Positions 1 to 64,000 of a stretch of 64,000 nucleotides of DNA are shown here, piece after piece. The first letter of the stretch is position 1; each line of letters starts with the position of its first letter. Made by a program: the position numbers and the translations under genes. The stretch is from positions 62,001 to 126,000 of the forward strand of contig NZ_JAUNOQ010000004.1 in assembly GCF_030531065.1 (NCBI RefSeq). The letters run 5' to 3'. The stretch comes from Phascolarctobacterium sp. (GTDB lineage Bacteria; Bacillota; Negativicutes; Acidaminococcales; Acidaminococcaceae). The notes under the pieces were generated by a model that did not search any database, was not told the origin of the DNA, and saw nothing but the letters and a program-made list of their open reading frames with translations.

Positions 1-1000
1 TCTTAGGATGAGCCGCCACGCTGGGCAGCAAAGCGTTATCGATATAATACAGAGGATAGGCCGCACGGGTATTTTCCGTCAAAGCGATATCGTCATAATC
101 CGGCTGGCCTTCCTCGTCCAAAATCACATTTTCCAGCACAGTATTTTCCTTAATCGCCCGGAAAATCTGCGGCTCCGTATATTCGCTTAAATGAATGCAC
201 TTGGCGTAGCAGCCGCCTTCGATATTAAAAATACCGTCCCTGCCCCAGCCATGCTCGTCGTCGCCTACCAAAGCGCGGGTTCCATCGGCAGAAAGCGTAG
301 TCTTACCCGTACCGCTAAGTCCGAAAAACAGCGCCGTGTCGCCCTTCTCGCCTACGTTGGCCGAGCAGTGCATGGAAAAAACGTCCTGCTTAGGCAACAG
401 GTAATTCATAACCGTAAAAATACCCTTCTTCATTTCGCCGGCATACTGGCCGCCGCCAATGAGCACAACCTTTTCCTTCAGATTGATGATAACGAACATC
501 TCCGAGTGTACGCCGTCCTGCTCAGCATCGGCGTACACTCCGGGCATACACATCACCGTAAAGCCCTCGGCGTCCATGGGCACGGTTTCGTCGCTGATAA
601 ACAGATTGCGAATGAACAGCTGGTGCCAGGCCAGCTCGTTGACAAAATGCACCGGCAGGCGATAGCGCGCGTCAGCTCCCGCATAAACGTCGGTAACATA
701 CATTTTATGGCTGGCGGCATAAGCCAGCATTTTGCGGTACAAACGCTCAAAGGTTTCCGGAGTGCAGGGCTGATTGTTTTCCCAGCACAGCTCTTCATGC
801 GTGGTTGCATCATCCACAAAAAATTTATCCTTGGGAGATCGGCCCGTGCGTTTGCCCGTGGCTACGCGCAAAGCGCCGTTAGCGGCCAGAATGCCTTCGC
901 CGTTACGCAAAGCCTCCTGCACCAGTTCCTCGCGGGACAAATCGAAAACCGGACGCTGCACCGCCGCATCAATTTCCTGTCTTAATTTCGTCAAAGCCAT
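1..1000 (-). CDS. pckA: ATP-dependent phosphoenolpyruvate carboxykinase (5' part, runs off the window)
   Basis: Interconverts oxaloacetate and phosphoenolpyruvate with ATP/ADP in the cytosol. Translating the complement from the ATG at 1000 gives 333 open codons to the window edge; a full PckA is about 530, so the C-terminal third is missing. The family signature [10 protein letters not shown] lies at residues 51-60 and the kinase P-loop GLSGTGKTT at 227-235, followed by the acidic metal/nucleotide segment GDDEHGW. A GGAGAG ribosome site precedes the start. In anaerobes of this kind the enzyme often runs toward oxaloacetate for succinate/propionate formation (family knowledge). Identification is secure. 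Confidence 0.97.
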
Positions 1001-1025
1001 AAAAATCTCTCCAGTACTCAAATTG

Positions 1026-1949
1026 TTATTTGCTTTCCTTTAATACATAAAACGGGTCGACGTTCTGCCCGTCTGCCAAAACCTCGTAATGCAGATGCGG
1101 CCCCGTGCTGTAGCCCGTACTGCCAACAAAGCCGATGATCTCGCCCTTGATGACCTGCTGACCGGCGCTCACCGCCAGGCCGCTCATATGCCCGTAAATA
1201 GTTTCGTAACCGTTGCCATGATTTAAGCGGATGCACCGGCCATAGCCGCCGTTCCACCCGGCCTGCTCCACCGTACCTGCCGCAGTCGCGTATACCGGCG
1301 CGCCAAACTCCACAGCGATATCCACGCCCGTATGCCATTCATAGCCCGCGTCGATAGGATCCGTGCGCCCGCCGTAACCGCTGCTGATAACGCCGCCGTC
1401 CGTCGGCCAGCGGTCCGGGAACGCTGCCAGCGTACCGCTACGCCCCTCCAGCTCGCCCAGCAAATTGCTTACAGAGCGTTTCGTCGCGTCCAGACCGCGG
1501 CGGATATTAACATTCTGCGCCTGCAAAATAGCCATCGTACTTGCCGCGTCCATGCTTTTTGCACCGCCCTGCCCTGTATAAGATCCGGCGGCGGCAGGCG
1601 TATTCGTCAAGGCTCCGGCGTTCAGCTTGCTGCTGTCCACATCGCGAATGATGGCCCGGCGCAGCTTCTTCTCCAAATTAGAGATTTCGGCCATATCGCG
1701 CAGCATTTTTTCATGATCGTTTAAAAGCTGCTGCAGCTTGGTCTGCTGCTCCTCCTTATGCTCCTTATACGCGGCAAATTCCGCCGCCTCGCTACGGTAA
1801 TCCGCCAGCTGATAATACAAATAACCGACCGTTCCTACCGCTGCGGTCAGGAGCACCGCCACAGCTGCCAGCCCGGCTTTAAGCCTGCTGTACGCAAAAC
1901 GCGCCGTTCTACCGTCCGGCAGACGCAGCTCGCATTTTTTGTCCTGCAT
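1026..1949 (-). CDS. Membrane-anchored M23 family peptidase (murein endopeptidase)
   Basis: Predicted zinc peptidase that cuts peptidoglycan cross-links. The 307-residue protein has a short cytoplasmic N-terminus, one transmembrane helix (about residues 28-48), a Glu/Lys-rich coiled coil (about 55-100) and a C-terminal LytM/M23 domain. The domain shows the zinc-binding HTGVDIA and HLHYE motifs and the usual IYGHMS strand. The start has a good GAGG ribosome site. It lies 11 bp from the flippase gene upstream and 25 bp ahead of pckA, so it may share a transcript with the flippase. M23 proteins with an N-terminal helix plus coiled coil commonly act in cell division or elongation; the exact role here is unknown. 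Confidence 0.93.
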
Positions 1950-1960
1950 TGATTATTACC

Positions 1961-3571
1961 TCACTTAAAAAGGCCAAAGCGCTGGCCCACCGTCAGTAAT
2001 CTGCGTCCAACAAAGGGCACATTGTCCAAATCCTCCTTGCTCAGCCCGCCAAAGGCCAGCAAGGATAAAGCGTAAGCGGGCACAGCAGCCGCCATAGCGA
2101 AAAGCACGCACCACATGCCCATACTTTCCGTCGCAGCCAGCACGCCGTAAATCACAGCGCCCATCACGCCAGCCGCCAACAACGGGCGAATGACGCTGCT
2201 GAGGGAAAATGCATAGCCCGTCAACTTATAAATAAAGCCCATATTGATAATTGCCGCCACAGCGAAATCCGCCACCGTCGCCAACGACGCGCCCTTAATG
2301 CCCAGTTCAGGCAGCGCTGTCAGCTGCCAGCTCAGGAAAACCTTCACAGCACAAGCCAGAATCATATTAATTACCGGAATCGCCGTGCGCCCCAAGCCCT
2401 GCAAAATCCCCGTGCTTATCTGGTGCATGCCTAGAAACAGGATACCGACGCTCATGGTTTGGATAGCGCCTGCCGCGCCGGGAGCATTATAAATAAGCGC
2501 CGCCACCTTTTCCGCCAAAAAGAATAAGCCCATAAAGCAGGGAAAGGTAATAATCATGGCTACGCGAAAAGCTATGCGGATTTTATCCCGGATAGCGTCC
2601 GCCTGCTTTAAAGCGCGGGATTCGGAAATGGAAGGCACAAGGCTGATGGTCATCGCCGCCGTAAAAATAGTCGCCAGATTAACTAGCGGTACCGCCATGC
2701 CCGTCAGATAGCCGAAAAGCTCCGTAGCGTGGCGCACGTTAAAGCCTGCGGCCTCTAAACGCTGCGGCACGATCAGCAAATCCAGATTAGCGCCGATGGG
2801 CAGCATCAAGCTGGTCAAGGACACAGGCAGCGCCAGCTTCAGCAAGCGCTTAATAATATGCCCTGCGCTTTCTTCCGGCATGCTGTCGTCCTGCGCCGCC
2901 ATTTCCGCCTGCAAGCGCCGCTTCAAACGGCGGTAAAACCACATCAGCACCAAAAGAGCGCAGAAGGCACCCACGCCCGCGCCCATGCTGGCTCCGCCGG
3001 CAGCGTATGCCAAACCGTAGGGCATAAACAGGTCGGCAAAAATCAGCATCGTAATGACGCGCGTCAGCTGCTCCACAACCTCGGAGGCAGCGGTAGGCGT
3101 CATAATCTGCCAGCCCTGCAGATAGCCGCGAAAGCTGGCAAGGAAGGTTACAAAAAATACGGCAGGAGCCAACGCGATAATTGAGTAATAGGCCCGCGCA
3201 TCACGAATAATATGCTGGCTGATTAAAAAATCCGCGCCGAAAAAAAGCGCCGAAGAAAATAAAAGGCCCGATACCAGCAAGAGCCGCAGCGAAACGTTAA
3301 AGACACGCTTCGCTCCGCGGTAATCCTTATTCGCCAGCTTTTCCGAGGTAATAATGGAAATAGCCACAGGCACGCCCGCCGAAGAAACCGTTATCGCCAT
3401 TAAATAAATGGGAAACCCCATCTGATACAGGCCAATGCCTTCGCCGCCTAAAACGCGGGACAAAATAATCCAGTTCAGCGAGCCGATAATTTTTACCACG
3501 ATACTGGAAACAGCCAAAATCATCGTGCCCTTTAAAAATTTGCTATTTGAATTTCGTTTATCGTCGCTCAT
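1961..3571 (-). CDS. MurJ/SpoVB-like polysaccharide or lipid II flippase
   Basis: A 536-residue integral membrane protein of the MOP exporter superfamily (polysaccharide biosynthesis/SpoVB/MurJ). It opens with a short charged tail, then about 14 hydrophobic helices with the early motif VKIIGSLNWIILSRVLGGEG typical of SpoVB-like proteins, and ends with a positively charged tail. It likely flips an undecaprenyl-linked precursor across the inner membrane. The M23 peptidase gene follows after 11 bp, consistent with a shared role in envelope assembly. Length matches the family. I cannot tell lipid II from O-antigen-like substrates by sequence alone. Confidence 0.88.
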   Translation of the reverse strand: MSDDKRNSNSKFLKGTMILAVSSIVVKIIGSLNWIILSRVLGGEGIGLYQMGFPIYLMAITVSSAGVPVAISIITSEKLANKDYRGAKRVFNVSLRLLLVSGLLFSSALFFGADFLISQHIIRDARAYYSIIALAPAVFFVTFLASFRGYLQGWQIMTPTAASEVVEQLTRVITMLIFADLFMPYGLAYAAGGASMGAGVGAFCALLVLMWFYRRLKRRLQAEMAAQDDSMPEESAGHIIKRLLKLALPVSLTSLMLPIGANLDLLIVPQRLEAAGFNVRHATELFGYLTGMAVPLVNLATIFTAAMTISLVPSISESRALKQADAIRDKIRIAFRVAMIITFPCFMGLFFLAEKVAALIYNAPGAAGAIQTMSVGILFLGMHQISTGILQGLGRTAIPVINMILACAVKVFLSWQLTALPELGIKGASLATVADFAVAAIINMGFIYKLTGYAFSLSSVIRPLLAAGVMGAVIYGVLAATESMGMWCVLFAMAAAVPAYALSLLAFGGLSKEDLDNVPFVGRRLLTVGQRFGLFK

Positions 3572-3679
3572 TCTGATCCGCCTTAAAATCTAGATAATCA
3601 TACAGTATAATTATCCTATTTTCCGAGCAAATTTACAAGCTTTTTCACATTTAAATCATATATCTGCCACGGCATAAGC

Positions 3680-3707
3680 TTGCATAATAACGCTGATATG
3701 CTACAAT
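3680..3707 (+). promoter_or_regulatory. Promoter of the outer-membrane protein gene
   Basis: TTGCAT, a 16-bp spacer and TACAAT, with a TG dinucleotide one base before the -10 (extended -10). It lies about 60 bp before the start codon in the divergent gap between the flippase gene and the outer-membrane protein gene. Confidence 0.65.
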
Positions 3708-3767
3708 AATCATAATACGCAAAGCGTTCAATAAAATTATCTTAAAATTTTTTTGGAGATGAGCAAA

Positions 3768-4373
3768 ATGAAAAAGACAGCATTAGCTTTAAGCGCCTGT
3801 CTGTTGGCAACCGCCGTAGTGGCTTCCGGCGTTTACGCCTCGCCGCTGAAGAATTACAACGCCGGTAAGGTAGCCGTCGACGCAGGCATTACCCTGCCCT
3901 CAAGCTTGAAGGGCGGCAACTATAAGATGAGCAAGGACGACAGCACCTACTTTGGCGCTACCGTCGGTCTCGGCAGCAATACGGCTCTGAATTACAAATG
4001 GAATAATTACAAAGCCGACCAGGGCAAAACCCGCGCACAGCAGCTGAACCTAATGTATAAGCTGCTGCCCGGCATTTCCGCCTACGCCGGTTATCTCAAC
4101 GCCGATACCTCCACCGACTTCGGCGGTAAAACAAAAAATTCCGGACAGGTCGGTCTTTCCGCAGCCTATGATATTCCTTTACTCTTTACAGTCTGGGGCA
4201 ACGTAGGCGTGGGCAATAAAAATTCCGGCTACGAAATCGGCGTCAGCAAGCCTATTTTGAATAATCTGGAGCTAAACGCTTCTTATTACGACCAAAAGTT
4301 TAACGACGCGCTGGGCGACGACGGCGATATGCGAGCCAAAGGCGTAAACGTAGGCGTTACGGTCAAATTCTAA
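3768..4373 (+). CDS. Small beta-barrel outer-membrane protein (porin-like)
   Basis: A 201-residue secreted protein. The start at 3768 is chosen because GGAG lies 9 bp upstream; an in-frame TTG at 3753 has no such site. A classic signal peptide (MKKTALALSACLLATAVVAS, cleavage near VYA-SP) precedes alternating polar/hydrophobic strands rich in Gly, Asn and Tyr, and the chain ends in VTVKF with a C-terminal phenylalanine, the usual outer-membrane insertion signal. Proteins of this size and pattern are common in Negativicutes and indicate a diderm host. Substrate is unknown. Confidence 0.85.
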   Translation: MKKTALALSACLLATAVVASGVYASPLKNYNAGKVAVDAGITLPSSLKGGNYKMSKDDSTYFGATVGLGSNTALNYKWNNYKADQGKTRAQQLNLMYKLLPGISAYAGYLNADTSTDFGGKTKNSGQVGLSAAYDIPLLFTVWGNVGVGNKNSGYEIGVSKPILNNLELNASYYDQKFNDALGDDGDMRAKGVNVGVTVKF

Positions 4374-4414
4374 TTCAGGCTTTACTCGCACAGTGAAGCA
4401 ATAAATAATTATTA

Positions 4415-4443
4415 TTGACATCTGCTTTAAATTGTGGTATTAT
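4415..4443 (+). promoter_or_regulatory. Strong promoter of the rubrerythrin gene
   Basis: Consensus TTGACA, a 17-bp spacer and TATTAT preceded by TGG (extended -10). It lies about 65 bp before the rubrerythrin start and fits high, constitutive expression of an oxidative-stress protein. Confidence 0.75.
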
Positions 4444-4506
4444 GTAAGTGTCAAGGTTGCACATCATTGTGCTGTAATGCAATATAAAATTTGGAGGGAA
4501 TTTAAT

Positions 4507-5052
4507 ATGAAAAAATTTGTATGTCAAGTTTGCGGTTATGTGTATGAAGGCGAAGCTGCTCCGGCAAAATGCCCGCAATGCGGCGCTCCCGCATCTAAAT
4601 TCACTGAGCAAAAAGGTGAAATGTCTTGGGCTGCCGAACACGTAGTAGGCGTTGCTGCCGATGTTCCTGAAGACATCAAAGCCGACCTGCGCGCTAATTT
4701 CAACGGCGAATGCACCGAAGTTGGTATGTATTTGGCAATGGCTCGCGTAGCTCATCGCGAAGGTTATCCTGAAATCGGCCTGTATTGGGAAAAAGCCGCT
4801 TATGAAGAAGCAGAGCATGCCGCTAAATTCGCAGAACTGCTGGGCGAAGTTGTTACCGACTCCACCAAGAAGAATCTGGAAATGCGCGTAGAAGCTGAAA
4901 ACGGCGCTACCGCAGGCAAAACCGATTTGGCAAAACGCGCTAAAGCTTTGAATCTGGACGCTATTCATGACACCGTACATGAAATGGCTCGCGACGAAGC
5001 CCGTCATGGCAAAGCTTTCGCCGGCCTGCTGGCTCGTTACTTTGGTAAATAA
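4507..5052 (+). CDS. rbr: Rubrerythrin with N-terminal rubredoxin domain (NADH peroxidase type)
   Basis: Reduces hydrogen peroxide (and possibly O2) in anaerobes. The 181-residue product has the rubredoxin-like iron centre first ([10 protein letters not shown] and CPQCGAP, residues 6-30) and the diiron four-helix ferritin-like domain after, with repeated E..E and EEAEH/DEARH ligand pairs. This is the reversed domain order of clostridial 'reverse rubrerythrin'. The start at 4507 follows a GGAGGG site; the longer open frame back to 4432 overlaps the promoter. The last 63 bp of the frame lie in the prophage attL: the 3' end is phage-supplied yet encodes the same residues as the displaced bacterial copy at 45081-45143. 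Confidence 0.94.
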
Positions 5053-5053
5053 G
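4990..5053. repeat. attL: left prophage attachment site
   Basis: 64 bp matching 45081-45144 with one difference (T at 5043, C at 45134; both TTT and TTC encode Phe). The first 53 bp are perfectly identical, so strand exchange occurred within 4990-5042. It covers the final codons and stop of the rubrerythrin gene. Confidence 0.93.
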
Positions 5054-5087
5054 AAAGCCGCATAGTATCGGCACTTTCTAGATTTTT
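5052..5087 (+). terminator. Phage-supplied terminator after rubrerythrin
   Basis: AGAAAGCCG pairs with CGG-ca-CTTTCT around an 8-nt loop and is followed by GATTTTT. It would end the rubrerythrin transcript and replaces the native GC-rich terminator that was pushed to 45156-45186. Confidence 0.5.
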
Positions 5088-5133
5088 AAGCAATTTGAAA
5101 ATCTGTTAGGTTAGCACAAAATTTTCTACGAAT

Positions 5134-5194
5134 ATCGGACGCACATCGGACACGTCGAAAATTTTTACTCATCTTGTCCGATGTATATCGGACA
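5134..5194. repeat. Left cluster of ATCGGACA repeats (probable integrase arm sites)
   Basis: ATCGGAC at 5134-5140 (last base differs), ATCGGACA at 5145-5152, the inverted copy TGTCCGAT at 5175-5182 and ATCGGACA at 5187-5194. The same octamer occurs three times next to the integrase gene at the other end. Position just inside attL and shared sequence fit arm-type binding sites for the N-terminal domain of the integrase. Confidence 0.7.
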
Positions 5195-5202
5195 AAAAAA
5201 TT

Positions 5203-5236
5203 AAGAGACCAGGAGAAATCCCGGTCTCTTTTTTCA
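5203..5236. terminator. Bidirectional terminator at the end of the late operon
   Basis: AAGAGACC (5203-5210) pairs with GGTCTCTT (5223-5230); T-runs flank it on both strands. It ends the leftward late operon just after the lysis genes and shields the host gene from phage transcription. Confidence 0.8.
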
Positions 5237-5644
5237 TCTTGACAGCTTATAAAAAACTAACCCGCCGGCAACGCACCATGCGATAGTCCGCTGCGTCCTA
5301 ATCTTACTTTGTGTCCGCTTCTGCTCTTGCGCGTACTTCTCCAAGGATTCGTTGGCAGTCTGCAATAATGTCTCCTGCGCTCGTGAGCTGAGCTTCAACT
5401 CGTTCAGCTGCCGCGTCAGCGCCTCCGACTGCTGTTTGGCCTGCGCTAACGCTTCCTGCGACGCTGCCAGCTGTCTGCGCAGCTCCCTCAATTCCTCTTG
5501 TGATTGCCGGTTGATTTGCGCCAGCCTGCTCAAGTTTGTTTCCAGCCTGTCCAGTTCCGCTGTCGTTATCTCTGCCGCCATACCAAACGACGGCAATAAT
5601 AATAACGACAGCAGCAATAACGCCATACATAGTTTTCTTGCCAA
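5234..5644 (-). CDS. Coiled-coil lysis-region protein with N- and C-terminal hydrophobic segments (spanin-like)
   Basis: A 136-residue product starting at TTG 5644 with a GGGGG site upstream. It has a signal-like N-terminus (about residues 5-23, ending FGMAAE), a long Leu/Gln/Glu heptad coiled coil (30-110) and a hydrophobic C-terminal stretch (TIAWCVAGGLVFYKL). It is the last gene of the late operon, after endolysin. A diderm host needs an outer-membrane disruption factor, and a periplasmic coiled coil suits an i-spanin, but no lipobox is visible. A second frame (5304-5630) lies wholly inside it. Function is inferred from place and architecture. Confidence 0.6.
   Translation of the reverse strand: MARKLCMALLLLSLLLLPSFGMAAEITTAELDRLETNLSRLAQINRQSQEELRELRRQLAASQEALAQAKQQSEALTRQLNELKLSSRAQETLLQTANESLEKYAQEQKRTQSKIRTQRTIAWCVAGGLVFYKLSR
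5304..5630 (-). CDS. Nested reading frame: small membrane-anchored lysis-region protein (Rz/Rz1-like arrangement)
   Basis: A 108-residue ATG-started frame lying entirely within the 136-residue gene, in the -1 frame relative to it. It encodes an N-terminal transmembrane helix (MYGVIAAVVIIIAVVWYGG), an Ala/Gly-rich linker and a C-terminal segment with the pattern CQRILGEVRAR, reminiscent to me of Rz-like tails. Lambda Rz1 is likewise embedded within Rz. Both frames look protein-like, so either or both may be expressed; there is no obvious separate ribosome site immediately before this ATG. Confidence 0.5.
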   Translation of the reverse strand: MYGVIAAVVIIIAVVWYGGRDNDSGTGQAGNKLEQAGANQPAITRGIEGAAQTAGSVAGSVSAGQTAVGGADAAAERVEAQLTSAGDIIADCQRILGEVRARAEADTK

Positions 5645-5685
5645 TGATGCTCGCCCCCTCTTAAAACCACGCGAACGCCGCGCGA

Positions 5686-6306
5686 TTATCTGCCGTTGTC
5701 CGCTTCGCCGTAAGCAGGAATGCCGTAAGGCGTGGTCAAATCAATTCCGGCCACATAGTCGTAAGTTCGCCAGGCGCGGTTCTTATACCCGGCGTAATAT
5801 GCTTCGCCCACATCGGCCGCAATGTAATACTCGTTGATAAACAACTCCCTCAGCGCGCTCAAACTGCGCAGGTTACAACCACGGTTATATCGGTTGCGCA
5901 GGAAGGTAGCTACTACCCTATGCGACGTCGGGCACCAGATGCCAGCGTAAATCAGGCAGCGCGTATCGTCCAGCGTCGGCACCTGCCGCAATGCGTCGAC
6001 GTATACAAGGCAGTCCCGCGCCAGCAACTGCTCCTGCGCCGCTTTTCCCTGCTCGCTTCTCAGTATTGCTTGGAGCATAGGCAGTTCGCCGCTGGCCTTG
6101 ATATTGATGTAGCTGCGGCCAATAAATTCACCACCGCCGTCAATCATACCCAGCAGTTCATCAGCGCGGCTTCCCTCCCATTGGCTGATGCCGATGGACG
6201 GATAGCTATAAGCCGTACTGCAAGCCACGCTGTCGTATGCCCCTTCCACGCCCGTAGCGATTATGCCGCGGGCGATTTCTTTTGCCAAAATATCGCGTAT
6301 TTCCAC
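5686..6306 (-). CDS. Putative phage endolysin (lysozyme-like)
   Basis: A 206-residue soluble protein directly after the holin gene (1-bp gap), the normal place of an endolysin. The N-terminal region EGAYDSV...SIGISQWEGSRADELL resembles lysozyme-like phage muramidases in which a Glu near the start is catalytic and an 'SIG..QW.G.RA..LL' segment follows. No signal peptide is seen, so export would depend on the holin. I recognise the pattern but cannot place the exact glycosidase family. Confidence 0.65.
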   Translation of the reverse strand: MEIRDILAKEIARGIIATGVEGAYDSVACSTAYSYPSIGISQWEGSRADELLGMIDGGGEFIGRSYINIKASGELPMLQAILRSEQGKAAQEQLLARDCLVYVDALRQVPTLDDTRCLIYAGIWCPTSHRVVATFLRNRYNRGCNLRSLSALRELFINEYYIAADVGEAYYAGYKNRAWRTYDYVAGIDLTTPYGIPAYGEADNGR

Positions 6307-6307
6307 T

Positions 6308-6559
6308 TTACTTGCCTCCTATAATTTTACCCGGCGCTCCCTGCGGCGTGTTGTAACGGCTATTTACCCACTTATTGCCCAATTGCACCAGCACAGCGCC
6401 GCCAGTCGCCATTGCGAATTCTCCGTAATTTCGCCACTCTTTACCTGTAACTGCTAAGGCTACAGAAACCAAGAGGAAAATTATATATCCCAGCGTCGGC
6501 AGCACCCGCGTAAGACTGTAAACGCCGTCCTCTTTCAGCATTTCCGTAAATTTTCGCAT
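6308..6559 (-). CDS. Phage holin
   Basis: An 83-residue protein with two predicted transmembrane helices (about 19-37 and 47-63) and a basic C-terminus ending in GKIIGGK. It sits between the XhlA-like protein and the endolysin, overlapping the former by one base (shared A of the stop/start). Size, helices and context are those of a small holin that forms inner-membrane holes at lysis. Confidence 0.75.
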   Translation of the reverse strand: MRKFTEMLKEDGVYSLTRVLPTLGYIIFLLVSVALAVTGKEWRNYGEFAMATGGAVLVQLGNKWVNSRYNTPQGAPGKIIGGK

Positions 6560-6849
6560 TACTCTTCACCTCCATGCTGCAGATGGCAGTGCTCGCACCG
6601 CCCCTCGACACGAATAAGGCGCTGCTCCACTCTGTCAATACGCTTATGCGCAGACTTCGCTACCTCGCCCACGCGCACAGTCTCTTCATTATTCGCGCCC
6701 ACGTCCTTGCGCAACTGCTCCACCACGCTGCCCAGCTTTTCCACGCTGACCTGCAAAGCTACGATGCTACTTTTCAGTGGTTGCACTATCAGCCACGTAA
6801 TAATCAGCACCAAAAGAGAAACAAGCGTATTGAAATCGGATAAGTTCAT
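6559..6849 (-). CDS. XhlA-like membrane/coiled-coil lysis accessory protein
   Basis: A 96-residue protein with an N-terminal hydrophobic helix (LVSLLVLIITWLIVQP), a coiled coil (about 28-80) and a short Cys/His-rich tail (RCEHCHLQH). XhlA-type hemolysin proteins precede holins in many Firmicute phages and assist lysis. The tail could bind a metal. It is followed directly by the holin gene. Confidence 0.65.
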   Translation of the reverse strand: MNLSDFNTLVSLLVLIITWLIVQPLKSSIVALQVSVEKLGSVVEQLRKDVGANNEETVRVGEVAKSAHKRIDRVEQRLIRVEGRCEHCHLQHGGEE

Positions 6850-6866
6850 TCTAATCCCTCCAATCG

Positions 6867-7568
6867 TTATTTAGCAGCTTCCTGCTCAAGCAATCGCTGT
6901 ACATCAATAGCCCTGCCCTTATACCGGCAGTTTGGTGCGCCAAGGTAAACGCTTTCCGATTCGTTATAGTTAAACCGTACCTCATTAACTCCCGGATGAA
7001 GCTTCACCGCCTGCCCGCCATGGCTGCAATAAATATCTTGCTGCCAAAAATCTGACTGCTGCAGCTCCATCTGCAAAATCAATTTATCATTGCAAAGGCT
7101 TCCATGCACATCGTGCAGCGTCCAGCTGTATTGCCAATCCAGCGGATGTATATAATCCTTGGTGCAGTGGTTTAAAGCAGAAAAATCGTTAGTATCGCTT
7201 GCCAGCTCATTATCCCCTTCCAACAAAAACATCTTGACGAAAACTTCGCCGCCGCTTTTGTCAATCTGCATAAAACCGCGTTGGTTCAACACCTGCATAA
7301 ATTCGCTAGGCATCATATCCAACGCCTGCAGAAGTTCCCGGAAATTATACAAAGCGTAAGTATCGCCTGTTATATTGTTGTACAGTACCATGGTACTGCT
7401 GCCGTCCGCCAGCAATTCTGCGTCGATGATGATATGCTTAGTATTATTATCGTTAGTATGATAGAAATGAAACCGCTTATCTTCTATATTTAGCTTCAGC
7501 TGCTCGCTACCCTCTTTCCGCCTCACAGCGTTAGGAAATATATAAAAATTTTTCAAAATATCCATCAA
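6867..7568 (-). CDS. Unrecognised protein, last gene of the radical-SAM cassette
   Basis: A 233-residue soluble protein that I do not recognise. It overlaps the preceding radical SAM gene by 4 bp (ATGA), implying translational coupling. No signal peptide or membrane segment is visible. The N-terminal half is rich in aromatic beta-strand-like segments; Cys residues at about 136, 160, 183 and 213 are scattered and form no known motif. Coupling to a SPASM enzyme suggests a substrate, a chaperone or a structural partner, but nothing in the sequence decides. Confidence 0.6.
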   Translation of the reverse strand: MMDILKNFYIFPNAVRRKEGSEQLKLNIEDKRFHFYHTNDNNTKHIIIDAELLADGSSTMVLYNNITGDTYALYNFRELLQALDMMPSEFMQVLNQRGFMQIDKSGGEVFVKMFLLEGDNELASDTNDFSALNHCTKDYIHPLDWQYSWTLHDVHGSLCNDKLILQMELQQSDFWQQDIYCSHGGQAVKLHPGVNEVRFNYNESESVYLGAPNCRYKGRAIDVQRLLEQEAAK

Positions 7569-8527
7569 GGCACCTCCAATGTATCCAGCAGCGCTCTATT
7601 AGCTTCGTATATGCCAATAAACCAGCTATACAGCCGTTTGTAAAAGCTGCACTCTAAATCGTGAGCCAAGCTTTTTACGCATGCGCCGCCGCACATTTTA
7701 TATACCGCGCATTGCCGGCAGCCCGGAAATTTATTTGTAATAAATTCCGCCTGCCGTTTCTGCCAGCTATCCTTCTGCAATTTATCGTCACGAATATACA
7801 GGCACGTAAAACGGCTGCCCTGCGCATCTATTTTTTGTAAGCTGCGGTTAACGCAATAAGTTTCGCCATATTCATATTCCGCCCTGTAGGCGCGCGCCAG
7901 TTTTGTGTAAAGCCCTATATAACGCCTGTTAATCACGCCTCTTTTATAATCTGCAATAAAGCTGCCTACGCATTCCTTGTACTGCCGTAAAATATCTTCG
8001 TAATCTTCGGCAGTCAAGGCATAACGGGCATTATAGCTGTTGGTATGATGCACTATATGCGGAAAGAACGATAAATTACGCCCAATGAGCTTTTCCTTCA
8101 GCGCAAAGCTCTTGATTATCCTTTGAAAATTAGTATTGCCATGGTACAGCGTACAGCTTACGGCTATCCACGGATAATTGATAAGCTCCGTAAAAGGATC
8201 GAAGCCGCGCAAATCGTCCTCTGCACCGTCGTAGCTGATACAGATTAAAAATTTATGCTTACGAAAAAAATCAAGGTATTGCTTAAGGTTGATGCCGTTA
8301 GTGGAAACGGCGTATTGAGCATCCGGCGCGGCGGCTACGACCTTTTCTATTTCCTTCAGATAAAGCGTAGGTTCCCCGCCCATAAATTTAATGCGGATAT
8401 CGCTGCGCCCGCGCACATAATCAAGCAAATTATCGCTTACGCCGCTTTCAATCTCAGAAGCTTCTCTATGACAATAAGCACAGTTTAAATTGCACCTGCT
8501 TCCCAAATAGATCGTCAACGCTTCCAT
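7565..8527 (-). CDS. Radical SAM/SPASM enzyme B of the phage cassette
   Basis: A 320-residue protein with the radical SAM cluster motif C12-x3-C16-x2-C19 (CNLNCAYC), the GGEP SAM-contact motif at 50-53, ISYDG at 97-101, and a full C-terminal SPASM domain: Cys 225, 242, 270, 273, 279, 283 and 293 (C-x2-C-x5-C-x3-C-x9-C). SPASM enzymes carry auxiliary 4Fe-4S clusters and mostly modify peptides or proteins (family knowledge). Its start shares one base with the stop of the 278-residue protein and its end overlaps the 233-residue gene. It differs clearly in sequence from the first enzyme of the cassette, suggesting a two-step or two-substrate reaction. Confidence 0.88.
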   Translation of the reverse strand: MEALTIYLGSRCNLNCAYCHREASEIESGVSDNLLDYVRGRSDIRIKFMGGEPTLYLKEIEKVVAAAPDAQYAVSTNGINLKQYLDFFRKHKFLICISYDGAEDDLRGFDPFTELINYPWIAVSCTLYHGNTNFQRIIKSFALKEKLIGRNLSFFPHIVHHTNSYNARYALTAEDYEDILRQYKECVGSFIADYKRGVINRRYIGLYTKLARAYRAEYEYGETYCVNRSLQKIDAQGSRFTCLYIRDDKLQKDSWQKRQAEFITNKFPGCRQCAVYKMCGGACVKSLAHDLECSFYKRLYSWFIGIYEANRALLDTLEVP

Positions 8528-9363
8528 TAACCTTCACCGCCCAAGCACAAGCCGTAATCGTTCCATACCTCGTACCATTTACGCCCAAGCTTAATTTTAA
8601 TGGCCCCGGTATAGCCAAAAGGATATAATCTAAAGCTGCCCTTGCCGTTTTGCAAACGTACCCGGCGGTTATTACATAAGCCGGCGCTGCACTCAACCAT
8701 TACTTCTTCATCGTCAATATCGCGGGCTAATTTTTCTATAAAATTGCCCTTGTATTTTTGTATAGTAAATTCTATATAATCCGCGCCTGCATCCGGCTGC
8801 AAAGCAACTTCAAAATCACCCTCCAGAGGAAAGCCTTTGCGGTTGGCTTTAAATTCGTACCCGCCAGCCGATAAGGAATAACTGTCCCATAAGGTCATGC
8901 GCGGGTGATCACCCAATACTAAATCGTCGCTGTTGAATGGCAAAAGCTCATAATCCTGATCCGCATCGATTACAAGCTTATCCTTATTTACCTCAAACAG
9001 GCGCACAATAATATCTTTTTCTTCAGCAGCCATAACGCCGGTATCGACCTGAATAATATTACGCGTACCATAAAGCTGTCCCAGCTTGGCAAAATCCATT
9101 TTTATAGAAACGCCTAAGCGATTCAAATCCAGCCATTTAAAGGAACTGGAGCTAATCTGCCGATAGATTTTTACGCTGCCTTCTTTAGCGATCAGAACGT
9201 AAGAATTATAGGGCAGCATATTTTCAACAACGTCCAGACCGGTAATTACTGGCGTTTCTTCCTCAGACCCCTGCTTTACCTCTGCGCGGCAATAGCTCCC
9301 CTTAATTTGTAATTTAACGTCAATATCAGCGTTGCTTTTCGTATTATAGTAAATCTTTAACAT
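8527..9363 (-). CDS. Unrecognised beta-rich protein of the radical-SAM cassette
   Basis: A 278-residue protein I do not recognise. The predicted pattern is nearly all short beta strands with an immunoglobulin-like or tail-domain look; Cys occur at about 25, 235, 240 and 273, and the C-terminus ends in YGLCLGGEG. It follows the Hint-like gene by 9 bp and shares one base with the start of radical SAM gene B, so it is tightly coupled. It may be a virion component decorated by the enzymes, or a scaffold protein; both are guesses from context. Confidence 0.6.
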   Translation of the reverse strand: MLKIYYNTKSNADIDVKLQIKGSYCRAEVKQGSEEETPVITGLDVVENMLPYNSYVLIAKEGSVKIYRQISSSSFKWLDLNRLGVSIKMDFAKLGQLYGTRNIIQVDTGVMAAEEKDIIVRLFEVNKDKLVIDADQDYELLPFNSDDLVLGDHPRMTLWDSYSLSAGGYEFKANRKGFPLEGDFEVALQPDAGADYIEFTIQKYKGNFIEKLARDIDDEEVMVECSAGLCNNRRVRLQNGKGSFRLYPFGYTGAIKIKLGRKWYEVWNDYGLCLGGEG

Positions 9364-9372
9364 TCTGCCACC

Positions 9373-9762
9373 TCACAGCTTAACGCAATAGTCGTTTACA
9401 AAGATATTTTCTCCATCTTCCACAGTCAATTTATAACCTTCTCCACTTTCTTCGCTTAATAATATTTTATCCTGAACTACGCGATAATTCGGCAGCGCCA
9501 TACTAACAGCACCATCCCTGAGTTGCTTTACGCCGTCAATGCTTACGGCCGACCTTGCCCCATAAGCAGTAAGCAGCACTGCATCCGCAGATAAAACAGC
9601 TGCGTTACGCGAAAACTTCAATACACCTTCTGCTGTCTGCCGTTCGATTTTCAGCAGCTTACGCGCCCTATGGCCGCGGTCCACAAGCAAATCTCCTTCC
9701 TGCAGCTCCTCTACGGGTATCGGCCCTTTACTGGTATGCACATTACCTTTGATTACTAACAT
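9373..9762 (-). CDS. Stand-alone Hint (hedgehog/intein)-like protein without the nucleophile
   Basis: A 129-residue protein with a Hint-fold pattern: VHTSKGPIPVEELQEGD near the N-terminus matches block A of inteins (normally C..gT.v.t.dG...i.el..GD), and the C-terminus YKLTVEDGENIFVNDYCVKL matches the 'y.l.v....n.fvn' end block. In this alignment the start Met takes the place of the catalytic Cys1, and no His-Asn pair ends the domain, so classical splicing or autocleavage is unlikely. Its start overlaps the end of radical SAM gene A by 7 bp. It might serve as a peptide-binding or processing partner. Confidence 0.6.
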   Translation of the reverse strand: MLVIKGNVHTSKGPIPVEELQEGDLLVDRGHRARKLLKIERQTAEGVLKFSRNAAVLSADAVLLTAYGARSAVSIDGVKQLRDGAVSMALPNYRVVQDKILLSEESGEGYKLTVEDGENIFVNDYCVKL

Positions 9763-10868
9763 GACGCTTCCTCCTTGTTTATTAGCAATTCATAACCCTT
9801 TTGCAGTAATATTTCTAAAGCAGGAACAAATAACGCTCTTTGCAGCTTGCAATATTCCGTTTTATCCCGCACCAGCTTGCAGCCGCCCTTGCAAAACGCC
9901 AAAGCCTCGCAGGCAAGACACTTCTGGCGATGACGCATAAGCGTTTCTCCGGCCAAAATATTTTGCAGGTAAGTAAAAAAATCGCTATATATGCTGCCGG
10001 CTTTTTCCCTGACGTTATGGCAGGCATATAGATTGCCCTTCAAATCTACGTTTAAAACTGTCAAACCGTTACCGCAATACGCCGTCTGCCTTCGTACCTG
10101 CCCTCTTTGCTTTAAATAAAACTGGCTTGCCTGTCGAAGAATGCTTTCCATATACGCCATTTTAATACTATTCCCCACCCTGGCCTGTTCTTCTGCAATA
10201 TTGGTTACATACGCCGATGCCAGCTGGCGCATTTCACAAGATACGCGCTCATAATCGATATGCAGAAGCCAACGGTTAGTAAGCCCGGTATCCATGATTG
10301 CATCCAGATTGACAGCCAGCGGATGCCCTTGTAACGCCTGGTATTCATCAGAAAGATGCTGAAATGTTTCTAAAAGCTCCAAAGGGTAAGCAGCGGACGA
10401 AATAACGCCGGAGACACCTAAATGACGTATACGCAATAACCTGGCTTTTAATTCACCCTGAGCAAATACGTCGCAGCCTCGCGTGTTCTTCGTTCTGTAC
10501 CCGTCCCATGAAATAGTAACGGAAAAATCGTGCACGTTGAAAAAATCTACTATTTCATCTGTAATAGCTTTGCCGTTGCTTATCACTCCATAGCCTAACG
10601 GCAATCCACGTTTTTCGGCTTCCACAACAATTTGCCGGATAGCAGAAAAATACAGCAGCGGTTCGCCGCCGTAGAATATCAGCCGAAGCCTTTTACCGCC
10701 AGTTTCCTGCGATATCTGCCCAAAGAAATCGTAAATATCAGGATTGATTTTTTGCGTAAGTTGCCCGTTTACTAACGGGTGCTGTAAGCAATAAGCACAG
10801 TTCATATTACAGCTATTGCCCAGCATAATATAAATACGGTTGATACGCCGTTGTAAAAAGCTTTTCAT
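9756..10868 (-). CDS. Radical SAM/SPASM enzyme A of the phage cassette
   Basis: A 370-residue protein with CNMNCAYC (Cys 20, 24, 27) for the SAM-binding 4Fe-4S cluster, GGEP at 67-70 and TISWDG at 118-123. The C-terminal SPASM domain has Cys 265, 283, 317, 320, 326, 330 and 340 with the classical C-x2-C-x5-C-x3-C-x9-C spacing. It resembles peptide maturases of the anaerobic sulfatase-maturase/sactipeptide class. It is the first gene of the cassette; a ribosome site GGAGGTGACC precedes the ATG. It lies just after the tail-tip genes in the late operon, with the RelBE pair inserted on the opposite strand between. Confidence 0.9.
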   Translation of the reverse strand: MKSFLQRRINRIYIMLGNSCNMNCAYCLQHPLVNGQLTQKINPDIYDFFGQISQETGGKRLRLIFYGGEPLLYFSAIRQIVVEAEKRGLPLGYGVISNGKAITDEIVDFFNVHDFSVTISWDGYRTKNTRGCDVFAQGELKARLLRIRHLGVSGVISSAAYPLELLETFQHLSDEYQALQGHPLAVNLDAIMDTGLTNRWLLHIDYERVSCEMRQLASAYVTNIAEEQARVGNSIKMAYMESILRQASQFYLKQRGQVRRQTAYCGNGLTVLNVDLKGNLYACHNVREKAGSIYSDFFTYLQNILAGETLMRHRQKCLACEALAFCKGGCKLVRDKTEYCKLQRALFVPALEILLQKGYELLINKEEASC

Positions 10869-10888
10869 CGGTCACCTCCACCAGTAAT

Positions 10889-10917
10889 TTGACAACGCTT
10901 GCGAGTTGTATTACAAT
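10889..10917 (+). promoter_or_regulatory. Promoter of the toxin-antitoxin pair
   Basis: Perfect TTGACA, a 17-bp spacer and TACAAT, 27 bp before the antitoxin start. It points against the late operon. Confidence 0.8.
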
Positions 10918-10944
10918 ATATTACAAAGAAAGGCGGTGTTTACT

Positions 10945-11169
10945 ATGACCACCATATCCGTAAGACTTAACGACCAGGACAGCGAGTTCATCAAAAAATA
11001 TGCCGAATTTAAAAATATCAGCATCTCCGAGCTTATCCGCCAAGCCGTTATCGAGCGCATTGAAGACGAAATTGATATTCGCGCTTATAACAAAGCCATG
11101 GAAGAATACAGGAAAAACCCTGTAACCTATACTTTGGATGAGATAGAAAAGGAGTTAGGCTTAGAATGA
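10945..11169 (+). CDS. RelB/DUF6290-type antitoxin
   Basis: A 74-residue ribbon-helix-helix protein. The start at 10945 is chosen for its AAAGGCGG site; an upstream in-frame ATG at 10906 overlaps the promoter. The N-terminal MTTISVRLNDQDSEFIKKY is the RHH DNA-binding strand/helix and the C-terminal YTLDEIEKELGLE is the toxin-binding tail. It overlaps the toxin gene by 4 bp. It should neutralise the RelE-like toxin and repress its own promoter. Confidence 0.87.
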   Translation: MTTISVRLNDQDSEFIKKYAEFKNISISELIRQAVIERIEDEIDIRAYNKAMEEYRKNPVTYTLDEIEKELGLE

Positions 11170-11429
11170 ACTACCGCGTAGTTTTAACTCCAAATGCCAA
11201 AAAACAGCTAAAAAAACTGGATAAGCATACGACCACGCTTATCATAGGTTGGTTGCGTAAAAACTTAGAAGGCTGCGCTAACCCACGGCAACATGGCAAA
11301 GCGCTGACTGCCAATCGCAGCGGCCAATGGCGTTACCGCGTTGGCGATTACCGTCTTATCGCCGAAATCGAAGATGATAAAATCATCATTCTAATTCTTG
11401 CTATAGGGCACCGTCGCGAAATATATTAA
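11166..11429 (+). CDS. RelE/ParE-superfamily toxin
   Basis: An 87-residue basic protein with the family layout: MNYRVVLTPNAKKQLKKLDK at the start, a central GKALTANRSGQWRYRVGDYRLI segment and the final IIILILAIGHRREIY. Such toxins cut mRNA on the ribosome. It is translationally coupled to the antitoxin (ATGA overlap). The pair sits within the late region, antisense to it, and probably stabilises the prophage. Confidence 0.9.
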   Translation: MNYRVVLTPNAKKQLKKLDKHTTTLIIGWLRKNLEGCANPRQHGKALTANRSGQWRYRVGDYRLIAEIEDDKIIILILAIGHRREIY

Positions 11430-11448
11430 TTACATACTAAAAAATTTT

Positions 11449-11482
11449 AAGCTGTATGGCATTTTGGCCGTACAGCTTTTTT
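11449..11482. terminator. Bidirectional terminator between toxin gene and tail-fibre gene
   Basis: AAGCTGTAtGGC pairs with GCCgTACAGCTT around ATTTTG; TTTTTT follows on the plus strand and TTAAAATTTTTT on the minus strand. If efficient on the minus strand it would reduce read-through from tail genes into the radical-SAM cassette. Confidence 0.8.
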
Positions 11483-11487
11483 GCATA

Positions 11488-12879
11488 TTAAGAATCGTCG
11501 CCGCAGTCGCAATCACAATCACAATCACAATTGCAGTTGCTTAAAGCTTTCACAGTAGTATGCGTATGGCTTTTGTTAACCAATTGCTGTAAAAGAGCTG
11601 CAACAGTATACGTTCCTGCCGCTACGCCTGCTATTGTATTATATCGACCTTGAGTTTTATTACCACTACCAGTTGTTGACGTATAAGTATTGCTCGTAGC
11701 GTAAGTAGTGTAAGCCGCCTGAGTACTTTTTGTCACCGTAACTTTTGAACTTGCAGCCGAAGCTCCCGTCGCGCCGGTTGCACCGGTTGGCCCCTGTGGT
11801 CCGGTTTCACCTTGGTCGCCTTTATCCCCTTTCGGCCCTTGCGGTCCCATCTCCCCGGTATCCCCCTTGTCGCCTTTGGGAATAACAAAATTTAATGTAG
11901 CTTCCTGCTCCGTCCCCACGTTTTCTACTACAGCTTCAGTACCTGCTTCTCCGGTCGTAACTGTACCTATGGTAATTGTTGCCGCGCTGCCTATAGCGCC
12001 GCTTTCGCCCTGTTCCCCCTTATCGCCTTTATCACCTTTAGGGCCTTTAATATTAACCGTCGCCGGATTATCCAATCCCGCCGCATTTGACCACGACAAA
12101 TCGCCTTCTTCAGATACGGAAGGTACAAAGACATTAACGTGTTTGGACGCATATTCAGCGGCTTCAGCCGAAGCCGCTGCTTCTGACGCGCTGGTTGCCG
12201 CGTTTCCCTCTGACGTTACCGCCGATAATGCCGAAGACGCTGCCGCATTCGCAGAATTAACGGCAGCAGCCTCACTATTAGCAGCGTTTACTTCTGACGT
12301 TTTAGCGGCAGCTGCGCTATTAGCAGAAGCCGTCGCTGCATCAGCGGCAGCTTGTGCGCTTGCTGCGCTAGCCTGTGCGCTAGCTTTACTTTCCGCTGCG
12401 CTGTCGGCAGCTTCTCCCGCCCATGTCTTAGCAGACTTTGATCCGCTGACATTATCGGGGGCACTATCGCTTTCTGCCCATTCCTGTGCCGTTCCCGCCC
12501 AAGTTTTAGCAGACCGCGCCCCTACTACATTATCCGGCTCTGTGCCGCTTTCTGCCCATTGCCTTGCCGTATCGTTCCATGTTTTACTAGAGCGCGCGCC
12601 TTCTACGCCGTCCGGTTCGCTTTCGCTCTCTGCCCACTGGCGCGAAACGTCGCTCCACGTTTTAGAGGAACGCGTATTTTCCCCGGCTGGCGGTAAATCG
12701 CTTTCAGCCCAGGCTTCAGCCATATTCTGCGCTTCCTTAGCGCTGGCGACGGCAGCTTCGGCTTCGTCCTTATAAACGCGCGCCTGTTCCGCAGTATAGT
12801 CGTCCATCGGCTCGGCAACTTCCACCGCCGCGTTATCAATAACTTCTACCTCTACTTCTACACTCGTAGTATTAGACAT
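11488..12879 (-). CDS. Tail fibre with WAES repeats, collagen-like segments and a C-terminal CxC tract
   Basis: A 463-residue fibre. In order: acidic N-terminus, helical segment, four repeats of about 25 residues around 'WAES...P......(R/K)SxKTW' (residues 57-155), a long Ala/Ser-rich coiled coil (156-245), two collagen-like Gly-x-x blocks (279-293, 335-372), a threonine-rich linker, then a module GTYTVAALLQQLVNKSHTH (422-440) and the tail CNCDCDCDCDCGDDS with cysteines at 449, 451, 453, 455, 457 and 459. The same module and tract end another tail protein at 13209-13847. Likely trimeric and at the tail tip for host binding. The cysteine tract is highly unusual for a fibre and may be a modification or metal site. 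Confidence 0.88.
   Translation of the reverse strand: MSNTTSVEVEVEVIDNAAVEVAEPMDDYTAEQARVYKDEAEAAVASAKEAQNMAEAWAESDLPPAGENTRSSKTWSDVSRQWAESESEPDGVEGARSSKTWNDTARQWAESGTEPDNVVGARSAKTWAGTAQEWAESDSAPDNVSGSKSAKTWAGEAADSAAESKASAQASAASAQAAADAATASANSAAAAKTSEVNAANSEAAAVNSANAAASSALSAVTSEGNAATSASEAAASAEAAEYASKHVNVFVPSVSEEGDLSWSNAAGLDNPATVNIKGPKGDKGDKGEQGESGAIGSAATITIGTVTTGEAGTEAVVENVGTEQEATLNFVIPKGDKGDTGEMGPQGPKGDKGDQGETGPQGPTGATGATGASAASSKVTVTKSTQAAYTTYATSNTYTSTTGSGNKTQGRYNTIAGVAAGTYTVAALLQQLVNKSHTHTTVKALSNCNCDCDCDCDCGDDS
11491..11538 (-). repeat. In-frame hexanucleotide repeat encoding the Cys-Asp tract (fibre)
   Basis: Alternating (A/G)A(C/T)-TG(C/T) codons give N-C-N-C followed by four D-C units, then GDDS. 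Three GAT-TGT units are exact repeats. Slippage would change the number of Cys-Asp units without breaking the frame. Confidence 0.85.
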
Positions 12880-13207
12880 TATGCGCCACCCCCTTTATGG
12901 TAAACGCCTTTGTAAAAAAGCAGGTCACTATTTTATCCGTCGAACTATTTATAATTGCCGTATCGTAGATATACGCGCCCGGCTCCAGATTATCCAAAGC
13001 GCCTTTTGGTACAACAACATCGACATAATTATTTCCAGCGTTATAAAAGCTTGCTTCATACATAACTTCTGTAGAATTAGTCGTCGCTTTTATGGCAAAA
13101 ACAAATTTATCGTCGGCTGTCAGCAAATAATTTTTTAGCTTAAACCTAATAGAGAAGGTATCAAAGCGCGATACCGTTATATTTTTATTATTATCAATTT
13201 CTATCAT
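12872..13207 (-). CDS. BppU-like baseplate/fibre-associated protein
   Basis: A 111-residue protein. The start at 13207 is chosen because GGAGG lies 8 bp upstream (inside the end of the previous gene); a longer frame would overlap that gene. The pattern (MIEIDNNKNITVSRFDTFSI, then beta strands, ending in a conserved FTIKG) resembles the N-terminal domain of phage baseplate upper proteins (BppU). It lies between the two CxC-tailed proteins and overlaps the fibre start by 8 bp. It probably anchors the fibre to the tail tip. Confidence 0.6.
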   Translation of the reverse strand: MIEIDNNKNITVSRFDTFSIRFKLKNYLLTADDKFVFAIKATTNSTEVMYEASFYNAGNNYVDVVVPKGALDNLEPGAYIYDTAIINSSTDKIVTCFFTKAFTIKGVAHNV

Positions 13208-13208
13208 A

Positions 13209-13847
13209 TCAAGGTCCTCCGCTGTCATCTCCACAATCGCAATCACAGTTACAGTTATAGTTATAAGAATCTCTCACATATTCCTGTGTATGACTCAAAT
13301 TTACAAGATGCTGGATAACTCTTCGCAGTGTATATGTACCTGCGCTTAATCCCTTATGCGTTCGTATCCTGCCCCTGGTACTTGTTATATCACCTCTGCC
13401 ACCGCTATTCATAGTAGAATCATAGCTTGAAACACTGCTTACAATCGCGTCCCTTTCCGGCTGTGTGCTGCTGGTCACAGTAATTTCCGCCATATCCAGC
13501 AAGCGATCGTCAGTCAGCGTGCCTAAGCCGTTATAGCTTACCAACACTACCTTGCCTGCGTCAGCAGCATTAAACAGAAGCGTACCGGTATTCCAATCGG
13601 CGATACCGTGCTCCGTAGTATTGTAATCCGGCCAGTATTGCCCCTGCGCCGGTTGCGCTGCAACCTCCGTCAGCGCCGCGCCGCTGGAATACTTTACCCT
13701 GAGTGTAGTAGGGTCAGTTTTCTGCGGCACTTCGTTTAAACGAATGGTATAAGGGCTGCTAGTCGGCACGGTGTGCTTCTCATTATTTATAGCCCTGACG
13801 TTAAAAGTACCTAAAAACGGATCCAACCTGTAATCTACTATAGCCAT
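13209..13847 (-). CDS. Tail-tip protein with C-terminal CxC tract
   Basis: A 212-residue structural protein with an N-terminal beta-rich region (residues 1-130), then a linker, the module GTYTLRRVIQHLVNLSHTQ (170-188) and the end NCNCDCDCGDDSGGP with cysteines 199, 201, 203 and 205. The module and tract match the end of the 463-residue fibre although the rest of the two proteins is unrelated. I do not recognise the N-terminal domain beyond its resemblance to tail proteins; the place after the hub-like gene supports a tail-tip role. Confidence 0.75.
   Translation of the reverse strand: MAIVDYRLDPFLGTFNVRAINNEKHTVPTSSPYTIRLNEVPQKTDPTTLRVKYSSGAALTEVAAQPAQGQYWPDYNTTEHGIADWNTGTLLFNAADAGKVVLVSYNGLGTLTDDRLLDMAEITVTSSTQPERDAIVSSVSSYDSTMNSGGRGDITSTRGRIRTHKGLSAGTYTLRRVIQHLVNLSHTQEYVRDSYNYNCNCDCDCGDDSGGP
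13221..13256 (-). repeat. In-frame repeat encoding the Cys-Asp tract (second tail protein)
   Basis: Codes for N-C-N-C-D-C-D-C-G-D-D-S, two D-C units shorter than the fibre copy. The flanking DNA differs from the fibre copy at synonymous sites, so the two tracts are not a recent perfect duplication. Confidence 0.8.
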
Positions 13848-13850
13848 ATA

Positions 13851-15086
13851 TTAACCTCCTTTCAGCTGCTTGATGGCCGACTGCTGCGCCTGCTCCATAT
13901 CCGCAGCCTTGCGTTCTATGCCTAGCAGGTACTTATCTACCGCGAAAACAGGCTCCCCTAACTCAAGGTCTGCCTTAATACCGTCCGTTCCCGAAATGGT
14001 ATAGCTGATTTTCGTTATCGGATAAGTCTCTGCTTTGCCGTCAAGCCTGCGGATTTCCGCCTGTCCGTCGGTACTCATATGCCTCACGTTAAACGTCCCG
14101 TCCGGATAAGGATATTCCAGCTTGACATTTTTCACTTTGGCCGATTTTACAGGGGCCTTGTACTGCGCAATCTGATTCTGTCCCCAGCGCTGCGCGTCAG
14201 CCACCTCATAAGCAGAAGGCAGATCCCATATTTCCTGCCGCAGGCCGTACTCCTTCTGGCTGGCGGTATCTTGTACCGTGCATAGCCAGGCTTCGCCTTC
14301 ATCGTCGATGTTGCCGCCCTTAATCCTTGCCCAGTTCACCACCTTGCTGGCGTCCCACGACGGGCTGTAGGAGCCGATATGCTTGCCTACCGTCAGGCGA
14401 GCCTGTTCGTTGATTTTCGTATCGCGCGGCTTAAAATAAATACTGCGGTATTCGTCCACCCCGTATACATAATCTAAAGCGAAATCTGTGAGCGTATCCA
14501 ACGCTTCTGCCGCCGTTACGCCGTCAAAAACAATCTTTGCCGGCTTATAGCCTACGTCGGGAATTTTAACCGCGTTATATACGAGCCCCTGCGCTTTTTC
14601 CGCCTGGCGGGCAATATCGCGGGCAATCTCGCCTACATCTACGTTTTCATAGGTTTTAAAAATCAAAATATAGTCAAGCTTATTGTAGTACCCGTAGCCG
14701 GTAAATTTGTACTCCGTATCCGTTGTTCCTTCGACGGGCCGCGTCAGGATATAACCGCTGTACCACGGCTGCGAATCGCCGAAAAGATGGATATCAATGC
14801 GCTGCATATAATCAAGGTCCGTATTGCCGGGCAGCTTCTTAAAAGACAGCTGACACTGCCCGCAGCCGGTATTAGTAATTTCAAATTTCAGCTGGCTGAT
14901 AGCGTTGCCTTCGCTGCCGCTACCGAAAATTGCGGTTTTAGTCCCGTCTTTGGCGTAAGCGATAACCGTATATTGCCCAGGATAAAATTCCAGAACCTTG
15001 CCGCGTTCGCTGTCTGAGCCGCTGCCGTTAAGCCTGCCTGCGAATATACTGCGCCCGTATGTGCCTCTACCGTAAAGAAAATTCAT
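13851..15086 (-). CDS. Tail hub-like/tail-associated protein
   Basis: A 411-residue protein following Dit with an ATGA overlap at 15083-15086; GGTGG precedes this ATG, so I prefer it to the GTG at 15095. Sequence features are a beta-barrel-like N-terminus, a 'DIARDIARQAEKA' helix and a mid-domain 'GVTAAEALDTLTDFALDYVYGVDEYRSIYFKPRD' like tail-hub (gp27-like) proteins that read an assembled ring. It probably forms the trimeric hub below the Dit ring, to which the tip proteins attach. No lysozyme domain is present. Confidence 0.65.
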   Translation of the reverse strand: MNFLYGRGTYGRSIFAGRLNGSGSDSERGKVLEFYPGQYTVIAYAKDGTKTAIFGSGSEGNAISQLKFEITNTGCGQCQLSFKKLPGNTDLDYMQRIDIHLFGDSQPWYSGYILTRPVEGTTDTEYKFTGYGYYNKLDYILIFKTYENVDVGEIARDIARQAEKAQGLVYNAVKIPDVGYKPAKIVFDGVTAAEALDTLTDFALDYVYGVDEYRSIYFKPRDTKINEQARLTVGKHIGSYSPSWDASKVVNWARIKGGNIDDEGEAWLCTVQDTASQKEYGLRQEIWDLPSAYEVADAQRWGQNQIAQYKAPVKSAKVKNVKLEYPYPDGTFNVRHMSTDGQAEIRRLDGKAETYPITKISYTISGTDGIKADLELGEPVFAVDKYLLGIERKAADMEQAQQSAIKQLKGG

Positions 15087-15874
15087 ACAAACCACCTGTT
15101 GGTAAATGTAATCTCTACCCTGCCTGCGCCGCCGGTATAAAGCAAAAGGTTTGCTCCCGGCTTAGCGTGCAGGAACTGCCCGCTGAAGGTGTTGATACTG
15201 TTGGCGTTGTCGCGCCACACCGTCCCGTCCTTGCTGTTGATAATGGCTGTCGCAGGCTTAATCAGCAAGGCGTCGGTCAGAGTAAACTTTTCCTTGGCTT
15301 CCTGGTGCCATATGGTTATACCGGACATTTTATTGGCAGGGATAAATTTAAACGTCAAAGGCGTATCCACGCTGCCAAGGTTATGCAATACCATCTCGGC
15401 TTCAATAGTCGGCTGTCCGAATTCATATACCACTTTGCTCTCCTGCGCTTCGTAACGGAACGGATCGGTAAGCAGTAACGAAACCGTAATACTGCTCCAG
15501 CGCTGCTTGAAGCTTTTCTGAAACTTATGCTTGATTTTTGACAGCCCGGCTACATGATAGACGCGGTCGCTGCGCCCGCACGTAAGCTTATAATCCGTCA
15601 TTGAAAAGTACGTATACGCCTGGTTAAGCGCTTCGTCATGGTCTTGCTCAGTCGCTTTACGCATATCAAATTCAACGGTTATCGTGCGCCCGCCAACTTT
15701 CCCGTCGCCTACCATGTCGCTGCCATGCGTAAAGGCGCGCGACTGCAGCTTATTACGAAAAGTGTAACTACCACTATCTGTAAGGCTCCAAGCGAAAGGC
15801 AGAGTATATTCCCGCCCATCCTTGACAATGCGTAACGCCTCATAGGCTGCCTGATATTTAGCCCGCTGTTTCAT
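15083..15874 (-). CDS. Distal tail protein (Dit-like)
   Basis: A 263-residue protein; the start at 15874 has an AGAGGTGG site and follows the tape-measure stop directly. The N-terminal domain shows the belt-like phage tail family pattern (GGRTITVEFDM, LNQAYTYFSMTDYKL, SITVSLLLTDPFRY), and the C-terminal part is a galectin-like beta domain. Dit forms the hexameric ring at the end of the tail tube. Order tape measure, Dit, hub is standard for siphoviruses. Confidence 0.82.
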   Translation of the reverse strand: MKQRAKYQAAYEALRIVKDGREYTLPFAWSLTDSGSYTFRNKLQSRAFTHGSDMVGDGKVGGRTITVEFDMRKATEQDHDEALNQAYTYFSMTDYKLTCGRSDRVYHVAGLSKIKHKFQKSFKQRWSSITVSLLLTDPFRYEAQESKVVYEFGQPTIEAEMVLHNLGSVDTPLTFKFIPANKMSGITIWHQEAKEKFTLTDALLIKPATAIINSKDGTVWRDNANSINTFSGQFLHAKPGANLLLYTGGAGRVEITFTNRWFV

Positions 15875-15875
15875 T

Positions 15876-18827
15876 TCAACCACCTCTAAGTCCGGCCAGC
15901 AGCGTTTCATTAAATTCATCAAAAAGCTCTTCTACATCGTTGCCGGTATTGATATCGCCATAGTTGTACAGATTAGCAGTCAACGCTACTCCTCCTGCTT
16001 CCGGACTACTACTTGCGCCAAGCGTCGGCCTATACGTTGCCATACCCACCATCGCCGGGTTAATACCACTGCTAAGTATAGAAGCCGTTTCTCCCGCAGT
16101 ATAAACCATCCCGGGTCGCGTAAAGTTTACCAGTTCCGGACCTTCTTCTCCGACCAGCGTAAGCCCTTTGCGTCTGCCGCCTGTAGCCGCGGCGCCAATC
16201 CCCAAAGATGCAATGCCGGCCGCTGTCATTGCAGCTACAGCGCCGCTATAAGCTGCCATACCGGTCAACGGTCCGCACACGGCTATAGATTTCTGCACAG
16301 CCGGAGCTACCAGAGCCTTGCCTTCGGCTAACGCCCTTGCTGTCGTTTCGCCTTCTTCCTTTTTTCCCAGCGCGCTTTCCAACAGCGCGGCCGCCTGGCG
16401 TTTAACCATAAACTGTACGAACATATTGACTATATTTTTGCCGATGTCCTGCAAAGTTTTACTAAAACTGCCGCCCTGGGTAATCAAATCAGCAAAACCG
16501 CTGGCCAGTTGGTTTTTAATACTCTCGCCTGCCTGCAATTCAAACTCCAGCATTGTCTGCTGGCTTTCCATGCGCCAGTCCAGAAGCTGCTGCCGCAGTT
16601 CCTGTTCCTGCTGCAAGGCAACCAGCTTCGCTTCCTGCTCGCTGTTAAGGTATTCCAGAAATTGCTCATAGGACATTTCGTTCATGGCTTCCTGTTGCGC
16701 AGCCTTTAAGGCCTGAAATTCAGTCAGTCTTGAAAGCGCCTGCTCATTGGCCTGCTGTTCTATCTGATCGCGAAGCCCCAGGACAACCTGCCCGTGCTCT
16801 GTTTCGTACCCTTCGGCGGTTTTAAGCGCCTCCTGGTACAACGCATTGCGGTCGTTATAAAGCTTTTCGGCGTCCGCAATAGCCTGGGCGTCGCCTGATT
16901 GAGCAGCAGCCGCTCTGTAAGCTTCGGCTTCGTCCACGGCGCTCTTCTGCTTTGCCAGCTGCTCGTCTACCGCTGCTAATCTGGCGTTCTTTTCATCTTT
17001 TATTTTTTGGTAAACCTGATCGTAAGCGCTCATATCCTCGAAAGCAACGCTGGCATTAAGCTTATCCCAGTTATCCGTCAAATCCTGAGTAGCCGCGCTG
17101 CTCTTGGCAAGCGCTTCTGTAAGGCGCTGTAATTCCGCCTCTTTTCTGCTTAAATCGTCGCTGCCCCTGGCTCCAGAACTGCTTTTCGGCGTGCTAATAG
17201 CAGGAGCAGCAACGTCGGCCTTTGCTTTTGGTATAGGAGAATCGCTGGCCGCATTATCATCGTCGGTGTTGGCCATGGAGCTTTGCCAATAACTGTCGCT
17301 CATAATCTTCTGCTGAGCGGAAAACACCTCGCGAATCAAATCAAGCGCCTTGCCCGCCCAACTGGTTATCAAAGCAAGAGCGTTGTCGCAGGCGCTTTTG
17401 ATGTCGTTCACCCAATCCGGCGTATAGCCCATAGCGCTTTCCCACATTTCGCCAACCAGAGAGACAACGCTGCCTGCCATTCCGGCAATAGCAGCCGGCA
17501 CAGCGGCCACCAGCCCCGTAACGGCAGAAAGTACGCCTGCTATGCCTATTCTGGCGGCATCAAGCGCAGCTTCCGTAAAATCGTCCCAATAAACAACAAC
17601 GGCGCTAACCATTGCCCCTAAGCCTGCAACGGCGGCAATAGCAGGAGCGCTAATGCCTATCGCTGTCCCGATGGCAGCAATTGCCGCAGCAGTAGCTGCG
17701 ACAAGCGTTACGCCTACAACGGCCGCCACGGCGCCTATCGCCGCTATTACGCCCGGCGGTACGGCTTCAGCAAGCGCTTCAGTTAAGCTTTTACCTTCCT
17801 GTTGCGCTTGCCGGAAGCTTTCGGTAATATTGCCCAAAGCTTCGCTGATTCCTTGCAGCTTATCCTTGATGTTAAAGGCTTCCACCATATAGCTGCCCAT
17901 GTTGGCCGCGAAGGTTCCCGCCGTTTCTTCGATATTGGAAAACAAGCCGTTGATGCTGGTTTCCATCTTACTCATCATACCGCCGAAATTGGCGTCCATA
18001 CTGGCTGTAATAATCTGTACGGCCTCGGCGCTGTCAATCATGCCCTTCTCGGTCAGATCTTTGATTTCGGTAATACTTTTACCATAAGCCTGGGACAAGG
18101 CTTCCCATACGTTGATGCCAGCCGTGGCCAGTTGGTTTACGTCCTGCGTTTTCAGCGTGCCGCTGGTGGATATCTGTCCTAACGCGTAGCCCATCTGCTG
18201 TACGCCTGCGCTGCCCTTACCTAAGCCTGCCGCGGCGTCGCCCAACGTTCGCAACGTAGGTATAATTTCTTCCGCTTTAAACCCGAAAGCCATTAACTGT
18301 TGAGCAGTCTCTACTACGCCTGGCACGTCAAACGGCGTTTTAGCTGCAAATTCCTGCAAATTCTTCAGCATCTGCGTACCGCGACTTGCAGACTTAAGCA
18401 TCGTTTGAAAAGCAATCTCGTATTGCTCCATCTGCCCAGCGGCTTTAATGCAGCTTACGCCTGCTTCTGCGATGCTGCTGGCAATGCTTCCTACTACTCC
18501 TAAAGTCGCAGCTCCAGCTAAGGCGTTCATGGCATTATTCATATCTGCCATATTCTGCGTAGCCTTTTTAGCCGCATCGGCAGCCTTGCCCATACCCTTG
18601 CTGATAGAATTTCCCGCCGACGTAGCCGCGCTGCCTATTTTAGACATCATTCCAGAAAGCTTGCCAGTATTTCCCTGCCCTATGCTTTCCAGAGCTTGCT
18701 TTGCCTGCTTTCCGGCTGCTTCTATTTTGGAAGCGCTGTCCTCGGCGACCTTGGCCGTACCTTTCAAAGCGTTGACGGCACTTCTGCTATCGCCGGAAAT
18801 AATAATTTCTATGTTTTTTTCAGCCAT
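15876..18827 (-). CDS. Tape measure protein
   Basis: About 983 residues from the ATG at 18827 (a GTG at 18839 is less likely since the AGGAAG site abuts it). The N-terminal third is Ala/Lys-rich helix, followed by the tape-measure domain (FDVPGVVETAQQLMAFGF, LGKGSAGVQQMGYALGQI, LKTQDVNQLATAGINVWEAL), several hydrophobic helices (about 355-460), then long coiled coils and a C-terminal region with GGRRKGLTLVGEEGPELV. It sets tail length, roughly 150 nm by the usual 0.15 nm per residue rule (inference). Confidence 0.95.
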   Translation of the reverse strand: MAEKNIEIIISGDSRSAVNALKGTAKVAEDSASKIEAAGKQAKQALESIGQGNTGKLSGMMSKIGSAATSAGNSISKGMGKAADAAKKATQNMADMNNAMNALAGAATLGVVGSIASSIAEAGVSCIKAAGQMEQYEIAFQTMLKSASRGTQMLKNLQEFAAKTPFDVPGVVETAQQLMAFGFKAEEIIPTLRTLGDAAAGLGKGSAGVQQMGYALGQISTSGTLKTQDVNQLATAGINVWEALSQAYGKSITEIKDLTEKGMIDSAEAVQIITASMDANFGGMMSKMETSINGLFSNIEETAGTFAANMGSYMVEAFNIKDKLQGISEALGNITESFRQAQQEGKSLTEALAEAVPPGVIAAIGAVAAVVGVTLVAATAAAIAAIGTAIGISAPAIAAVAGLGAMVSAVVVYWDDFTEAALDAARIGIAGVLSAVTGLVAAVPAAIAGMAGSVVSLVGEMWESAMGYTPDWVNDIKSACDNALALITSWAGKALDLIREVFSAQQKIMSDSYWQSSMANTDDDNAASDSPIPKAKADVAAPAISTPKSSSGARGSDDLSRKEAELQRLTEALAKSSAATQDLTDNWDKLNASVAFEDMSAYDQVYQKIKDEKNARLAAVDEQLAKQKSAVDEAEAYRAAAAQSGDAQAIADAEKLYNDRNALYQEALKTAEGYETEHGQVVLGLRDQIEQQANEQALSRLTEFQALKAAQQEAMNEMSYEQFLEYLNSEQEAKLVALQQEQELRQQLLDWRMESQQTMLEFELQAGESIKNQLASGFADLITQGGSFSKTLQDIGKNIVNMFVQFMVKRQAAALLESALGKKEEGETTARALAEGKALVAPAVQKSIAVCGPLTGMAAYSGAVAAMTAAGIASLGIGAAATGGRRKGLTLVGEEGPELVNFTRPGMVYTAGETASILSSGINPAMVGMATYRPTLGASSSPEAGGVALTANLYNYGDINTGNDVEELFDEFNETLLAGLRGG

Positions 18828-18835
18828 AACCTGCT

Positions 18836-19141
18836 TCACTTCCTATTCAGTTCCGCTTTAATAGCGTCGTCTTCCGCCGTCCATTTCTTCCGAAAGCGTC
18901 CGTCAGTGAAAATATCCTTAACCCCGATCTTGTTCTTATACGTCTTGCCTGCGCTATTGGCGATCCAAACTGTAACCAGGCTGGCCAAAATATTTTCAGC
19001 CTGCTGCCTGCGCCAGATATAGCCGTGCCACAAATTGATAATTTCATACGGCGTATAGCGCCCCGCCTTTTCTGGAGTCAGCTCTAAAGGCCCGTAAATA
19101 ATCCATTCAACGCTTTGCAGCCATTCCGCAAAGCTGGTTAC
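18836..19141 (-). CDS. Frameshift extension of the tail assembly chaperone (T part of a G/GT pair)
   Basis: About 101 codons in the -1 frame that continue the chaperone past its stop, starting VTSFAEWLQSVEW and ending AELNRK just before the tape-measure start. There is no good start codon or ribosome site at its beginning. The slippery heptamer A AAA AAG at 19141-19147 lies in the correct phase immediately before the zero-frame TAA. The fused product would be about 228 residues. This matches lambda G/GT, where a minor frameshift product recruits tail tube protein to the tape measure. Confidence 0.85.
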   Translation of the reverse strand, partial: VTSFAEWLQSVEWIIYGPLELTPEKAGRYTPYEIINLWHGYIWRRQQAENILASLVTVWIANSAGKTYKNKIGVKDIFTDGRFRKKWTAEDDAIKAELNRK

Positions 19142-19524
19142 TTTTTTGCTTCGTCCGCTTCCTCTTCTCTGCTATCGTCCAAAGTGTTTAGGATATTCTC
19201 AAAAGCGGACTTCTCGCCGCCCACCAGTCCACTGAGCCCGATCGCCGCCAAAAGGCGCAAGCGCAGGTCATAAATCCCCTTGTCTCCTGCAGCATATTCC
19301 GCAACCCATTGCGCCGTACTCTGACGGGAAATTTTTCGGTCGCAGGCCTTTAGGCCGCAATAAGCCGCGCTGATAATATCTGTGATTCCCCATTGCTCGC
19401 TGGACAGCAACGCGAACACATTACGCCTAGGAAGCAGGCTTTCCAATTCTTCCAGGGCGGCAATAGTAAATTTTACTTCGCGTTCTACGCCGCCAAGCTC
19501 AATCTTCACACTACGTTTAATCAT
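19138..19524 (-). CDS. Tail assembly chaperone (G part)
   Basis: A 128-residue protein; the start at 19524 (MIKRSVKIELGG) has GGGAGG 7 bp upstream. It is alpha-helical after an N-terminal strand and ends in an acidic stretch (DSREEEADEAKK) containing the slippery site. It lies between tail tube and tape measure, the invariant place of tail chaperones. Most ribosomes should stop here; a minority shift -1 to make the fusion. Confidence 0.85.
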   Translation of the reverse strand: MIKRSVKIELGGVEREVKFTIAALEELESLLPRRNVFALLSSEQWGITDIISAAYCGLKACDRKISRQSTAQWVAEYAAGDKGIYDLRLRLLAAIGLSGLVGGEKSAFENILNTLDDSREEEADEAKK

Positions 19525-19577
19525 GTTCCAACCTCCCATTACAATAATGAAAGGCACGCTGTTACACGTGCCTTGAT

Positions 19578-20063
19578 TTATGCGCCAGTAGTACCCCTAG
19601 GATCTTCCATTTGTTCCGTATAAATCGGTTTTCCCTTGCCCTTTAAAGTAACGCTTAAAATAGCAGCGTCGTCATAGGTAGCGCTTTCTTCTAAGCCGGT
19701 AATGATGTACCAGTTGCGGATGCTGCGCCCGTTTTTGCTCCACCGCAGGATATCCACCGCCTCGTCGTTGTCGTAGGCGTCACGCAGCTCGTTGACAGTC
19801 TCGTCGTTGGTTTTGACAATCAGCTCTATGGTCAGCTCAATAGTTTTCATGCCCGGCTCGCTGTCGCCGTAACCGCTGCTGTTTTTATCGGACACGTCAA
19901 TTTCGTCCGCGCTATCGTTATAACTCGCGTCGCGCTGGCCACCAATCAGCGCCCAGATAGGCGCTGCATACGTCGCGCCTTCGCCATAATTTAAAAAAGC
20001 CAGGACATTTCTGCCCAGCAGTTTTTCCTGTTCTACAGATCTTACAGGTCTGGTTTTTGCCAT
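19578..20063 (-). CDS. Major tail (tube) protein
   Basis: A 161-residue protein of the TP901-1/phi13 major tail protein type: N-terminal GRNVLAFLNYGEG, then IWALIGGQRD, and a long beta region with ELTIELIVKTNDE and the C-terminal DAAILSVTLKGKGKP. It forms the stacked hexameric rings of the tail tube. Position after the tail terminator and before the chaperone agrees. Confidence 0.87.
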   Translation of the reverse strand: MAKTRPVRSVEQEKLLGRNVLAFLNYGEGATYAAPIWALIGGQRDASYNDSADEIDVSDKNSSGYGDSEPGMKTIELTIELIVKTNDETVNELRDAYDNDEAVDILRWSKNGRSIRNWYIITGLEESATYDDAAILSVTLKGKGKPIYTEQMEDPRGTTGA

Positions 20064-20066
20064 TTC

Positions 20067-20453
20067 CTATACCTCCTCGTAATAAGTAACTTCGTATTCC
20101 AAAAGAGCCACTCCCGCCTGCGGCTTACCCTGCGGACTGCCGTAGATAACGCGTTTTACCTCGCCCACGATAGCCAGGCCGCCCAAATCATCATCGTTAA
20201 GCGCTTTGAATGCCACATCGGCCATCTCATCCACACTTTCAACGCTGTTGGCGTCTACAATATAAATATAATAGAGCCCCGTCGCCACAAGACAAACCTT
20301 GTCGTCATACTGATAAGAAATGCGGTCGTTAGTCACAGAGCCTTCCACCGCTTTACTGCGGGCCGCGCCACTGATGCGTTCCTGCCAGGAAACCTCCGGC
20401 AACGCTTCGGCTAATAAACCAATAATAGCGGCTGTTATAGCTTTTCTTTTCAT
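20067..20453 (-). CDS. Tail terminator/completion protein
   Basis: A 128-residue protein from MKRKAITAAIIG (20453). The pattern of one N-terminal helix, then beta strands (VCLVATGLYYIYIVDANS; ALLEYEVTYYEEV) fits gpU-like tail terminators, which cap the tube at the head side. It overlaps no gene and lies between the head completion and tube genes, the expected order. Confidence 0.65.
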   Translation of the reverse strand: MKRKAITAAIIGLLAEALPEVSWQERISGAARSKAVEGSVTNDRISYQYDDKVCLVATGLYYIYIVDANSVESVDEMADVAFKALNDDDLGGLAIVGEVKRVIYGSPQGKPQAGVALLEYEVTYYEEV

Positions 20454-20455
20454 AC

Positions 20456-20830
20456 TCAGGCCCTCCACAGTTTAATGCTGGCTCCGCCGCTGTTTTGCGT
20501 GCCGGTAAAATCCGACGCCACCAGCCCGCCGCTAATTGTTTTTAGCTCGGCTCGGTAGAACTGCAGCTTCTGGGCAAAAATATCGCTGTTTTCTTTGCCG
20601 TCGAAAATAACGCTTCCGTCGCTGCCAACAGAAAGCAAACAGCGGTTATAGCAGGCGAAAACAATGCCCAAGCGCCGCACAGTGAAAGTAACCGGCATGC
20701 AGATATTTTCAGCGGCGACGCCTAAACGCGCGGCTGATTCTTCAATAAAGCGGTTGGCTTCTAAAATGTCGCTATCTGTAACCTGCAATATAGCGTCCTG
20801 GATATCGTTTAAACTAATGTATTCCATCAT
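20456..20830 (-). CDS. Head-tail connector/head completion protein
   Basis: A 124-residue protein starting MMEYISLNDIQDAILQ. The N-terminal helical part and central 'TFTVRRLGIVFACYNRCLL' resemble small connector proteins that attach below the portal. The ATGA overlap with the gp10-like gene (20827-20830) implies coupling. Assignment rests on position and size more than on motifs. Confidence 0.55.
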   Translation of the reverse strand: MMEYISLNDIQDAILQVTDSDILEANRFIEESAARLGVAAENICMPVTFTVRRLGIVFACYNRCLLSVGSDGSVIFDGKENSDIFAQKLQFYRAELKTISGGLVASDFTGTQNSGGASIKLWRA

Positions 20831-21285
20831 AACGCCTCCAGTATCTGCCCCAGCCCTGCAGCGAAGCGCACCTGAATATGCGGCGTCTGCACGTCGGCAG
20901 CGTTATACAGGAACTGATCCTTGTCTGTTCCTGGATGCCTTACCCGTGGCGCAAATACTATGCCCCCTCGTCCTACAAACCGCAATACCTTTTTCTCTCT
21001 TGGCACGATAGTATGAGCTTTCGTCCCTTCATGCACATATACGCCGTAAGGAACGGCGGGCGACAAAGAAACAAAGCCCTTATTGCCGTCCACCATTGTT
21101 AAAAGCCCCTCACGTTCCAAAGCTCCGGAACGCGACGTATAAGCATGATGGTCATGCGCGTACTCTTTAATATCGCGTACAGCCATCTTCAGCTGCTCCC
21201 GCACAAAGCTTTCCACCCTGTCCGGGGCAGCTTCAAAAGCTGCGACTAAGCCTGCAAAATCAGTTGTAATATTATATGCAGCCAT
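20827..21285 (-). CDS. HK97 gp10-like head-tail joining protein
   Basis: A 152-residue protein from the ATG at 21285 (AAGGTG 9 bp upstream). The family pattern is visible: VREQLKMAVRDIKEYAHDHHAYTSRSGALEREG, then PAVPYGVYVHEGTKAHTIVPREKKVLRF. These proteins join the connector to the tail. It follows the capsid gene closely. Confidence 0.8.
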   Translation of the reverse strand: MAAYNITTDFAGLVAAFEAAPDRVESFVREQLKMAVRDIKEYAHDHHAYTSRSGALEREGLLTMVDGNKGFVSLSPAVPYGVYVHEGTKAHTIVPREKKVLRFVGRGGIVFAPRVRHPGTDKDQFLYNAADVQTPHIQVRFAAGLGQILEAL

Positions 21286-21299
21286 AGCCGGTTTCACCT

Positions 21300-22133
21300 T
21301 TAATCAGAAACCGCCGCAGTCAGATGCGTATAAATTGCGCCCTTTTTGTTGTTGAGGATAAAGGCGTCGTAATATACGCGGCCTTCCACCAGCCAGCCGC
21401 TAATGCCGGGCGGATTTTCATGGATTTTATATTCGGACAATTTAACCGGTGCGCAGCAGGCAATCGGATTAGTAATCACGAAAGCAGTATTTTCCGGCAT
21501 CCAGGATTTAGGTACAACGATAATAGGCACACCGTCCACAGAGCCCAGCTGGCCGGTAAATTTTACCTGCTGCCCTAATTCGCTGGCTTTGATAAAATTG
21601 TCATCCTGCTTCAGCAGCTTGTAATAATTAGTGGACGCATAGCAGATACGCCCGGATGCAGGCGCCAATTCGTCAGTCAAAGCTTCCATGCCGTCCAGGA
21701 AGGCCGCGTAAGCGTCCGCTTTGGTCAACGCGGCGGTAGCGCTGTTCTTTGCGCCACCGGCAATAATCTTCAGGCGATATTTATCAATTTCCGGGATTAC
21801 CACCTCATCTACCTGACGGCGCAGTGCCACGCCTGCGTTTTTAACCATCATCTGGTCGTCATGGTTGCCGCGGTCAATAGTAAAAGTAAAGGCGCGGTCT
21901 TTACTTAAGGTCATCTCCTGCACGCTGTCGCCCAGCTCGTCGGGAGTACCGTAACGATTAGCGCCGCTGCGGTTGTAATCGCCCATCGCTACAATCGGGA
22001 TAGAATATACCCTTACGGTCTTGACGCCGGTAAAATCATAATCGTTATTGATAGCCGGCGCCGTAATGCTGCTTTTAGTAAACCTTTCGTCAATTTTTGC
22101 GGAATATTTGCTTGCATAGTTTAATGTTGCCAT
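21300..22133 (-). CDS. Major capsid protein
   Basis: A 277-residue protein directly after the scaffold. Features of HK97-fold coat proteins: N-arm, the strand VRVYSIPIVAMGDYNR, the segment FTIDRGNHDDQMMVKNAG, a spine helix region AYAAFLDGMEALTDE and the P-domain/A-domain strands (GRICYASTNYYKLL; VDGVPIIVVPKSWMP; WLVEGRVYYDAFIL). At 277 residues it is a compact coat protein without a fused scaffold domain. Confidence 0.88.
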   Translation of the reverse strand: MATLNYASKYSAKIDERFTKSSITAPAINNDYDFTGVKTVRVYSIPIVAMGDYNRSGANRYGTPDELGDSVQEMTLSKDRAFTFTIDRGNHDDQMMVKNAGVALRRQVDEVVIPEIDKYRLKIIAGGAKNSATAALTKADAYAAFLDGMEALTDELAPASGRICYASTNYYKLLKQDDNFIKASELGQQVKFTGQLGSVDGVPIIVVPKSWMPENTAFVITNPIACCAPVKLSEYKIHENPPGISGWLVEGRVYYDAFILNNKKGAIYTHLTAAVSD

Positions 22134-22158
22134 TATTCTTTAACCTCCTGTTTTTTTC

Positions 22159-22800
22159 TTACTCGCCGAAGCCGGACAAGAACGGATCGCCATCGCCGCC
22201 GTTGCCGCCAGCCGGAGCGCCACCGCCGCCTTGCGGGGTGGCTTTTACCGCCCAGCTATTGGCCGTCAGCCAGGATTTTACCCCGTCGTCCACGCTCAAG
22301 GTCTTATCGCCGTCTTTATAGCTCAAGCTTTCGTCGTCAGCCACCTCCAGCTTATCGGCTATCAGCCTGGCCATTTCTTTAGGCGCCGCCGCGTTTCCTT
22401 TAGTTAGTGCGTCCACCAGTGCGCTTGTCTTAACTGCTTCCAGACGCTTAGCTTTTTCGCTGTCGGCTTTGGCCGTCATGTCGGCAAGCTGTTTGGTGAC
22501 ACTATCAACTTTTTTCGTCAAATCGGCCATAGCTTTAGCCACTTCCTCCGGCTTCTTGCCGCCCTGAGCAAAGCTGTCCAGCGTAGCCTTCAGCTCTTTA
22601 GCCTTATCGGCCACATCGTCGCCGTCCTCTAAGCCCAGGCTCTCCAGCAGGGACTTAACCTTAGCCGCCGACTTATCGCCGTTTTGGCGATGCGTCTTCG
22701 CTTCGTTGGCTAAGCGGTTACATTCTGCCTTTACTGCGGTAATAAGTTCCGCGCCGCCCTCCAGCTTCTCCAGTTTTTCGTAGACTTCTTTTAACTCCAT
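22159..22800 (-). CDS. Capsid scaffolding protein (GP20 family)
   Basis: A 213-residue protein from MELKEVYEKLEK; the start at 22800 has GGAGG a few bases upstream. The long central coiled coil with many Lys/Glu, followed by 'SALVDALTKGNAAAPKEMARLI', 'DGVKSWLTAN' and a Gly-rich acidic tail, is the typical pattern of phage minor structural GP20/scaffold proteins. It guides capsid assembly and is not kept in the virion. Confidence 0.85.
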   Translation of the reverse strand: MELKEVYEKLEKLEGGAELITAVKAECNRLANEAKTHRQNGDKSAAKVKSLLESLGLEDGDDVADKAKELKATLDSFAQGGKKPEEVAKAMADLTKKVDSVTKQLADMTAKADSEKAKRLEAVKTSALVDALTKGNAAAPKEMARLIADKLEVADDESLSYKDGDKTLSVDDGVKSWLTANSWAVKATPQGGGGAPAGGNGGDGDPFLSGFGE

Positions 22801-22880
22801 TTTCGCAACCTCCGTTGTCTGGGCCTCCGCCCGAATTGTAGGGTCTCCACCCTGTTTGCGCCCCCTCCGGGGCAATAAAA

Positions 22881-22912
22881 AAGCAGCTGTCCGTTCTAAC
22901 GGATAACTGCTT
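22881..22912 (-). terminator. Terminator-like hairpin between head-protein immunity gene and scaffold
   Basis: On the minus strand AAGCAG-TTATCCGTT pairs with AACGGAC-AGCTGCTT and TTTTTA follows. It lies inside the late operon and so may be a partial terminator that lowers expression of downstream genes, or be overcome by antitermination. Confidence 0.65.
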
Positions 22913-22930
22913 GATTAACAAAGTATTTAA

Positions 22931-23095
22931 TTAAGGCAATGTCTTCTCAATATCTGTTATTAAAATATCTTCTGTATAAGTGTCGCCGTCTTTATCTATA
23001 TCAGCCAAAAAAGCTTTTCCTTCTTCGAAAATTTCTACAATGTACGCTACATTGCCATCTTTTAGCAAAACTTTATCATACTGCTTAATTTTCAC
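22931..23095 (-). CDS. Small DUF4926-like probable immunity protein
   Basis: A 54-residue acidic protein read from GTG 23095, which overlaps the stop of the MuF-toxin gene (GTGA, 23092-23095). The sequence has the pattern 'YDKVLLKDGNVAYIVEIF', then 'DKDGDTYTEDILI', close to DUF4926 proteins (KVxLL..G..GtIVEi......v.f.D.dG.tya). DUF4926 genes are typically found next to DUF6883 toxin domains and are regarded as their immunity partner (family knowledge, from memory). Base composition here and in the toxin domain is AT-richer than the flanking head genes. Confidence 0.75.
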   Translation of the reverse strand: MKIKQYDKVLLKDGNVAYIVEIFEEGKAFLADIDKDGDTYTEDILITDIEKTLP

Positions 23096-24609
23096 GTCGT
23101 CACCTTCCTCTTTGTTACATAAACGCTTGTCAAACGCTTTTGCTCACCATCTTCTATCCATGCAGTTAACACGTTGGCCTTTTTGCCATTGGCACCCACG
23201 AGTTCCATTATGTATTCATATCTCATTCCAAAACCACCATCACCTTTTTCAACGAATTTACTTTCGTTAAGATGAGCCATTATATTTGATTTTAGTTCCT
23301 CATAGTTACTCTGTTTGTACCCTAAAGCTAATTCAAAAGCTTTTGCTTTATCTGGAGCTTTTATAGGATCCAAAGCATAGCCTATAAACTTTATATCTGG
23401 CAATATAATAGAACTTTTTGATGCTTCTATTATATCATTACTACTAAAATGCTGCAATCTCGTCGACGGATTATGCAACCCACTCCAGCCGCGCATATAG
23501 CGCTGCCAGTCTGCGCCGTTCGCCCACGCCTTAGCCCCATCGACGCCCAAAAGCTGCTGCCGCCGCGTCTGTGAAACGCTTTTCAAATAAGTGTCTCCTG
23601 CCTGCTTCGCCCTGCTTTTACCGCTCTTATAAGCTTCCAGCTGCTGAGCGTTCAGGTCGCCCTCGTAGGCCTCCACCAAGCTGCACATACAATGCGGATG
23701 TACTGGTAGCGACGGCGCCTTGTCTTTGGGAAATACTCCCGCGCCCATACCGAACATATCGGCTTTAAGCAGCATATCGCACACGTCGTATACCGGGTGC
23801 CGCGTGCTCAGTTTCCAACGGTAGCCTATAACGTCCGCGTCCTTCCCAGCGCTGGCAAAAAAGCCGTCCGCCCAGGCTCGCGCCATCTCTGTACGGATTA
23901 TCCTGTCGGCCACGTAACGGCTTTTCTCCTGCACTGCCACCCGGCAAGCCTTTTCCAAAGCTTCTGCGCTTCCCTCCTGAACCTGTTTTAAAAGCTTTTC
24001 ACAAGCAGCTTTAAGCATTCGCGTAGGTGCGCCCTTATCGGCCAATCGTTCGATGTTGTGCAGGGCTTTACGAGCCGCCGCCATTTGCGTCGTACTGCCC
24101 GCTGTCGCCTTCTTTACGGCCTGTAGGTAGTTCGGTAAGGCCTGCTCCCTTACGAGCGCCTTACCGCTGTTGTAACCGTCGTACAGCTCCCTTGCCGCGC
24201 TCTGCCAGGAGGCGTTTAGCTTGAGCTGTTTGCTGACCGTAGCAACTATGGCCTCGCGCATCGCCGCATCAGCGCCATGCAGCTTCTTACTGAGCGTCAT
24301 ACCGTCGCTGCTCCACGGACGACAAAGCGCCTGCGCAAAAACTGATTGCTCCGTACTTGTAAGCATTTCAGGCGCTATACCGTAGCCGTAAGCCGCCGCT
24401 TCTACAAGAGATTCTTGTAATCTCGGCAAAGTAAATATCTCTGGGTATTCTTTAGCGACAGCATTAACCGCCGCTTCTGTTTTTTTGCCGCTTTCCAGCA
24501 AATCGTAAAGTCTATTTACCGCCTTGCGTCCCGTTTCCTGCCACTCCTGACGCAGGCTGCTTACCAGCCTGCTTACCGCCTTGTTGTCCCGCCTGATCCT
24601 CTTCGTCAT
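23092..24609 (-). CDS. MuF-type minor head protein with C-terminal DUF6883-like toxin domain
   Basis: A 505-residue protein with two parts. Residues 1-340 are a phage head morphogenesis protein: helical N-terminus, then the MuF core (RIIRTEMARAWADGFF; YRWKLSTRHPVYDVCDMLL; LPVHPHCMCSLV). Residues about 410-505 form a separate domain: DKAKAFELALGYKQSNYEEL, a 'GMRYEYIMELVGANGKKANVLTAW' core and a terminal LTSVYVTKR, matching the DUF6883 toxin pattern seen in polymorphic toxins. The tail end of the gene is AT-richer, as expected of a swapped module. It overlaps the portal gene by 98 bp upstream and the immunity-like gene by 4 bp. The toxin might be injected with the DNA. Confidence 0.85.
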   Translation of the reverse strand: MTKRIRRDNKAVSRLVSSLRQEWQETGRKAVNRLYDLLESGKKTEAAVNAVAKEYPEIFTLPRLQESLVEAAAYGYGIAPEMLTSTEQSVFAQALCRPWSSDGMTLSKKLHGADAAMREAIVATVSKQLKLNASWQSAARELYDGYNSGKALVREQALPNYLQAVKKATAGSTTQMAAARKALHNIERLADKGAPTRMLKAACEKLLKQVQEGSAEALEKACRVAVQEKSRYVADRIIRTEMARAWADGFFASAGKDADVIGYRWKLSTRHPVYDVCDMLLKADMFGMGAGVFPKDKAPSLPVHPHCMCSLVEAYEGDLNAQQLEAYKSGKSRAKQAGDTYLKSVSQTRRQQLLGVDGAKAWANGADWQRYMRGWSGLHNPSTRLQHFSSNDIIEASKSSIILPDIKFIGYALDPIKAPDKAKAFELALGYKQSNYEELKSNIMAHLNESKFVEKGDGGFGMRYEYIMELVGANGKKANVLTAWIEDGEQKRLTSVYVTKRKVTT

Positions 24610-25945
24610 CGTCTACCTCATCATCAAACTGGTGCTGCATATCAAGCTTTTCCTGCTCCTGCTGCTCCTTATAGCTTTCTACCAGCGCATCGAAATCATC
24701 GTCGGCAAGCTCCGGCAGATAAGACGTAAGCACTTTCTTGAAAACTTCCACGTTAAAAGCGTCACCAAATGCCAAACCCTTAGCTACGTCGGCGTTGGCC
24801 AGTTCCGTCTCCACATCGGCGATGCTGTAGTCGTTAGGATAATTGCAGGTATAATCCAGCTCCACTCCCAACCAACGGGCAAACAGCGCTGCAAGGTTCT
24901 TTTCCGCCGCCTCTATTCTGTCGGCAAAATCCGACAAAATCTGATTGGTCTGCTCATAATCCCAAGCCTTGGCCGTGCCGCTGCTCTGCACCTTTACGCC
25001 GGTAACATTTACTACGGACGCCATGCGATAGCATTCCTGCTGCAGGCGTTCAATGTTCTCTGAAATTATTGTTGCCGGCCCGCTGTCTGGAGCGATAAAT
25101 GCAGGCTCATGCGCCGCGTCAGCGGGGTATCCCAACGCATTATTGGTGCCTATTTCAATAGCGTCGTGATTGGTGTCAGGATATACCAAAATACTAAAAG
25201 TCTGATTGATCAGAATGTCGCTAAGCCAACTGCTCATGTTATAAATAGCGAGATTAGTTTGGGCGATGCTCATAAAGTCGGACGGTGGCAGCGCGTCGAA
25301 ATTATCATGCTCGCGTGCAAACAACGGAATAACGGGAGTAACGCCCAAATTCCACTGCCCCGTACTGGTGCCGCGGCTATTATCCAGTTGCCAGCCTTGC
25401 GGCGTAAGCGTGCGCCGCGCCCTTATATTTTCCTGCTCCGGGTCCGGCTCTTCATAAATAAATTTGCTGATTCTGCCAAATTTGTCCAGCTCTATTTCCT
25501 CAACCTGCAAAGGATGTACTACAAAAGCGTAAGGTAGCCGCGCCCGCTCTTCTTCCAGAGCCTGCAAGGTTGTTTCCTGTCCTTCTCCCAAAGCGCTGTC
25601 CATAACAATAAACGCCACGCCGTTAAGCTTTGCCAGCTTGGCGGCCCGCTTCATCAAATCCTTAATATGCGTCCCGCTAAAATCTACATCGCTGATAAAC
25701 TTTTCCCAAGCTTTCGCGCCGCTGCCCTTATAATCCCGAACAGCCAAGCTCTTAAATATCGGCGTTACATGCGCGTCTACGCACGGTTTTAAATAGTTCA
25801 GGTAGTACGCGGCGCGTCGGCGCTGCTCGTATTTCGTACCATCCTCGCGCGGATGCCTTATCAGACGTCCGCCGTCGAAAAAGCCTCCGGTCCCTTCATA
25901 TGCTTCCATCAGCAGTTTATATGCTGATTTTTTATTGTTTTTCAT
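24512..25945 (-). CDS. Portal protein
   Basis: A 477-residue protein similar to SPP1-type/DUF1073-like portals: N-terminal YKLLMEAYEGTGGFFDGG, wing region VDAHVTPIFKSLAVRD, the conserved GVTPVIPLF strand and a long stem/crown helix (VVNVTGVKVQSSGTAKAWD). The C-terminus is acidic then Gln/Gly-rich. It forms the dodecameric DNA channel. Gene order terL, portal, MuF, scaffold, capsid is canonical. Confidence 0.88.
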   Translation of the reverse strand: MKNNKKSAYKLLMEAYEGTGGFFDGGRLIRHPREDGTKYEQRRRAAYYLNYLKPCVDAHVTPIFKSLAVRDYKGSGAKAWEKFISDVDFSGTHIKDLMKRAAKLAKLNGVAFIVMDSALGEGQETTLQALEEERARLPYAFVVHPLQVEEIELDKFGRISKFIYEEPDPEQENIRARRTLTPQGWQLDNSRGTSTGQWNLGVTPVIPLFAREHDNFDALPPSDFMSIAQTNLAIYNMSSWLSDILINQTFSILVYPDTNHDAIEIGTNNALGYPADAAHEPAFIAPDSGPATIISENIERLQQECYRMASVVNVTGVKVQSSGTAKAWDYEQTNQILSDFADRIEAAEKNLAALFARWLGVELDYTCNYPNDYSIADVETELANADVAKGLAFGDAFNVEVFKKVLTSYLPELADDDFDALVESYKEQQEQEKLDMQHQFDDEVDDDEEDQAGQQGGKQAGKQPASGVAGNGTQGGK

Positions 25946-25954
25946 GCCTGCCTC

Positions 25955-27205
25955 CTAGTAGTTAACGCGCCGCGGCGCAATACGTTCGCGGCTCATTACT
26001 TCGCTTAGCGCATACCGTACTGCGTCTATCGCATGGTTATTAGCGTCCGAATATGCGCTGATAAACTGTCCGTCCTTATTGCGCTCGTATTCATAGCTGA
26101 TGAACTCGCGGTAGGTATTAGGGCAGCGTCGCTTATCTATGTAAATATGCGCCCGGCTCTGCAACCATTTCATACCAAATTCAACGCTGTCAGGTCCCTT
26201 GCGCGCTCCAAATATCCTAAGGCCCATAGAAGCCATCTCCGTTATGGATTTTGGCTCCGCAGCGTCTGCCAGGATACGCCCGCCTTTGACCTTGGAGCTG
26301 ATGCGCTCAACAGCCTGCCGGTTCGTAAGCTTTTGTTGGTACAGCTCATCAAAAATATATACATCTTCGCGCTTAGCGTCGTAAGCCAGACGAACATAAG
26401 CTAACGGGTCTACAGCAAAGCCAAAATCCAGGCCGTTGTAAATGTAATCAAAGCCGCCGATACGCTCATCAGGCAGCGCTATCTCTTCTACGTTCTCAAA
26501 AACTGCGCCGCCTGTACCCGTAACTTCGCCAAGATATTCATGACGGTAAAGCAATTCGCTCTTAGCCTTTAGCTTGTCAGCCTCTAAAAAGAACTGCTCT
26601 CCAAGCCACGAAGGCGGAACGCCCAAATAAGTCGAATGGTGCACCAGCCTATCCGCATCATCGCTTAGTATTTCCTCGTTCACCCAGTTGTTACGGCTCT
26701 TAGGCGGATTATAAGTACAAAACACCCAGTACGTAGAGCCGCCGCGTAATAACGACTGCAGCACGTTACGTATCTCTTCCATGCCGCTAAATTGGTCAAG
26801 TTCTTCAAACCAGACGATACCTACATAGCCAAATGGCAATTTTATTGATTTCACCTTTGCCGGGTCGTCCAAGCCGAAAAATAATATTTTCTGCCCTGTC
26901 GCCTTATAGGTGATTTCATGCGGTGAAGTTATAAATTTAAACCGGTCAAGAAGCCCCAGCTGCTCGATGCCCCACTGAACCTGCGGATACACGCTGTTTT
27001 TTATCGTATTACGCACCTTGCGCAGCACAACGGCATGGCATACCGGATGCTGCAGCATAAGCAGCGGTACGTTAATGCCAACAAATGAAGATTTCGTTGA
27101 ACCACGGCCACCGGCAAGCCAGTAAAAAGTATGCTTATGAGCCTGAAGGTCATAAAAGACGATGTCAAAGGCAGGCGCCGTTATCGATGCTATATTAAAT
27201 TCCAT
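25955..27205 (-). CDS. terL: Terminase large subunit
   Basis: A 416-residue packaging ATPase/nuclease of the PBSX/Terminase_3 type. The Walker-A-like GGRGSTKSS is at residues 33-41, the Walker B GIVWFEELDQF at 126-136, the coupling motif FCTYNPP at about 163-169, and the RNase H-like nuclease domain starts with GLDFGF (around 258) and contains ADAAEP and the terminal DANNHAIDAVRYAL. It overlaps terS by 11 bp. Confidence 0.95.
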   Translation of the reverse strand: MEFNIASITAPAFDIVFYDLQAHKHTFYWLAGGRGSTKSSFVGINVPLLMLQHPVCHAVVLRKVRNTIKNSVYPQVQWGIEQLGLLDRFKFITSPHEITYKATGQKILFFGLDDPAKVKSIKLPFGYVGIVWFEELDQFSGMEEIRNVLQSLLRGGSTYWVFCTYNPPKSRNNWVNEEILSDDADRLVHHSTYLGVPPSWLGEQFFLEADKLKAKSELLYRHEYLGEVTGTGGAVFENVEEIALPDERIGGFDYIYNGLDFGFAVDPLAYVRLAYDAKREDVYIFDELYQQKLTNRQAVERISSKVKGGRILADAAEPKSITEMASMGLRIFGARKGPDSVEFGMKWLQSRAHIYIDKRRCPNTYREFISYEYERNKDGQFISAYSDANNHAIDAVRYALSEVMSRERIAPRRVNY

Positions 27206-27695
27206 CTGCCGCCTCCCTATCGAACGTAAATACTATCTGTTCATCTACATCGCCCTTATCCAGTTCGGCAACCTCAGCGGCCAGCTTCTTCACCCTTAAT
27301 GCCTGCTCGTCAGCATCAGCGCGGCTAGGATAACGCTTCAAAAGCAGCTCCGCAGCCTTCAAGCGCTCTTTCATAGAGCTTTTCTTGGTCATGATGCGCG
27401 CCACGCTGCGCCCATCGCCAATGAACTCGTTTACTACAACCTCTTCTACCATCTCATCGCGGATAACTGACGAAAGGAATTTAATGACCTCTTCCGGCGT
27501 AGCTGTTTTGGAAGCTTCAATCTCTTTCATACGTTCTTTTATGGCTTTTTGGATATTAGGTTTTATAAGGTTTTCTGCGCCTATTGTAGCCGCCGTTTTC
27601 TTGCTGTATCCTGCCATTATTGCCGCTTTAGTAGCATTCCCCGTCTCAATATAAGCTTCTACAAAACGTCGCTGCCTCTCTGTCAGCTTCACCAT
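27195..27695 (-). CDS. terS: Terminase small subunit
   Basis: A 166-residue protein of the Terminase_2 family; I take the ATG at 27695 since GAGG lies 5 bp upstream. The N-terminal helix-turn-helix LTERQRRFVEAYIETGNATKAA followed by MAGYSKKTAATIGAENL is diagnostic. It recognises the pac/cos site and forms a ring on phage DNA; the packaging site is usually in or near this gene. Confidence 0.92.
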   Translation of the reverse strand: MVKLTERQRRFVEAYIETGNATKAAIMAGYSKKTAATIGAENLIKPNIQKAIKERMKEIEASKTATPEEVIKFLSSVIRDEMVEEVVVNEFIGDGRSVARIMTKKSSMKERLKAAELLLKRYPSRADADEQALRVKKLAAEVAELDKGDVDEQIVFTFDREAADGI

Positions 27696-27731
27696 TACAT
27701 CCTCACCACCATCGCTTTCCATGCATAGAAA

Positions 27732-27764
27732 AAGCCGCTGACCACATTGGCCAACGGCTTCGTT
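27732..27764 (-). terminator. Terminator between the late promoter and terS
   Basis: On the minus strand AAGCCGTTGGCC pairs with GGTCAGCGGCTT around AATGT and is followed by TTTTTC. It lies 30-40 bp after the extended -10 at 27795-27803 and before terS, a layout like lambda pR'-tR'. Confidence 0.7.
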
Positions 27765-27794
27765 ATTCTCTTGTTCCCGCTTTCGCTAGTATAT

Positions 27795-27803
27795 ATTATA
27801 CCA
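27795..27803 (-). promoter_or_regulatory. Candidate late promoter (extended -10)
   Basis: TGGTATAAT on the minus strand with no good -35, upstream of terS. It could be activated by the ArpU-like regulator encoded at 29414-29923, as late promoters with a poor -35 often need an activator (inference). Confidence 0.45.
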
Positions 27804-27833
27804 CGTCAAGAGTGTGCACTTCTATGCACTTTT

Positions 27834-28034
27834 TTAATTTTCCACGATTTTTGCAAGAATTTCTTGCGAAACCATCCCCGCTTTCAGCTTGCACAAGAAC
27901 GCCCGCATATACATTTCCTGCTCTGCCGTAAGGCGGAATTGTACTTGCTTCGTCGGGATATCCCCGTTCTGTCTCTTGCGGCCTGCGCCCGGTCGTGCGC
28001 CGCCCCATGTACCTTTTTCTTTTTCTTCAGTCAT
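27834..28034 (-). CDS. Small basic phage protein with GGARPGAGRK motif
   Basis: A 66-residue protein with N-terminal WGGARPGAGRKRQNG, an AT-hook-like basic motif seen in many small phage proteins encoded just before terminase, then a helix-rich part KQVQFRLTAEQEMYMRAFL that resembles a ribbon-helix-helix. It probably binds DNA near the packaging region. Function unknown. Confidence 0.7.
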   Translation of the reverse strand: MTEEKEKGTWGGARPGAGRKRQNGDIPTKQVQFRLTAEQEMYMRAFLCKLKAGMVSQEILAKIVEN

Positions 28035-28044
28035 AATAAGCCCC

Positions 28045-28125
28045 CTAACGTTTCAATACTTTTATCAGTGTATACACCGAAATACATAAAGCTAGAACGG
28101 AAATAACTAAACTTAATTCTTTCAT
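28045..28125 (-). CDS. Tiny hydrophobic peptide (candidate)
   Basis: 26 codons, MKELSLVISVLALCISVYTL and a basic end KVLKR. It resembles short holin-like toxins (one membrane helix, basic C-terminus). The ribosome site is weak. It lies after the 27-residue peptide at 28179-28262 on the same strand. Too short for certainty. Confidence 0.4.
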   Translation of the reverse strand: MKELSLVISVLALCISVYTLIKVLKR

Positions 28126-28138
28126 TTCTGTAAAGATG

Positions 28139-28147
28139 TGGTATAAT
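28139..28147 (+). promoter_or_regulatory. Plus-strand extended -10 antisense to the small peptide gene
   Basis: TGGTATAAT. A transcript from about 28154 would run antisense across the 3' half of the hydrophobic peptide mRNA and include the GGGGCttgcGCCCC hairpin at 28159-28172. This fits an antitoxin RNA of a type I toxin-antitoxin system. Confidence 0.45.
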
Positions 28148-28178
28148 TGAAAGTGAGGCGGGGCTTGCGCCCCAAACC

Positions 28179-28262
28179 TCAGTGCTTTCTAATCTGGTAC
28201 AGTGTGATAACTGCTGCTAACAAGTTTATCACTGCTGTTGCCAGATTTATTATTTCTTCCAC
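28179..28262 (-). CDS. 27-residue hydrophobic peptide, candidate type I toxin
   Basis: Starts at GTG 28262 with GGGAGGTGAG about 8 bp upstream and ends with TGA. The peptide MEEIINLATAVINLLAAVIT then LYQIRKH is a single membrane helix with a charged end, like small membrane toxins of type I systems. It has a consensus promoter of its own (28290-28318). It sits in a gap of the phage map between terS and the serine recombinase gene, where accessory genes are common. Confidence 0.6.
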   Translation of the reverse strand: MEEIINLATAVINLLAAVITLYQIRKH

Positions 28263-28289
28263 ATCTTCTCACCTCCCTTCGATGATTTA

Positions 28290-28318
28290 ATTATAGCATA
28301 TTATCTTGATTTAGTCAA
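28290..28318 (-). promoter_or_regulatory. Strong promoter of the small hydrophobic peptide
   Basis: TTGACT, a 17-bp spacer and TATAAT on the minus strand, about 30 bp before the GTG start at 28262. Confidence 0.8.
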
Positions 28319-28360
28319 GACTTTTCGAGAATTATTTTAAAATATTTTATATAAAACTTT

Positions 28361-28398
28361 AACCGCAGGATTTTATTTATTATCCTACGGTTATTTTT
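28361..28398. terminator. Terminator after the serine recombinase gene
   Basis: AACCGcAGGAT (28361-28371) pairs with ATCCTaCGGTT (28382-28392); AT-rich runs follow on both strands. On the minus strand it ends the early transcript and separates it from the small-peptide locus. Confidence 0.6.
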
Positions 28399-28404
28399 AT
28401 TGTT

Positions 28405-29001
28405 TTAATTAAGTTTTGCAATCATTTTCCTATATGCATGCTCCCTAAACGACGACAGCGGCATATTGCACCGCCGTGCAGCTTCTGCGCCGCGAATTAT
28501 TCCCGCCCGCCATTGCGCGGCCATTTCGTCGAAATTAGGCGGTAGCTCTTTGCGCGGCCTGCCAAACTTTACGCCCCTAGCCTTTGCGGCGGCGATGCCC
28601 TGCGCCTGCCGTTCGTGAATGTTGGTGCGCTCCGTATGCGCCACGTAAGCCAAAACCTGCAAAATCAGGTCGGCGATGAACGTTCCCAACAAATCCTTGT
28701 GCTTCCTCGTATCCAATATTGGCATATCAATTACCACGATATCCGCGCCTTTTTGCTTTGTTATAAGCCGCCATTGGTTTTGTATTTCCTCGTAATTACG
28801 TCCTAAACGGTCAAGGCTCAAGACATACAACACGTCGCCAGCCTTCAGCTTACGATATAATGCCTTATACTGCGGACGGTCGAAGTCTTTGCCGCTCTGC
28901 TTGTCCTCGTAGATTTTTTCAACTCCGGCCTTCTTCATCTCGATTACCTGCCGCGCAAGGTTCTGCTCCTGACTGGATACTCTTACATAACCGTAAATCA
29001 T
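28405..29001 (-). CDS. Small serine recombinase (resolvase/invertase family)
   Basis: A 198-residue protein with the resolvase N-terminal domain: IYGYVRVSSQEQ with catalytic Ser9, ...RLGRN at 66-70, the 'LLGTFIADLILQVLAYVAHTERT' E-helix, then a C-terminal helix-turn-helix with GRPRK. It acts on short inverted/direct sites. The phage also has a tyrosine integrase, so this enzyme may resolve multimers, invert a segment, or act as a regulator; I found no paired crossover sites near it. It overlaps a 40-residue gene by an ATGA. Confidence 0.9.
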   Translation of the reverse strand: MIYGYVRVSSQEQNLARQVIEMKKAGVEKIYEDKQSGKDFDRPQYKALYRKLKAGDVLYVLSLDRLGRNYEEIQNQWRLITKQKGADIVVIDMPILDTRKHKDLLGTFIADLILQVLAYVAHTERTNIHERQAQGIAAAKARGVKFGRPRKELPPNFDEMAAQWRAGIIRGAEAARRCNMPLSSFREHAYRKMIAKLN

Positions 29002-29120
29002 TTTCTCTTTTCCTTTTTATATGGCACACCATTTTGCTTTAACTCCTTTACTGTACCGCAAGGTCTGCCACGTAAGCATCCGCAACTCTTCGTGATGCCA
29101 GCAAGAATTTTTGTTAGCAT
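28998..29120 (-). CDS. 40-residue Cys-containing protein coupled to the serine recombinase
   Basis: Reads MLTKILAGITKSCGCLRGRP then CGTVKELKQNGVPYKKEKRK. Its ATG overlaps the stop of the 82-residue gene (TAATG) and its TGA overlaps the recombinase ATG (ATGA), so it is wedged between two coupled genes, which supports real translation. The CGC...C pattern with basic residues suggests a small nucleic-acid or metal binder. Not recognised. Confidence 0.6.
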   Translation of the reverse strand: MLTKILAGITKSCGCLRGRPCGTVKELKQNGVPYKKEKRK

Positions 29121-29368
29121 TATAGCCCTCTCCCTTCCACCGTTTTACAAGTCAAAATATAGATGCCATTTTCGCATTCCACTTTATGGCCAAATTTTTT
29201 AAAATAATTTGCGACTCTATCGCTGATAGTTGTTACCGTCGTGCGATGGTATTTTGCTATCTCTTGCAGGATAGCGGCTATTTCATTGTAAGCCGCTACG
29301 GTAAGCTTGCGCTTGTCCAAATCCTTAGCAAATTCTATGCTGTTGAAATCGGTAAATAGTTTATCCAT
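29120..29368 (-). CDS. Small phage protein, unknown
   Basis: An 82-residue helical protein (MDKLFTDFNSIEFAKDLDKR start) with no motif I recognise. It is the first of three overlapping genes that end with the serine recombinase, and follows the ArpU-like regulator gene by 45 bp. Confidence 0.6.
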   Translation of the reverse strand: MDKLFTDFNSIEFAKDLDKRKLTVAAYNEIAAILQEIAKYHRTTVTTISDRVANYFKKFGHKVECENGIYILTCKTVEGRGL

Positions 29369-29413
29369 TTCAGTCTCACTTCTATCTCATTTACAGTCTC
29401 ATTTAACTTTCTG

Positions 29414-29923
29414 CTAAAACAATTTCTGTTCTTCAAATATGGCTTTAGCGCTTTTTCTTGATATAACGCCGTTAGCTTTTCTTGGCTTAGCGCGTTTAGT
29501 TTTTCTCCCATCATCCTTTTCCAATATTATGTCCAATGCTTTGGAGTGCAGCTTATGGACACCGCGCCAACTATACCCCATATCACCCGCAATCTGCTCC
29601 CATTTCTGGTAATTCAAATAGCGCTTGTGTAATATAACCTCTAAATTCTTATCCCCGACCAACGCTATCAGCTGCCGCACTTCGTTCATCGCTGCCACAA
29701 GGTTATTCATATCCTGCTGTATGTCGGCCTCCAGGTCTACGATATTAACTACGGCGTTTTCGATTTTTTGCCCATTACCGCTGCCGCCAGCTCGCGGGCC
29801 ATATTTCGGCGTTACATTATTGGCGATATCCCGCAAGTTTTGAAGCTGCGCGCAGTCGCTTTCCAACTGCCGCTGCAAAGCTGCTGCCGATTTTAATTTT
29901 TTCTTCAATTCGTCCTTGGTCAC
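29414..29923 (-). CDS. ArpU/sigma-70-like late transcription regulator
   Basis: A 169-residue protein: N-terminal coiled coil, then a sigma region-4-like helix-turn-helix around LEVILHKRYLNYQKWEQIA and GDMGYSWRGVHKLHSKALD, and a basic C-terminus. The layout matches the DUF1492/ArpU/RinA-type phage regulators that switch on late genes and are placed just before the packaging region. It likely activates the promoter ahead of terS. Confidence 0.75.
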   Translation of the reverse strand: MTKDELKKKLKSAAALQRQLESDCAQLQNLRDIANNVTPKYGPRAGGSGNGQKIENAVVNIVDLEADIQQDMNNLVAAMNEVRQLIALVGDKNLEVILHKRYLNYQKWEQIAGDMGYSWRGVHKLHSKALDIILEKDDGRKTKRAKPRKANGVISRKSAKAIFEEQKLF

Positions 29924-29985
29924 TTACATGCCTCCATGCGTAAATACCGCCAAAATTCGATTTAATTAGTCCATTTATTGGTTTC

Positions 29986-30456
29986 TCAGCTTTTTTCGTC
30001 TACTAGGTCGTCATATGCGCTGCTAACCTGCAATATTTTTCCGGTTTGCCTGTCCCGCAACAAGTGTTTCTTCATTACTTCGTTACGTTCAACTTCATAA
30101 ACAGCAACGAGGCTAACGCTGTATCTGCTATACTCCTGCATAGCGTATTCCCTAACCCATACTGCAGCCCCTGAATCATTAAAAAGTAGCAGGAATAAAG
30201 GATTAACCGGTTCGCTGAAATCAGGATAACGCCCTTTACCGCACTGCACTACCGTTTCATCAGCATCAATGCAAATGATGTAATTATGTATCAGCTCGCT
30301 AAACCAATTCGCTGCATTATTTTCAGTACCGAAAAACGTTACTGCCGGCTTCGTCCAGCTGTTCTTGCAGTTAGTAATATCCCTTATAGGCTTTATGGTT
30401 TTGCCAGCGAGTAATTTATCTAATTCTGTTTGCCCTATCGCCCGCCACAGTTTCAT
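29986..30456 (-). CDS. Unknown phage protein, faintly ADP-ribosyltransferase-like
   Basis: A 156-residue protein; I take the ATG at 30456 (MKLWRAIGQTELDKLLAGK) because the longer frame overlaps the previous gene extensively. The opening 'LWRAI...EL..LLAGK.I.P', the central VTFFGTENNAANWF and a late VREYAMQEYS loosely recall the R / S-T-S / E layout of ADP-ribosyltransferases, but I cannot confirm this. It overlaps the 140-residue gene by 41 bp. Confidence 0.5.
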   Translation of the reverse strand: MKLWRAIGQTELDKLLAGKTIKPIRDITNCKNSWTKPAVTFFGTENNAANWFSELIHNYIICIDADETVVQCGKGRYPDFSEPVNPLFLLLFNDSGAAVWVREYAMQEYSRYSVSLVAVYEVERNEVMKKHLLRDRQTGKILQVSSAYDDLVDEKS

Positions 30457-30838
30457 GTCGGCCGCCTCCTTTTTCATTTGCAATTTCAAGTTCTTTATGC
30501 TCCAGGAGAATGCCCTGACGCTTAATGCTGGCAACAGCTGCCAGCTGCTTAGGCGTGCGATTATCATAATAGTCGTCATTCATCATTATGTAGCTTTCAG
30601 CTATAATGCTGATGGCACGCTGGCTGTGAAATATTTCAGGCCTGTTCTGCAAAAGATATTCTACACAGGTCAGCATTTCTGCAATCGCAGCTCTGTACCC
30701 ATGGTCAAACCCTTTTTTATATCCTTCCTTTACGCAGGCTTCGCCTAAAACCTGCATATCATTCAAAGACATTGGCTTGGGCGGCGCGGCTAACGGCGGC
30801 AGACCGCCCCGTTTGAGTTTTCTTGCTATGCTTCCCAT
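30416..30838 (-). CDS. Unknown early phage protein
   Basis: A 140-residue protein with a proline-rich basic N-terminus (MGSIARKLKRGGLPPLAAPP) and a helical middle (KEGYKKGFDHGYRAAIAEML). Ribosome site AGAGGG. Similar N-termini are found in small phage proteins of unknown role next to replication genes. It overlaps its neighbours at both ends. Confidence 0.55.
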   Translation of the reverse strand: MGSIARKLKRGGLPPLAAPPKPMSLNDMQVLGEACVKEGYKKGFDHGYRAAIAEMLTCVEYLLQNRPEIFHSQRAISIIAESYIMMNDDYYDNRTPKQLAAVASIKRQGILLEHKELEIANEKGGGRHETVAGDRANRIR

Positions 30839-31140
30839 AACGCCCTCTTTTCCGGCTTCACATCATCCGCCAGCTCCCGCAGAATCTTTATCAGCTCCGT
30901 GCTATGGCGCCGGTAAGCTTCCGTAATTTCGTCAGCGTAGTATTGAGACTTTGCCAGCCTGAAGCCATACTTTTCGCTGCTTTCCACAGTCTGGCCGAAT
31001 TGCCGGGCCGCAATCATGTAAAACATCAGCTCCGGGTTCTCAAGGCCCATGGCTTTGTAAATCAGACTCAGCCACAGGTCGCTGTCCCGCGGGCTGTTTA
31101 ATGGGTCGCAGATTGTAATCCCCAGATCTCTAAAGTCCAT
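30826..31140 (-). CDS. Unknown early phage protein
   Basis: A 104-residue protein from MDFRDLGITICDP (31140). It contains PRDSDLWLSLIYKAMGLENP and a helical C-terminus. I do not recognise it. It overlaps the VRR-NUC gene by 11 bp and the next gene by 13 bp, consistent with one operon. Confidence 0.55.
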   Translation of the reverse strand: MDFRDLGITICDPLNSPRDSDLWLSLIYKAMGLENPELMFYMIAARQFGQTVESSEKYGFRLAKSQYYADEITEAYRRHSTELIKILRELADDVKPEKRALWEA

Positions 31141-31486
31141 ACCGCAACGCTCCTTCCATAATCTCCCTGTAGCCTTTCGGCCATTCGACAATCTTCAGCG
31201 CTTCTTCCACCGTATAGGCAACGCCGGCAGCGGCGCCCTTGCTGATCATCGCCAGCATAAACTGGCGCTGCTCTTTCGTCGGTCTGCGCGGATGCAGCTT
31301 TGTCTCGATGTAGAATATCTGTCCGTCAGGACGGAAGCCATATAAATCGCAATGTCCCTTTGGCAGGCCGGTATTAAAAAACCTGCCGTCCGGCGTTCTT
31401 ACCTTGCCCACGTTGGTACGAAATATCTGATGCCCGGCGTTGGTTACCGCCAGCATAACGGCATTCATTAACTCTGTTTCGTTCAC
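31130..31486 (-). CDS. VRR-NUC domain nuclease
   Basis: A 118-residue stand-alone VRR-NUC protein. The core GLPKGHCDLYGFRPDGQIFYIETK contains the catalytic G(x)D...ExK residues of the PD-(D/E)XK fold, followed by RRPTKEQRQFML. Phage VRR-NUC proteins often accompany an SF2 helicase as here; a role as Holliday-junction-type or structure-specific nuclease in replication/recombination is the usual proposal. Confidence 0.88.
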   Translation of the reverse strand: MNETELMNAVMLAVTNAGHQIFRTNVGKVRTPDGRFFNTGLPKGHCDLYGFRPDGQIFYIETKLHPRRPTKEQRQFMLAMISKGAAAGVAYTVEEALKIVEWPKGYREIMEGALRYGL

Positions 31487-31502
31487 CTTTGCTACCGCCC
31501 TT

Positions 31503-32888
31503 TCAGCAATATTTAACCGGCTGGCTGGCCAAGTTCATTTTATAAACGGACCACTTATATTTTGCCGGAATAGGTATGCCAAGTTCTATAGCCTTGCGTA
31601 GCCCCCAGAAAAAATTATATTTCTTAGCTTTGCGGAACAGGTCTATCTGCTCCCAGCAGGTGGCCTTTTTATAATCGTCGTATGGGAGCTTTGCGATTTC
31701 CTCCAGCTGCACGCCTTCCACCACTTTGCGCTCGGCCTGTTTCTCGCGTTCGCTAAAATCATAGCCGCAGAATTTGCACACTCTGGCGTTGCTGGGCATC
31801 ACCGCGAAGCAGTTCGGGCATTGCTTGACGACGATTTTGTTTTGCTTTTTCTTAGCTTTGGCGGCCAGCGTCCACTCGCGGTCGTCATCCGGCAGGCCAT
31901 GCCTGGTGTAGTTGCCGACGTGGTCCAAAATTATGGCCACCTTATCCGGGTTGTTTGGGTCGTAACGCATGGAGCGCATGGACTGCTGCACGTGCAGCGT
32001 CAAAGACTTCGTTGGCCGCAGGAGCACCACGGCCTCGCAGTCCGGCACGTCGAAACCTTCGCCGAACAAATCCACATTGCTCAGCAGTTTTATCTTGCCC
32101 TCGCGGAACCTTTTAACCACTACCTCGCGCTCAGATTTAGGCGTAGCGCCGTCTAAATGGGCTGCCGCTACTCCAGCCTCCCGAAAAGCCCTTACGGTGT
32201 TCTTAGACGTTTCTATGCTGGAGCAGTAGACGATAGTTTTCTTGCCGTTGGCCAGCTTAAGCCAGTTTTCCACGGCGCTGCCGAAAATGGCTGACTGATT
32301 CATAAGCTCTTCCACTTCGGCCTTATCATAATCGCCATGTTTGGTATGCAGCTTGCTGGCGTCCGCCAATTGGACGCCGTAATATTTATACGGCGCCAGA
32401 TAATGGTTTTCGATAAGCCAGCTTGTCGATACCGACTCAATCAGCTCGCTGAAAACCGCGCCCAGGCCGCCTTCGTTCATGCGCTGCGGCGTCGCTGTAA
32501 AGCCTAGCACCGGAGCATATGGGAAATACTGCAAAACCTTGATATAGCTGTTGCTTAAAATATGGTGCGCTTCGTCCACTATAATCAAGCCCGGCTTGTT
32601 CAGCTTGCCCAGCCTGCGACAGGCTGTCTGCACCATCATCACAGAACAGCGCCGGAAGTCCACGCCGCAGGCTTTGAATGTTTCCGTTATCTGCTGACAA
32701 AGTTCCTTGCGATGAACCAGAAACAAGACGTTGTTTTTGCGGTTGGTAGCCAGCGCGGCTATTGTCCCCTGGATAACCGACTTGCCGCCGCCGCACCCAA
32801 GCACGCAGCATACCGCATGCTTGCCGTTGACGATTGCCTGGCGGGCATTGCTGATCACATCCTCCTGGTATGGTCTGAGTTTCATCAT
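31503..32888 (-). CDS. SF2 DEAD/DEAH-box helicase
   Basis: A 461-residue helicase from MMKLRPYQEDV (the stop of the upstream gene lies 2 bp before). Motifs in order: Q-like PYQ, Walker A GCGGGKS, motif Ib, DEAH (VDEAHH), motif III FTATP, and the helicase C domain with motif VI QSMRSMRYDP. A Cys4 zinc knuckle (CPNC...CKFC) lies near residue 385-405. It resembles phage ATP-dependent helicases of the type III restriction/RecG-like group used in replication initiation. Confidence 0.9.
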   Translation of the reverse strand: MMKLRPYQEDVISNARQAIVNGKHAVCCVLGCGGGKSVIQGTIAALATNRKNNVLFLVHRKELCQQITETFKACGVDFRRCSVMMVQTACRRLGKLNKPGLIIVDEAHHILSNSYIKVLQYFPYAPVLGFTATPQRMNEGGLGAVFSELIESVSTSWLIENHYLAPYKYYGVQLADASKLHTKHGDYDKAEVEELMNQSAIFGSAVENWLKLANGKKTIVYCSSIETSKNTVRAFREAGVAAAHLDGATPKSEREVVVKRFREGKIKLLSNVDLFGEGFDVPDCEAVVLLRPTKSLTLHVQQSMRSMRYDPNNPDKVAIILDHVGNYTRHGLPDDDREWTLAAKAKKKQNKIVVKQCPNCFAVMPSNARVCKFCGYDFSEREKQAERKVVEGVQLEEIAKLPYDDYKKATCWEQIDLFRKAKKYNFFWGLRKAIELGIPIPAKYKWSVYKMNLASQPVKYC

Positions 32889-32890
32889 GA

Positions 32891-33547
32891 TTAGTCCCAG
32901 CGCTCCCAATTGCTGCCCCTGCCCAGCCCGCTGTCATAACCGCAGGATTTGCACGGCTCTTCGTCTTCATCCTGCTCCTGGTATTTGCAGTTGCCGCAGC
33001 TACACTGGTTATTATGCGGCTTCATCCAGCCGTCGCAACCACCCTTTTCGTCGCTGCCATAGCTTTCGCAGTCAGTATCGGCGCAGTTCTTACAGGTCTG
33101 TTCAACTGAACCGCCGGCAGGAAGCGCCGCTACGTCTATCGTTTCTTCATCAGCAGCCTGCCCTGCATTCAGAGCAAGCATTTCCTGTTGCTTTTCCTCC
33201 GGATTACCGTCGTCAAAAAGATTTCCCTGCGCCTCTTCTTTTTGGCGCATAACATAATTGCCGTCGCTGTCAATATCCAGTACCATATTAGGCAGGCTGA
33301 TAGCGGAAGATTTTTTGGTCGATTCCTTATAGCTTCTGGCTACGTCATAGGTGATGAGCGGTACCAGGCATTTATCGCCGTTCTCGTCTACGCCGCCGGA
33401 CAATTCGATTTTAATTTTGACGCCAATATCTCCTTCGCCGACGTGCTTTTCATCCATCGCGCACAGCAAAGCCTGCAGCATATTGTTAAAATCATCCTTG
33501 AGATTTTTGAATACGTCGGATTCTATCGTGAGATTCATATAATTCAT
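32891..33547 (-). CDS. Cys-rich early phage protein
   Basis: A 218-residue protein from MNYMNLTIESDVFKN (33547; AGGAGGG upstream). The N-terminal half is a small alpha/beta region (LTIESDVFKNLKDDFNNMLQ, IKIKIELSGG); the C-terminal third is acidic with many paired cysteines (CKNCADTDC, CSCGNCKY, CKSCGY), suggesting zinc binding. Similar two-part proteins are found near phage replication genes. Precise role unknown. Confidence 0.6.
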   Translation of the reverse strand: MNYMNLTIESDVFKNLKDDFNNMLQALLCAMDEKHVGEGDIGVKIKIELSGGVDENGDKCLVPLITYDVARSYKESTKKSSAISLPNMVLDIDSDGNYVMRQKEEAQGNLFDDGNPEEKQQEMLALNAGQAADEETIDVAALPAGGSVEQTCKNCADTDCESYGSDEKGGCDGWMKPHNNQCSCGNCKYQEQDEDEEPCKSCGYDSGLGRGSNWERWD

Positions 33548-33569
33548 AGTTTTCCCTCCTGAAATTGGC

Positions 33570-33860
33570 TTAGATAACATTTTTATGTCAGCTAGCTGAC
33601 ATTTAAAAACGCCGCAAACCCGCATGGTTGAGCCTTAGCTAACAAGCTAACGTAATTTGGCGATAGGGTGCGTATATTTTATAGGGTAATTACGCTTTAG
33701 CTTAATTGATGCTTCCATACGAGACACCTTATTTTGGTTAGCTAATGAAAAATGTTAGCTAACTTATAAAAATAATGCGTGAAAAGCGCATGGTTAAGCC
33801 GTTTTTGCTTAGCTAACATTTTGGGTGGTTTAGCTGACATTTCCCGAAAAATGTCAGCTA
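33570..33860. repeat. Iteron-like cluster, candidate phage replication origin
   Basis: This 300-bp gap has no gene. It holds many copies of the core (T)TAGCT(A/G)AC(ATTT) in both orientations: an 18-bp perfect palindrome at 33585-33602, and copies at 33635-33643, 33645-33651, 33738-33745, 33751-33763, 33809-33822, 33830-33842 and 33850-33860. A second repeat CGCATGGTT(A/G)AGCC occurs at 33621-33634 and 33788-33801. The region is AT-rich and lies directly downstream of the primase-helicase gene. Confidence 0.75.
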
Positions 33861-36457
33861 GATTTCGGCGACACTACCAGAGCAACGTAATAAGAGCGCA
33901 CTTTACTAAAGGTATACGCTGCGTAATATCGCCCGTTCACCTTTTTTAAATGGCCGTTATCCACCCATTTTTTCTTGACGGCATTAAACTCAAAATTTTT
34001 CTTCCGTAACTCACGTTCCAGAATTGATTTATTTATATAAACAATCCCATCGTCAGTATTGATACGTCCCCAATAAGCGCGGCCTTCCCAGTCGCGTATT
34101 TCAGTATCAAAGAACTCCTGGTTTTCGGAGATTACGGACACGATGTAGCTAAAAGCACGTTCCGATACGTCTACTTCGGCTTTGCTCTTAACTACCTTCA
34201 CGGCGTCCTCAATGCTCAGCCAAAGGCCGTCCTTAAAAATATAGCGCGCGGCTATTATATCGGCCATAATTATCAAGGCCATGGCCATAGCCTGCTTTTC
34301 GGTGGTATCGGTCTGTTCCAATACCTGCCGCATAATATTCTGGTAATCCGTTGCCAGGGCTTCATTGGCTAAGGCTTCCACGAAAGCCTTGCCGGCGCAG
34401 CCGTAATGGCTGCCGATAAAATTGACCACCGCGTTACCGTCGGCGACAATTTTTTCAAAGCACTCTATCTCGATGACGCGGTTGATAACGCCGCCACCGG
34501 ATTCCGTGCTTGTACAAGGTTCTTCACCTGTAAAAATAAAGTTATTATACCAGGAGCGCTGCTTCTGAATTTCTTTACCGCTGTTCATGCGGCCGCGATC
34601 GATGCCTTCAGCAATCCGCATAATGAGCTTGTCATATTCGTTGCCGATATTGGTCTTAATCGTCTGCAGCTCGTCGCCGAAGAACGGGATATTACGCAAC
34701 ACTGCCGCCGTGCTCATCATGGCGTTAGCGGTAGTGTTCATAGTGCGCATGAGCTTACCCTGCGCAGGGTTGCCCCAGATGCTGGCCGCCGTCATAGCTG
34801 CTACTGTTTTGCCGGAACCCGTACCGCCCCATAAATGCAAGACGAACGGCAGCGCTTTAACACGCTCAATAAGTACCGACGCAAACGAAGCAGCCAAAAT
34901 AAACTGCATATACTTGTTTTTCCTGAGCGGGCTTACATATTCTACCCACTCTGTAAGCGTACCTTTTTCCGTTACGCTTCTGATCAGCGGCTTGTATTCC
35001 TGCTCGCAGTCCAGGCTTATTTCATCGTCATACGGCACAAAGCGGCTGCCGACCCAGCCCATGTGGTCTATAGATTTTGACCTTGGCAGAATATCAGGGT
35101 TAAGCGCAACTGCCGTCGCTATGTACTTGACCAGCTGCGCCGCGTTTTCGCTGTTGACCTCTATGCCGTAATCGGCAAGGTCTAAAATCCTATTTTTATT
35201 GGCAATTTTGCTCCTAGGTATAACGATTGATTCCCAAGCGCCATTGCGCTCATAAGCTATACGGATTTTTTCCGTACCGTCCTCCATATTCTGGAGTATT
35301 TCCGTTGGCATAATCGGTGTCGGCGAAGCGTATTCGTTACGCAGATTGTCGCCCTGCTGTACCGTGCGGTACACGCCGTTCTGTCCGGTACGCCATTCGC
35401 CGCATCTTAATTTGAACGGCTGGCCTTTAAAATTGGTCATGTTTTCCGACCTGATACCTTTGGCGGTCTGTGCTTGTGCAAAGGAGCGCCAGCAGGAGTC
35501 GAAGTCGCGGCGGAAATTAAGCGCTCCCGCCCTGATCCGCAGCGACGTTAAAATTTTCTGTCTCGCATAAGGTTCATTGATAGCGTATACAGCATCCAGC
35601 AGCTTATCGTCTATCAGACTGTTGCGGTCCAGTTGGCCGATAAATTCGTCGTCCAGTTTAATTTCTTCCGGCCATTTATAGCTGCTGATTTTTTCAGGAT
35701 CGCCGCCCTGTTCAAAATAATCGGCCACGTCGCCCTTTTCCGGACACTCCGGCCAGATATCCGTAAGCTTTAATACTTTGACATCACGCCAGGCGTTGAT
35801 ATAATCTTTGCCTTTGGCGTCGTTGTCGCCAATGACAACTTTTGCAGTAAATTTATCCAAATACTGCCTGTCAACAGCGCTAAGCTTAATATTTTTCTGG
35901 GCCCCGGTATTGGTAGTTGTGGCCAGCAGTCCGTGCTTAACCATAGCGTCGGCGCACTTTTCGCCCTCAACCAGGTATAACACCGTGTCCGGCGCCGCCT
36001 GCTCCAGCAGGTGCAGATTATAGAGATTATTACAGTTTTCGGGTTTGGAATAACGCTTGTTACCGGTACCGTCCATAAACTCAAAGCCAAAGACCTTATG
36101 GCCATCAGCCCATTTTCTGCGGCGTTTGCGATAAGCTTCGCTGCCGTCAGGATTGGTATAGATATGGTAATAATCCTCCATAGGCTTGGTGCGGGCATAA
36201 TCAATTTTAGGCTTAGGCTCCGGAGGTCTAGGCTTAGCTCCCAGCCTGCGCCACTCCCTGAAAAAATCTGCTCCCTGCGCATTACAACGCTGGCAGTAAA
36301 CCAGTAATTTATCGTTTTTTACAGAGATATATAAATGCCCTTGCTTATGGCATAACGGGCAGTCAGCTACAATCTGCCCGCCCTTTTGCTTTGGGTTTAC
36401 TAAATACGGACGAATATCGTCAAGCGTCAGTCTCCCGCCATCAGAACGGGAGATCAT
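33854..36457 (-). CDS. DUF927 primase-helicase
   Basis: An 867-residue replication protein. N-terminal CHC2-like zinc finger (CPLCHKQGH...CQRC, residues 34-60), a TOPRIM-like region (VLYLVEGEKCADAMVKHGL and VVIGDNDAKGKDY, about 157-215), then the DUF927 ATPase domain with Walker A GGTGSGKT near residue 545 and FFGDELQT as the acidic box. C-terminal winged helix. Such fusion proteins prime and unwind phage or plasmid DNA. The iteron cluster abuts its 3' end. Confidence 0.9.
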   Translation of the reverse strand: MISRSDGGRLTLDDIRPYLVNPKQKGGQIVADCPLCHKQGHLYISVKNDKLLVYCQRCNAQGADFFREWRRLGAKPRPPEPKPKIDYARTKPMEDYYHIYTNPDGSEAYRKRRRKWADGHKVFGFEFMDGTGNKRYSKPENCNNLYNLHLLEQAAPDTVLYLVEGEKCADAMVKHGLLATTTNTGAQKNIKLSAVDRQYLDKFTAKVVIGDNDAKGKDYINAWRDVKVLKLTDIWPECPEKGDVADYFEQGGDPEKISSYKWPEEIKLDDEFIGQLDRNSLIDDKLLDAVYAINEPYARQKILTSLRIRAGALNFRRDFDSCWRSFAQAQTAKGIRSENMTNFKGQPFKLRCGEWRTGQNGVYRTVQQGDNLRNEYASPTPIMPTEILQNMEDGTEKIRIAYERNGAWESIVIPRSKIANKNRILDLADYGIEVNSENAAQLVKYIATAVALNPDILPRSKSIDHMGWVGSRFVPYDDEISLDCEQEYKPLIRSVTEKGTLTEWVEYVSPLRKNKYMQFILAASFASVLIERVKALPFVLHLWGGTGSGKTVAAMTAASIWGNPAQGKLMRTMNTTANAMMSTAAVLRNIPFFGDELQTIKTNIGNEYDKLIMRIAEGIDRGRMNSGKEIQKQRSWYNNFIFTGEEPCTSTESGGGVINRVIEIECFEKIVADGNAVVNFIGSHYGCAGKAFVEALANEALATDYQNIMRQVLEQTDTTEKQAMAMALIIMADIIAARYIFKDGLWLSIEDAVKVVKSKAEVDVSERAFSYIVSVISENQEFFDTEIRDWEGRAYWGRINTDDGIVYINKSILERELRKKNFEFNAVKKKWVDNGHLKKVNGRYYAAYTFSKVRSYYVALVVSPKSS

Positions 36458-37001
36458 CGTTAAACGGTACGTTAGTACCAGCCGACGGCGCTGCCGGAGC
36501 AGACGGTTTTATCTGAGCCAGCTTATCCGCCGAAAGCTTCTTCAGCGCCGGCACCTTGAAATCACCCTGGCGAATCTTGGCGCCCGCACAGCATTTCACG
36601 GCTTTAAGACTGATACGCACCTCGTTATTTTTATTCAGATATTCTTCTTCACCAAGAATAATGCCGATGAACATGCCTTTAAGCTGCTGCTCGTTGCCGT
36701 CGAACTTATCCGCTACGAAATTACGGTTACTTTCTTCTACCGCCTGCAAGAACCCCTTAAACATACCGCGGGCCTTTTCCGTGTACGAACGGTACATAAT
36801 GGGATAATCGATTTTGTAGTTATCGCGACGCCTTTGGTAAAAACCTTTCCACTCGCCATCTACTATATCGTAGTAGACTTTCAGGTATTTTTTCGCAGGT
36901 ACATCCTCCACATCCATAATGCGGCAGATATAGCCGCCTGGCGTCGGCTGCGCAAAATCATCGTCCTGCGCCTGTACACTGCTCCAATTAAATTTTTCCA
37001 T
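36441..37001 (-). CDS. DUF669 protein (single-strand DNA-binding-like)
   Basis: A 186-residue protein matching the DUF669 pattern: GGYICRIMDVEDVPAKKYLKV, YDIVDGEWKGFY, and a C-terminal disordered tail ending FNDDLPF, the acidic tip typical of SSB proteins that recruit partners. It is next to an AAA ATPase and the primase, as in other siphoviruses. It overlaps the primase start by 17 bp. Confidence 0.82.
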   Translation of the reverse strand: MEKFNWSSVQAQDDDFAQPTPGGYICRIMDVEDVPAKKYLKVYYDIVDGEWKGFYQRRRDNYKIDYPIMYRSYTEKARGMFKGFLQAVEESNRNFVADKFDGNEQQLKGMFIGIILGEEEYLNKNNEVRISLKAVKCCAGAKIRQGDFKVPALKKLSADKLAQIKPSAPAAPSAGTNVPFNDDLPF

Positions 37002-37004
37002 CGT

Positions 37005-37640
37005 TTATTCCTCCTTTGCTTCATCCTGCCGAGCATTCCAGCCGTAATATTCTCTAATAGCTGTATCAACCAGCTTCAGGTCGTTGTCTATTTTAGGTGG
37101 GAACATATCCATGGGCGACTTGGCCGTGGTGAAGCCGTCGCTCTGGGTAATGAACCAATGGTCTTTACCGTCGGTTTCTGCCAGCAGCACGATACTGAAC
37201 AGGCCTTCCAGCGTCAGCTGATTATCCAGCATCTTGCCACTGGTCTTGGCCTTTATCCGGCCATCGTCAGCCTGTTCCGTATGATGAAGCAGATAAACGA
37301 CTGTGTCCTCGCTGGTGCGCTCACGGATAAATTTCAGCATATTATAAAATGCTAAAGCGCAGTCGGTAAATTTTGCATACCCGACTTCTTTTGCCCTGTC
37401 GAACAGGCTGAAAGCCATCAGATATTGGCTATCATCAATCACATAGCATTTCAGCGTATTTCTGCCCAAAACCTCAAGAATACGGTTATAATCCGCAGTA
37501 TTTACCAGCTTGAGTTTTTTACGAAATGGCAAAGGCTTGCCGGCCACGTTAAATACGCCTATCTCGGACGGCTCAAAATTGCGCAGGGAAGTGGATTTAC
37601 CGCTCCCCGACGCGCCTAAAATTAATACAGGCGTTCCCAT
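37005..37640 (-). CDS. Phage AAA/RecA-like ATPase
   Basis: A 211-residue P-loop protein: GASGSGKST at residues 9-17, Walker B-like CYVIDDSQYL around 65-74 and a sensor VVYLLHHTE near 125. It belongs to the group of Sak4/RecA-like phage annealing or recombination ATPases that pair with DUF669 proteins. It follows Gp157, precedes DUF669. Confidence 0.8.
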   Translation of the reverse strand: MGTPVLILGASGSGKSTSLRNFEPSEIGVFNVAGKPLPFRKKLKLVNTADYNRILEVLGRNTLKCYVIDDSQYLMAFSLFDRAKEVGYAKFTDCALAFYNMLKFIRERTSEDTVVYLLHHTEQADDGRIKAKTSGKMLDNQLTLEGLFSIVLLAETDGKDHWFITQSDGFTTAKSPMDMFPPKIDNDLKLVDTAIREYYGWNARQDEAKEE

Positions 37641-37650
37641 CAGGCACCTC

Positions 37651-38148
37651 CTACTTAATCTGCAAATTCTGCTTGGCCACCAGCTGGCATCCGTCTATTA
37701 CGATACCCGCCTTTAACGCTGCTTTTAACTTAGCTTTATCCGGCTCCGGCTCCTTAAAACGCAGATAATCGTCAGCCAGCGCGCTAACGTCGTTTACTTC
37801 CACCACTTCGGACGCGCGCCAGCTGAGTTTTACTCTGGCAGTTTCAAATTTTTTGCCGTCGAAGTACTTAGCGAAAAAGCCCGCCAGGTACTCTTTACAG
37901 CGGGCAGCCTCGCTTTCATGGCTTTTGGCACGTTCAGCCAGCTTCTTAGCTTCTGCCTTGATGGCCTCGGCTCGGGCCAGTTCATTCTTGATATACAGCG
38001 CCAGATTTTCTAAACGCTGGTCGCGCGTCATTTCCATACATTCAAACTCGTCGAGGTCAAGAATTTCCCCGGTATCGGTGTCCACTACGCGACCGTCACC
38101 GGTTTTAATGCAGGCTTCCAGCTGCTCGGATAATTCATACAGGTTCAT
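37651..38148 (-). CDS. Siphovirus Gp157-family protein
   Basis: A 165-residue helical protein with the Gp157 pattern: MNLYELSEQLEAC, a long Lys/Glu helix (RLENLALYIKNELARAEAIK), 'AAR.KEYLAGFFA', and the C-terminal domain with KLSWRASEVVEV. First described in Streptococcus thermophilus phages, linked to phage resistance; the biochemical role remains unclear. It overlaps the 99-residue gene by 14 bp. Confidence 0.85.
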   Translation of the reverse strand: MNLYELSEQLEACIKTGDGRVVDTDTGEILDLDEFECMEMTRDQRLENLALYIKNELARAEAIKAEAKKLAERAKSHESEAARCKEYLAGFFAKYFDGKKFETARVKLSWRASEVVEVNDVSALADDYLRFKEPEPDKAKLKAALKAGIVIDGCQLVAKQNLQIK

Positions 38149-38434
38149 TGACCGGCGCCTCCTTTACAGCTTCTAATTCGCTAGGCACTACTAACTGAAT
38201 AGGCGGCCTGGATTTATACATTAACGTCCAGATTTCAGATGCAGCAAAGTCAACCGCCTTGGCAGCTTCCTGCATGGCATTGCTCATATCCATCAGTAAA
38301 TCGGCAATGCCTTCATCGCAGTCGCCATAGTTTATAAGTTCACTCATCTGGCGATGCAGGCTCTTCATCTTTTTGAGCTCAATCTTAATGATATTCAGCT
38401 TGCCGCTAGTCTTGGTCATTGCAAAATCGTTCAT
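38135..38434 (-). CDS. Small helical early protein, unknown
   Basis: A 99-residue protein, mostly helical (LNIIKIELKKMKSLHRQM) with an acidic C-terminus. I do not recognise it. Coupled to the Gp157 gene by a 14-bp overlap and 2 bp from the previous gene. Confidence 0.55.
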   Translation of the reverse strand: MNDFAMTKTSGKLNIIKIELKKMKSLHRQMSELINYGDCDEGIADLLMDMSNAMQEAAKAVDFAASEIWTLMYKSRPPIQLVVPSELEAVKEAPVNEPV

Positions 38435-38436
38435 TC

Positions 38437-39045
38437 TTATTTCGTCTCCTTTTCTAAACTCAAAAGTTCGGTACCAATCTCCAGCATATCCACGGCTGTA
38501 TCGATATTGTGGTCAGCCAGCCATCTGCTGCAAGCGGCGTCCAAATCACAGCGCACCTTTTCCTGCATCTTAGTGCGAAGCATCTGGACATATTCTGCCT
38601 GCAGTTCCTTCTCCGCCTCCAGCTTCAGCCGGTCATGGTAGTCCAGGTTCTTTTTCACAATGTCATCTACCTTGGCATCCAGCTCCACGTCGCGAGGTTC
38701 GGCTTGAGGGTCATAACAAATATTGTCAGGTACCGGAATTGCGTTAAGGTCAACTACCTCAAGCTCTTCAGCAGACGCTTCATCGACGGTCACAGCGGCG
38801 CCGATCTCTTCTTTCTTCGCTTCAGCATTTTGTTCATGCAAGGCGTCGGCCTTCATCCTGTTGATATCGCCGATTGAGCAGCCAAGCACTCTGGCCAAGC
38901 GCTGCTTGTTCGCGTCGCTCAGATTGCCGGTCCTTTTGCAGCTGACCTGCGCATTAGTGCTGACACCGGCCGCCGTAAACAGCTTAGTTGCACTTTCAAA
39001 ACCTTTTTCTTTACCTGCTTCAACTAATTTTTCAAAAAAGTTCAT
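38437..39045 (-). CDS. Early phage protein with N-terminal HTH-like region
   Basis: A 202-residue protein from MNFFEKLVEAGKEKG (GGAGG 9 bp upstream). The first 60 residues read like a helix-turn-helix (ESATKLFTAAGVSTNAQVS, LARVLGCSIGDINRM); the rest is acidic and helical. It may be a DNA-binding regulator of the early genes. Not assigned to a family. Confidence 0.55.
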   Translation of the reverse strand: MNFFEKLVEAGKEKGFESATKLFTAAGVSTNAQVSCKRTGNLSDANKQRLARVLGCSIGDINRMKADALHEQNAEAKKEEIGAAVTVDEASAEELEVVDLNAIPVPDNICYDPQAEPRDVELDAKVDDIVKKNLDYHDRLKLEAEKELQAEYVQMLRTKMQEKVRCDLDAACSRWLADHNIDTAVDMLEIGTELLSLEKETK

Positions 39046-39059
39046 GGTTAACATCCTCC

Positions 39060-39392
39060 TTACATCTTGTCTAAAATCAGCCTGATTTCCCTGCCGACTG
39101 CTATCCGTTCATTGTAGGTAGCCTGGTTGCGAAAATCCTGCATATAAATCTCTATCATTTCCTGATAAACTTCTTGTTTAAAGCTCCGCTCACTATTTTT
39201 GAACGGTTTTAGCACCGTAATGCTGCGGTCAAGGTTGATTTTAATAAATCCCCTGTCCTTCAGCCGGTATCTATTGGTTTCCACGACGGCCGGAGTAGTG
39301 TCGCCCATTATTTCAGCGATTTCCGTATCCGTCGCGTGAGGATTAGCGGCCAGCAGTTCATAAATTCTGCTGATTTTGCTTTGCACAGCCAT
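39060..39392 (-). CDS. Winged-helix early protein
   Basis: A 110-residue protein whose first 70 residues form a winged-helix pattern (KISRIYELLAANPHATDTEI, TTPAVVETNRYRLKDRGFI). Ribosome site GGAGGTG. It is a probable DNA-binding regulator. The promoter of the small plus-strand RNA overlaps its first codons, so the two transcripts diverge and may interfere. Confidence 0.65.
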   Translation of the reverse strand: MAVQSKISRIYELLAANPHATDTEIAEIMGDTTPAVVETNRYRLKDRGFIKINLDRSITVLKPFKNSERSFKQEVYQEMIEIYMQDFRNQATYNERIAVGREIRLILDKM

Positions 39393-39420
39393 TTACACAC
39401 CTCCAAAATTATCGTATAAT
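39392..39420 (+). promoter_or_regulatory. Promoter of a small plus-strand RNA
   Basis: TTTACA, a 17-bp spacer and TATAAT, opposite to the early operon. Confidence 0.7.
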
Positions 39421-39426
39421 GAAGGT

Positions 39427-39492
39427 GAACCTACTGGAAATAAGTTCACCTTTTCAGAGCGCGCTGATATTGCTGTATCAACGCGCTTTTTT
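39427..39492 (+). ncRNA. Small RNA antisense to the early operon (OOP-like)
   Basis: A transcript of about 65 nt from the promoter at 39392-39420. An inverted repeat AAGGTGAAC / GTTCACCTT (39422-39452) spans its start, and it ends in a strong terminator: AGCGCGcTGATA pairs with TATCAaCGCGCT around TTGCTG, followed by TTTTTTC. No open reading frame is present. It is antisense to the spacer and the end of the zinc-knuckle gene. Size and orientation recall lambda OOP RNA. Existence is inferred from signals only. Confidence 0.55.
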
Positions 39493-39618
39493 CTTGCGCT
39501 TTTTCCGCCGCTGCTTTGCGTTTTCTGCGTCGCATACCGGGCAAGTATACGGATAGCGGCGGCAGTGACTGCTGACGATGTATTCCCGCCCGCAGATAAA
39601 ACATATTTCTTTACGCAT
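39478..39618 (-). CDS. 46-residue zinc-knuckle protein
   Basis: Starts MRKEICFICGREYIV and contains C-x2-C ... C-x2-C (FICGRE, CPVCDAEN) plus a very basic end (RRKKRKKKAR). I use the ATG at 39618, next to the end of the LysM-like gene; the longer frame to 39687 overlaps that gene. Its stop lies in the terminator stem of the antisense RNA. Probably nucleic-acid binding. Confidence 0.55.
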   Translation of the reverse strand: MRKEICFICGREYIVSSHCRRYPYTCPVCDAENAKQRRKKRKKKAR

Positions 39619-39619
39619 T

Positions 39620-39961
39620 TTAGAACGCCGGCAACAGCGTCGACAGCAGTACCCAGCCGCGTTCTTCTGCCGCTTCCTTGATTTCAACTTCCAGCGGTAT
39701 TACCAGCACGTCGCCCGGCTGTATAGAGTAGTTGTTCAGCCCGTTACGCTTGCCGATTTCGTACATCAGCTCCCGGACGTCCCGCGTTCTATCCTGCTCA
39801 GGCAGGTATTTGGTAGCAATGCCCCAAACGGTCTGCCCGGCAGCCACAGTATGATAGCGCTGTTCAGCAGCGTACTTCACGCCGCGCCCGCCGGTAACGA
39901 ATATCATGGCTGCCAGCAGCGCTGCGATAACCAGGAACACCTTCGCAGTTTTCATCAGCAT
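39620..39961 (-). CDS. LysM-type membrane-anchored protein
   Basis: A 113-residue protein with an N-terminal transmembrane/signal segment (VFLVIAALLAAMIFVTGG) and a LysM-like domain: YHTVAAGQTVWGIATKYL, then NGLNNYSIQPGDVLVIP. LysM binds peptidoglycan. Such YneA/SOS-like proteins in early phage operons may inhibit host division or modify the envelope during lysogeny or infection (inference). Ribosome site GGAG 9 bp upstream. Confidence 0.78.
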   Translation of the reverse strand: MLMKTAKVFLVIAALLAAMIFVTGGRGVKYAAEQRYHTVAAGQTVWGIATKYLPEQDRTRDVRELMYEIGKRNGLNNYSIQPGDVLVIPLEVEIKEAAEERGWVLLSTLLPAF

Positions 39962-40368
39962 TGTGATTCAGCTCCTTTCAACTCTACCGGGTCTCCCTCG
40001 GTATAATCCTTTCCGGACGCGCCGGCCAAAAACTCATCCAAATCTTCGTTCCGTACCAGAACACGCCCAATCCTAAAAGCCTTTAAATACCCCTTATGGA
40101 TAAGCTTGCGGATTCGCGGCGCAGTAGTTTGCAGTATTTCGGCAACCTCGTCCACGTTGTAAACCTTTCGCTCCACAGATTTCACCACCTTAAATTCATT
40201 AAGACAGTTTTGTAACTGCCTGATAAATTCCATCTTGTCCCAGCCCTCTAACTCGCAGACTTGTATGTCGAATAATATTTCGCTATACATGCGGGTTATA
40301 AATTGATGACGGGCTAAATCGTTCAGCTTACGACGTTCTTCAACCGTCATCGGAGCCAAGCCCGTCAA
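39955..40368 (-). CDS. Excisionase-family helix-turn-helix protein
   Basis: A 137-residue protein. The C-terminal half has the MerR/excisionase pattern VYNVDEVAEILQTTAPRIRK followed by LIHKGYLKAFRIGRVLVRNE. The N-terminal half is helical and acidic. It may be the phage Xis or an early regulator; excisionases bind next to integrase arm sites, and those are present at both ends. It overlaps genes on both sides by a few bases. Confidence 0.68.
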   Translation of the reverse strand: MTGLAPMTVEERRKLNDLARHQFITRMYSEILFDIQVCELEGWDKMEFIRQLQNCLNEFKVVKSVERKVYNVDEVAEILQTTAPRIRKLIHKGYLKAFRIGRVLVRNEDLDEFLAGASGKDYTEGDPVELKGAESQC

Positions 40369-40538
40369 CGTAAATCCTCGTGCGTAAACTTAATACCGGT
40401 AACGCGCTGGTTGATAAAATCCAGCTTTGCTTCCTCACTCACGTTTACGATACCGCTATACAAATGACGCGCAAAGCGTAATGCCTGCTCTTTTGTTACC
40501 GTATGCCAACCGCTTATCAGCGGCTTAACCCTTATCAC
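40365..40538 (-). CDS. Small early protein, unknown
   Basis: About 57 residues. I prefer the GTG at 40538, 9 bp after GGAGG, over the GTG at 40547 which abuts it. The sequence has GWHTVTKEQALRFARHLYSG and ends HEDLR. It overlaps the next gene by 4 bp. Not recognised. Confidence 0.5.
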   Translation of the reverse strand: MIRVKPLISGWHTVTKEQALRFARHLYSGIVNVSEEAKLDFINQRVTGIKFTHEDLR

Positions 40539-40696
40539 GTTTTTCACCCTCCTTCTACAACTCCTCCACCCTGCACCCCAGCGCCGCCGCCAGCGAACGT
40601 CAGCGCTGCCTCGCTTGATGTTTTTATTCCATACGCCCCTTCTCCCGTGCTAAAATATAAGCGTCACCAAAAATCAAACAAAGGAGCTGAACATTT

Positions 40697-41005
40697 ATGG
40701 ACTCTGGTCAAAACGCTAAAGAAGTATATCAGACCATCATGAACGATATACACGATGCAGAAAATAATTTAGCTGAAGGATACGATTTATATGTATTCTT
40801 ATCAGATTACCCTAACATTGAAATAACTACTATCGGCCGCCGCGGCGATCATCTCTTATTTTTTGAAGGCTGCGTCGGGCAAAGTCAGAAAACTCATTTT
40901 CTAATTCATTATTCCAAAGTATCGCTTCTGATTGTAGAAAAGAAGATTGAGCCTGCTCCTGCATACAAGCCAAAGCGTAAAATTGGATTCGTTGTAAAAG
41001 TATGA
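40697..41005 (+). CDS. Unknown plus-strand protein
   Basis: A 102-residue protein with AAAGGAG before the ATG and an extended -10 (TGCTAAAAT) about 40 bp upstream. It reads as a small alpha/beta protein (MDSGQNAKEVYQTIMNDIHD; IGRRGDHLLFFEGCVG) ending in basic residues. It faces the early operon. A competing minus-strand frame covers 40830-41087. Function unknown. Confidence 0.5.
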   Translation: MDSGQNAKEVYQTIMNDIHDAENNLAEGYDLYVFLSDYPNIEITTIGRRGDHLLFFEGCVGQSQKTHFLIHYSKVSLLIVEKKIEPAPAYKPKRKIGFVVKV

Positions 41006-41193
41006 TATTCTCATTTATTTCCTCAAGAATCACTAAAATATCTTGATTTTTGCTTTCTCTCTCTGCATCCTCTTGCACCACTCTCACCCCCTCCTCTCAA
41101 GCTTATTAGGCAAAAAGCTTTCTCAACAAGCTTTACCTTCATACCTCCATAACCTGTGCTATAATGAAAGTACAGATTGGAGGTGAAAATACC

Positions 41194-41538
41194 ATGAGAA
41201 CTAACTACGAATTATGCAGAAAAATTTTAATTGCTATAGCTGACGCCGATATCCATACTGATGTTTCAAACTACAATATCTGCCAAGAGGAACATCCTGA
41301 TATCATAGGTTGGCATATAGGAAAACTTATAGCTGAAGGATATGTAACCGCCATCGATGCTAGAAGTAAAGACGGCCAATTTGATTATATTTGCGTAGAA
41401 TTAACGCCTTCAGGTGAACGCTTTCTCAATAGTATTGAAAACAACAATCGCTGGACTAAAGCTAAACAATATTTACAAGACAACGCACTAGAAATTTCAT
41501 TTAGAGCTATTGAAATTGCCGTTAAACGCTTTTGCTAA
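41194..41538 (+). CDS. DUF2513 family protein
   Basis: A 114-residue protein from the ATG at 41194 (TTGGAGGTG upstream); an extended -10 TGCTATAAT lies about 35 bp before. The pattern MRTNYELCRKILIAIAD, then IIGWHIGKLIAEGYVTAIDA and ELTPSGERFLNSI is that of DUF2513, a winged-helix-like family common near phage repressor genes. It probably regulates transcription. Its 3' end overlaps the convergent minus-strand gene by 42 bp. Confidence 0.82.
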   Translation: MRTNYELCRKILIAIADADIHTDVSNYNICQEEHPDIIGWHIGKLIAEGYVTAIDARSKDGQFDYICVELTPSGERFLNSIENNNRWTKAKQYLQDNALEISFRAIEIAVKRFC

Positions 41539-41769
41539 TTTAAATTCATCCATAATCAATTCATCAAATACTTCATAAAGTTTGCTAATCAGATCTCGAT
41601 TTCCACCAGGAATATTTCTGAGTTCTTTATCAAACCTTTTCTTTGCTTCGATATAGGCAGCTAAGCGTTGTAACGAAAACTCTGGTAAAGGCTTATCTTG
41701 TCCCAGAATACCTACATCACACGTACCCTTATAATTGGCTGCCGTAAAGATAAATTCACATTGACGCAT
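41497..41769 (-). CDS. Small early protein after Cro
   Basis: A 90-residue protein from MRQCEFIFTAANYKG (41769; AAGGGGGTG upstream). It has an alpha/beta start and a helical end (DLISKLYEVFDELIMDEFKL). It is separated from the cro-like gene by an inverted-repeat-rich spacer. Not recognised. Confidence 0.5.
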   Translation of the reverse strand: MRQCEFIFTAANYKGTCDVGILGQDKPLPEFSLQRLAAYIEAKKRFDKELRNIPGGNRDLISKLYEVFDELIMDEFKLAKAFNGNFNSSK

Positions 41770-41797
41770 CCCGCACCCCCTTTCAAGCTTATCAAAC

Positions 41798-41822
41798 AAG
41801 AGATTGTCAAGGACAATCTCTT
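41798..41822. terminator. Perfect 11-bp hairpin downstream of cro
   Basis: AAGAGATTGTC, loop AAG, GACAATCTCTT. On the plus strand TGTTTT follows; on the minus strand GTTTGAT. It may attenuate rightward or leftward transcription between cro and the next early gene. Confidence 0.5.
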
Positions 41823-41825
41823 TGT

Positions 41826-41864
41826 TTTACTATAACCATGTTATAGTAAATCTAGTATACTAGA
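41826..41864. promoter_or_regulatory. Two adjacent palindromes after the cro-like gene (operator)
   Basis: TTTACTATAAC-cat-GTTATAGTAAA (41826-41850), directly followed by TCTAGTATACTAGA (41851-41864). The second is the same palindrome as in the CI/Cro control region, so it is a second repressor operator; the first may be another regulator's site. Confidence 0.75.
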
Positions 41865-41866
41865 TA

Positions 41867-42058
41867 TTATGCGTGTAAAAAGTCCGACACATTGCACTGC
41901 AATACTCTTGCCAGATTTTCCAACGTGCTAATTTTTACTTCAACTTCCTCGCCGCTCTCTATTCTAGAAATCGTTGCACGAGTAACGCCCGCTTTCTTTG
42001 CCAATTCAGCTTGCGTAATACCATTTTTATGTCTTATATCTTTCAATTTGTAAAGCAT
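41867..42058 (-). CDS. Cro-like XRE repressor
   Basis: A 63-residue helix-turn-helix protein covering a full XRE domain: IRHKNGITQAELAKKAGVTR, ATISRIESGEE, then LENLARVLQCNVSDFLHA. It is the first gene of the leftward early operon and diverges from the CI-like gene. It would favour lytic growth by repressing CI (lambda logic). Confidence 0.88.
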   Translation of the reverse strand: MLYKLKDIRHKNGITQAELAKKAGVTRATISRIESGEEVEVKISTLENLARVLQCNVSDFLHA

Positions 42059-42084
42059 TTTAGTAACCCCTTTCTTTGTTCTTA

Positions 42085-42152
42085 GTCTAGTATACTAGAC
42101 CATTTTATCTTTGTCAACTGTATTTGACAACTTACTGCTAATCATGTATAAT
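42085..42152. promoter_or_regulatory. CI/Cro divergent control region
   Basis: Minus strand: TTGACA (42112-42117 complement), 17-bp spacer, TATACT (42089-42094 complement) drives cro. Plus strand: TTGACA (42124-42129), 17-bp spacer, TATAAT (42147-42152) drives the CI-like gene. The 16-bp perfect palindrome GTCTAGTATACTAGAC (42085-42100) covers the cro -10, so binding would block early transcription while leaving the CI promoter free. Confidence 0.9.
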
Positions 42153-42182
42153 ATGCTATACAAGCACTAAGGATGTGATTAT

Positions 42183-42584
42183 ATGAATATTGGAGAATTT
42201 GTATTTCAATATCGGAAAGAGCACGGACTATCTATGCAAGCATTTGGTGATTTATGCGGGTTAAGCAGAGCTTATATTTCAATACTAGAAAAAGGTATAA
42301 ATCCTACTACCGGAAAAGCATTCATTCCAACGATAGAAACATTAAAAAAAATTGCTGAATCCACCAATTCAAATTTAGATAGCTTATTAGCCATGCTAGA
42401 CGGTTCTCAATCAGTAATTTTAAATTCCTTGATTCCTATTGAAGTAACACCTACCGAAAAAGAGCATATAAAAAAATATCGCCAGCTGGACGCTGACGGC
42501 AAGGAAGAAATCGACGATATCATAGATGTAAAACTCGCCAAGCTCCAGCGCAAAGCGGAAGCAGAAGAAGCGAACTGCGGTTGA
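42183..42584 (+). CDS. CI-like prophage repressor (XRE)
   Basis: A 133-residue protein with an N-terminal XRE domain (MNIGEFVFQYRKEHGLSMQA, FGDLCGLSRAYISILEKG, ETLKKIAESTNSNLDSLLAM) and a short C-terminal helical part (EKEHIKKYRQLDADGKEEID). It has no LexA-like S24 peptidase domain, so induction cannot be by classical RecA-stimulated self-cleavage; an antirepressor or another route is needed. It diverges from cro. Confidence 0.87.
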   Translation: MNIGEFVFQYRKEHGLSMQAFGDLCGLSRAYISILEKGINPTTGKAFIPTIETLKKIAESTNSNLDSLLAMLDGSQSVILNSLIPIEVTPTEKEHIKKYRQLDADGKEEIDDIIDVKLAKLQRKAEAEEANCG

Positions 42585-42649
42585 GAGTGAAATAAAAAAT
42601 CGTCTTTCACAAAAAACGCTATTTTTGTAAAAGACAAACGGGAGGAAAT

Positions 42650-42787
42650 ATGTTATACGAAAGCCTTACGAAAATTTATTATAAGGACGAAAAGAACCAT
42701 TATAAAGAATATCAAAAACGCTATAATGCGCCATTCGCTTTTCACCTTAATGTTTTAATCAAACAGTATAACAACATAACGAAATGA
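42650..42787 (+). CDS. 45-residue basic protein after the repressor
   Basis: Starts at ATG 42650 six bases after GGAGG. Reads MLYESLTKIYYKDEKNHYKE with a Tyr/Lys-rich middle and FHLNVLIKQYNNITK at the end. It follows an imperfect hairpin (42602-42636) downstream of the CI-like gene. Not recognised; possibly a remnant of a longer gene. Confidence 0.45.
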   Translation: MLYESLTKIYYKDEKNHYKEYQKRYNAPFAFHLNVLIKQYNNITK

Positions 42788-42841
42788 TATTATACTATAC
42801 AATACTTCTACCATAAGTTCACATTTTTTACACATATTGTG

Positions 42842-42870
42842 TTGACAATCAAGGACTAATCGTGTAAAAT
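42842..42870 (+). promoter_or_regulatory. Promoter of the NYN gene
   Basis: TTGACA, a 17-bp spacer and TAAAAT. Independent of the CI promoter, so the cargo gene can be expressed in the lysogen. Confidence 0.75.
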
Positions 42871-42876
42871 AAAGTT

Positions 42877-42988
42877 TACAAAGGAACTGATAGTTCCTGT
42901 TATATGCTAATAACGTCCTTGGTAGTAAGTCTCCCTCTGATATGGGAAGTACCGAATCCAGGGACATTTTAATTTTGGAGGAAATTTT
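42877..42988 (+). ncRNA. Structured 5' leader of the NYN-domain gene
   Basis: About 110 nt untranslated. Hairpin AGGAAC-tgata-GTTCCT (42882-42898) is followed by an 8-bp stem GTCCTTGG (42915-42922) with CCAGGGAC (42958-42965), enclosing GGTA/TACC and TCCC/GGGA pairings. No terminator is seen. It could be a cis-regulator, or a guide/inhibitor RNA for the adjacent nuclease. The fold is hand-drawn. Confidence 0.45.
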
Positions 42989-43678
42989 ATGAAGGTCGCA
43001 ATATTTGTAGATGGCGGATTCTACCGTAGGCGTTCTCAGTCTGTTCTAGGCGATATTACTGCTGAAGAACGAGCCAAAGAATTAGAAACTTATTGTCATA
43101 GGCACTTACACAAAAGCAAAGGTAAGGATAACTGCCGTGAGGTAGAACTATATCGTATTTTCTACTATGACTGCCCACCAATGGACAAAAAGATCTATCA
43201 TCCACTTCTAAAAAAGCAGGTTGATTTTTCAAAAACAGAGCTTTTTGTTTGGTCCAATACTTTTTTAGATGAATTAAAAAAGAAACGTAAATTTGCTCTC
43301 AGACTTGGAAAACTTGCTGATGCACAAGCTCATTACTCTCTTAAAGAAAAAAGTTTACGAGCACTATGTAACGGAAAAATTAAATTTGAAGACCTCACTG
43401 AACAAGACTTTATTATCAATGTTGATCAAAAAGGTGTAGATATGAAAATAGGTATCGATATCGCTTCTTTAGCCTATAAAAAACAGGTTGACCAAATAGT
43501 ATTGATCTCTGGAGATAGTGATTTTGTTCCAGCAGCTAAATTAGCCCGTCGTGAAGGTATTGATTTTATTTTAGATCCTTTAGGTGCACCTATAAAGCCT
43601 GATTTATTTGAACATATAGATGGTTTGCGTTCCTGTGATAAAGCATACGTTGAACGCATACAAAAACAACAGCAATAA
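42989..43678 (+). CDS. NYN-domain (PIN-like) protein, prophage cargo
   Basis: A 229-residue protein with the NYN/LabA layout: AIFVDGGFYRRR at residues 4-15 (first Asp), KGVDMKIGIDIASLAY around 149-164 (second Asp pair) and VLISGDSDFVPAAKLARREG at about 172-191 (third acidic box). NYN domains are metal-dependent RNases. It is AT-richer than the structural genes, has its own promoter and leader, and lies between repressor and integrase, the typical place for lysogen-expressed cargo such as superinfection defence (inference). Confidence 0.88.
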   Translation: MKVAIFVDGGFYRRRSQSVLGDITAEERAKELETYCHRHLHKSKGKDNCREVELYRIFYYDCPPMDKKIYHPLLKKQVDFSKTELFVWSNTFLDELKKKRKFALRLGKLADAQAHYSLKEKSLRALCNGKIKFEDLTEQDFIINVDQKGVDMKIGIDIASLAYKKQVDQIVLISGDSDFVPAAKLARREGIDFILDPLGAPIKPDLFEHIDGLRSCDKAYVERIQKQQQ

Positions 43679-43754
43679 AAAAGCCCCCGGCGTTACCAGC
43701 ACCGGAGGCCGCGGCAGTGTTACCAGCACCGCCAATCGTCCATAGTTCCACCAT

Positions 43755-43790
43755 AGGACAGCAATATTATACCCTAAAATCTGCTGTCCT
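43755..43790. repeat. Inverted repeat upstream of the integrase gene
   Basis: AGGACAGCA (43755-43763) and TGCTGTCCT (43782-43790) flank 18 bp of AT-rich DNA that contains TATTATA. It may be an operator of the integrase promoter or a hairpin. Just upstream (about 43693-43731) GTTACCAGCACCG occurs twice as a direct repeat. Confidence 0.55.
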
Positions 43791-43824
43791 GACAAATAAA
43801 TTTATATTCAGGAGGTAGATTATT

Positions 43825-44973
43825 ATGCGAGGTTACGTCAGAGAATACCGCCCCGGCAAATGGTCCTATACCATTTACGTCGGCAAAAATGAAAAAGGCA
43901 GGCCAGTAAAACAGGAAAAAGGCGGCTTTGCCACCAAAAAAGAAGCCGAAACAAATCTTGCTCTTAAAATAGCCGAATATATGGAAACAGGTGCAGTTTT
44001 CGTCCCCAGCTCTTTGACGTTCGACGAGCTGTATAAGGAATTCTTGGAAAAAGACGCCAGGGTATCGCGACGCCCGCAGACAATCCGTAAATATGACGTT
44101 ATGTATAAATATCATATCAAAGCTTCTCTAGGCCATCGCTTTATCAAAACCATTAAAACCAAAGACATCAACACCATACTCACAGCTATGGTAAACAAAG
44201 GCTATTCGCAAAGCTATGTAATGAGCGCTTATAAAACTCTACGCGTCACCTTCCAGTACGCCCTGGACAACAGATATTTGAAAGTCGACCCAAGCAGCGG
44301 CGCAACGTTGCCCAAAGAAGTAAAGCCTCCCATCGAAGTCCTTACTACCGAACAAATCAGCAAGCTCAAAGAGCTGCTTGGCAACAGCAACTGCTTACTG
44401 CCTTTTATGATCGGGATTTATACCGGCTTGCGTCCGGCTGAAATCGTCGGGCTGCGCTGGCGCGATATAGACCTCAATAAAAAGACTATTCACGTACAGC
44501 GGCAATTAAAGCCGGAAGTCAAACATTATGCCTTGGACAAAGTAAAAACCGCCGAATCTGACCGCATAATCAAAATAAACGATACGCTGGCCAACTACTT
44601 AAAGACGGAAAAGACTCGACAGCAGGAAAACAAAGAGATTGCCGCTGAATTTTGGAAAGAGAATAAGGTATACAGCTATTTCGACAAAAAAGTAATTATC
44701 GTTCCTGACTTCGTGAATATCAAAGCTGACGGAGAATGCCTGAACGGCAGCTCTCTAAAATACATCGGGCGCGTAGCAAAAAAAGCCGGTATCCCCTTTC
44801 ACCCATACATCATGCGTCACACGCACGCCACAATGCTCATAGAAAACGGCGCCAGCCTGAAGCTTGTGCAGCTTCGCCTGGGGCATACCAAAGCGACTAC
44901 CACCTTGCAAACCTACAGCCACGTTACGCCTATACACGAAAACTCCATTATCGACGCGCTGCCGGAGTTCTAA
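43825..44973 (+). CDS. int: Tyrosine-type phage integrase
   Basis: A 382-residue recombinase with an N-terminal arm-binding domain (residues 1-55), a SAM-like core-binding domain (62-150) and a catalytic domain (170-375). Catalytic residues: R203 in TGLRPAEI, Y328-x-x-R331 in YIMRHTHAT (the usual first His of the H-x-x-R box is Tyr here), H354 in LGHTKA and nucleophile Y364. GGAGG precedes the start. It is next to attR with three ATCGGACA repeats directly after its stop. It integrates the phage into the rubrerythrin gene. Confidence 0.95.
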   Translation: MRGYVREYRPGKWSYTIYVGKNEKGRPVKQEKGGFATKKEAETNLALKIAEYMETGAVFVPSSLTFDELYKEFLEKDARVSRRPQTIRKYDVMYKYHIKASLGHRFIKTIKTKDINTILTAMVNKGYSQSYVMSAYKTLRVTFQYALDNRYLKVDPSSGATLPKEVKPPIEVLTTEQISKLKELLGNSNCLLPFMIGIYTGLRPAEIVGLRWRDIDLNKKTIHVQRQLKPEVKHYALDKVKTAESDRIIKINDTLANYLKTEKTRQQENKEIAAEFWKENKVYSYFDKKVIIVPDFVNIKADGECLNGSSLKYIGRVAKKAGIPFHPYIMRHTHATMLIENGASLKLVQLRLGHTKATTTLQTYSHVTPIHENSIIDALPEF

Positions 44974-44974
44974 T

Positions 44975-45010
44975 ATCGGACAGCTTTTGACATCGGACAA
45001 AAATCGGACA
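44975..45010. repeat. Right cluster of ATCGGACA repeats (integrase arm sites)
   Basis: ATCGGACA at 44975-44982, 44992-44999 and 45003-45010, all in the same orientation, starting two bases after the integrase stop. They match the left cluster at 5134-5194. Confidence 0.75.
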
Positions 45011-45080
45011 GCCGAGCTTTTTCCTTAATGTAATAATAGCAAAATACGCTTAAATTCAAGTTTTTTTAGGATTATACTAC

Positions 45081-45144
45081 CGCGACGAAGCCCGTCATGG
45101 CAAAGCTTTCGCCGGCCTGCTGGCTCGTTACTTCGGTAAATAAG
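45081..45144. repeat. attR: right prophage attachment site
   Basis: Displaced bacterial copy of the rubrerythrin 3' end, 63/64 identical to attL, including the stop codon. No start or promoter precedes it; it is a gene fragment. Confidence 0.93.
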
Positions 45145-45155
45145 CAAATTATCAT

Positions 45156-45186
45156 AAAAACCCCGTTCCGCTGGAACGGGGTTTTT
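45156..45186. terminator. Original rubrerythrin terminator, bidirectional
   Basis: AAAAACCCCGTTCC pairs with GGAACGGGGTTTTT around GCT. It lies 12 bp after the duplicated rubrerythrin stop, so before phage insertion it would have ended rubrerythrin; it now also serves the leftward efflux operon. Confidence 0.9.
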
Positions 45187-45204
45187 ATATGTAAAGGCGA
45201 CAGC

Positions 45205-46377
45205 TCACGTTTCTAAGGTATATTCTACCTGATCGCCGTTCTGTAAGGTTTTGCCGCCGTTGACGACGACTACATCGCCCTCCTGCAAGCCGCTGGTAAT
45301 AACAGTATTGCTGCCGTCGCTGGCTCCGGTCTGTACCTGCCGCCGCTCCACCTTATTCCCATAAACCAGCAATACCGTACCGTCATCCGCTACGGCCTCT
45401 GCCGGAACGCATAAAAGCGGCTCCGTCTGCGGCTCCAAAATTTTCACCTGCGCGAACATACCCGGCAGCAGCTTATAATCCAGCGCCGCGTTATCAATCA
45501 GCACATCTGCCCTGAAGGTATGCGTCGCCGTATCGACGTAAGAATTTATCGTCGCCACCTTGCCGGTAAATTTTTCCTGCGGCAAGGCTTCGCACGTTAT
45601 TTCCGCCGCCATGCCCGGCTTAACCATTCCCAATTTGCTTTCCGGCAGCATAACGCTACATTTCATTACGCCCACGTCGGCGAAACGGATAATGCTGTCG
45701 TCAGCTTTTATTTTGCTGCCTACGGCTAAATCGTAATCGTCCAAAACTATACCGTCGAAAGGTGCGCGAATCAGGCAATCGTTTACTTCCGCCCGAGCGG
45801 CGTCCAGCTCGGCCTGCGCATATTGAATCGACGCCAGCGCCTGCTCATAATCGGCAGCGGCCGTGGAGCTGGCCGTGCGTTTATCGTCCACTTCCTGACG
45901 TGCTACTACGCCGTCTTTGATGAGTTTGTCGTAGCGCGCGCGTTCGGCAGCGGCGTTCGCCGCCGTCCATTTAGCCGCTTCGGCGTTTGCCCTATTCATT
46001 TCGATTTGCGCCGCAGCGGAAGCGGCTTTAGCGCTGGCGTTAGCGTGTTCCAATTCTACAAGCAGCGCGCCTTGCCGCACGCGCTGATTTCTTTGCGCAA
46101 AAATTTTTTCCACCGGCGCTTCTACTTTAGCTTTAATTTCTACATCGGATATAGCCTGCAGCGAAACGGTGGAAGACACGGCGTTATCCAGCCCGTCCCG
46201 ATACGCAGCCTTCGCTACCTGCACCCGCGCCGGCAAAGCTTCCTGCTGCGGCGCCTGGTAAAAATAACGCTTATAGACAAACCCGCCCACGGCGAACGCA
46301 ACCAGCGCTAACGCCAGCATTTTCTTCGGCGAACGCGCGGCGCTTGCCGCAGCGTCCAGTATTTCCCGCACTTTCAT
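45205..46377 (-). CDS. RND efflux periplasmic adaptor (membrane fusion protein)
   Basis: A 390-residue HlyD/AcrA-type adaptor from MKVREILDAAASAAR (46377; GGGAGG upstream; the alternative start at 46398 overlaps the previous gene). One N-terminal membrane anchor (about 21-37), a barrel-sandwich hybrid domain split around a coiled coil (KAASAAAQIEMNRANAEAAK...), then ALIRAPFDGIV and beta-barrel/MP domains. It links the inner-membrane RND pump to an outer-membrane channel; no TolC gene is seen nearby. Last gene of the tetR-RND operon. Confidence 0.9.
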   Translation of the reverse strand: MKVREILDAAASAARSPKKMLALALVAFAVGGFVYKRYFYQAPQQEALPARVQVAKAAYRDGLDNAVSSTVSLQAISDVEIKAKVEAPVEKIFAQRNQRVRQGALLVELEHANASAKAASAAAQIEMNRANAEAAKWTAANAAAERARYDKLIKDGVVARQEVDDKRTASSTAAADYEQALASIQYAQAELDAARAEVNDCLIRAPFDGIVLDDYDLAVGSKIKADDSIIRFADVGVMKCSVMLPESKLGMVKPGMAAEITCEALPQEKFTGKVATINSYVDTATHTFRADVLIDNAALDYKLLPGMFAQVKILEPQTEPLLCVPAEAVADDGTVLLVYGNKVERRQVQTGASDGSNTVITSGLQEGDVVVVNGGKTLQNGDQVEYTLET

Positions 46378-46394
46378 TCTGTTCCTGCCTCCCG

Positions 46395-49300
46395 TCATTC
46401 TATTTTAGCCATCAGCTTGCCGAAGAAATTTTGCACGCGTCCGATATATTTATCCTTGAAATCGTCGACAATTAAATACACGACCGGAACGACCAGCAAA
46501 GTCAACAGCGTAGAAGTAAATAAGCCGCCGAAAATCGCCACCGACATCGGCTGGCGCGATTCGGAACCGGTAGTAAGCATCAAGGCTGCGGGCAACGCGC
46601 CGAGCAGCGTCGACAGCGCCGTAATCAAAATGGCGCGCAGGCGCAGCGGTCCCGCGTTAATCACTGCCGTTACCTTATCCAGTCCTCGCTGGCGTTCGTC
46701 GTTGATAAAAGCGACCAAAATAATGCCGTTATTAACGACGATGCCGACCAAAAGGATTAAGCCCATATAGCTCATCATATCCAGCTTAACGTTCAGCAGA
46801 TACATCAAGCCGAAAGTCCCCGGCGTTAAAAGCGGCAACGAAAACATAATAGTAAAAGGATGAATGAAGGATTCAAACTGAATCGCCATGATGACGTACA
46901 CGAGGAAAATTGCCGCCACCAGCGACAACGCCAGCTGCTCGAAAGCTTCGACCTGCTTCTTGTTCATGCCGGAAGAAACCAATTTGATATCCGATCCGGC
47001 TGGCAAATGCTTTATAACCAGCTGCTGCAGGAGCGTCATCGCTTCGCCAGACGAAAAGTCCGTCGTTACGTTACCAGAAATGCTGATGCTGCGCTGGCGG
47101 TTATAACGCGTAATTACGTTAGGCGCTAAGCTTTCTTCCGCGTCAAAGATACTGCTGGCCTGAACAATTTCGTCGTCGCCGTTGCGGATATACAAGCTAT
47201 CCAAAGCCTTTTTGCCCGTGCGCGACACATCGTCGGCCTTAATCCTGATATCGTAGCGATAACCGTTTTCCTTATATACGCCGACCTTCTGCCCGCCGAA
47301 TACGGCGTACAGCTCGTTGCTCAAAGCTTACAAATCGACGTCCTGCAAATCGGTAATACCGCGTTTTAATTTAATATCCACCTGCGGCTTATCAAAACGT
47401 ACTTCGGTTTTTAGATCACGCAGCTTCCCCGTCTGCTCCGCGTCGGATATGACCTTTTCCGCTACATCCGACAATTCGCGGGTATCGGACCCCACGAGCG
47501 TCATTTCGACATCCTTGCCCGAAAACGTCGTCAGCACGAGGTCGACGTCGCGGAAGCCTGAAAGCCGCTGGCGCATTTCGTCCAGAATATCGTTCAGCTT
47601 AGCGCGTTCCGCATGGGGCTTGAGCTGCACGTAAACCGTCGCTTCGTTTTTCATACCGCCCGTGCCGTTGCCGATTTCGGCGTAAGTATATTCCACCGCT
47701 TCATGCTCGCGGATAACCTTGCCGATATCTTTAGTGACGCGATACGTTTCTGCCAAGCTGCTGCCGGACGGTAGCTCGCACTCTACTTGAAACGTGCCTT
47801 GGTCGTCCGTCGTAAAGAACGAAGAACCCACCTGCGTATATAAAAATATGCCGCCCAAAAACAGCCCCGCCGCTGCGGACATCACCGTTTTGCGGTGGTG
47901 TACGGCAAAGGTCAGCGCGCTGCGGTAATTTTCTTCCAAGCGCGTAAACTGCGCGTTGCAATACGCGCCGAAACGCCCCGGTTTAACCTTGCGTAAAATA
48001 CGCGAGCATAAAAACGGGGTCAGCGTCATCGACAGCACGAAGGATAATAGAATAGTCAGGATAACCGTCGCGCCGAAGGCATAGAAAATTCTGCCCGTAA
48101 TGCCGCTCATAAACGCAATTGGCGAAAAAACCGCCACCGTCGTCATCGCGCCGCCGAATACGGAAAAGGCCACTTCCTTTGTTCCCTGTAAAGCCGCTTC
48201 CATCGGCGGCACGCCCTTGCCCAGGTAACGGTCGACATTTTCCATAACTACCGTAGCCGCGTCCACGACCATGCCCACGGAAAGCGAAATGCCCATCATG
48301 GTAATATTATTGATGGTCATGCCCAGCTTTTGCATCACGACAAAGCTTCCCAAAAGACAAACAGGTATAGCGATTACCGCTACAAAGGTAGTACGGATGG
48401 TCTGCATGAACAGAAACATCAGCGCCGAGCACAACAGCACGGCGACCATGACGTCCGTGCGCACGCCAGCCAACGAATTATTGATGTAGTCCGCCTGCGT
48501 ATAAACCGTTTTTAGTTCCATGCCCGCAGGCAGCTCGGCTTTTAGTTCTTCTAAATAAGCGCTGACGCTTTCGCACAGCTGCACCTCGTTGGCGCCGCTC
48601 TGTTTTTTTACGCTGATAATGATCGTATCGTCGTCGTTCAGGAGCGCGATATTTTCCTCGTCGTCCAGTCCGTCTTCCACCGTCACGACGTCGCCCAGGC
48701 GCACTACGGCGTTGTCCTCAGTTTTTACCGGCAAAGATTTTAATTCTTCAATAGAAGTATATTCGCCGTTAAAACTCAAATCCACTTCCTGCCGCCCGAT
48801 GTATACGCTGCCCACGGGCTGCTCCACGTGCTTTTTGCTCACAGCGTCCGCAATGTCCTGCGTAACTATGCCGTAAGCGTTGGCCGCTTCGGGCTTGAGC
48901 CACAAACGCACCTGCCGTTCGCGGAACCCCGCCGTATCGATATCGCCCACGCCGTCCACGGCCTGCAGCTTTACTTTCAAAACCTTATCCACGTATTCCG
49001 ATTTACTTTGGTAATCCGCCGTGCCGGTCAGCGCCACCTGCATAATGGCAGAGCTGCCCGTGTCGAACTTCTGCACGATGGGCTCGTCGGCTTCGTCCGG
49101 CAAATCGGCCTTGGCCGCGTTCACTTTATCGCGCACGTCCGCGGCGGCGTCGTTGACGTCCTTATCCATATCGAATTCCAACGTCGTAACCGCCTGCCCC
49201 TGATAGCTGGACGAGCTGATGGTGCTGAGCCCGGAAATGCCCGTGAGCTCCGATTCCAAAACGTCGGTAACGTTGTTGTCCATAACCGTGGCGCTCGCGC

Positions 49301-49457
49301 CCGTCATCGTCGTCGTAATCGTCACCATCGGCAGGTCGATGTCCGGCCTGTTCTGCTTGCCCATCTGGCTATAGCTATAGCATCCGAAAACAAAAGTAGC
49401 GATGGCCGTGATAATTACGGTAACAGGTCGCTTTAACGATAGGTTGATTACGTCCAT
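46395..49457 (-). pseudogene. RND (AcrB/HAE1-family) efflux permease interrupted by an in-frame stop
   Basis: The first 709 codons (49457-47328) and the following 309 (47324-46395) are in one frame and together give about 1,020 residues, the normal RND size. The N-part has the first membrane helix (RPVTVIITAIATFVFGCYSY), porter loops and helices 2-6; the C-part has the rest of the porter domain and helices 7-12. They are separated only by TAA at 47328-47330, between Leu and Ala codons, just inside the second porter domain. No ribosome site precedes the second half. Either a true nonsense mutation or a sequence error; an active pump would need read-through. Confidence 0.88.
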
Positions 49458-49459
49458 GA

Positions 49460-50083
49460 TTATTTCCCTTTAAGACAAATGCCGTCCACAGCATAAGCGA
49501 TAATTTTATCCACCAAAGCGTCGGAAAGATTATCCGGCAGGGAAGTGTTTTTTAAATCAGCATAAGGATACAGATTCAATCCGCCTAAGATAACCATCAT
49601 ATACTGGTCTAAGACTTCCGGCGCTTCCTGCGCTAGTTCGCCCTTAGCTACTCCCTTGCGCAAAAATTCCAGGACAATATTGCGCGGGCTTTCGTTAGGC
49701 ATTACCTGCATGCCGCGTTTCTTTTTTTCGGCGCGCGCGATGGCAGTCGCGGCGAAAATAAAACGGTAGCGCTTATAACCTAAATATAAATGTTTGAGCA
49801 AGACGCATAAGATAGTACGGCAATCGCTATCCGCCGCCAAAATCTCGCCGATATTTTTTTCTCCGGAAACTATTAACCGTTGCTCGATGAAAAAAATAAC
49901 TTCGTACTTATCTTTAAAATAATTATACAGCGTACCTTTGGAAACGCCCGCCTTGTCCGCCAATTCGATCATCGTAAATAATTCGCGGCGGTCACGCTGC
50001 AAAAGTTCGCAGGCTACGCAGAAGATTTTATCTTTAAACATTTCTTCTACCAGCTGTTTTTTCTCCTCGGAATATTTCGGCAT
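49460..50083 (-). CDS. TetR-family repressor of the RND operon
   Basis: A 207-residue protein from MPKYSEEKKQLVEE (50083; AGGGGGA upstream). HTH: MIELADKAGVSKGTLYNYFKDKYEVIFF. The C-terminal helical domain would bind the inducer drug. It is the first gene of the operon, 2 bp before the RND gene, and its promoter contains overlapping inverted repeats, so it probably represses itself and the pump. Confidence 0.88.
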   Translation of the reverse strand: MPKYSEEKKQLVEEMFKDKIFCVACELLQRDRRELFTMIELADKAGVSKGTLYNYFKDKYEVIFFIEQRLIVSGEKNIGEILAADSDCRTILCVLLKHLYLGYKRYRFIFAATAIARAEKKKRGMQVMPNESPRNIVLEFLRKGVAKGELAQEAPEVLDQYMMVILGGLNLYPYADLKNTSLPDNLSDALVDKIIAYAVDGICLKGK

Positions 50084-50147
50084 ATAAAGTTCCCCCTTAA
50101 AACTTCGGCGGCGGCTCGCGCCGTTTAATTGCAAATCTAAAACCGTC

Positions 50148-50205
50148 GGTCATTTTAATGACCATTGGTCATTTTTATTTTACAGTTCTGTTACTGCACT
50201 GTCAA
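50148..50205 (-). promoter_or_regulatory. Autoregulated promoter/operator of tetR-RND
   Basis: TTGACA (complement of 50200-50205), a 17-bp spacer and TAAAAT (complement of 50177-50182). Immediately downstream are overlapping palindromes: GGTCATTTTAATGACC (50148-50163) and AATGACC-att-GGTCATT (50157-50173), suitable for a TetR dimer covering the start of transcription. Confidence 0.8.
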
Positions 50206-50291
50206 GTATAAGACGCGCTTCTCGCCGCATTATCAAAATAAATTTACAAGTAGCAAGCGGCAGGCAGCGACGATAAACACCGACGCAAAAA

Positions 50292-50329
50292 GCTCCCCTT
50301 ACGGACGCACGCGCGCCCGTAAGGGGAGC
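50292..50329 (-). terminator. Terminator after the MFS gene
   Basis: 13-bp stem GCTCCCCTTACGG / CCGTAAGGGGAGC with a GC-rich loop; TTTTTGCG follows on the minus strand. The remaining part of the 290-bp gap 50084-50377 holds the tetR promoter and no further gene. Confidence 0.85.
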
Positions 50330-50377
50330 AAAATTTTGCTTTGCCATATATAATTGTCTTATAAATTATGTTGGCGT

Positions 50378-51547
50378 TTACTCTTTGCCATGCCGCAAGT
50401 AAACCGCGCCGCTGACGCCCAAAAGCAAAAAGCCCGCTACCAAAAATAAACTCTTCAAAGGGAAGAAAGTCGCAATCAGCCCGCCTAAGAGCGGCCCCAC
50501 CATGGAGCCGAACTGCTGCGCGCTGAACATAAAGCCGAAAACACGGCCGCGTTGGTCGGATTCCGTATTATTAGCCAGCACCGCGCTCAGCGAAGGCTGA
50601 ATGCCCGCGCAGCATAAGCCGTAAGTGAAATTAGCCACGCAAAACAGCGTCAGCGTATCGGGAAGCGCTACGATAAAATTCATCACGCCCGCCGTCAACG
50701 AAGCAAAGCACAAGCTGCGGTAGAAGCCATGGCGTTGGCCGAAGCGCCCCCAGCTCGGCGCGGTCAAAGCGCTGGCGATGCCCACAAGGCTAAACACAAA
50801 ACCAGACAAAAAGACTAAATTACCTTCGCCGTGGTTCAGCTCCGCCACATACAAGCTCAAAATAGGTTGTATCAGCAAAATGACCATTTGCGCTACCGCC
50901 ACATAAAGCAGCGTTTCCCGAATCACCGGTCGCTGCAGCAGCTGCGCCCCGGGCGCAGCCTCCTTGCGTACCGCTTCCTGCCGGGGCGGCTCCGGAATGT
51001 ACAAATAAAAAACCGCCGTGATAATAGTTAGCAGCGTGCCCGCCAGCATAAACGAACTGCGCATGCCAAAAGCCGTAGCCAGTGTGCCGCCCACCAGCGG
51101 CCCGATAACATTGCCGAAGGTCAGCCCCGCCTGCAAAATTCCCAAGCTCATGCCCAGTTTATCCAGAGGTACCAAACTGGTAGCAATCGCCAGGCACACG
51201 CTCCACAAACCGGCGGCAAAGCCCTGAATGACGCGCACGCCGAACATCTGCTCCGGGCTGGTGACAATACCGCCTAAAAAATAGGATATGGCCAGGCCTG
51301 CGCCCGCGCGCATCGCCATCATTTTTTTACCCTTGGTATCCGCCATCCTGCCCCAAATGGGAGCCATAATGCCGCCAATCAAAAAGGTTATAGAAAAAAT
51401 AGCACCGTTCCACATTTTTACATGTTCCGCACTGACGCCCAGCTCGTTCATCAAATACATGGGCAAAAACGGTATCAGCATCGTATAACCCGCAGCCATC
51501 ATCACTACGTTAGCCGTTAAAATCGCCAGAACAATCTTCCAGTTTTT
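50378..51547 (-). CDS. Major facilitator superfamily drug exporter
   Basis: A 389-residue protein with 12 membrane helices. Start: TTG at 51547, 7 bp after GGAGG; the frame extends to 51589 but without a site. MFS signature between helices 2 and 3 (GRMADTKGKKMMAMRAG) and the drug-antiporter motif C-like GxxxGPxxGG (GNVIGPLVGGTLA). Resembles multidrug exporters of the Bmr/MdtG type. Own promoter and terminator; substrate unknown. Confidence 0.9.
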   Translation of the reverse strand, partial: KNWKIVLAILTANVVMMAAGYTMLIPFLPMYLMNELGVSAEHVKMWNGAIFSITFLIGGIMAPIWGRMADTKGKKMMAMRAGAGLAISYFLGGIVTSPEQMFGVRVIQGFAAGLWSVCLAIATSLVPLDKLGMSLGILQAGLTFGNVIGPLVGGTLATAFGMRSSFMLAGTLLTIITAVFYLYIPEPPRQEAVRKEAAPGAQLLQRPVIRETLLYVAVAQMVILLIQPILSLYVAELNHGEGNLVFLSGFVFSLVGIASALTAPSWGRFGQRHGFYRSLCFASLTAGVMNFIVALPDTLTLFCVANFTYGLCCAGIQPSLSAVLANNTESDQRGRVFGFMFSAQQFGSMVGPLLGGLIATFFPLKSLFLVAGFLLLGVSGAVYLRHGKE

Positions 51548-51637
51548 CAAAATAAAACCTCCAAAAATAAAAAAGACTATGCAGTTCAAAAACCTGCACA
51601 GAATTCATCTTCAAAAATACTCGCAACTTCTGCACTA

Positions 51638-51666
51638 ATTATAAGACGTCCCGCGGCGTTTTGCAA
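51638..51666 (-). promoter_or_regulatory. Promoter of the MFS gene
   Basis: TTGCAA, a 17-bp spacer and TATAAT on the minus strand, about 90 bp before the TTG start. Its presence means the RNA encoded at 51690-51911 need not be the leader of this gene. Confidence 0.65.
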
Positions 51667-51689
51667 GCCGCCAACCAGCTTGCCGCACA

Positions 51690-51911
51690 AAAATAATAAA
51701 GGAGCCTGCGCTGTGGTGACGCAAGCCCCTCTATCATTTTGGAGGAGAAAATATGGATACGCCTCTTACCCAGAGGTAATAAGATAAGAAACGTACAGCA
51801 GCTTGTTCATAGTTATCCGCTAACCGACACCCAAAGGAAGTGGTTATATGGTCAAGGTCAAGGCTGCAAAATCAGGAAGGATAGAAGCGTCGGTTAGCAG
51901 TTGTTAACTAT
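51690..51911 (-). ncRNA. Candidate structured small RNA between ftsH and the MFS gene
   Basis: No gene is found in 51590-51976. On the minus strand an extended -10 promoter (TTGCTA, 17-bp spacer, TGCTATAAT; 51918-51946) starts a ~220-nt transcript. A large hairpin pairs CATAGTTA + GCTAACCGAC (5' side) with GTCGGTTAGC + TAACTATG (51804-51834); a second hairpin is CCTCTgggtaAGAGG; the end GGGGCTTGC...GCAGGCTCC with TTTATTATTTTT is a good terminator with G-U pairs possible only on this strand. A plus-strand terminator at 51912-51935 also exists. I could not match it to 6S, SRP or a known riboswitch. Confidence 0.6.
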
Positions 51912-51976
51912 GCTGTAATTATAGCACAGCTTTTTCAAGTTAGCAAGTGCTAATTTAAAATTTTCTTGTATTTTTT

Positions 51977-53845
51977 TTACGCCTGCTCCTCAACCTGTCC
52001 TGCAACGGCAGCGCCGCCTTCAGCTGCCGCCTCCTCCTGCCGCAACAGCGCCATAAACTGTTCGCCGGTAATAGTTTCCTTTTCCAGCAGGAAGCTTGCC
52101 AATACGTCAAGCTTATCCCTGTTGGCCTGCAAAATACTGCGCGCCTGTTCGTGCGCACTCTTGATAATCTCCAAAACCTTGGCGTCGATTCTGCCCGCAG
52201 TCTCCTGACTGCAAGCTAAGGAGGTATCGCCGCCTAAATATTGGTTAGTAACCACCTCGGTCGCCATCATGTCGAACTCCTCAGTCATGCCCAAGCGCGT
52301 CACCATACTGCGGGCAATCTTAGTCGCCTGCTCGATATCGTTAGCCGCGCCGCTAGTTATACTGCCGAAGACCAGCTCTTCGGCACTGCGCCCGCCGGTA
52401 ATGGTAACAATCTTGTTGAACAGCTCTTCTTTCTTCATCAAAACGCTGTCGTTATCATTGATCTGCATGGTATAACCCAACGCGCCGTTCGTGCGGGGGA
52501 TAATGGTAATCTTATGCACCGGCGCGCTGTTCTTCTGCATAGCCGCCACCAGCGCGTGCCCGATTTCGTGATAAGCGATGACCCGCTTTTCTTCCGGCGA
52601 AATGACTGCGCCCTTACGCTGATAACCGGCGATAACAACCTCAATGGATTCCTCCAAATCAGCCTGCTCCACTACGCCGCGATGCAGCTTTACCGCGCGC
52701 AGCGCGCCCTCATTGATAATATTAGCCAGCTCCGCGCCGCTCGCGCCCGCCGTAGCCCTGGCCAAGGATAAGAAATCGATATTGTCCGCCATTTTTACGT
52801 CGCGGGCGTGCACCTTCAAAATCGCTTCGCGACCGTGCAAGTCGGGCAGCTCCACCGGTATGCGCCGGTCAAAGCGCCCCGGACGCAGCAAAGCCTTATC
52901 CAGGGATTCAGGACGGTTGGTCGCCGCCAAAATCACCACGCCCTTGCTGCCGTCAAAGCCGTCCATCTCGCTGAGCAGCTGGTTCAAGGTCTGCTCACGC
53001 TCGTCGTTGCCGCCGAACTGACCGTTATCGCGGCGCTTGCCGATAGCGTCGATCTCATCGATAAACACGATGCAGGGAGCCTTTTCCTGCGCCTGCTTAA
53101 ACAAATCGCGCACACGAGCCGCGCCCATGCCCACAAACATTTCCACAAATTCGCTGCCGCTGATGGAAAAGAACGGCACCTTGGCCTCGCCGGCCACCGC
53201 CTTCGCCAGCAAAGTTTTGCCCGTACCCGGAGGGCCTACCAGCAGCGCGCCCTTAGGCATATTAGCGCCGATATCCTTATACTTGCCCGGATTGTGCAGA
53301 AAGTCCACCAGCTCCATCAAGGCTTCCTTAGCCTCGTCCTGACCCGCCACGTCGGCAAAGCTTTTACCGGTTTGGGCTTCCACATAAACCTTGGCATTGC
53401 TCTTGCCAAAGGTCATAGCGTTGCCGCCCATACGCTTGCCCATGAAATACATGAACAGCTGGCCTAAGCCGAAGAATATCAAGATCGGCAAAATCCAGTT
53501 AGTGAAAAAGCTAACAATGGGACTTTGCTCCTTAGGTACAACCTGAGAAAATTCAACCTTGCTTTTAATCAAACGATCCACCAGCTGCGGGTCCTCCACG
53601 CGACCGGTGACGTAAATCTCCTTTTCATTATCGCCCTTGCCCAACGCGGCAATACGTTTATCAGTAATTTCTACTTTGGAAAATTTACCGTCGTCCACCA
53701 TCTGCAAAAAGTTGCCGTAGGACACGTCGTTTACCTTGGGACTGAAAAACATAGGAACGATTACCGTATTAATCACTAAGATAATCAGCATCGCCATGGC
53801 ATAGTAGTAAATTAAAGGCCGTTTTTTATTATTATCGCTATTCAT
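51977..53845 (-). CDS. ftsH: ATP-dependent zinc metalloprotease FtsH
   Basis: A 622-residue membrane AAA protease from [15 protein letters not shown] (53845; AGGGAGAG upstream). Two membrane helices (about 11-33 and 112-135) flank a periplasmic domain; Walker A GPPGTGKT at 204-211, Walker [24 protein letters not shown]...RPGRFDR, and the zinc site HEIGH at 426-430. It degrades membrane proteins and regulators. Ends in an acidic Ala/Glu tail. Stands alone here, unlike the common tilS-hpt-ftsH order. Confidence 0.97.
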
Positions 53846-53991
53846 CTTGCTCTCTCCCTTACAAAAATTTGCTGCCTTTGCTACTATTGTAACCTTCTGA
53901 CGCAAAACACGCAAATGAAATGTTTGCGAAATTTTCTGTGCAAAATTGAAAAAAGCTACAACCATTACAGATTGCAGCTTTTATTTGATTA

Positions 53992-54068
53992 TGGTGTCCC
54001 TGGCGAGAATCGAACTCACGGCCTTTCGCTTAGGAGGCGAACGCTCTATCCTACTGAGCTACAGAGAC
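53992..54068 (-). tRNA. tRNA-Arg (anticodon CCT)
   Basis: 77 nt including an encoded CCA. Acceptor arms GTCTCTG and CAGGGAC pair (one G-U); the D-arm has TAGCTCAGTAGGATAGAGC; the anticodon stem TTCGC/GCGAA holds the loop CTCCTAA, giving anticodon CCT; the T-arm has GTTCGATTC. Reads codon AGG. Confidence 0.96.
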
Positions 54069-54164
54069 ATAAGGACAGCCCTGACGCAAGCTCAAGCCAG
54101 CCCGCATCAAAACTGCGACTATTATTATATACCAAAAGCAGGCCGCTGGCAACGCCAAATTAAA

Positions 54165-54845
54165 TCAGTCCAAGCCGCCGATAGCCTCGCCGTACAAATA
54201 CCTGTCCACTACTATTTCCGCAGCTGCGGCAGCCGGCATTTTTTGCATGGGCTGCGTGGGATTAAAGATGCTCATGGCTACGCCAAAGAACAAAAACCTG
54301 CTGGAAATTTCTTCGTCGCAGCCCGGTTTGAGCAGTTTAGCGTCAATAGCTTCGATCACAATTTTTTCTAAAATAAGATATTCTTCCTCAACCAACTTGA
54401 GATATCGCAGAACGCGTTCCCTGGTTTCTTCCGAAATTTTTAACTGACTATATCGCGGGATCAGCTGATGCTCGCCGTCCACTTTTTGTATGCGGCAATT
54501 ATTTCTGCCGTCGATCATCTCAAAATAAATGATTTGCCATAAATCGTTATTTTCATAATAAAAATCAATCATTTCCTGAAAATACGCTATCAATTTTTCT
54601 TTTATCCCTTGCTTACCCGCCACGGCGGCCTGCAAGCGTTTGACAAAAGGCGCGTTCTTTTTTTCTACCAATTTATAGAAGAGCCTTTCTTTATTGCCGA
54701 AATATTTATAAACCGTGCCCTTGCCCACGTCGGCCAAGGCAATAATCGCGTCCAATGTCGCTTTTTCATAGCCGTACATAGAAAAAATTTTTTCTGCAGC
54801 TTCCAAAATACGCTGCTCTTTAGACTCCGCCCCGCTTACTTTCAC
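54165..54845 (-). CDS. TetR-family transcription regulator
   Basis: A 226-residue protein with N-terminal HTH (ILEAAEKIFSMYGYEKATLD; ALADVGKGTVYKYFGNKERL) and a helical ligand domain that includes a Ser/Phe-rich C-terminal segment. It is a single gene; targets unknown. It differs from the tetR of the RND operon. Confidence 0.88.
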   Translation of the reverse strand: MKVSGAESKEQRILEAAEKIFSMYGYEKATLDAIIALADVGKGTVYKYFGNKERLFYKLVEKKNAPFVKRLQAAVAGKQGIKEKLIAYFQEMIDFYYENNDLWQIIYFEMIDGRNNCRIQKVDGEHQLIPRYSQLKISEETRERVLRYLKLVEEEYLILEKIVIEAIDAKLLKPGCDEEISSRFLFFGVAMSIFNPTQPMQKMPAAAAAEIVVDRYLYGEAIGGLD

Positions 54846-55026
54846 AGTGCAACCTCCTTTGCTTATTTATAAATAACGCGCTAATAATATATTTTATTAT
54901 ACCGTTTTCTGCGCCTAAATGCCAGCCGCCGCGGTAAGAAATTTTACTTGTCGGCGGCGCGGCTAGTCCAGACAAAATTGTTCACAAGAAATATCTGAAA
55001 AAAGCCTGCCCAAGACGCTTTTTTTT

Positions 55027-55034
55027 GATATAAT
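55027..55034 (+). promoter_or_regulatory. Extended -10 promoter of the kor operon
   Basis: TGATATAAT (from 55026) about 55 bp before the ferredoxin-subunit start; no clear -35. The rest of the 245-bp gap from 54846 shows only AT-rich DNA and a short GC-rich inverted repeat (near 54920-54965). Confidence 0.5.
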
Positions 55035-55090
55035 GTATACAAGGTGATATACGCTGTTTTTTCATCAAGGAGATACAAGGAGGTTATCCC

Positions 55091-55270
55091 ATGTTAAAAA
55101 TCATCACTAAGCGTTGCAAGGGCTGCGGCATCTGCGCGGCCTTCTGCCCCAAAAAAGTTCTGGCAGTCAGCGAAGTAGGCAAGGTCGAAGCCGTTGCTGA
55201 GGAAAACTGCATCAAATGCGGACAATGCGAAATGCGCTGCCCGGATTACGCTATTTTTGTAGATAAATAA
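55091..55270 (+). CDS. korD: 2-oxoacid:ferredoxin oxidoreductase delta (ferredoxin-like) subunit
   Basis: A 59-residue 2[4Fe-4S] protein: CKGCGICAAFCP and CIKCGQCEMRCP. Ribosome site AAGGAGG. It accepts electrons inside the complex and hands them to free ferredoxin. First gene of the four-gene operon; too short to be noticed by a 60-residue cut-off. Confidence 0.93.
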   Translation: MLKIITKRCKGCGICAAFCPKKVLAVSEVGKVEAVAEENCIKCGQCEMRCPDYAIFVDK

Positions 55271-55287
55271 AAAGGAGTGAATTACCC

Positions 55288-56427
55288 ATGTCAAGAATCC
55301 TGCTGTTACAAGGTAACCAGGCGGTTGTCGAGGGTGCGATTGCTGCCGGTGTAAAATTTTACGGCGGCTATCCTATCACCCCTTCCACCGAAATTGCAGA
55401 ACAATTAGCGCTGCGTTTGCCCCAGGTCGGCGGCAAATTTATGCAGACTGAAGATGAAATCGCCGGCTTAGGTACCGTTATCGGCGCTTCCATGGCCGGT
55501 CAAAAGGCGATGACCGCCACCAGCGGCCCCGGCTTCTCTTTAAAACAAGAAATGCTTGGTCTGGCCTGCGTCGCCGAAATTCCCTGCGTAATCGTCAACG
55601 TACAGCGCGTCGGCCCCGCTACCGGCCAACCCACCTCCCCCGCTCAGGGCGAGGTTATGCAGGCTCGCTGGGGCACTCACGGCGACCACTGGCTGATTAC
55701 TATTTCTCCCTCCAGCGTTCCCGAATGCTTCGAGCTGACGCTGCGCGCCGTAGCGTTAGCCGAAAAATACCGCTGCCCGGTTATCCTGCTGATGGACGAG
55801 GTTATCGGCCATATGCGCGAAAAAATCGAGCTGCCCGATAATTACGATGAAATTCCGCAGGCTGAACGCAAGCAGCCCGCCTGCGCTCCCGAAGATTACC
55901 TGGCCTACGGCTGTGAGGAAGGCTCCAAGGTTCCCGCTATGGCAGCCTTCGGCAGCGGCTACCGCTGGCATGTAACCGGCCTTATCCACGACGAAACAGG
56001 CTTCCCCAAGGGTACCGGCGCGGCTACTAAATCCGCACAGAACCGTCTGCGCAGCAAGATTGAAGATAATGTAGAAGATATCGTACAAGTAGAAAACTAT
56101 AAAATGGAAGACGCCGAATTCGCCGTTGTAGCCTTTGGCGGCGCAGCCCGTACCGCCTACGAGGCTGTGGATATGGCACGCGCCGAAGGTTTGAAGGTCG
56201 GCTTTGTGCGTCCCATCACCATCTGGCCCTTTGCTGAAAAGCAAATGCAGGAGCTGGCAGGCAAGGTCAAGGGCATTCTGGTACACGAGCTGAACTGCGG
56301 ACAATACGTGCTGGAGGTAGAGCGCGCCGTAGCAGGCAAGATACCCGTAAGCCTGTACGCTAAGTACGACAACGAATCTGCTACTCCGGCTCAGCTGCTG
56401 GCTGAAATTAAAAAGGCTATGGCCTAA
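55288..56427 (+). CDS. korA: 2-oxoacid:ferredoxin oxidoreductase alpha subunit
   Basis: A 379-residue subunit: NQAVVEGAIAAGVKFYGGYP and TPSTEIAEQL at the N-terminus (pyrimidine-binding fold), the ETE-like TEDEIAGLGTVIGASMAGQ, and the C-terminal transketolase-like domain (FAVVAFGGAARTAYEAVD). Together with beta it oxidatively decarboxylates 2-oxoglutarate or a related 2-oxoacid to an acyl-CoA, or works in reverse for CO2 fixation. 17 bp after korD. Confidence 0.94.
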   Translation: MSRILLLQGNQAVVEGAIAAGVKFYGGYPITPSTEIAEQLALRLPQVGGKFMQTEDEIAGLGTVIGASMAGQKAMTATSGPGFSLKQEMLGLACVAEIPCVIVNVQRVGPATGQPTSPAQGEVMQARWGTHGDHWLITISPSSVPECFELTLRAVALAEKYRCPVILLMDEVIGHMREKIELPDNYDEIPQAERKQPACAPEDYLAYGCEEGSKVPAMAAFGSGYRWHVTGLIHDETGFPKGTGAATKSAQNRLRSKIEDNVEDIVQVENYKMEDAEFAVVAFGGAARTAYEAVDMARAEGLKVGFVRPITIWPFAEKQMQELAGKVKGILVHELNCGQYVLEVERAVAGKIPVSLYAKYDNESATPAQLLAEIKKAMA

Positions 56428-56450
56428 TCGGATGAGAGGAGAATTATAGA

Positions 56451-57296
56451 ATGAGTGTAATGGAAGACTTAATCGCTAAATATTTCCGTCCGGGCCGCCT
56501 GCCTCATATCTGGTGCCCCGGCTGCGGCAACGGCGTTATCACCGGCGCTATCGTTAAAGCCATCGACAAGCAGGGTCTGGCTAAAGACGACGTAGCAGTT
56601 ATCAGCGGTATCGGCTGCTCCAGCCGCGCGTCCGGCTATTTGGATTTTAACACCGCCAATACCCTGCACGGCCGCGCCCTGCCCATCGCTACCGGCGTAA
56701 AAATGGGCAATCCCAAGCTGAATGTTATCGTGTGCAGCGGCGACGGCGACTGCACCGCTATCGGCGGCAACCATCTTATCCATGCAGCCCGCCGCAATAT
56801 CGACCTGACCTTAGTCGTTTACAACAACAGCATTTACGGCATGACCGGCGGCCAGTATTCCCCCATGACCCCCAAAGGCTCCAAGGCAACCACCGCTCCC
56901 TACAGCACCATCGAGCCCAGCTTCAATCTGCTGGCTCTGGCTCAGGCAGCAGGCGCAACCTATGTAGCCCGCGCCACCACCTACCATGTTCCGCAAATGG
57001 TTGACGTAATCGCCAAAGGCATTGCTCATAAGGGTTTTTCCATCATTGAAGTTGTCAGCGCCTGCCCCATCTCCTTCGGGCGTCAAAACAAAATGGGCGG
57101 CCCTGCTCAAATGATGGCCTGGCAGCGCGACCACGGCGTGCTCAAGGCTGTTTGGGACCGCATGGACGAAGCTAAAAAGGCAGAAGCAATCGCTGCCGGT
57201 AAATTCCCCATCGGCGTACTCTACGAAAACAACGACGTACAGGAATACACCGCAGCTTACGACGAATTGATAAAACGCGCACAGGAGGGTAAATAA
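56451..57296 (+). CDS. korB: 2-oxoacid:ferredoxin oxidoreductase beta subunit
   Basis: A 281-residue thiamine-diphosphate subunit: WCPGCGNGVITGAIVKAI (cluster/TPP region), GIGCSSRASGYLDFNT and the TPP motif SGDGDCTAIGGNHLIHAARR with NNSIYGMTGGQ. Cys residues ligate the internal 4Fe-4S cluster. Follows korA by 23 bp. Confidence 0.95.
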   Translation: MSVMEDLIAKYFRPGRLPHIWCPGCGNGVITGAIVKAIDKQGLAKDDVAVISGIGCSSRASGYLDFNTANTLHGRALPIATGVKMGNPKLNVIVCSGDGDCTAIGGNHLIHAARRNIDLTLVVYNNSIYGMTGGQYSPMTPKGSKATTAPYSTIEPSFNLLALAQAAGATYVARATTYHVPQMVDVIAKGIAHKGFSIIEVVSACPISFGRQNKMGGPAQMMAWQRDHGVLKAVWDRMDEAKKAEAIAAGKFPIGVLYENNDVQEYTAAYDELIKRAQEGK

Positions 57297-57298
57297 TC

Positions 57299-57832
57299 AT
57301 GAGACAAAGCTTTCGTTTTTCCGGCACCGGCGGCCAGGGTCTGATTACTGCCGGTATCATTTTAGCCGAAGCTGCCCTCTTAGATGACAAGCTGGCTGTT
57401 CAATCCCAATCCTACGGCCCCGAAGCCCGCGGCGGCTCCTCCAAAGCCGAGGCTATTATTTCCGACGAGCCTATTTATTTCAGCCGCGTAATCTGCCCCA
57501 ACACTCTGCTGGTTATGAGCCAGGAGGCAGCCAATAAATATACCGCAGACTGCGACGAAAATACCACTGTTATCACCGATACGCTCTTTGTTTCCGAGGT
57601 TCCCGGAACCTACGGCAAGCGCGTCGACCTGCCTATCACGCATACGGCCAACACCGTATGCGGCAAGACGCTGTTCGCCAACATCGTCGCTTTGGGCGCA
57701 GTAGTAGCGCTGACTAAATGCGTTTCCAAGGAAGCTATTACCAAGGCTGTTTTAAACCGCGTACCGAAAGGCACCGAGGAAGCCAACACTAAAGCTTTGG
57801 AAGCCGGTATGGCGCTGGTAGAAGGCAAATAA
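57299..57832 (+). CDS. korC: 2-oxoacid:ferredoxin oxidoreductase gamma subunit
   Basis: A 177-residue subunit with GTGGQGLITAGIILAEAALLD and QSYGPEARGGSSKAEAI, the standard gamma-subunit motifs for CoA binding. It begins 2 bp after korB and ends the operon. A terminator follows at 57862-57895. Confidence 0.94.
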   Translation: MRQSFRFSGTGGQGLITAGIILAEAALLDDKLAVQSQSYGPEARGGSSKAEAIISDEPIYFSRVICPNTLLVMSQEAANKYTADCDENTTVITDTLFVSEVPGTYGKRVDLPITHTANTVCGKTLFANIVALGAVVALTKCVSKEAITKAVLNRVPKGTEEANTKALEAGMALVEGK

Positions 57833-57861
57833 AATTTGCGTCTTAACTTTATAAAATAAAG

Positions 57862-57895
57862 AGTCCTGCGACCGCAAGGCCGCAGGGCTTTTTTA
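57862..57895 (+). terminator. Terminator of korDABC
   Basis: AGTCCTGCG pairs with CGCAGGGCT; TTTTTT follows. The GC stem may also serve the convergent dehydrogenase gene. Confidence 0.8.
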
Positions 57896-57910
57896 TGTCC
57901 GAAGCAATAT

Positions 57911-58864
57911 TTATTTTACTAAATTCTGCGGCTCGCCCGCCAGGTATTTTTCAATGTTGGCAAAAACAATCTCCGCCCGCGTTTCCAAGGCCTCGCGGCT
58001 GGCAAAAGCTACATGAGGCGTCAGCACGGTATTTTTAGCGCCGCACAGCGGATGCTCTTTAGCGATGGGCGGTTCTGTTTCAAAAACGTCGACGCCCGCT
58101 CCCGCCAAACGTCCTGCATTCAAAGCGTCGGCCAGCGCCGCGCTGTCCACCACAGGACCGCGCGCCGTATTTAAAAGCACGGCGGTGGGCTTCATCTGCG
58201 CCAAAGCGTCGGCGTTAATCAAACCCTTAGTCGCTGCCGTCAAGGGCACATGCAGGGAAACAAAATCTGCCTCGGCCAACAGCTCCGGCAAACTTACATA
58301 ATGTACGCCTGCGTCCAACAGCTCCTGCTTAACCGTGCGGCTGTAGGCCAGCACACGACATCCAAAGGCTAAAGCCAGCTTCGCCACCTTGCAGCCGATA
58401 GCGCCGGTGCCCACTACGCCAAAGGTTTTGCCAAACAGCTCGAAGCCTACCAGCCCATCCTTAGTCCCGGCCTTACGGCAGCGGGCGTCGCAGGGCACAA
58501 TATTGCGGATCACGCTGATAGCCAGACCGAAGGTCAGCTCCGCTACCGCGTTAGTGGAATAGCCCGCAGCGTTGCACACCGTAATGCCGCGCTCACGGCA
58601 AGCGTCCAGCGCCACATGGTCCACGCCGGTAAAAGCCACCGACAGCATTTGCAGCTTAGGACAGCCGTTAATAATTTCTGCGCTCAGCGGCTGATTGGCC
58701 AGCATAATAATATCGGCGTCGCGCACTCTATCCAGCAGCTTAGCCTGGTCCGGCTCCTTAGCTGCGTAATAAACAAATTCATGACCCGCGGCTATCAGCG
58801 GGGCAGCCAACGCGTTAACCTTTTCTTCGGGTACGCCCAAGGGCTCCATAACAACTATTTTCAT
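57911..58864 (-). CDS. D-isomer-specific 2-hydroxyacid dehydrogenase
   Basis: A 317-residue NAD(P)-dependent enzyme from MKIVVMEPLGVPEE (58864). Rossmann motif GVVGTGAIGCKVAKLAL; catalytic Arg in LLNTARGPVVD, Glu in VDVFETEPP and His in TPHVAFAS. Reduces a 2-keto acid or oxidises a 2-hydroxy acid; similar to glycerate/phosphoglycerate-type dehydrogenases, substrate not predictable. Divergent from the Rrf2 gene. Confidence 0.92.
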   Translation of the reverse strand: MKIVVMEPLGVPEEKVNALAAPLIAAGHEFVYYAAKEPDQAKLLDRVRDADIIMLANQPLSAEIINGCPKLQMLSVAFTGVDHVALDACRERGITVCNAAGYSTNAVAELTFGLAISVIRNIVPCDARCRKAGTKDGLVGFELFGKTFGVVGTGAIGCKVAKLALAFGCRVLAYSRTVKQELLDAGVHYVSLPELLAEADFVSLHVPLTAATKGLINADALAQMKPTAVLLNTARGPVVDSAALADALNAGRLAGAGVDVFETEPPIAKEHPLCGAKNTVLTPHVAFASREALETRAEIVFANIEKYLAGEPQNLVK

Positions 58865-58960
58865 ACTTAACACCTCGCATCCTGTAAATTTTATTATTTA
58901 TAGCATACTACAGAAAGCGCTCCTTGGCAAACCAATTTACATATCGCTCAGCCGGGACGA

Positions 58961-58996
58961 TTGACTGTTGCTTCATAATAGCATATAATTTAACTA
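58961..58996 (+). promoter_or_regulatory. Promoter and probable operator of the Rrf2 gene
   Basis: TTGACT, 17-bp spacer, TATAAT (58984-58989). The -10 is part of TATAATTTAACTA (58984-58996), a 13-mer that recurs downstream of the cysK -10 on the opposite strand. Confidence 0.7.
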
Positions 58997-59044
58997 GACT
59001 TAATCTGTTTAGCAAGAATAAGGATAGATAAAGGTGATTTAACC

Positions 59045-59482
59045 ATGAAAATTTCAACTAAAGGACGTTATGCGCTGCGCATGCTGCTGGATTTGGCCAT
59101 GCATCAGCAGGAGGGCTATATCGCCCTTAAGGATATTGCAGCCCGGCAAAATATTTCCAAAAAATATTTGGAACAAATCGTGCCCATTCTGAATAAATCA
59201 AATCTGCTCCAGGCTAACCGCGGCTTTCAGGGCGGCTATCGTTTAGTCAACGCCCCGCGCGAATATACCGTGGGCGCCATCCTGCGCCTGACGGAGGGCA
59301 GCCTGACCCCCGTAGCCTGCCTTGACTGGAACCCTGTCGGCTGCGGCCGTCGCGACGAATGCATGACGCTGCCGCTCTGGCAAGGGCTTAACGAGGTTAT
59401 CGCCGATTATCTCGACAATATTACCCTGCAGGATATCATCGACAATTACCAGTCGCGCAGCGCCGATAACTATTCTATTTAA
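59045..59482 (+). CDS. Rrf2-family regulator (IscR/CymR-like)
   Basis: A 145-residue winged-helix protein: MKISTKGRYALRMLLDLAMH, GYIALKDIAARQNISKKYLE, and the wing GGFQGGYRLVNAP. Three cysteines in 92-106 (CLDWNPVGCGRRDEC) match the cluster-binding region of IscR-type members, so it may sense Fe-S status or cysteine supply. It is convergent to cysK, and a 13-bp sequence is shared by both promoters. Confidence 0.92.
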   Translation: MKISTKGRYALRMLLDLAMHQQEGYIALKDIAARQNISKKYLEQIVPILNKSNLLQANRGFQGGYRLVNAPREYTVGAILRLTEGSLTPVACLDWNPVGCGRRDECMTLPLWQGLNEVIADYLDNITLQDIIDNYQSRSADNYSI

Positions 59483-59499
59483 ATTGCCTGCCAACTACA

Positions 59500-59530
59500 A
59501 AAGCCAAGGGAACGCGCCCCTTGGCTTTTT
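59500..59530. terminator. Bidirectional terminator between the Rrf2 gene and cysK
   Basis: AAAGCCAAGGG / CCCTTGGCTTT with loop AACGCG region; T-run on the plus strand and A-run (T on the minus) on the other side. Confidence 0.85.
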
Positions 59531-59541
59531 GCTTTGTAATT

Positions 59542-60471
59542 TTAATCGTTGAAAAGCGGCGTGGACAAATAACGCTCGCCGGTATCGGGCAATAACGCTA
59601 CAATAAGCTTGCCTTTGTTTTCCGGCCGCTGAGCCAGCAACGTAGCCGCGTAAACCGCCGCGCCGGAGGAAATCCCCACTAATACGCCCTCGCTGTGAGC
59701 TATAGCGCGTCCTGTTTTAAAAGCGTCGTCGTTTTCTACGGCGATAACTTCATCATAAATTTTAGTATTGAGCGTATCCGGCACAAACCCGGCGCCTATG
59801 CCCTGAATCTTATGCGCGCCGCCAAAGCCTTTAGACAAAACCGGCGAACTGGCCGGTTCTACGGCTACTACCTTAACATTGGGATTTTGCTCTTTAAGAT
59901 ATTCGCCTACGCCGCTAATTGTGCCGCCCGTACCTACGCCGGCGACAAAAATATCCACCTTGCCGTCGGTGTCGCGCCAAATTTCCGGACCCGTCGTCGC
60001 CTTATGCGCGGCAGGGTTAGCCGGGTTAGTAAACTGGCTGGGAATAAAGCTGCCGGGAGTTTGCGCCGCCAGCTCCTCCGCCTTGGCGATAGCGCCCTTC
60101 ATACCTTTCGCCCCATCCGTCAGCACAATCTCCGCCCCGTAAGCCTTGAGCAGATTGCGGCGCTCCACGCTCATAGTATCCGGCATGGTCAGGATAACGC
60201 GATAGCCCCGCGCCACCGCCATCGCCGCCAGGCCGATGCCCGTGTTGCCGCTAGTCGGTTCGATGATAACCGCGCCCGGCTTCAGTAAACCTTTCGCCTC
60301 GGCGTCGTCCAGCATTGACTTAGCAATACGGTCCTTAGCGCTACCGGCCGGGTTAAAATATTCCAGCTTAGCGACGATTTTCGCCTGCAGCTTATTAGCC
60401 GCTTCATAATTTTTCAGCTCCAACAGCGGCGTACCGCCGACTAAATCGCTAATGCCTGTATAAATCTTCAT
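59542..60471 (-). CDS. cysK: Cysteine synthase (O-acetylserine sulfhydrylase)
   Basis: A 309-residue PLP enzyme that makes cysteine from O-acetylserine and sulfide. PLP lysine in [11 protein letters not shown] (about residue 45), the substrate loop [10 protein letters not shown], the phosphate-binding [15 protein letters not shown] and the C-terminal GISSGAA. Length and motifs are typical for CysK. Likely regulated by the adjacent Rrf2 protein. Confidence 0.96.
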
Positions 60472-60503
60472 AACAATTCACTCCTTCTTAATTCTACTAT
60501 TCA

Positions 60504-60549
60504 TAGTTAAATTATAGGTTTATTATATCGCTTTTTACTGAACTGTCAA
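60504..60549 (-). promoter_or_regulatory. Promoter and probable Rrf2 operator of cysK
   Basis: Minus strand: TTGACA (complement of 60544-60549), 16-bp spacer, TATAAT (complement of 60522-60527), then TATAATTTAACTA (complement of 60504-60516), identical to the 13-mer at the Rrf2 promoter and placed over the start of transcription. Confidence 0.7.
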
Positions 60550-60574
60550 CTATCTCGCGCTAAAATTTATTTTC

Positions 60575-60603
60575 TTGACAAGCGCCGCAGCTTAATGTAT
60601 CAT
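60575..60603 (+). promoter_or_regulatory. Promoter of hydE
   Basis: TTGACA, 17-bp spacer, TATCAT, about 40 bp before the start codon. Confidence 0.7.
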
Positions 60604-60644
60604 ATGAAACACAGTAAAGCAGTAGGATTTAAGGAGGCACAGAC

Positions 60645-61697
60645 ATGAGCAGCATAAAATTGCTTATCGATAAATTGGCGCGGCAGCACGATTTAAGCGA
60701 CGCGGAGCTGCTCGCGCTGATCACAGCGGAAGAAAAAAACACCAATGCCTGGCTGTCGGCTGCCGCCGACAAAATCCGCCGCCAATATTACGGCGATACC
60801 GTTTACATCCGCGGCTTAATCGAATTTACCAATTACTGCCGCAATAATTGCTATTACTGCGGTATCCGCGCCGGCAATCGACACGCGCAGCGCTACCGCC
60901 TGACGCAGGAAGATATTTTAGCCTGCTGCCGCGAGGGTTATGCCCTGGGCTTCCGCACCTTCGTCCTGCAGGGCGGCGAAGATCCTTATTTTACGGACGA
61001 GCGCATCTGCGCCCTAGTCGCCGCCATTCGCGCGCAGCACCCGGACTGCGCCATTACCCTTTCCATCGGCGAAAAGCCCCGCGCCAGCTATCAGGCCTAT
61101 TTCGATGCCGGAGCTAACCGCTATCTGCTGCGCCACGAAACGGCGGACGCCGCGCATTACGCCCTGCTGCATCCCGACAACATGAGCTTGGCAAACCGCA
61201 AACGCTGTTTATTTGATTTAAAAGAAATCGGCTATCAGGTAGGCAGCGGCTTTATGGTGGGCTCGCCTTACCAGCAGCCGCAAAACCTGCTCCACGACTT
61301 GCGCTTTTTGCAAAGCCTGCAACCCGACATGATAGGCATCGGCCCCTATATTACCCACGCGCAGACGCCCTTTAAAAACGAACCCAGCGGTACGCTGGCG
61401 CAAAGCCTGCGCATGCTGTCCCTGCTGCGCCTGCTGTTCCCTTACGCGCTGCTGCCCGCCACTACCGCATTGGGTACTATCGATCCCAACGGACGCGAAC
61501 TGGGGCTACAGGCAGGCGCCAACGTAGTCATGCCCAACCTGTCGCCAGTCGGCGTGCGTAAGCTTTACGAGCTGTACGCCAACAAAATCTGCACCGGCGA
61601 AGAAGCCGCCCAGTGCCGCGGCTGTCTGGAGGCCCGCGTGCGCGCCGCAGGCTACCGCATCGTGACAGACCGGGGCGACGTTAAAAGACAAATATGA
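60645..61697 (+). CDS. hydE: [FeFe]-hydrogenase maturase HydE (radical SAM)
   Basis: A 350-residue radical SAM protein. CRNNCYYC (Cys 65, 69, 72) is the C-x3-C-x2-C cluster; FVLQGGEDPYF is the GGE motif; later LRHETAD, GSGFMVGSP and MPNLSP are typical HydE segments. HydE takes part in building the dithiomethylamine-bridged H-cluster. The host should have an [FeFe] hydrogenase; hydF and hydG are not in this window. AAGGAGG precedes the start. Confidence 0.9.
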   Translation: MSSIKLLIDKLARQHDLSDAELLALITAEEKNTNAWLSAAADKIRRQYYGDTVYIRGLIEFTNYCRNNCYYCGIRAGNRHAQRYRLTQEDILACCREGYALGFRTFVLQGGEDPYFTDERICALVAAIRAQHPDCAITLSIGEKPRASYQAYFDAGANRYLLRHETADAAHYALLHPDNMSLANRKRCLFDLKEIGYQVGSGFMVGSPYQQPQNLLHDLRFLQSLQPDMIGIGPYITHAQTPFKNEPSGTLAQSLRMLSLLRLLFPYALLPATTALGTIDPNGRELGLQAGANVVMPNLSPVGVRKLYELYANKICTGEEAAQCRGCLEARVRAAGYRIVTDRGDVKRQI

Positions 61698-61775
61698 TAT
61701 AATAGATATAAGTTAGTCAGCCCTTTAAAAACGCCGGCGCTGCTGGCCAGGGTTCAAGGAAACGAGGAAGGAAAA

Positions 61776-62855
61776 ATGAAAAAGACAGCGTTAATAGCCA
61801 TGAGCGGCGGCGTGGATTCCAGCGTATCCGCGCTGCTGATGCTGGAAAAGGGCTTTACCTGCACCGGCGTCACCATGAAGCTTTTTAATAATGAAGATAT
61901 CGGCCTGCCTATTATGGACAGCAAATGTTGCAGCCTAGACGATATTGCCGACGCCCGCAGCGTCTGCGCTAAAATGGGCATCGAGCATTATACCTTCAAT
62001 TACGGCGACAGCTTCCGCACAGCCGTTATCGACCGCTTTATCAACGCCTACATCAACGGGCAGACGCCTAACCCCTGTATCGACTGCAACCGCTATTTAA
62101 AATTCGGCGAGCTTTTCGCCAAAGCGCAGGAATTAGGCTGCGACTATGTAGTAACGGGTCATTACGCCCGCGTAAAATACGATGAAGAAAGAGGCCGCTA
62201 TCTGCTGCTCAAAGCCCTGGACCCGCAAAAGGAGCAAAGCTACGTGCTCTACTCCCTGACGCAGGAGCAGCTGGCTCACGTGCAGTTTCCTTTAGGCGAG
62301 CTGACTAAGCCACAGGTGCGCGAAATTGCGGAAAAACACGGCTTTGTCAACGCGCATAAGCACGACAGCCAGGACATCTGCTTTATCCGCGAGGGTACTA
62401 CCTACGCCGACTTTATCGAGCAACGCACCGGACGCAAATTCCCGCCGGGGAACTTTATCACCACCGACGGCAAAGTACTGGGCCGGCATAAGGGCATCAT
62501 CCATTACACCGTGGGCCAGCGCAAGGGTCTGGGGCTGGCGCTGCCGGAGCCCATGTATGTGCAAAGCATCGACCCTGTCGCCAACACCGTCACGCTTTCT
62601 ACTAACGCCGGGCTTTTCACCACTACAGTAACGGCGACGGACATCAATCTCATCGACTGCGACCGCATCGACAAGCCTCGCCGCGTACAGGCGCGCATCC
62701 GCTACCACCAAAAGGAGCAGTGGGCCACCGTTACGCAGACGGACGACAACACGCTGCAGCTGGAATTTGACGAGCCCCAGCGAGCCATTACCAAAGGCCA
62801 GGCGCTGGTTATGTACGACGGCGAGGTAGTAGTCGGCGGCGGACGCATAATTTAA
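61776..62855 (+). CDS. mnmA: tRNA 2-thiouridine(34) synthase MnmA
   Basis: A 359-residue enzyme that thiolates U34 of tRNA(Lys, Glu, Gln). PP-loop SGGVDSSVSA at 10-19, catalytic Cys in NPCIDCNRYLKFG (about residue 104) and the second Cys in DSQDICFI (about 201), with the HYTVGQRKGLG segment. An extended -10 TGATATAAT overlaps the hydE stop, about 75 bp upstream. Length is standard. Confidence 0.96.
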   Translation: MKKTALIAMSGGVDSSVSALLMLEKGFTCTGVTMKLFNNEDIGLPIMDSKCCSLDDIADARSVCAKMGIEHYTFNYGDSFRTAVIDRFINAYINGQTPNPCIDCNRYLKFGELFAKAQELGCDYVVTGHYARVKYDEERGRYLLLKALDPQKEQSYVLYSLTQEQLAHVQFPLGELTKPQVREIAEKHGFVNAHKHDSQDICFIREGTTYADFIEQRTGRKFPPGNFITTDGKVLGRHKGIIHYTVGQRKGLGLALPEPMYVQSIDPVANTVTLSTNAGLFTTTVTATDINLIDCDRIDKPRRVQARIRYHQKEQWATVTQTDDNTLQLEFDEPQRAITKGQALVMYDGEVVVGGGRII

Positions 62856-62896
62856 AGCGCTCATACTAATGATAAAATATTATGGAGGAATGGTTT

Positions 62897-63880
62897 ATGA
62901 AAAAAAATTACAGCCTGTTGCGGCTGGCTTTAACCGGCCTGCTGCTTGTGGGAACGCTGGGCTTCTCCTGTACGGAAGCGGCAGAAAAATACGCCAGCCA
63001 AACGCTAAACGTAACGCCAAGTAAAACGGAAGTAAAACAAATTTCCGGCGTAGTCTACGCCCAAGTCCCTTCACGCGGCTATCCTAACGTGGCTTTGCAG
63101 ATGGATTTGCTCCAACCGCAGACAAAGAAGAAGCTGCCTGCCATCGTCTACGTCACCGGCGGCGGCTTTATCAACGCCAATCGGGATAACGGTGTCCAGC
63201 TACGCAATTATCTTGCGGAAAAGGGCTACGTAGTAGCAAGCATTACCTACCGCGTAGCACCCACGGCTCGTTTTCCTGAGCCCTTGGAGGACGTAAAGGC
63301 TTCCATCCGCTATCTCCGCGCTAATGCGGATAAATACAATATCGACAAAGATAAGATTGGCGTCATCGGCGGCAGCGCAGGCGGCTATCTATCGTCCTTT
63401 GTCGGAACGAGCAGCGGTCTCACAACTTTTGATAAAGGCGACAATCTGCAGGAATCCAGCAAGGTAAACTGCGCCGTTAATCTATACGGCCTGTCAGACC
63501 TAACGCAGGTTGGCATGGATTACAGCGAAGAAATCCAAGAGCTCCACAAGTCTCCCGGCGCAACGGAAGCCCTCTGGGTCAACGGCAGCCCGGTATTCGG
63601 TGGTAAGGACGGCGGTATTCTTGCCGACGCTAAAGCCGCAGCGAACGCTAATCCCATTAACTATATCTACAAAAACAGCGCTCCCACGCTGCTCATGCAC
63701 GGCTCCGCCGACACAGTAGTTTCTCCTAGCCAAACCGACCTGCTCTACCAGGCTTTAAAAGCAAAAGGTATCGCCGCAGAACGCTATGTTATTCCCGGCG
63801 CGGCGCATGGCGGAATATATTGGGTGCAGGATAACGTACTAGCAGTAATCGGGAATTTCTTTGATAAGTATCTGAAATAA
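62897..63880 (+). CDS. Secreted alpha/beta-hydrolase (esterase/lipase-like)
   Basis: A 327-residue protein. Start at 62897, with GGAGG about 8 bp upstream (the ATG at 62882 overlaps the site). Signal peptide LLRLALTGLLLVGTLGFSC: a Cys soon after the hydrophobic core could make it a lipoprotein. Hydrolase motifs: GGGFINAN (oxyanion HGGG-like, with T-G-G-G), nucleophile GGSAGGY, Asp in HGSADTVV and His in AAHGG. Similar to BD-FAE/esterase enzymes acting on sugar-bound acyl groups. Confidence 0.88.
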   Translation: MKKNYSLLRLALTGLLLVGTLGFSCTEAAEKYASQTLNVTPSKTEVKQISGVVYAQVPSRGYPNVALQMDLLQPQTKKKLPAIVYVTGGGFINANRDNGVQLRNYLAEKGYVVASITYRVAPTARFPEPLEDVKASIRYLRANADKYNIDKDKIGVIGGSAGGYLSSFVGTSSGLTTFDKGDNLQESSKVNCAVNLYGLSDLTQVGMDYSEEIQELHKSPGATEALWVNGSPVFGGKDGGILADAKAAANANPINYIYKNSAPTLLMHGSADTVVSPSQTDLLYQALKAKGIAAERYVIPGAAHGGIYWVQDNVLAVIGNFFDKYLK

Positions 63881-63885
63881 GAAAG

Positions 63886-63928
63886 CGGAAGCTGTGCGGC
63901 GCGCTACAGCTTCCGTTTTTTATTTTTT
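63886..63928 (+). terminator. Terminator after the esterase gene
   Basis: CGGAAGCTGT pairs with ACAGCTTCCG; TTTTTTATTTTTTT follows. Confidence 0.9.
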
Positions 63929-63954
63929 TATAAGATAAGCGTAGACATAAAAAA

Positions 63955-63980
63955 ACCCGCTTCCCCAGCGGGTATTTTTA
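63955..63980. terminator. Second terminator near the window end, probably for a leftward gene outside the window
   Basis: ACCCGCT pairs with AGCGGGT, with ATTTTTATT on the plus strand and TTTTTTATG on the minus strand. Confidence 0.75.
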
Positions 63981-64000
63981 TTGTCGCGCGACGTTATCCG

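Follow-up and report, generated by a model that had tools for sequence, protein, structure and literature searches.

Cysteine-repeat ends of phage tail proteins as probable sites of modification by adjoining radical SAM/SPASM enzymes

Two tail proteins of a prophage in Phascolarctobacterium sp. end in Cys–Asn/Asp repeats, and genes for two radical SAM/SPASM enzymes lie downstream of them. We propose a phage-encoded, RiPP-like maturation of tail tips, in which the repeats are probably the sites modified by the downstream enzyme or enzymes, most likely through thioethers. Action of the downstream radical SAM enzyme on the Cys tip peptide is highly probable, its strength being that of an association, which by itself is not proof of direct enzyme action; a role of the tip in adsorption or in tip stability is rather likely, and for thioether chemistry at the tip we regard the balance as even. 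Phage radical SAM genes are usually annotated without a target, and our search of the open-access literature turned up no earlier account of tail proteins being modified by radical SAM enzymes. In the present case we can name one, the final dozen residues of tail proteins, in phages that come from sewage, environmental metagenomes and Negativicutes of the gut. If true, the proposal would mean a new post-translational chemistry in virion assembly, with RiPP chemistry employed to build the receptor-contacting parts of the virion. Modified tips would then be detectable by mass spectrometry in cultured phages (Achromobacter phages JWF and 2-1), a simple sequence rule would find further cases, and the tips may furnish short C-terminal tags by which peptides could be cross-linked enzymatically.

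The window (the whole stretch of DNA analysed, 64,000 nucleotides) holds a siphovirus-type prophage with an integrase, primase/helicase, terminase, portal, and major head and tail proteins (Table 1). Both Cys-tailed proteins are encoded downstream of the YqbQ/Tal-like gene, with the PHROG 1084 protein in between, and are followed on the same strand by enzyme 1, a Hint-like protein, u278, enzyme 2 and u233, in that order and tightly packed or overlapping. A ParDE-like pair of a DUF6290/RHH antitoxin and a ParE-type toxin (10906–11429, + strand) is inserted between the fibre and enzyme 1 genes. It is accompanied by a promoter-like site (11/12) at 10889, and positions 11449–11478 contain a strong terminator-like stem. 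Most of the relatives of enzyme 1 that carry a name come from the Acidaminococcaceae (Acidaminococcus and Phascolarctobacterium), and several of the carrier genomes belong to the window's own family, which suggests a Negativicutes host of this group.

Table 1. Coordinates of the tail genes, Cys-tailed proteins and neighbouring cassette in the window
Feature	Position	Strand	Basis
Tape measure	15876–18839
Dit	15083–15922
YqbQ/Tal-like protein	13851–15086
Second tail protein, 212 aa, module and Cys end; directly after YqbQ/Tal-like gene	13209–13847	−
Shared module of second protein, residues 121–192	13272–13487	−
Cys repeat end of second protein, NCNCDCDCGDDS	13221–13256	−
Small tail-region protein, 116–124 aa, PHROG 1084, kept in relatives; between the Cys-tailed proteins	12872–13222	−
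Tail fibre, 463 aa	11488–12879	−	Pfam Collagen 1.6e-9; PHROG tail fibre matches
Shared module of fibre, residues 379–447, contains SHTHT	11539–11745	−
Cys repeat end of fibre, NCNCDCDCDCDCGDDS	11491–11538	−
Radical SAM/SPASM enzyme 1, 370 aa, CNMNCAYC	9756–10868	−	NCBIfam matches; alignment of 15 sequences
Stand-alone Hint-like protein, 129 aa, without catalytic Cys	9373–9762	−	Pfam Hint_2 2.6e-5, below cut-off; alignment of 9 relatives
u278, conserved partner protein, 278 aa, predicted Ig-like beta-sandwich domains	8527–9363	−
Radical SAM/SPASM enzyme 2, 320 aa	7565–8527	−
u233, conserved protein, 233 aa, tied to enzyme 2, two predicted beta-sandwiches	6867–7568	−

The fibre consists of WAES-type repeats, an Ala-rich stalk, a collagen-like GPKGDKGD stretch, the module and the Cys end. 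It terminates in SNCNCDCDCDCDCGDDS, that is NCNC(DC)4GDDS (n = 4), and the second tail protein in NYNCNCDCDCGDDSGGP, that is NCNC(DC)2GDDS (n = 2). An earlier note on this DNA had given the two proteins a common C-terminal module with n = 4 and n = 2; both open reading frames and their endings bear this out, and BLASTP aligns fibre residues 379–452 with residues 121–200 of the second protein (33/80 identities, 41%, E = 3e-10), a value that rules out chance similarity. The homology is longer than the span given in that note (411–463 and 160–209), as it covers about 80 residues from 379 and 121, respectively. The module itself starts at about residue 379 in the fibre (VTVTKSTQ...) and 121 in the second protein and has a size of about 75 residues, the Cys end being additional; it gave no match in Pfam or among solved structures.

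The fibre repeat is encoded by AACTGC AATTGT GATTGT GATTGT GATTGC GACTGC and that of the second protein by AACTGT AACTGT GATTGC GATTGT; three consecutive GATTGT units were counted in the fibre's own DNA, and exact copies of any single hexamer are few in both repeats. In relatives, the repeat codons are scrambled synonymously and the peptide is retained; one fibre ending is represented by 15 copies in six synonymous DNA forms, from a scan that had selected on the peptide. Since synonymous changes scramble the codons while the peptide stays, the motif is not maintained by slippage, which was thereby rejected as the principal explanation, and the pattern fits a repeat maintained by selection on the peptide. 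Of the suggestion that the hexanucleotide repeats expand and contract by slippage, what survives is that slippage may supply variants and that recent events may have occurred in the window. The number and order of NC/DC units vary across families and among close relatives (e.g. L124 versus L162), and Achromobacter phages JWF (NCNCDCNCNCS) and 2-1 (NCNCDCNCS) are one NC unit apart; as anticipated, repeat number is variable among related phages and is not constant in all homologues.

Enzyme 1 carries the residues of a radical SAM/SPASM enzyme. The CX3CX2C cluster motif (C20, C24 and C27) and seven SPASM cysteines (C265, C283, C317, C320, C326, C330 and C340) are invariant in 15 sequences, and the SPASM domain (TIGR04085) scores 39.3 bits, above the cut-off of 27. 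The best NCBIfam match is PapB (NF047865; 2.8e-30, 105.7 bits, below the cut-off of 340), although this model is short and the match may be generic; PapB is also the best match for the radical SAM proteins of every phage group tested. The second match is the QhpD family (TIGR03906; 5e-26, 91.3 bits, below the cut-off of 453), and the gene sits in a phage context with no qhp operon. By sequence, the closest solved structures are CteB (5wgg, E = 7e-30), 8vpo and a sulfatase-maturating enzyme, with the epimerase YydG also among them. PapB joins the Cys sulphur to the Asp beta carbon in Cys-Xn-Asp with n = 0–6, with both in-line and nested rings (PMC9413430), and QhpD forms three Cys-to-Asp/Glu thioether bonds within a protein subunit (PMC7876137). 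Owing to this range of spacings and nested rings in PapB, the CD, CxxD and CGDD spacings of the tips are chemically plausible. Cys-to-Asp/Asn thioethers are considered the most likely product on two grounds: Cys is paired with Asp/Asn in the substrates, and such chemistry is that of the nearest characterised maturases. Asn, the commonest partner residue in the tips, is not known to serve PapB as an acceptor.

We envisage that enzyme 1, perhaps with enzyme 2, would modify the Cys-rich tips during assembly by forming thioethers between the sulphur of Cys and an adjacent Asp (or Asn) side chain. The module before the repeat is a candidate enzyme docking or folding element, and the product would be a compact, rigid, redox-proof, cross-linked tip on each fibre, contacting the host. 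It is possible, though somewhat unlikely, that the enzyme acts on the tip by other chemistry, such as epimerisation of alternate residues, the kind of Cys oxidation that matures sulfatases, or sactionine thioethers, which attach at the alpha carbon. Cys recurs strictly at i, i+2 with either Asn or Asp in between, which recalls alternating L/D peptides, many cassettes hold two different radical SAM enzymes, and the closest solved structures include the three kinds of enzyme named above (CteB, sulfatase-maturating enzyme and YydG). Nevertheless, the best family matches are Cys–Asp/Glu thioether maturases, and epimerisation has no need for Cys at every second residue.

The relatives of enzyme 1, drawn from IMG/VR, the window's class and named genomes, lie no more than about 3 kb from a tail protein that shares the module and has an end of the NCxC type. 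The endings beside them include NCDCDCTDDS, NCNCNCDCSDDS, NCNCDCNCDCGDDT and NCDCDCGDDM; immediately before the enzyme of an Elusimicrobiota MAG, the ending is NCNCDCNCGCCADS. All relatives with at least 39% identity adjoin a Cys-tailed protein. At L103 the neighbour is a different protein, with NCDCNCDCDC, at L102 there are only small Cys-rich proteins, and the exception found is a deep relative of the enzyme, L027 (Elusimicrobiota MAG, 7851–9861), where the homologues of enzyme 1 and u278 have no Cys-tailed neighbour within 8 kb. Conversely, among 381 genomes from the class, 11 have the module, and none of these 11 lacks a radical SAM gene, the scores being strong in eight and weaker in three (G040, G046 and G306). 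The two are adjacent in at least 10 of the 11; in G063 one is located at either end of the same contig, which is consistent with adjacency across the origin. Viral loci anchored on u278 have both the Cys end and the enzyme.

Other Cys-rich proteins were observed at some of these loci. A 165-aa protein near the radical SAM gene of L103 (8510–9004) has a long GD repeat after NCDCNCDCDCSSDCDCSSDCDC and is without the tail module. Right after enzyme 1, L011 (9058–9825), L020, L021, L023, L024, L102 and L334–L337 encode two small proteins that contain long runs of CQxCQ (CQTCQGCQSCQ...); many of these proteins end in NCNCDC..SDDS. They are missing from the window and are likely to be further substrates.

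The association was also counted from the peptide itself. When every IMG/VR contig was scanned unconditionally for DNA that encodes NC[ND]C[ND]CDC, 91 stretches emerged. Among the motif-bearing open reading frames of at least 90 aa (n = 74), 62 have the motif within 15 residues of the end, six directly before Hint (CFxxGT) and four directly before Peptidase_S74. A radical SAM reading frame on the same strand and no more than 1.7 kb downstream (median about 1.1 kb) accompanies 60 of the 64 fibre-like reading frames that have at least 1.7 kb of downstream sequence, compared with 0/75 for a control pattern of four Gly-Cys units. The fibres with the motif form about 15 families, 14 of them with the enzyme; IMG/VR contigs are redundant and include many close relatives, so that families, not loci, are the fair count. 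The Cys end is kept at L134, L154 and L161 with no radical SAM gene within 2.3–4.6 kb downstream. The reverse was checked by scanning with the N-terminal body of the 212-aa protein alone, which recovered relatives with and without the Cys end. In those with it, the enzyme is present wherever the contig reaches far enough, whereas in those with other C-terminal domains instead (L348–L351) a radical SAM gene was found in 0/4, with 11–16 kb checked. The Cys end and the enzyme are inherited together and lost together.

These counts bear on two explanations in which the enzyme leaves the tip alone. The earlier note had offered a metal-chelating tip in place of enzymatic modification: Cys and H-x-H ligands from three fibre chains would hold Zn or Fe, and the radical SAM genes would serve another purpose. 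The needles, spikes and short fibres of phage tails include examples of H-x-H metal sites with His-bound iron, soft metals are bound well by CxCxC, and the Cys end comes after SHTHT or a comparable H-x-H in the window fibre and in L101, L117, L151, L006, L007, L022 and L026. The window fibre is like the metal-tip fibres in this H-x-H but differs from them by the Cys–Asn/Asp repeat and the coupled radical SAM genes. The second tail protein reads SHTQ at this place, with one His only and hence no H-x-H, and a metal tip leaves unexplained both the fixed Asn/Asp partners and the radical SAM genes that trail the motif in unrelated fibre families and disappear with it. A preference for a metal tip is not supported in view of the co-occurrence of Cys ends and radical SAM gene (60/64 versus 0/75, about 14 families) and their joint absence in body homologues, and we consider an unmodified metal tip quite improbable. 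Likewise very improbable is a disulphide-linked or disordered sticky tail on which the enzyme is idle, the linkage reflecting hitch-hiking in one mobile cassette. Tail-tip regions are indeed swapped as cassettes, and many of the IMG/VR matches are close kin; however, about 14 fibre families, three protein architectures and several clades of the enzyme, with identities as low as about 25%, are involved, and the repeats are scrambled synonymously with a conserved peptide. Mere hitch-hiking within one phage lineage was ruled out by the unconditional scan and the body homologues that lack both tail and enzyme.

Enzymatic maturation of the tip, which we prefer, is similar in part to several known systems. 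The first is the PapB/PapA ranthipeptide system (NF047865), whose enzyme is a radical SAM/SPASM protein of the same general family with a Cys- and Asp-rich substrate (PMC9413430), but that substrate is a short leader peptide, whereas here it would be the end of a large tail protein in which Asn alternates with Asp. The second is QhpD/QhpC of quinohemoprotein amine dehydrogenase (TIGR03906), in which thioethers are likewise placed in a structural protein and not in a free peptide (PMC7876137), although the substrate is an enzyme subunit with a removed N-terminal leader and has no repeat motif. The SCIFF maturase CteB differs in acting on a short six-Cys peptide in clostridia. In pelagimyophages (SAR11 phages), radical SAM cassettes occur in the host recognition cluster, beside tail fibres (PMC7029224); unlike here, the passages on these cassettes make no link to a Cys motif and propose no tail modification. 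The short precursor and removable leader of RiPPs are also absent, the substrates here having 212 and 463 aa; the CQxCQ proteins of relatives come closer.

In fused forms of the fibre (L141, L148, L151, L191, L322 and L323), the Cys repeat is followed by an intact Hint domain with an N-terminal CFxxGT. Hint and Peptidase_S74 are self-cutting domains, and phage fibres that terminate in them shed the C-terminal domain by self-cleavage. The difference here is that the cut would leave a Cys–Asn/Asp tip, after which comes a radical SAM gene. Because the trailing domain is a self-cutting Hint or S74, fused fibres would be cut just after the Cys repeat, and the mature C-terminus would be the repeat in every architecture, either encoded as the end or bared by the cut. 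In the isolated Achromobacter phages 2-1 (L322, 4682–8188) and JWF (L323, 1844–5365), NCNCDCNC(NC)S is immediately followed by a Hint domain whose Cys is intact, and both phages carry the fibre, a 240-aa protein and the radical SAM gene. By contrast, the window Hint-like protein is separate and without the nucleophile: it starts MLVIKGNVHT, lacks CFxxGT, and the catalytic Cys is found in none of its 9 aligned relatives. This Cys-less stand-alone form adjoins enzyme 1 in most of the window's phage group.

Whether these parts make up a widespread modular phage system could go either way; in it, radical SAM enzymes would put multiple Cys–Asp/Asn cross-links into mature fibre tips, Hint or S74 would bare the tip, and Ig-like partners, sometimes together with a further radical SAM enzyme or with a 2-oxoglutarate oxygenase, would complete it. 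The predicted structure of u278 comprises Ig-like sandwiches (pLDDT 83.5), with weak PDB matches to intimin/invasin and the phage Chi neck; its other matches are uncharacterised phage proteins. Fold searches with u278 and u233 gave no trustworthy enzyme-like match, and u233 was without clear matches. The C-terminal domain of u278 is homologous (hhalign 92%, E = 6.5e-7) to the protein between fibre and enzyme in the freshwater group, a large phage group labelled after its environmental contigs, and this homology ties that group to the window's phage group. The Achromobacter protein between fibre and enzyme was considered as a u278 relative and rejected, as no relationship was detectable. In environmental phages, a putative 2-oxoglutarate Fe(II) oxygenase (PF13759-like, below cut-off) is encoded near the Cys-tailed fibre at L118 (4612–5349) and at L134 (10180–10803), the latter with no radical SAM gene seen, and the putative oxygenase is present in some freshwater-group cassettes.

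Follow-up and report, generated by a model that had tools for sequence, protein, structure and literature searches.

A Candidate Antisense RNA Gene in a Prophage Early Operon

Does a promoter closely followed by a terminator, both directed against the early operon of a prophage, make up a gene for a small regulatory RNA, or is it a chance pairing of common signals? The question is raised by a locus in a 64,000-nt stretch of a Phascolarctobacterium sp. genome (contig NZ_JAUNOQ010000004.1, positions 62,001 to 126,000; hereafter the window). The putative promoter combines the -35 hexamer TTTACA (39392-39397, plus strand), which overlaps the first base of the neighbouring gene, with the -10 hexamer TATAAT (39415-39420, plus strand) at a spacing of 17, giving 11 of 12 consensus matches. 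The extended -10 TG found in most relatives is missing: the window sequence is ATCGTATAAT and not the full form TGTGNTATAMT, and a good -35 takes its place. An intrinsic terminator follows on the same strand (39457-39492), composed of a hairpin at 39457-39488 with the apical loop UUGCUG and a U-run at 39487-39492. The hairpin is predicted at -18.1 kcal/mol, a stability reached by 0 of 200 shuffles. The predicted antisense RNA is about 67-70 nt long (39424-39493, plus strand), with a presumed start at 39424-39427 and a likewise presumed end, and carries the traits of the family described below, namely UUUU ahead of the hairpin, the UUGCUG loop and six U. Every plus-strand open reading frame listed at the unit has its start no later than the last base of the -10 hexamer, so that none starts inside the predicted RNA. 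In these respects the original prediction of a consensus promoter and a strong plus-strand terminator with no open frame between them was confirmed, as was the opposition of the unit to early transcription, both flanking genes being on the minus strand.

The next gene downstream in the operon (39060-39392, minus strand) encodes a 110-aa winged helix-turn-helix (wHTH) regulator of phrog_633, whose ATG lies 23 nt from the antisense -10; the predicted RNA leaves the ribosome-binding site of this gene uncovered. Upstream in the operon is a 46-aa Cys-rich, zinc-knuckle-like reading frame (39478-39618, minus strand), whose 3' end shares about 16 nt with the antisense RNA and which found no match in Pfam or PHROG. 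A LysM-domain reading frame (39620-39961, minus strand) stands farther upstream, and HTH genes likewise precede the unit in the operon. The block behind the unit includes genes for a Mu Gam-like end-protection protein (37651-38148, minus strand) and, by their PHROG labels, a Sak4-like single-strand annealing protein (37005-37640, minus strand) and a primase/helicase (33854-36457, minus strand). Judged from the window genes and their PHROG labels, the unit is located at the boundary between small regulatory genes and the recombination/replication block. A search of the window with Rfam 15 returned no family at or above the gathering threshold at the unit, and only a tRNA elsewhere. The DNA from 38435 to 40400 had no match in phages and the window wHTH protein none in phage records, where the wHTH protein of the related locus L049 gave one weak match.

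Antisense Units Recur in Related Early Regions

A single site of this kind proves little, because promoter-like and terminator-like matches are common: the interval 36000-44000 holds 19 promoter-like sites against 15.7 expected, which is no enrichment, and 14 terminators against 7.5 expected. Relatives were therefore gathered through the wHTH protein, and both strands were scanned for a promoter and then a terminator. The 23 non-redundant loci compared with 12 rounds of dinucleotide shuffles, each locus spanning up to about 4.7 kb, contain 22 antisense units, against 0-3 per shuffle round, and 4 sense-strand units, against 0-3 in the shuffles. The strict form, with the extended -10, occurs 14 times in antisense and twice in sense, against 0-1 in the shuffles. 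At least one antisense unit is present in 18 of the 23 loci. No clear early-operon unit was found near the wHTH gene in L046, L055, L069, L070, L075 and L076; L063, missed by the scan, entered the element list by eye. On these comparisons the antisense mini-gene looks like an overlooked common control device and not a chance pattern.

Two associations with neighbouring genes were considered and rejected. Relative to the wHTH gene, the unit is upstream in the window and L049-L054, downstream in the Veillonella group and elsewhere in other loci. The Cys-rich reading frame accompanies the unit in many loci, but not in L048, L049, L053 and L054.

Distribution and Position across the Class

A covariance model, R1, was built from an alignment of 18 elements, the window element among them, so that window scores are circular for this model and for the later model R2. 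Of 380 genomes of the class, 74 contain an R1 match at E<=0.01 (the E-values are rough). We fetched a subset of all listed matches, 71 further places made up of 31 strong and 40 weak ones. Early-operon units of phage type were recognised at 29 of the strong and 23 of the weak places; the remainder comprises integrase-side units, host genes, duplicates and unclear cases. L135 and L140 were dropped from the element set among the strong places, and L151, L152, L153, L157, L158, L159, L161, L162, L166, L170, L173, L174, L175, L179, L181, L182 and L187 among the weak.

Family members sit close ahead of a start codon, at the border of the recombination/replication genes. Counting the seeds, 71 elements were compared for orientation: in 47 of them both neighbouring genes run antisense to the unit, and in none do plus-strand genes lie on both sides; the other 24 have at least one antisense side, the opposite side being uncalled or bearing a plus-strand ORF call. 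The distance from the -10 to the next start codon is narrowly distributed, with a median of 23 nt and a 10-90% range of 17-38 nt (48 measurable of 71), and is 23 nt in the window. In the relatives, the stop of the upstream gene ranges between -75 and +242 nt relative to the terminator end. The proteins encoded downstream are diverse: comparison of 20 with PHROGs identified RecE-like exonucleases (3), Mu Gam-like proteins (2), SbcC-like or related ATPases (2) and a primase (1), together with 6 of other or unknown families and 6 without a match. Rfam searches of the relatives' elements found no family at or above the gathering threshold.

Some matches lie outside phages. Seven of the 71 fetched places are in host genes of similar build (L135, L140 and L187 in a PTS operon, and L151, L152, L153 and L157), and L173, L174, L175, L179 and L181, plus L196 from the wider sample described below, also look chromosomal. 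At L135, L140 and L187, which represent two or three genomes, the antisense unit sits between two genes of the non-phage PTS operon, which we take to be of the galactitol type. L151, L152, L153 and L157 share a conserved short promoter-terminator unit (GTAAGTTAAATTTACCCCTCATTTG...) on host chromosomes of the window's bacterial family. In the Veillonella-type phages L042, L043, L044, L045 and L065, a reading frame with the peptide KVYHI overlaps the antisense promoter. As an alternative to conservation of this peptide across the promoter, conservation at the DNA level is tentatively preferred: between L064 and L047 the peptide is frameshifted and the DNA kept.

Extension to Other Bacillota Phages

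The second covariance model, R2, was built from 58 elements, again including that of the window. At E<=0.001 it matched 13 of 249 genomes in a wider sample of the phylum, own genome included; of 11 wider-sample loci inspected, 10 are antisense in phage-like early regions, the exception being L196. A smaller sample of 41 genomes of the phylum yielded no match except in the own genome. Named phages carry the element as well: 315.3, where it lies between cro and xis (E 2.3e-6), 315.1 (2.5e-5), Javan23 (2.5e-7), ANDSL2_ph1 (1e-8), MM1 (2.1e-4) and phi11 (2.4e-5). TP901-1, whose predicted units lie at 5122-5042 and 12552-12484, has two matches, one ahead of the late activator (2.6e-7) and one ahead of the orf10-sak genes (1.5e-4). 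The former (L242:12484-12552, minus strand) is a unit with a UUGCCG loop placed directly ahead of the experimentally known late activator gene. R2 did not reach E 0.01 on A118, whose unit before the RecE gene was found by scan only, and gave E 0.017 on phiPaco, above 0.01.

A simple pattern of the extended -10, the loop GTTGCCGC and T6 occurs at 29 places in viral contigs, against 1 for a scrambled-loop control, and a second loop form at 7 places. Inspection by eye found the nearest calls antisense on both sides at 31 of these 36 places; two of the others have no call on one side, and L210, L227 and L236 have a one-sided plus-strand ORF call. As judged by comparison, the unit is one of a broad family carried by Bacillota temperate phages. 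Many of these phages keep the position and orientation of the unit as well as its promoter, hairpin and U tail, which bears out the predicted short, self-terminated antisense RNA gene in the style of OOP.

Signs of Selection on the RNA

The strand on which these hairpins act is a pertinent question, given that in the window the terminator hairpin is slightly stabler in sense (-18.6) than in antisense (-16.9), and that the minus-strand folds of both window hairpins are good, with added G-U pairs. Such folds suggest that the hairpins could be part of the sense mRNA, as a leader or processing element of the wHTH gene. Nevertheless, G-U pairs in 19 elements, preselected for a stable antisense hairpin, number 45 in antisense against 7 in sense, and a U-run lies 3' of the hairpin on the antisense strand only. 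On the strength of the G-U count a sense-strand structure was discarded for the family, and we find this explanation scarcely credible.

The antisense hairpin itself covaries. In 58 sequences 91.4% of cells are paired, and changes on both sides affect 167 cells against 59.0 in shuffled data; slid versions of the alignment came nowhere near these values, the alignment itself having been fitted to the structure. U makes up 47% and A 25% of the leader ahead of the hairpin. Runs of at least four T were counted in 45 of the 68 leaders, compared with 55 of 480 control gene starts. The apical loop UUGC/UGCC occurs in 35 of 63 element terminators against 51 of 601 others. This count, too, comes from elements preselected for a stable plus-strand hairpin, and it has some circularity because the loop was already built into the model, unlike the scrambled-loop pattern control above. 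The common plan of the RNA is a U-rich leader, a covarying hairpin, often with a UUGCCG-type loop, and a U tail. The promoter is conserved more than the 5' end of the RNA, and 5' ends differ among phages.

These features bear on whether the RNA is needed at all. The act of transcription alone might suffice, with the convergent promoter serving as a roadblock or source of collisions and the terminator only keeping the antisense transcript short. The tight spacing between the -10 and the next start codon would agree with this, as would a promoter conserved above the RNA 5' end, but the covarying hairpin, preferred loop and U-rich leader point to selection on the RNA, which makes an effect of transcription alone unlikely in our view.

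If the RNA is selected, it could also act elsewhere. As a trans-acting sRNA (an RNA moron), its U-rich leader, hairpin and U tail would form an Hfq-type module and its 5' end would pair with distant host or phage mRNAs. We regard this as doubtful: the 5' ends vary between phages and thus offer no shared seed, and a fixed position before gene starts is needless for trans action, even if the conservation of the U-rich leader (45/68 vs 55/480) and of the loop, and the presence of an Hfq gene in the host, speak in its favour. The unit is also found in streptococcal and lactococcal phages, whose hosts are not known to have Hfq, and the streptococcal phages weaken the case for Hfq as a general partner.

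A Second Unit before the Integrase

The same prophage contains a second antisense unit (43682-43795, minus strand), with the promoter TTGTCA-18-TATAAT at 43795-43766 and a terminator at 43710-43682. It lies between the NYN gene and the tyrosine integrase gene (43825-44973, plus strand), which it precedes, and is antisense to both. An inverted repeat of 8 bp, GGACAGCA...TGCTGTCC, extends across its -10 region. Of the 25 loci in which an integrase was matched, the window counted among them, 17 have an antisense unit before the integrase and 0 a sense unit; in 16 of the 17 the -10 falls within -85 to +14. The scan also found antisense units upstream of the integrase in 315.1, 315.3, MM1 and Javan23.

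Two observations favour cis action of the early-operon unit: its position is retained although RNA sequence and downstream gene differ, and a single phage has two units of like build, each preceding a different enzyme gene. The second unit also bears on a possible part in replication. The early-operon unit might supply a primer or activator transcript for an origin bordering the replication block, a role suggested in the past for OOP, and both its position before the recombination/replication block and its AT-rich leader would suit that role. Units before the integrase and, in TP901-1, before the late activator gene argue against it, and OOP itself is said, in the part of PMC12197685 covered here, not to act as a primer; we hold an origin role to be very unlikely.

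Comparison with Known Phage RNAs and Proposed Function

The original prediction had likened the unit to lambda OOP. The general outline holds, since both have their own promoter and terminator and lie antisense in an early operon between regulatory and replication genes; other traits set them apart. LexA-type boxes have the form GAACN4GTTC, and none was seen by eye in the window promoter, where GAAC and GTTC stand 13 nt apart. According to the portions of PMC5869508 and PMC12197685 covered here, OOP is 77 nt long (about 67-70 nt are predicted for the window RNA), overlaps the 3' end of cII by 52 nt (about 16 nt of overlap in the window), has a LexA site and involves RNase III-dependent cleavage of its target mRNA. 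Because membership fails on the overlap and the LexA box, we call the unit OOP-like in function only, and OOP would be an analogue rather than an established homologue.

Other systems show partial likenesses. P22 sar is an antisense phage RNA of 68/69 nt, as far as PMC12197685 describes it. By pairing with ant mRNA, sar prevents translation from starting there; the window RNA instead runs away from the next ribosome-binding site. The c4 RNA of P1 and P7 is made from the operon strand. It too is a phage regulatory RNA (77 nt), but one that, in the account of PMC12197685, targets the region around the ribosome-binding site in ant mRNA, and the window unit has no Rfam match. Skipping-rope RNA (RF02924) is likewise a structured sRNA family, but no element of the antisense-unit family matches it; a copy scoring 45.7 bits lies at L045:1438-1520 (minus strand), 3.7 kb from the L045 element.

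Closest to the second unit are the S. pyogenes RNAs SP119_SR034, 071, 086 and 106, which are prophage-borne, antisense, located just upstream of the integrase and of the same build. The portion of PMC6431027 covered here reports such sRNAs from dRNA-seq in four prophages and proposes integrase silencing; it describes no early-operon family or shared loop. These data show that units of this kind are transcribed in lysogens, but on the integrase side and in other phages. Prophage-wide antisense transcription is reported for an S. aureus rho mutant in PMC4818034, the part of which covered here mentions no such unit. Within the literature covered, whose scope ended short of subscription journals and supplements, integrase-side sRNAs appear in one paper and the early-operon family is described nowhere.

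On balance, it seems somewhat probable that the window unit is a prophage small RNA gene, consisting of a promoter, an RNA of about 67-70 nt and a terminator, which belongs to a family carried by Bacillota temperate phages and acts most likely in cis. Most likely the unit would hold back the genes behind it through an antisense RNA acting in cis. Leaky early transcripts made in the lysogen would run into RNA polymerase from the antisense promoter, and into the RNA itself, immediately ahead of the block's first gene; the RNA would pair with the leader of these transcripts, the duplex would be cut or blocked, and the genes behind would be kept low. Upon induction, strong early transcription would overrun the antisense promoter and outnumber the RNA. 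The second unit, of the same build, would act likewise before the integrase. We infer each of these steps, from transcription in the window lysogen through pairing, cleavage or arrest and overrun to the effect on the genes. Against cis-antisense restraint, the conserved U-rich leader and loop exceed the needs of a pure cis-antisense RNA, the predicted RNA leaves the next gene without cover at its ribosome-binding site, the window promoter is without the extended -10 typical of the family, and the window terminator is slightly stabler on the sense strand.

In a broader context, we consider it an even call whether an unrecognised family of small antisense RNA genes, conserved in RNA fold and loop, is shared by Bacillota temperate phages, each positioned to gate the recombination, replication, late-activator or integrase genes that follow; together with the integrase units these would form a general lysogen-quieting RNA layer, convergent with OOP and sar of enteric phages. 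Antisense phage RNAs have so far been mainly single cases from enteric phages; a real family of this kind would mean that a common layer of control in Gram-positive temperate phages had gone unnoticed. It would then be relevant to how lysogens are kept silent and how they switch, and would provide an RNA family ready for annotation. The proposal is directly testable in laboratory phages such as TP901-1.

Inverted Repeats at the Promoters

The predicted start site is covered by an inverted repeat, AAGGTGAAC-N13-GTTCACCTT (39422-39452, plus strand; arms 39422-39430 and 39444-39452), for which a role as operator had been suggested. The repeat is indeed present, and the operator role is disfavoured. 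In L143 and L156, from the same bacterial family, a 5' hairpin common with that of the window is retained through compensatory arm changes, the window arms GGTGAAC/GTTCACC being represented by GGTGAATC/GATTCACC and GGTGGAGG/CTTCCACC, with total spans of 27 bp in the window, 25 bp in L143 and 23 bp in L156. The repeat is better read as a 5' hairpin of the putative RNA, because its span varies while pairing is kept, whereas a repressor site would be expected to hold a constant span; a DNA-binding role of the window repeat is still conceivable.

Separately, a palindrome covers the antisense -10 (e.g., GTGAT-N6-ATCAC or GTGCT-N6-AGCAC) in L048, L050, L052, L053, L126, L129 and L132, and is a possible repressor site. 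The window also has a perfect palindrome, GTCTAGTATACTAGAC, at 42085-42100 between divergent repressor genes, which is likely a phage operator.
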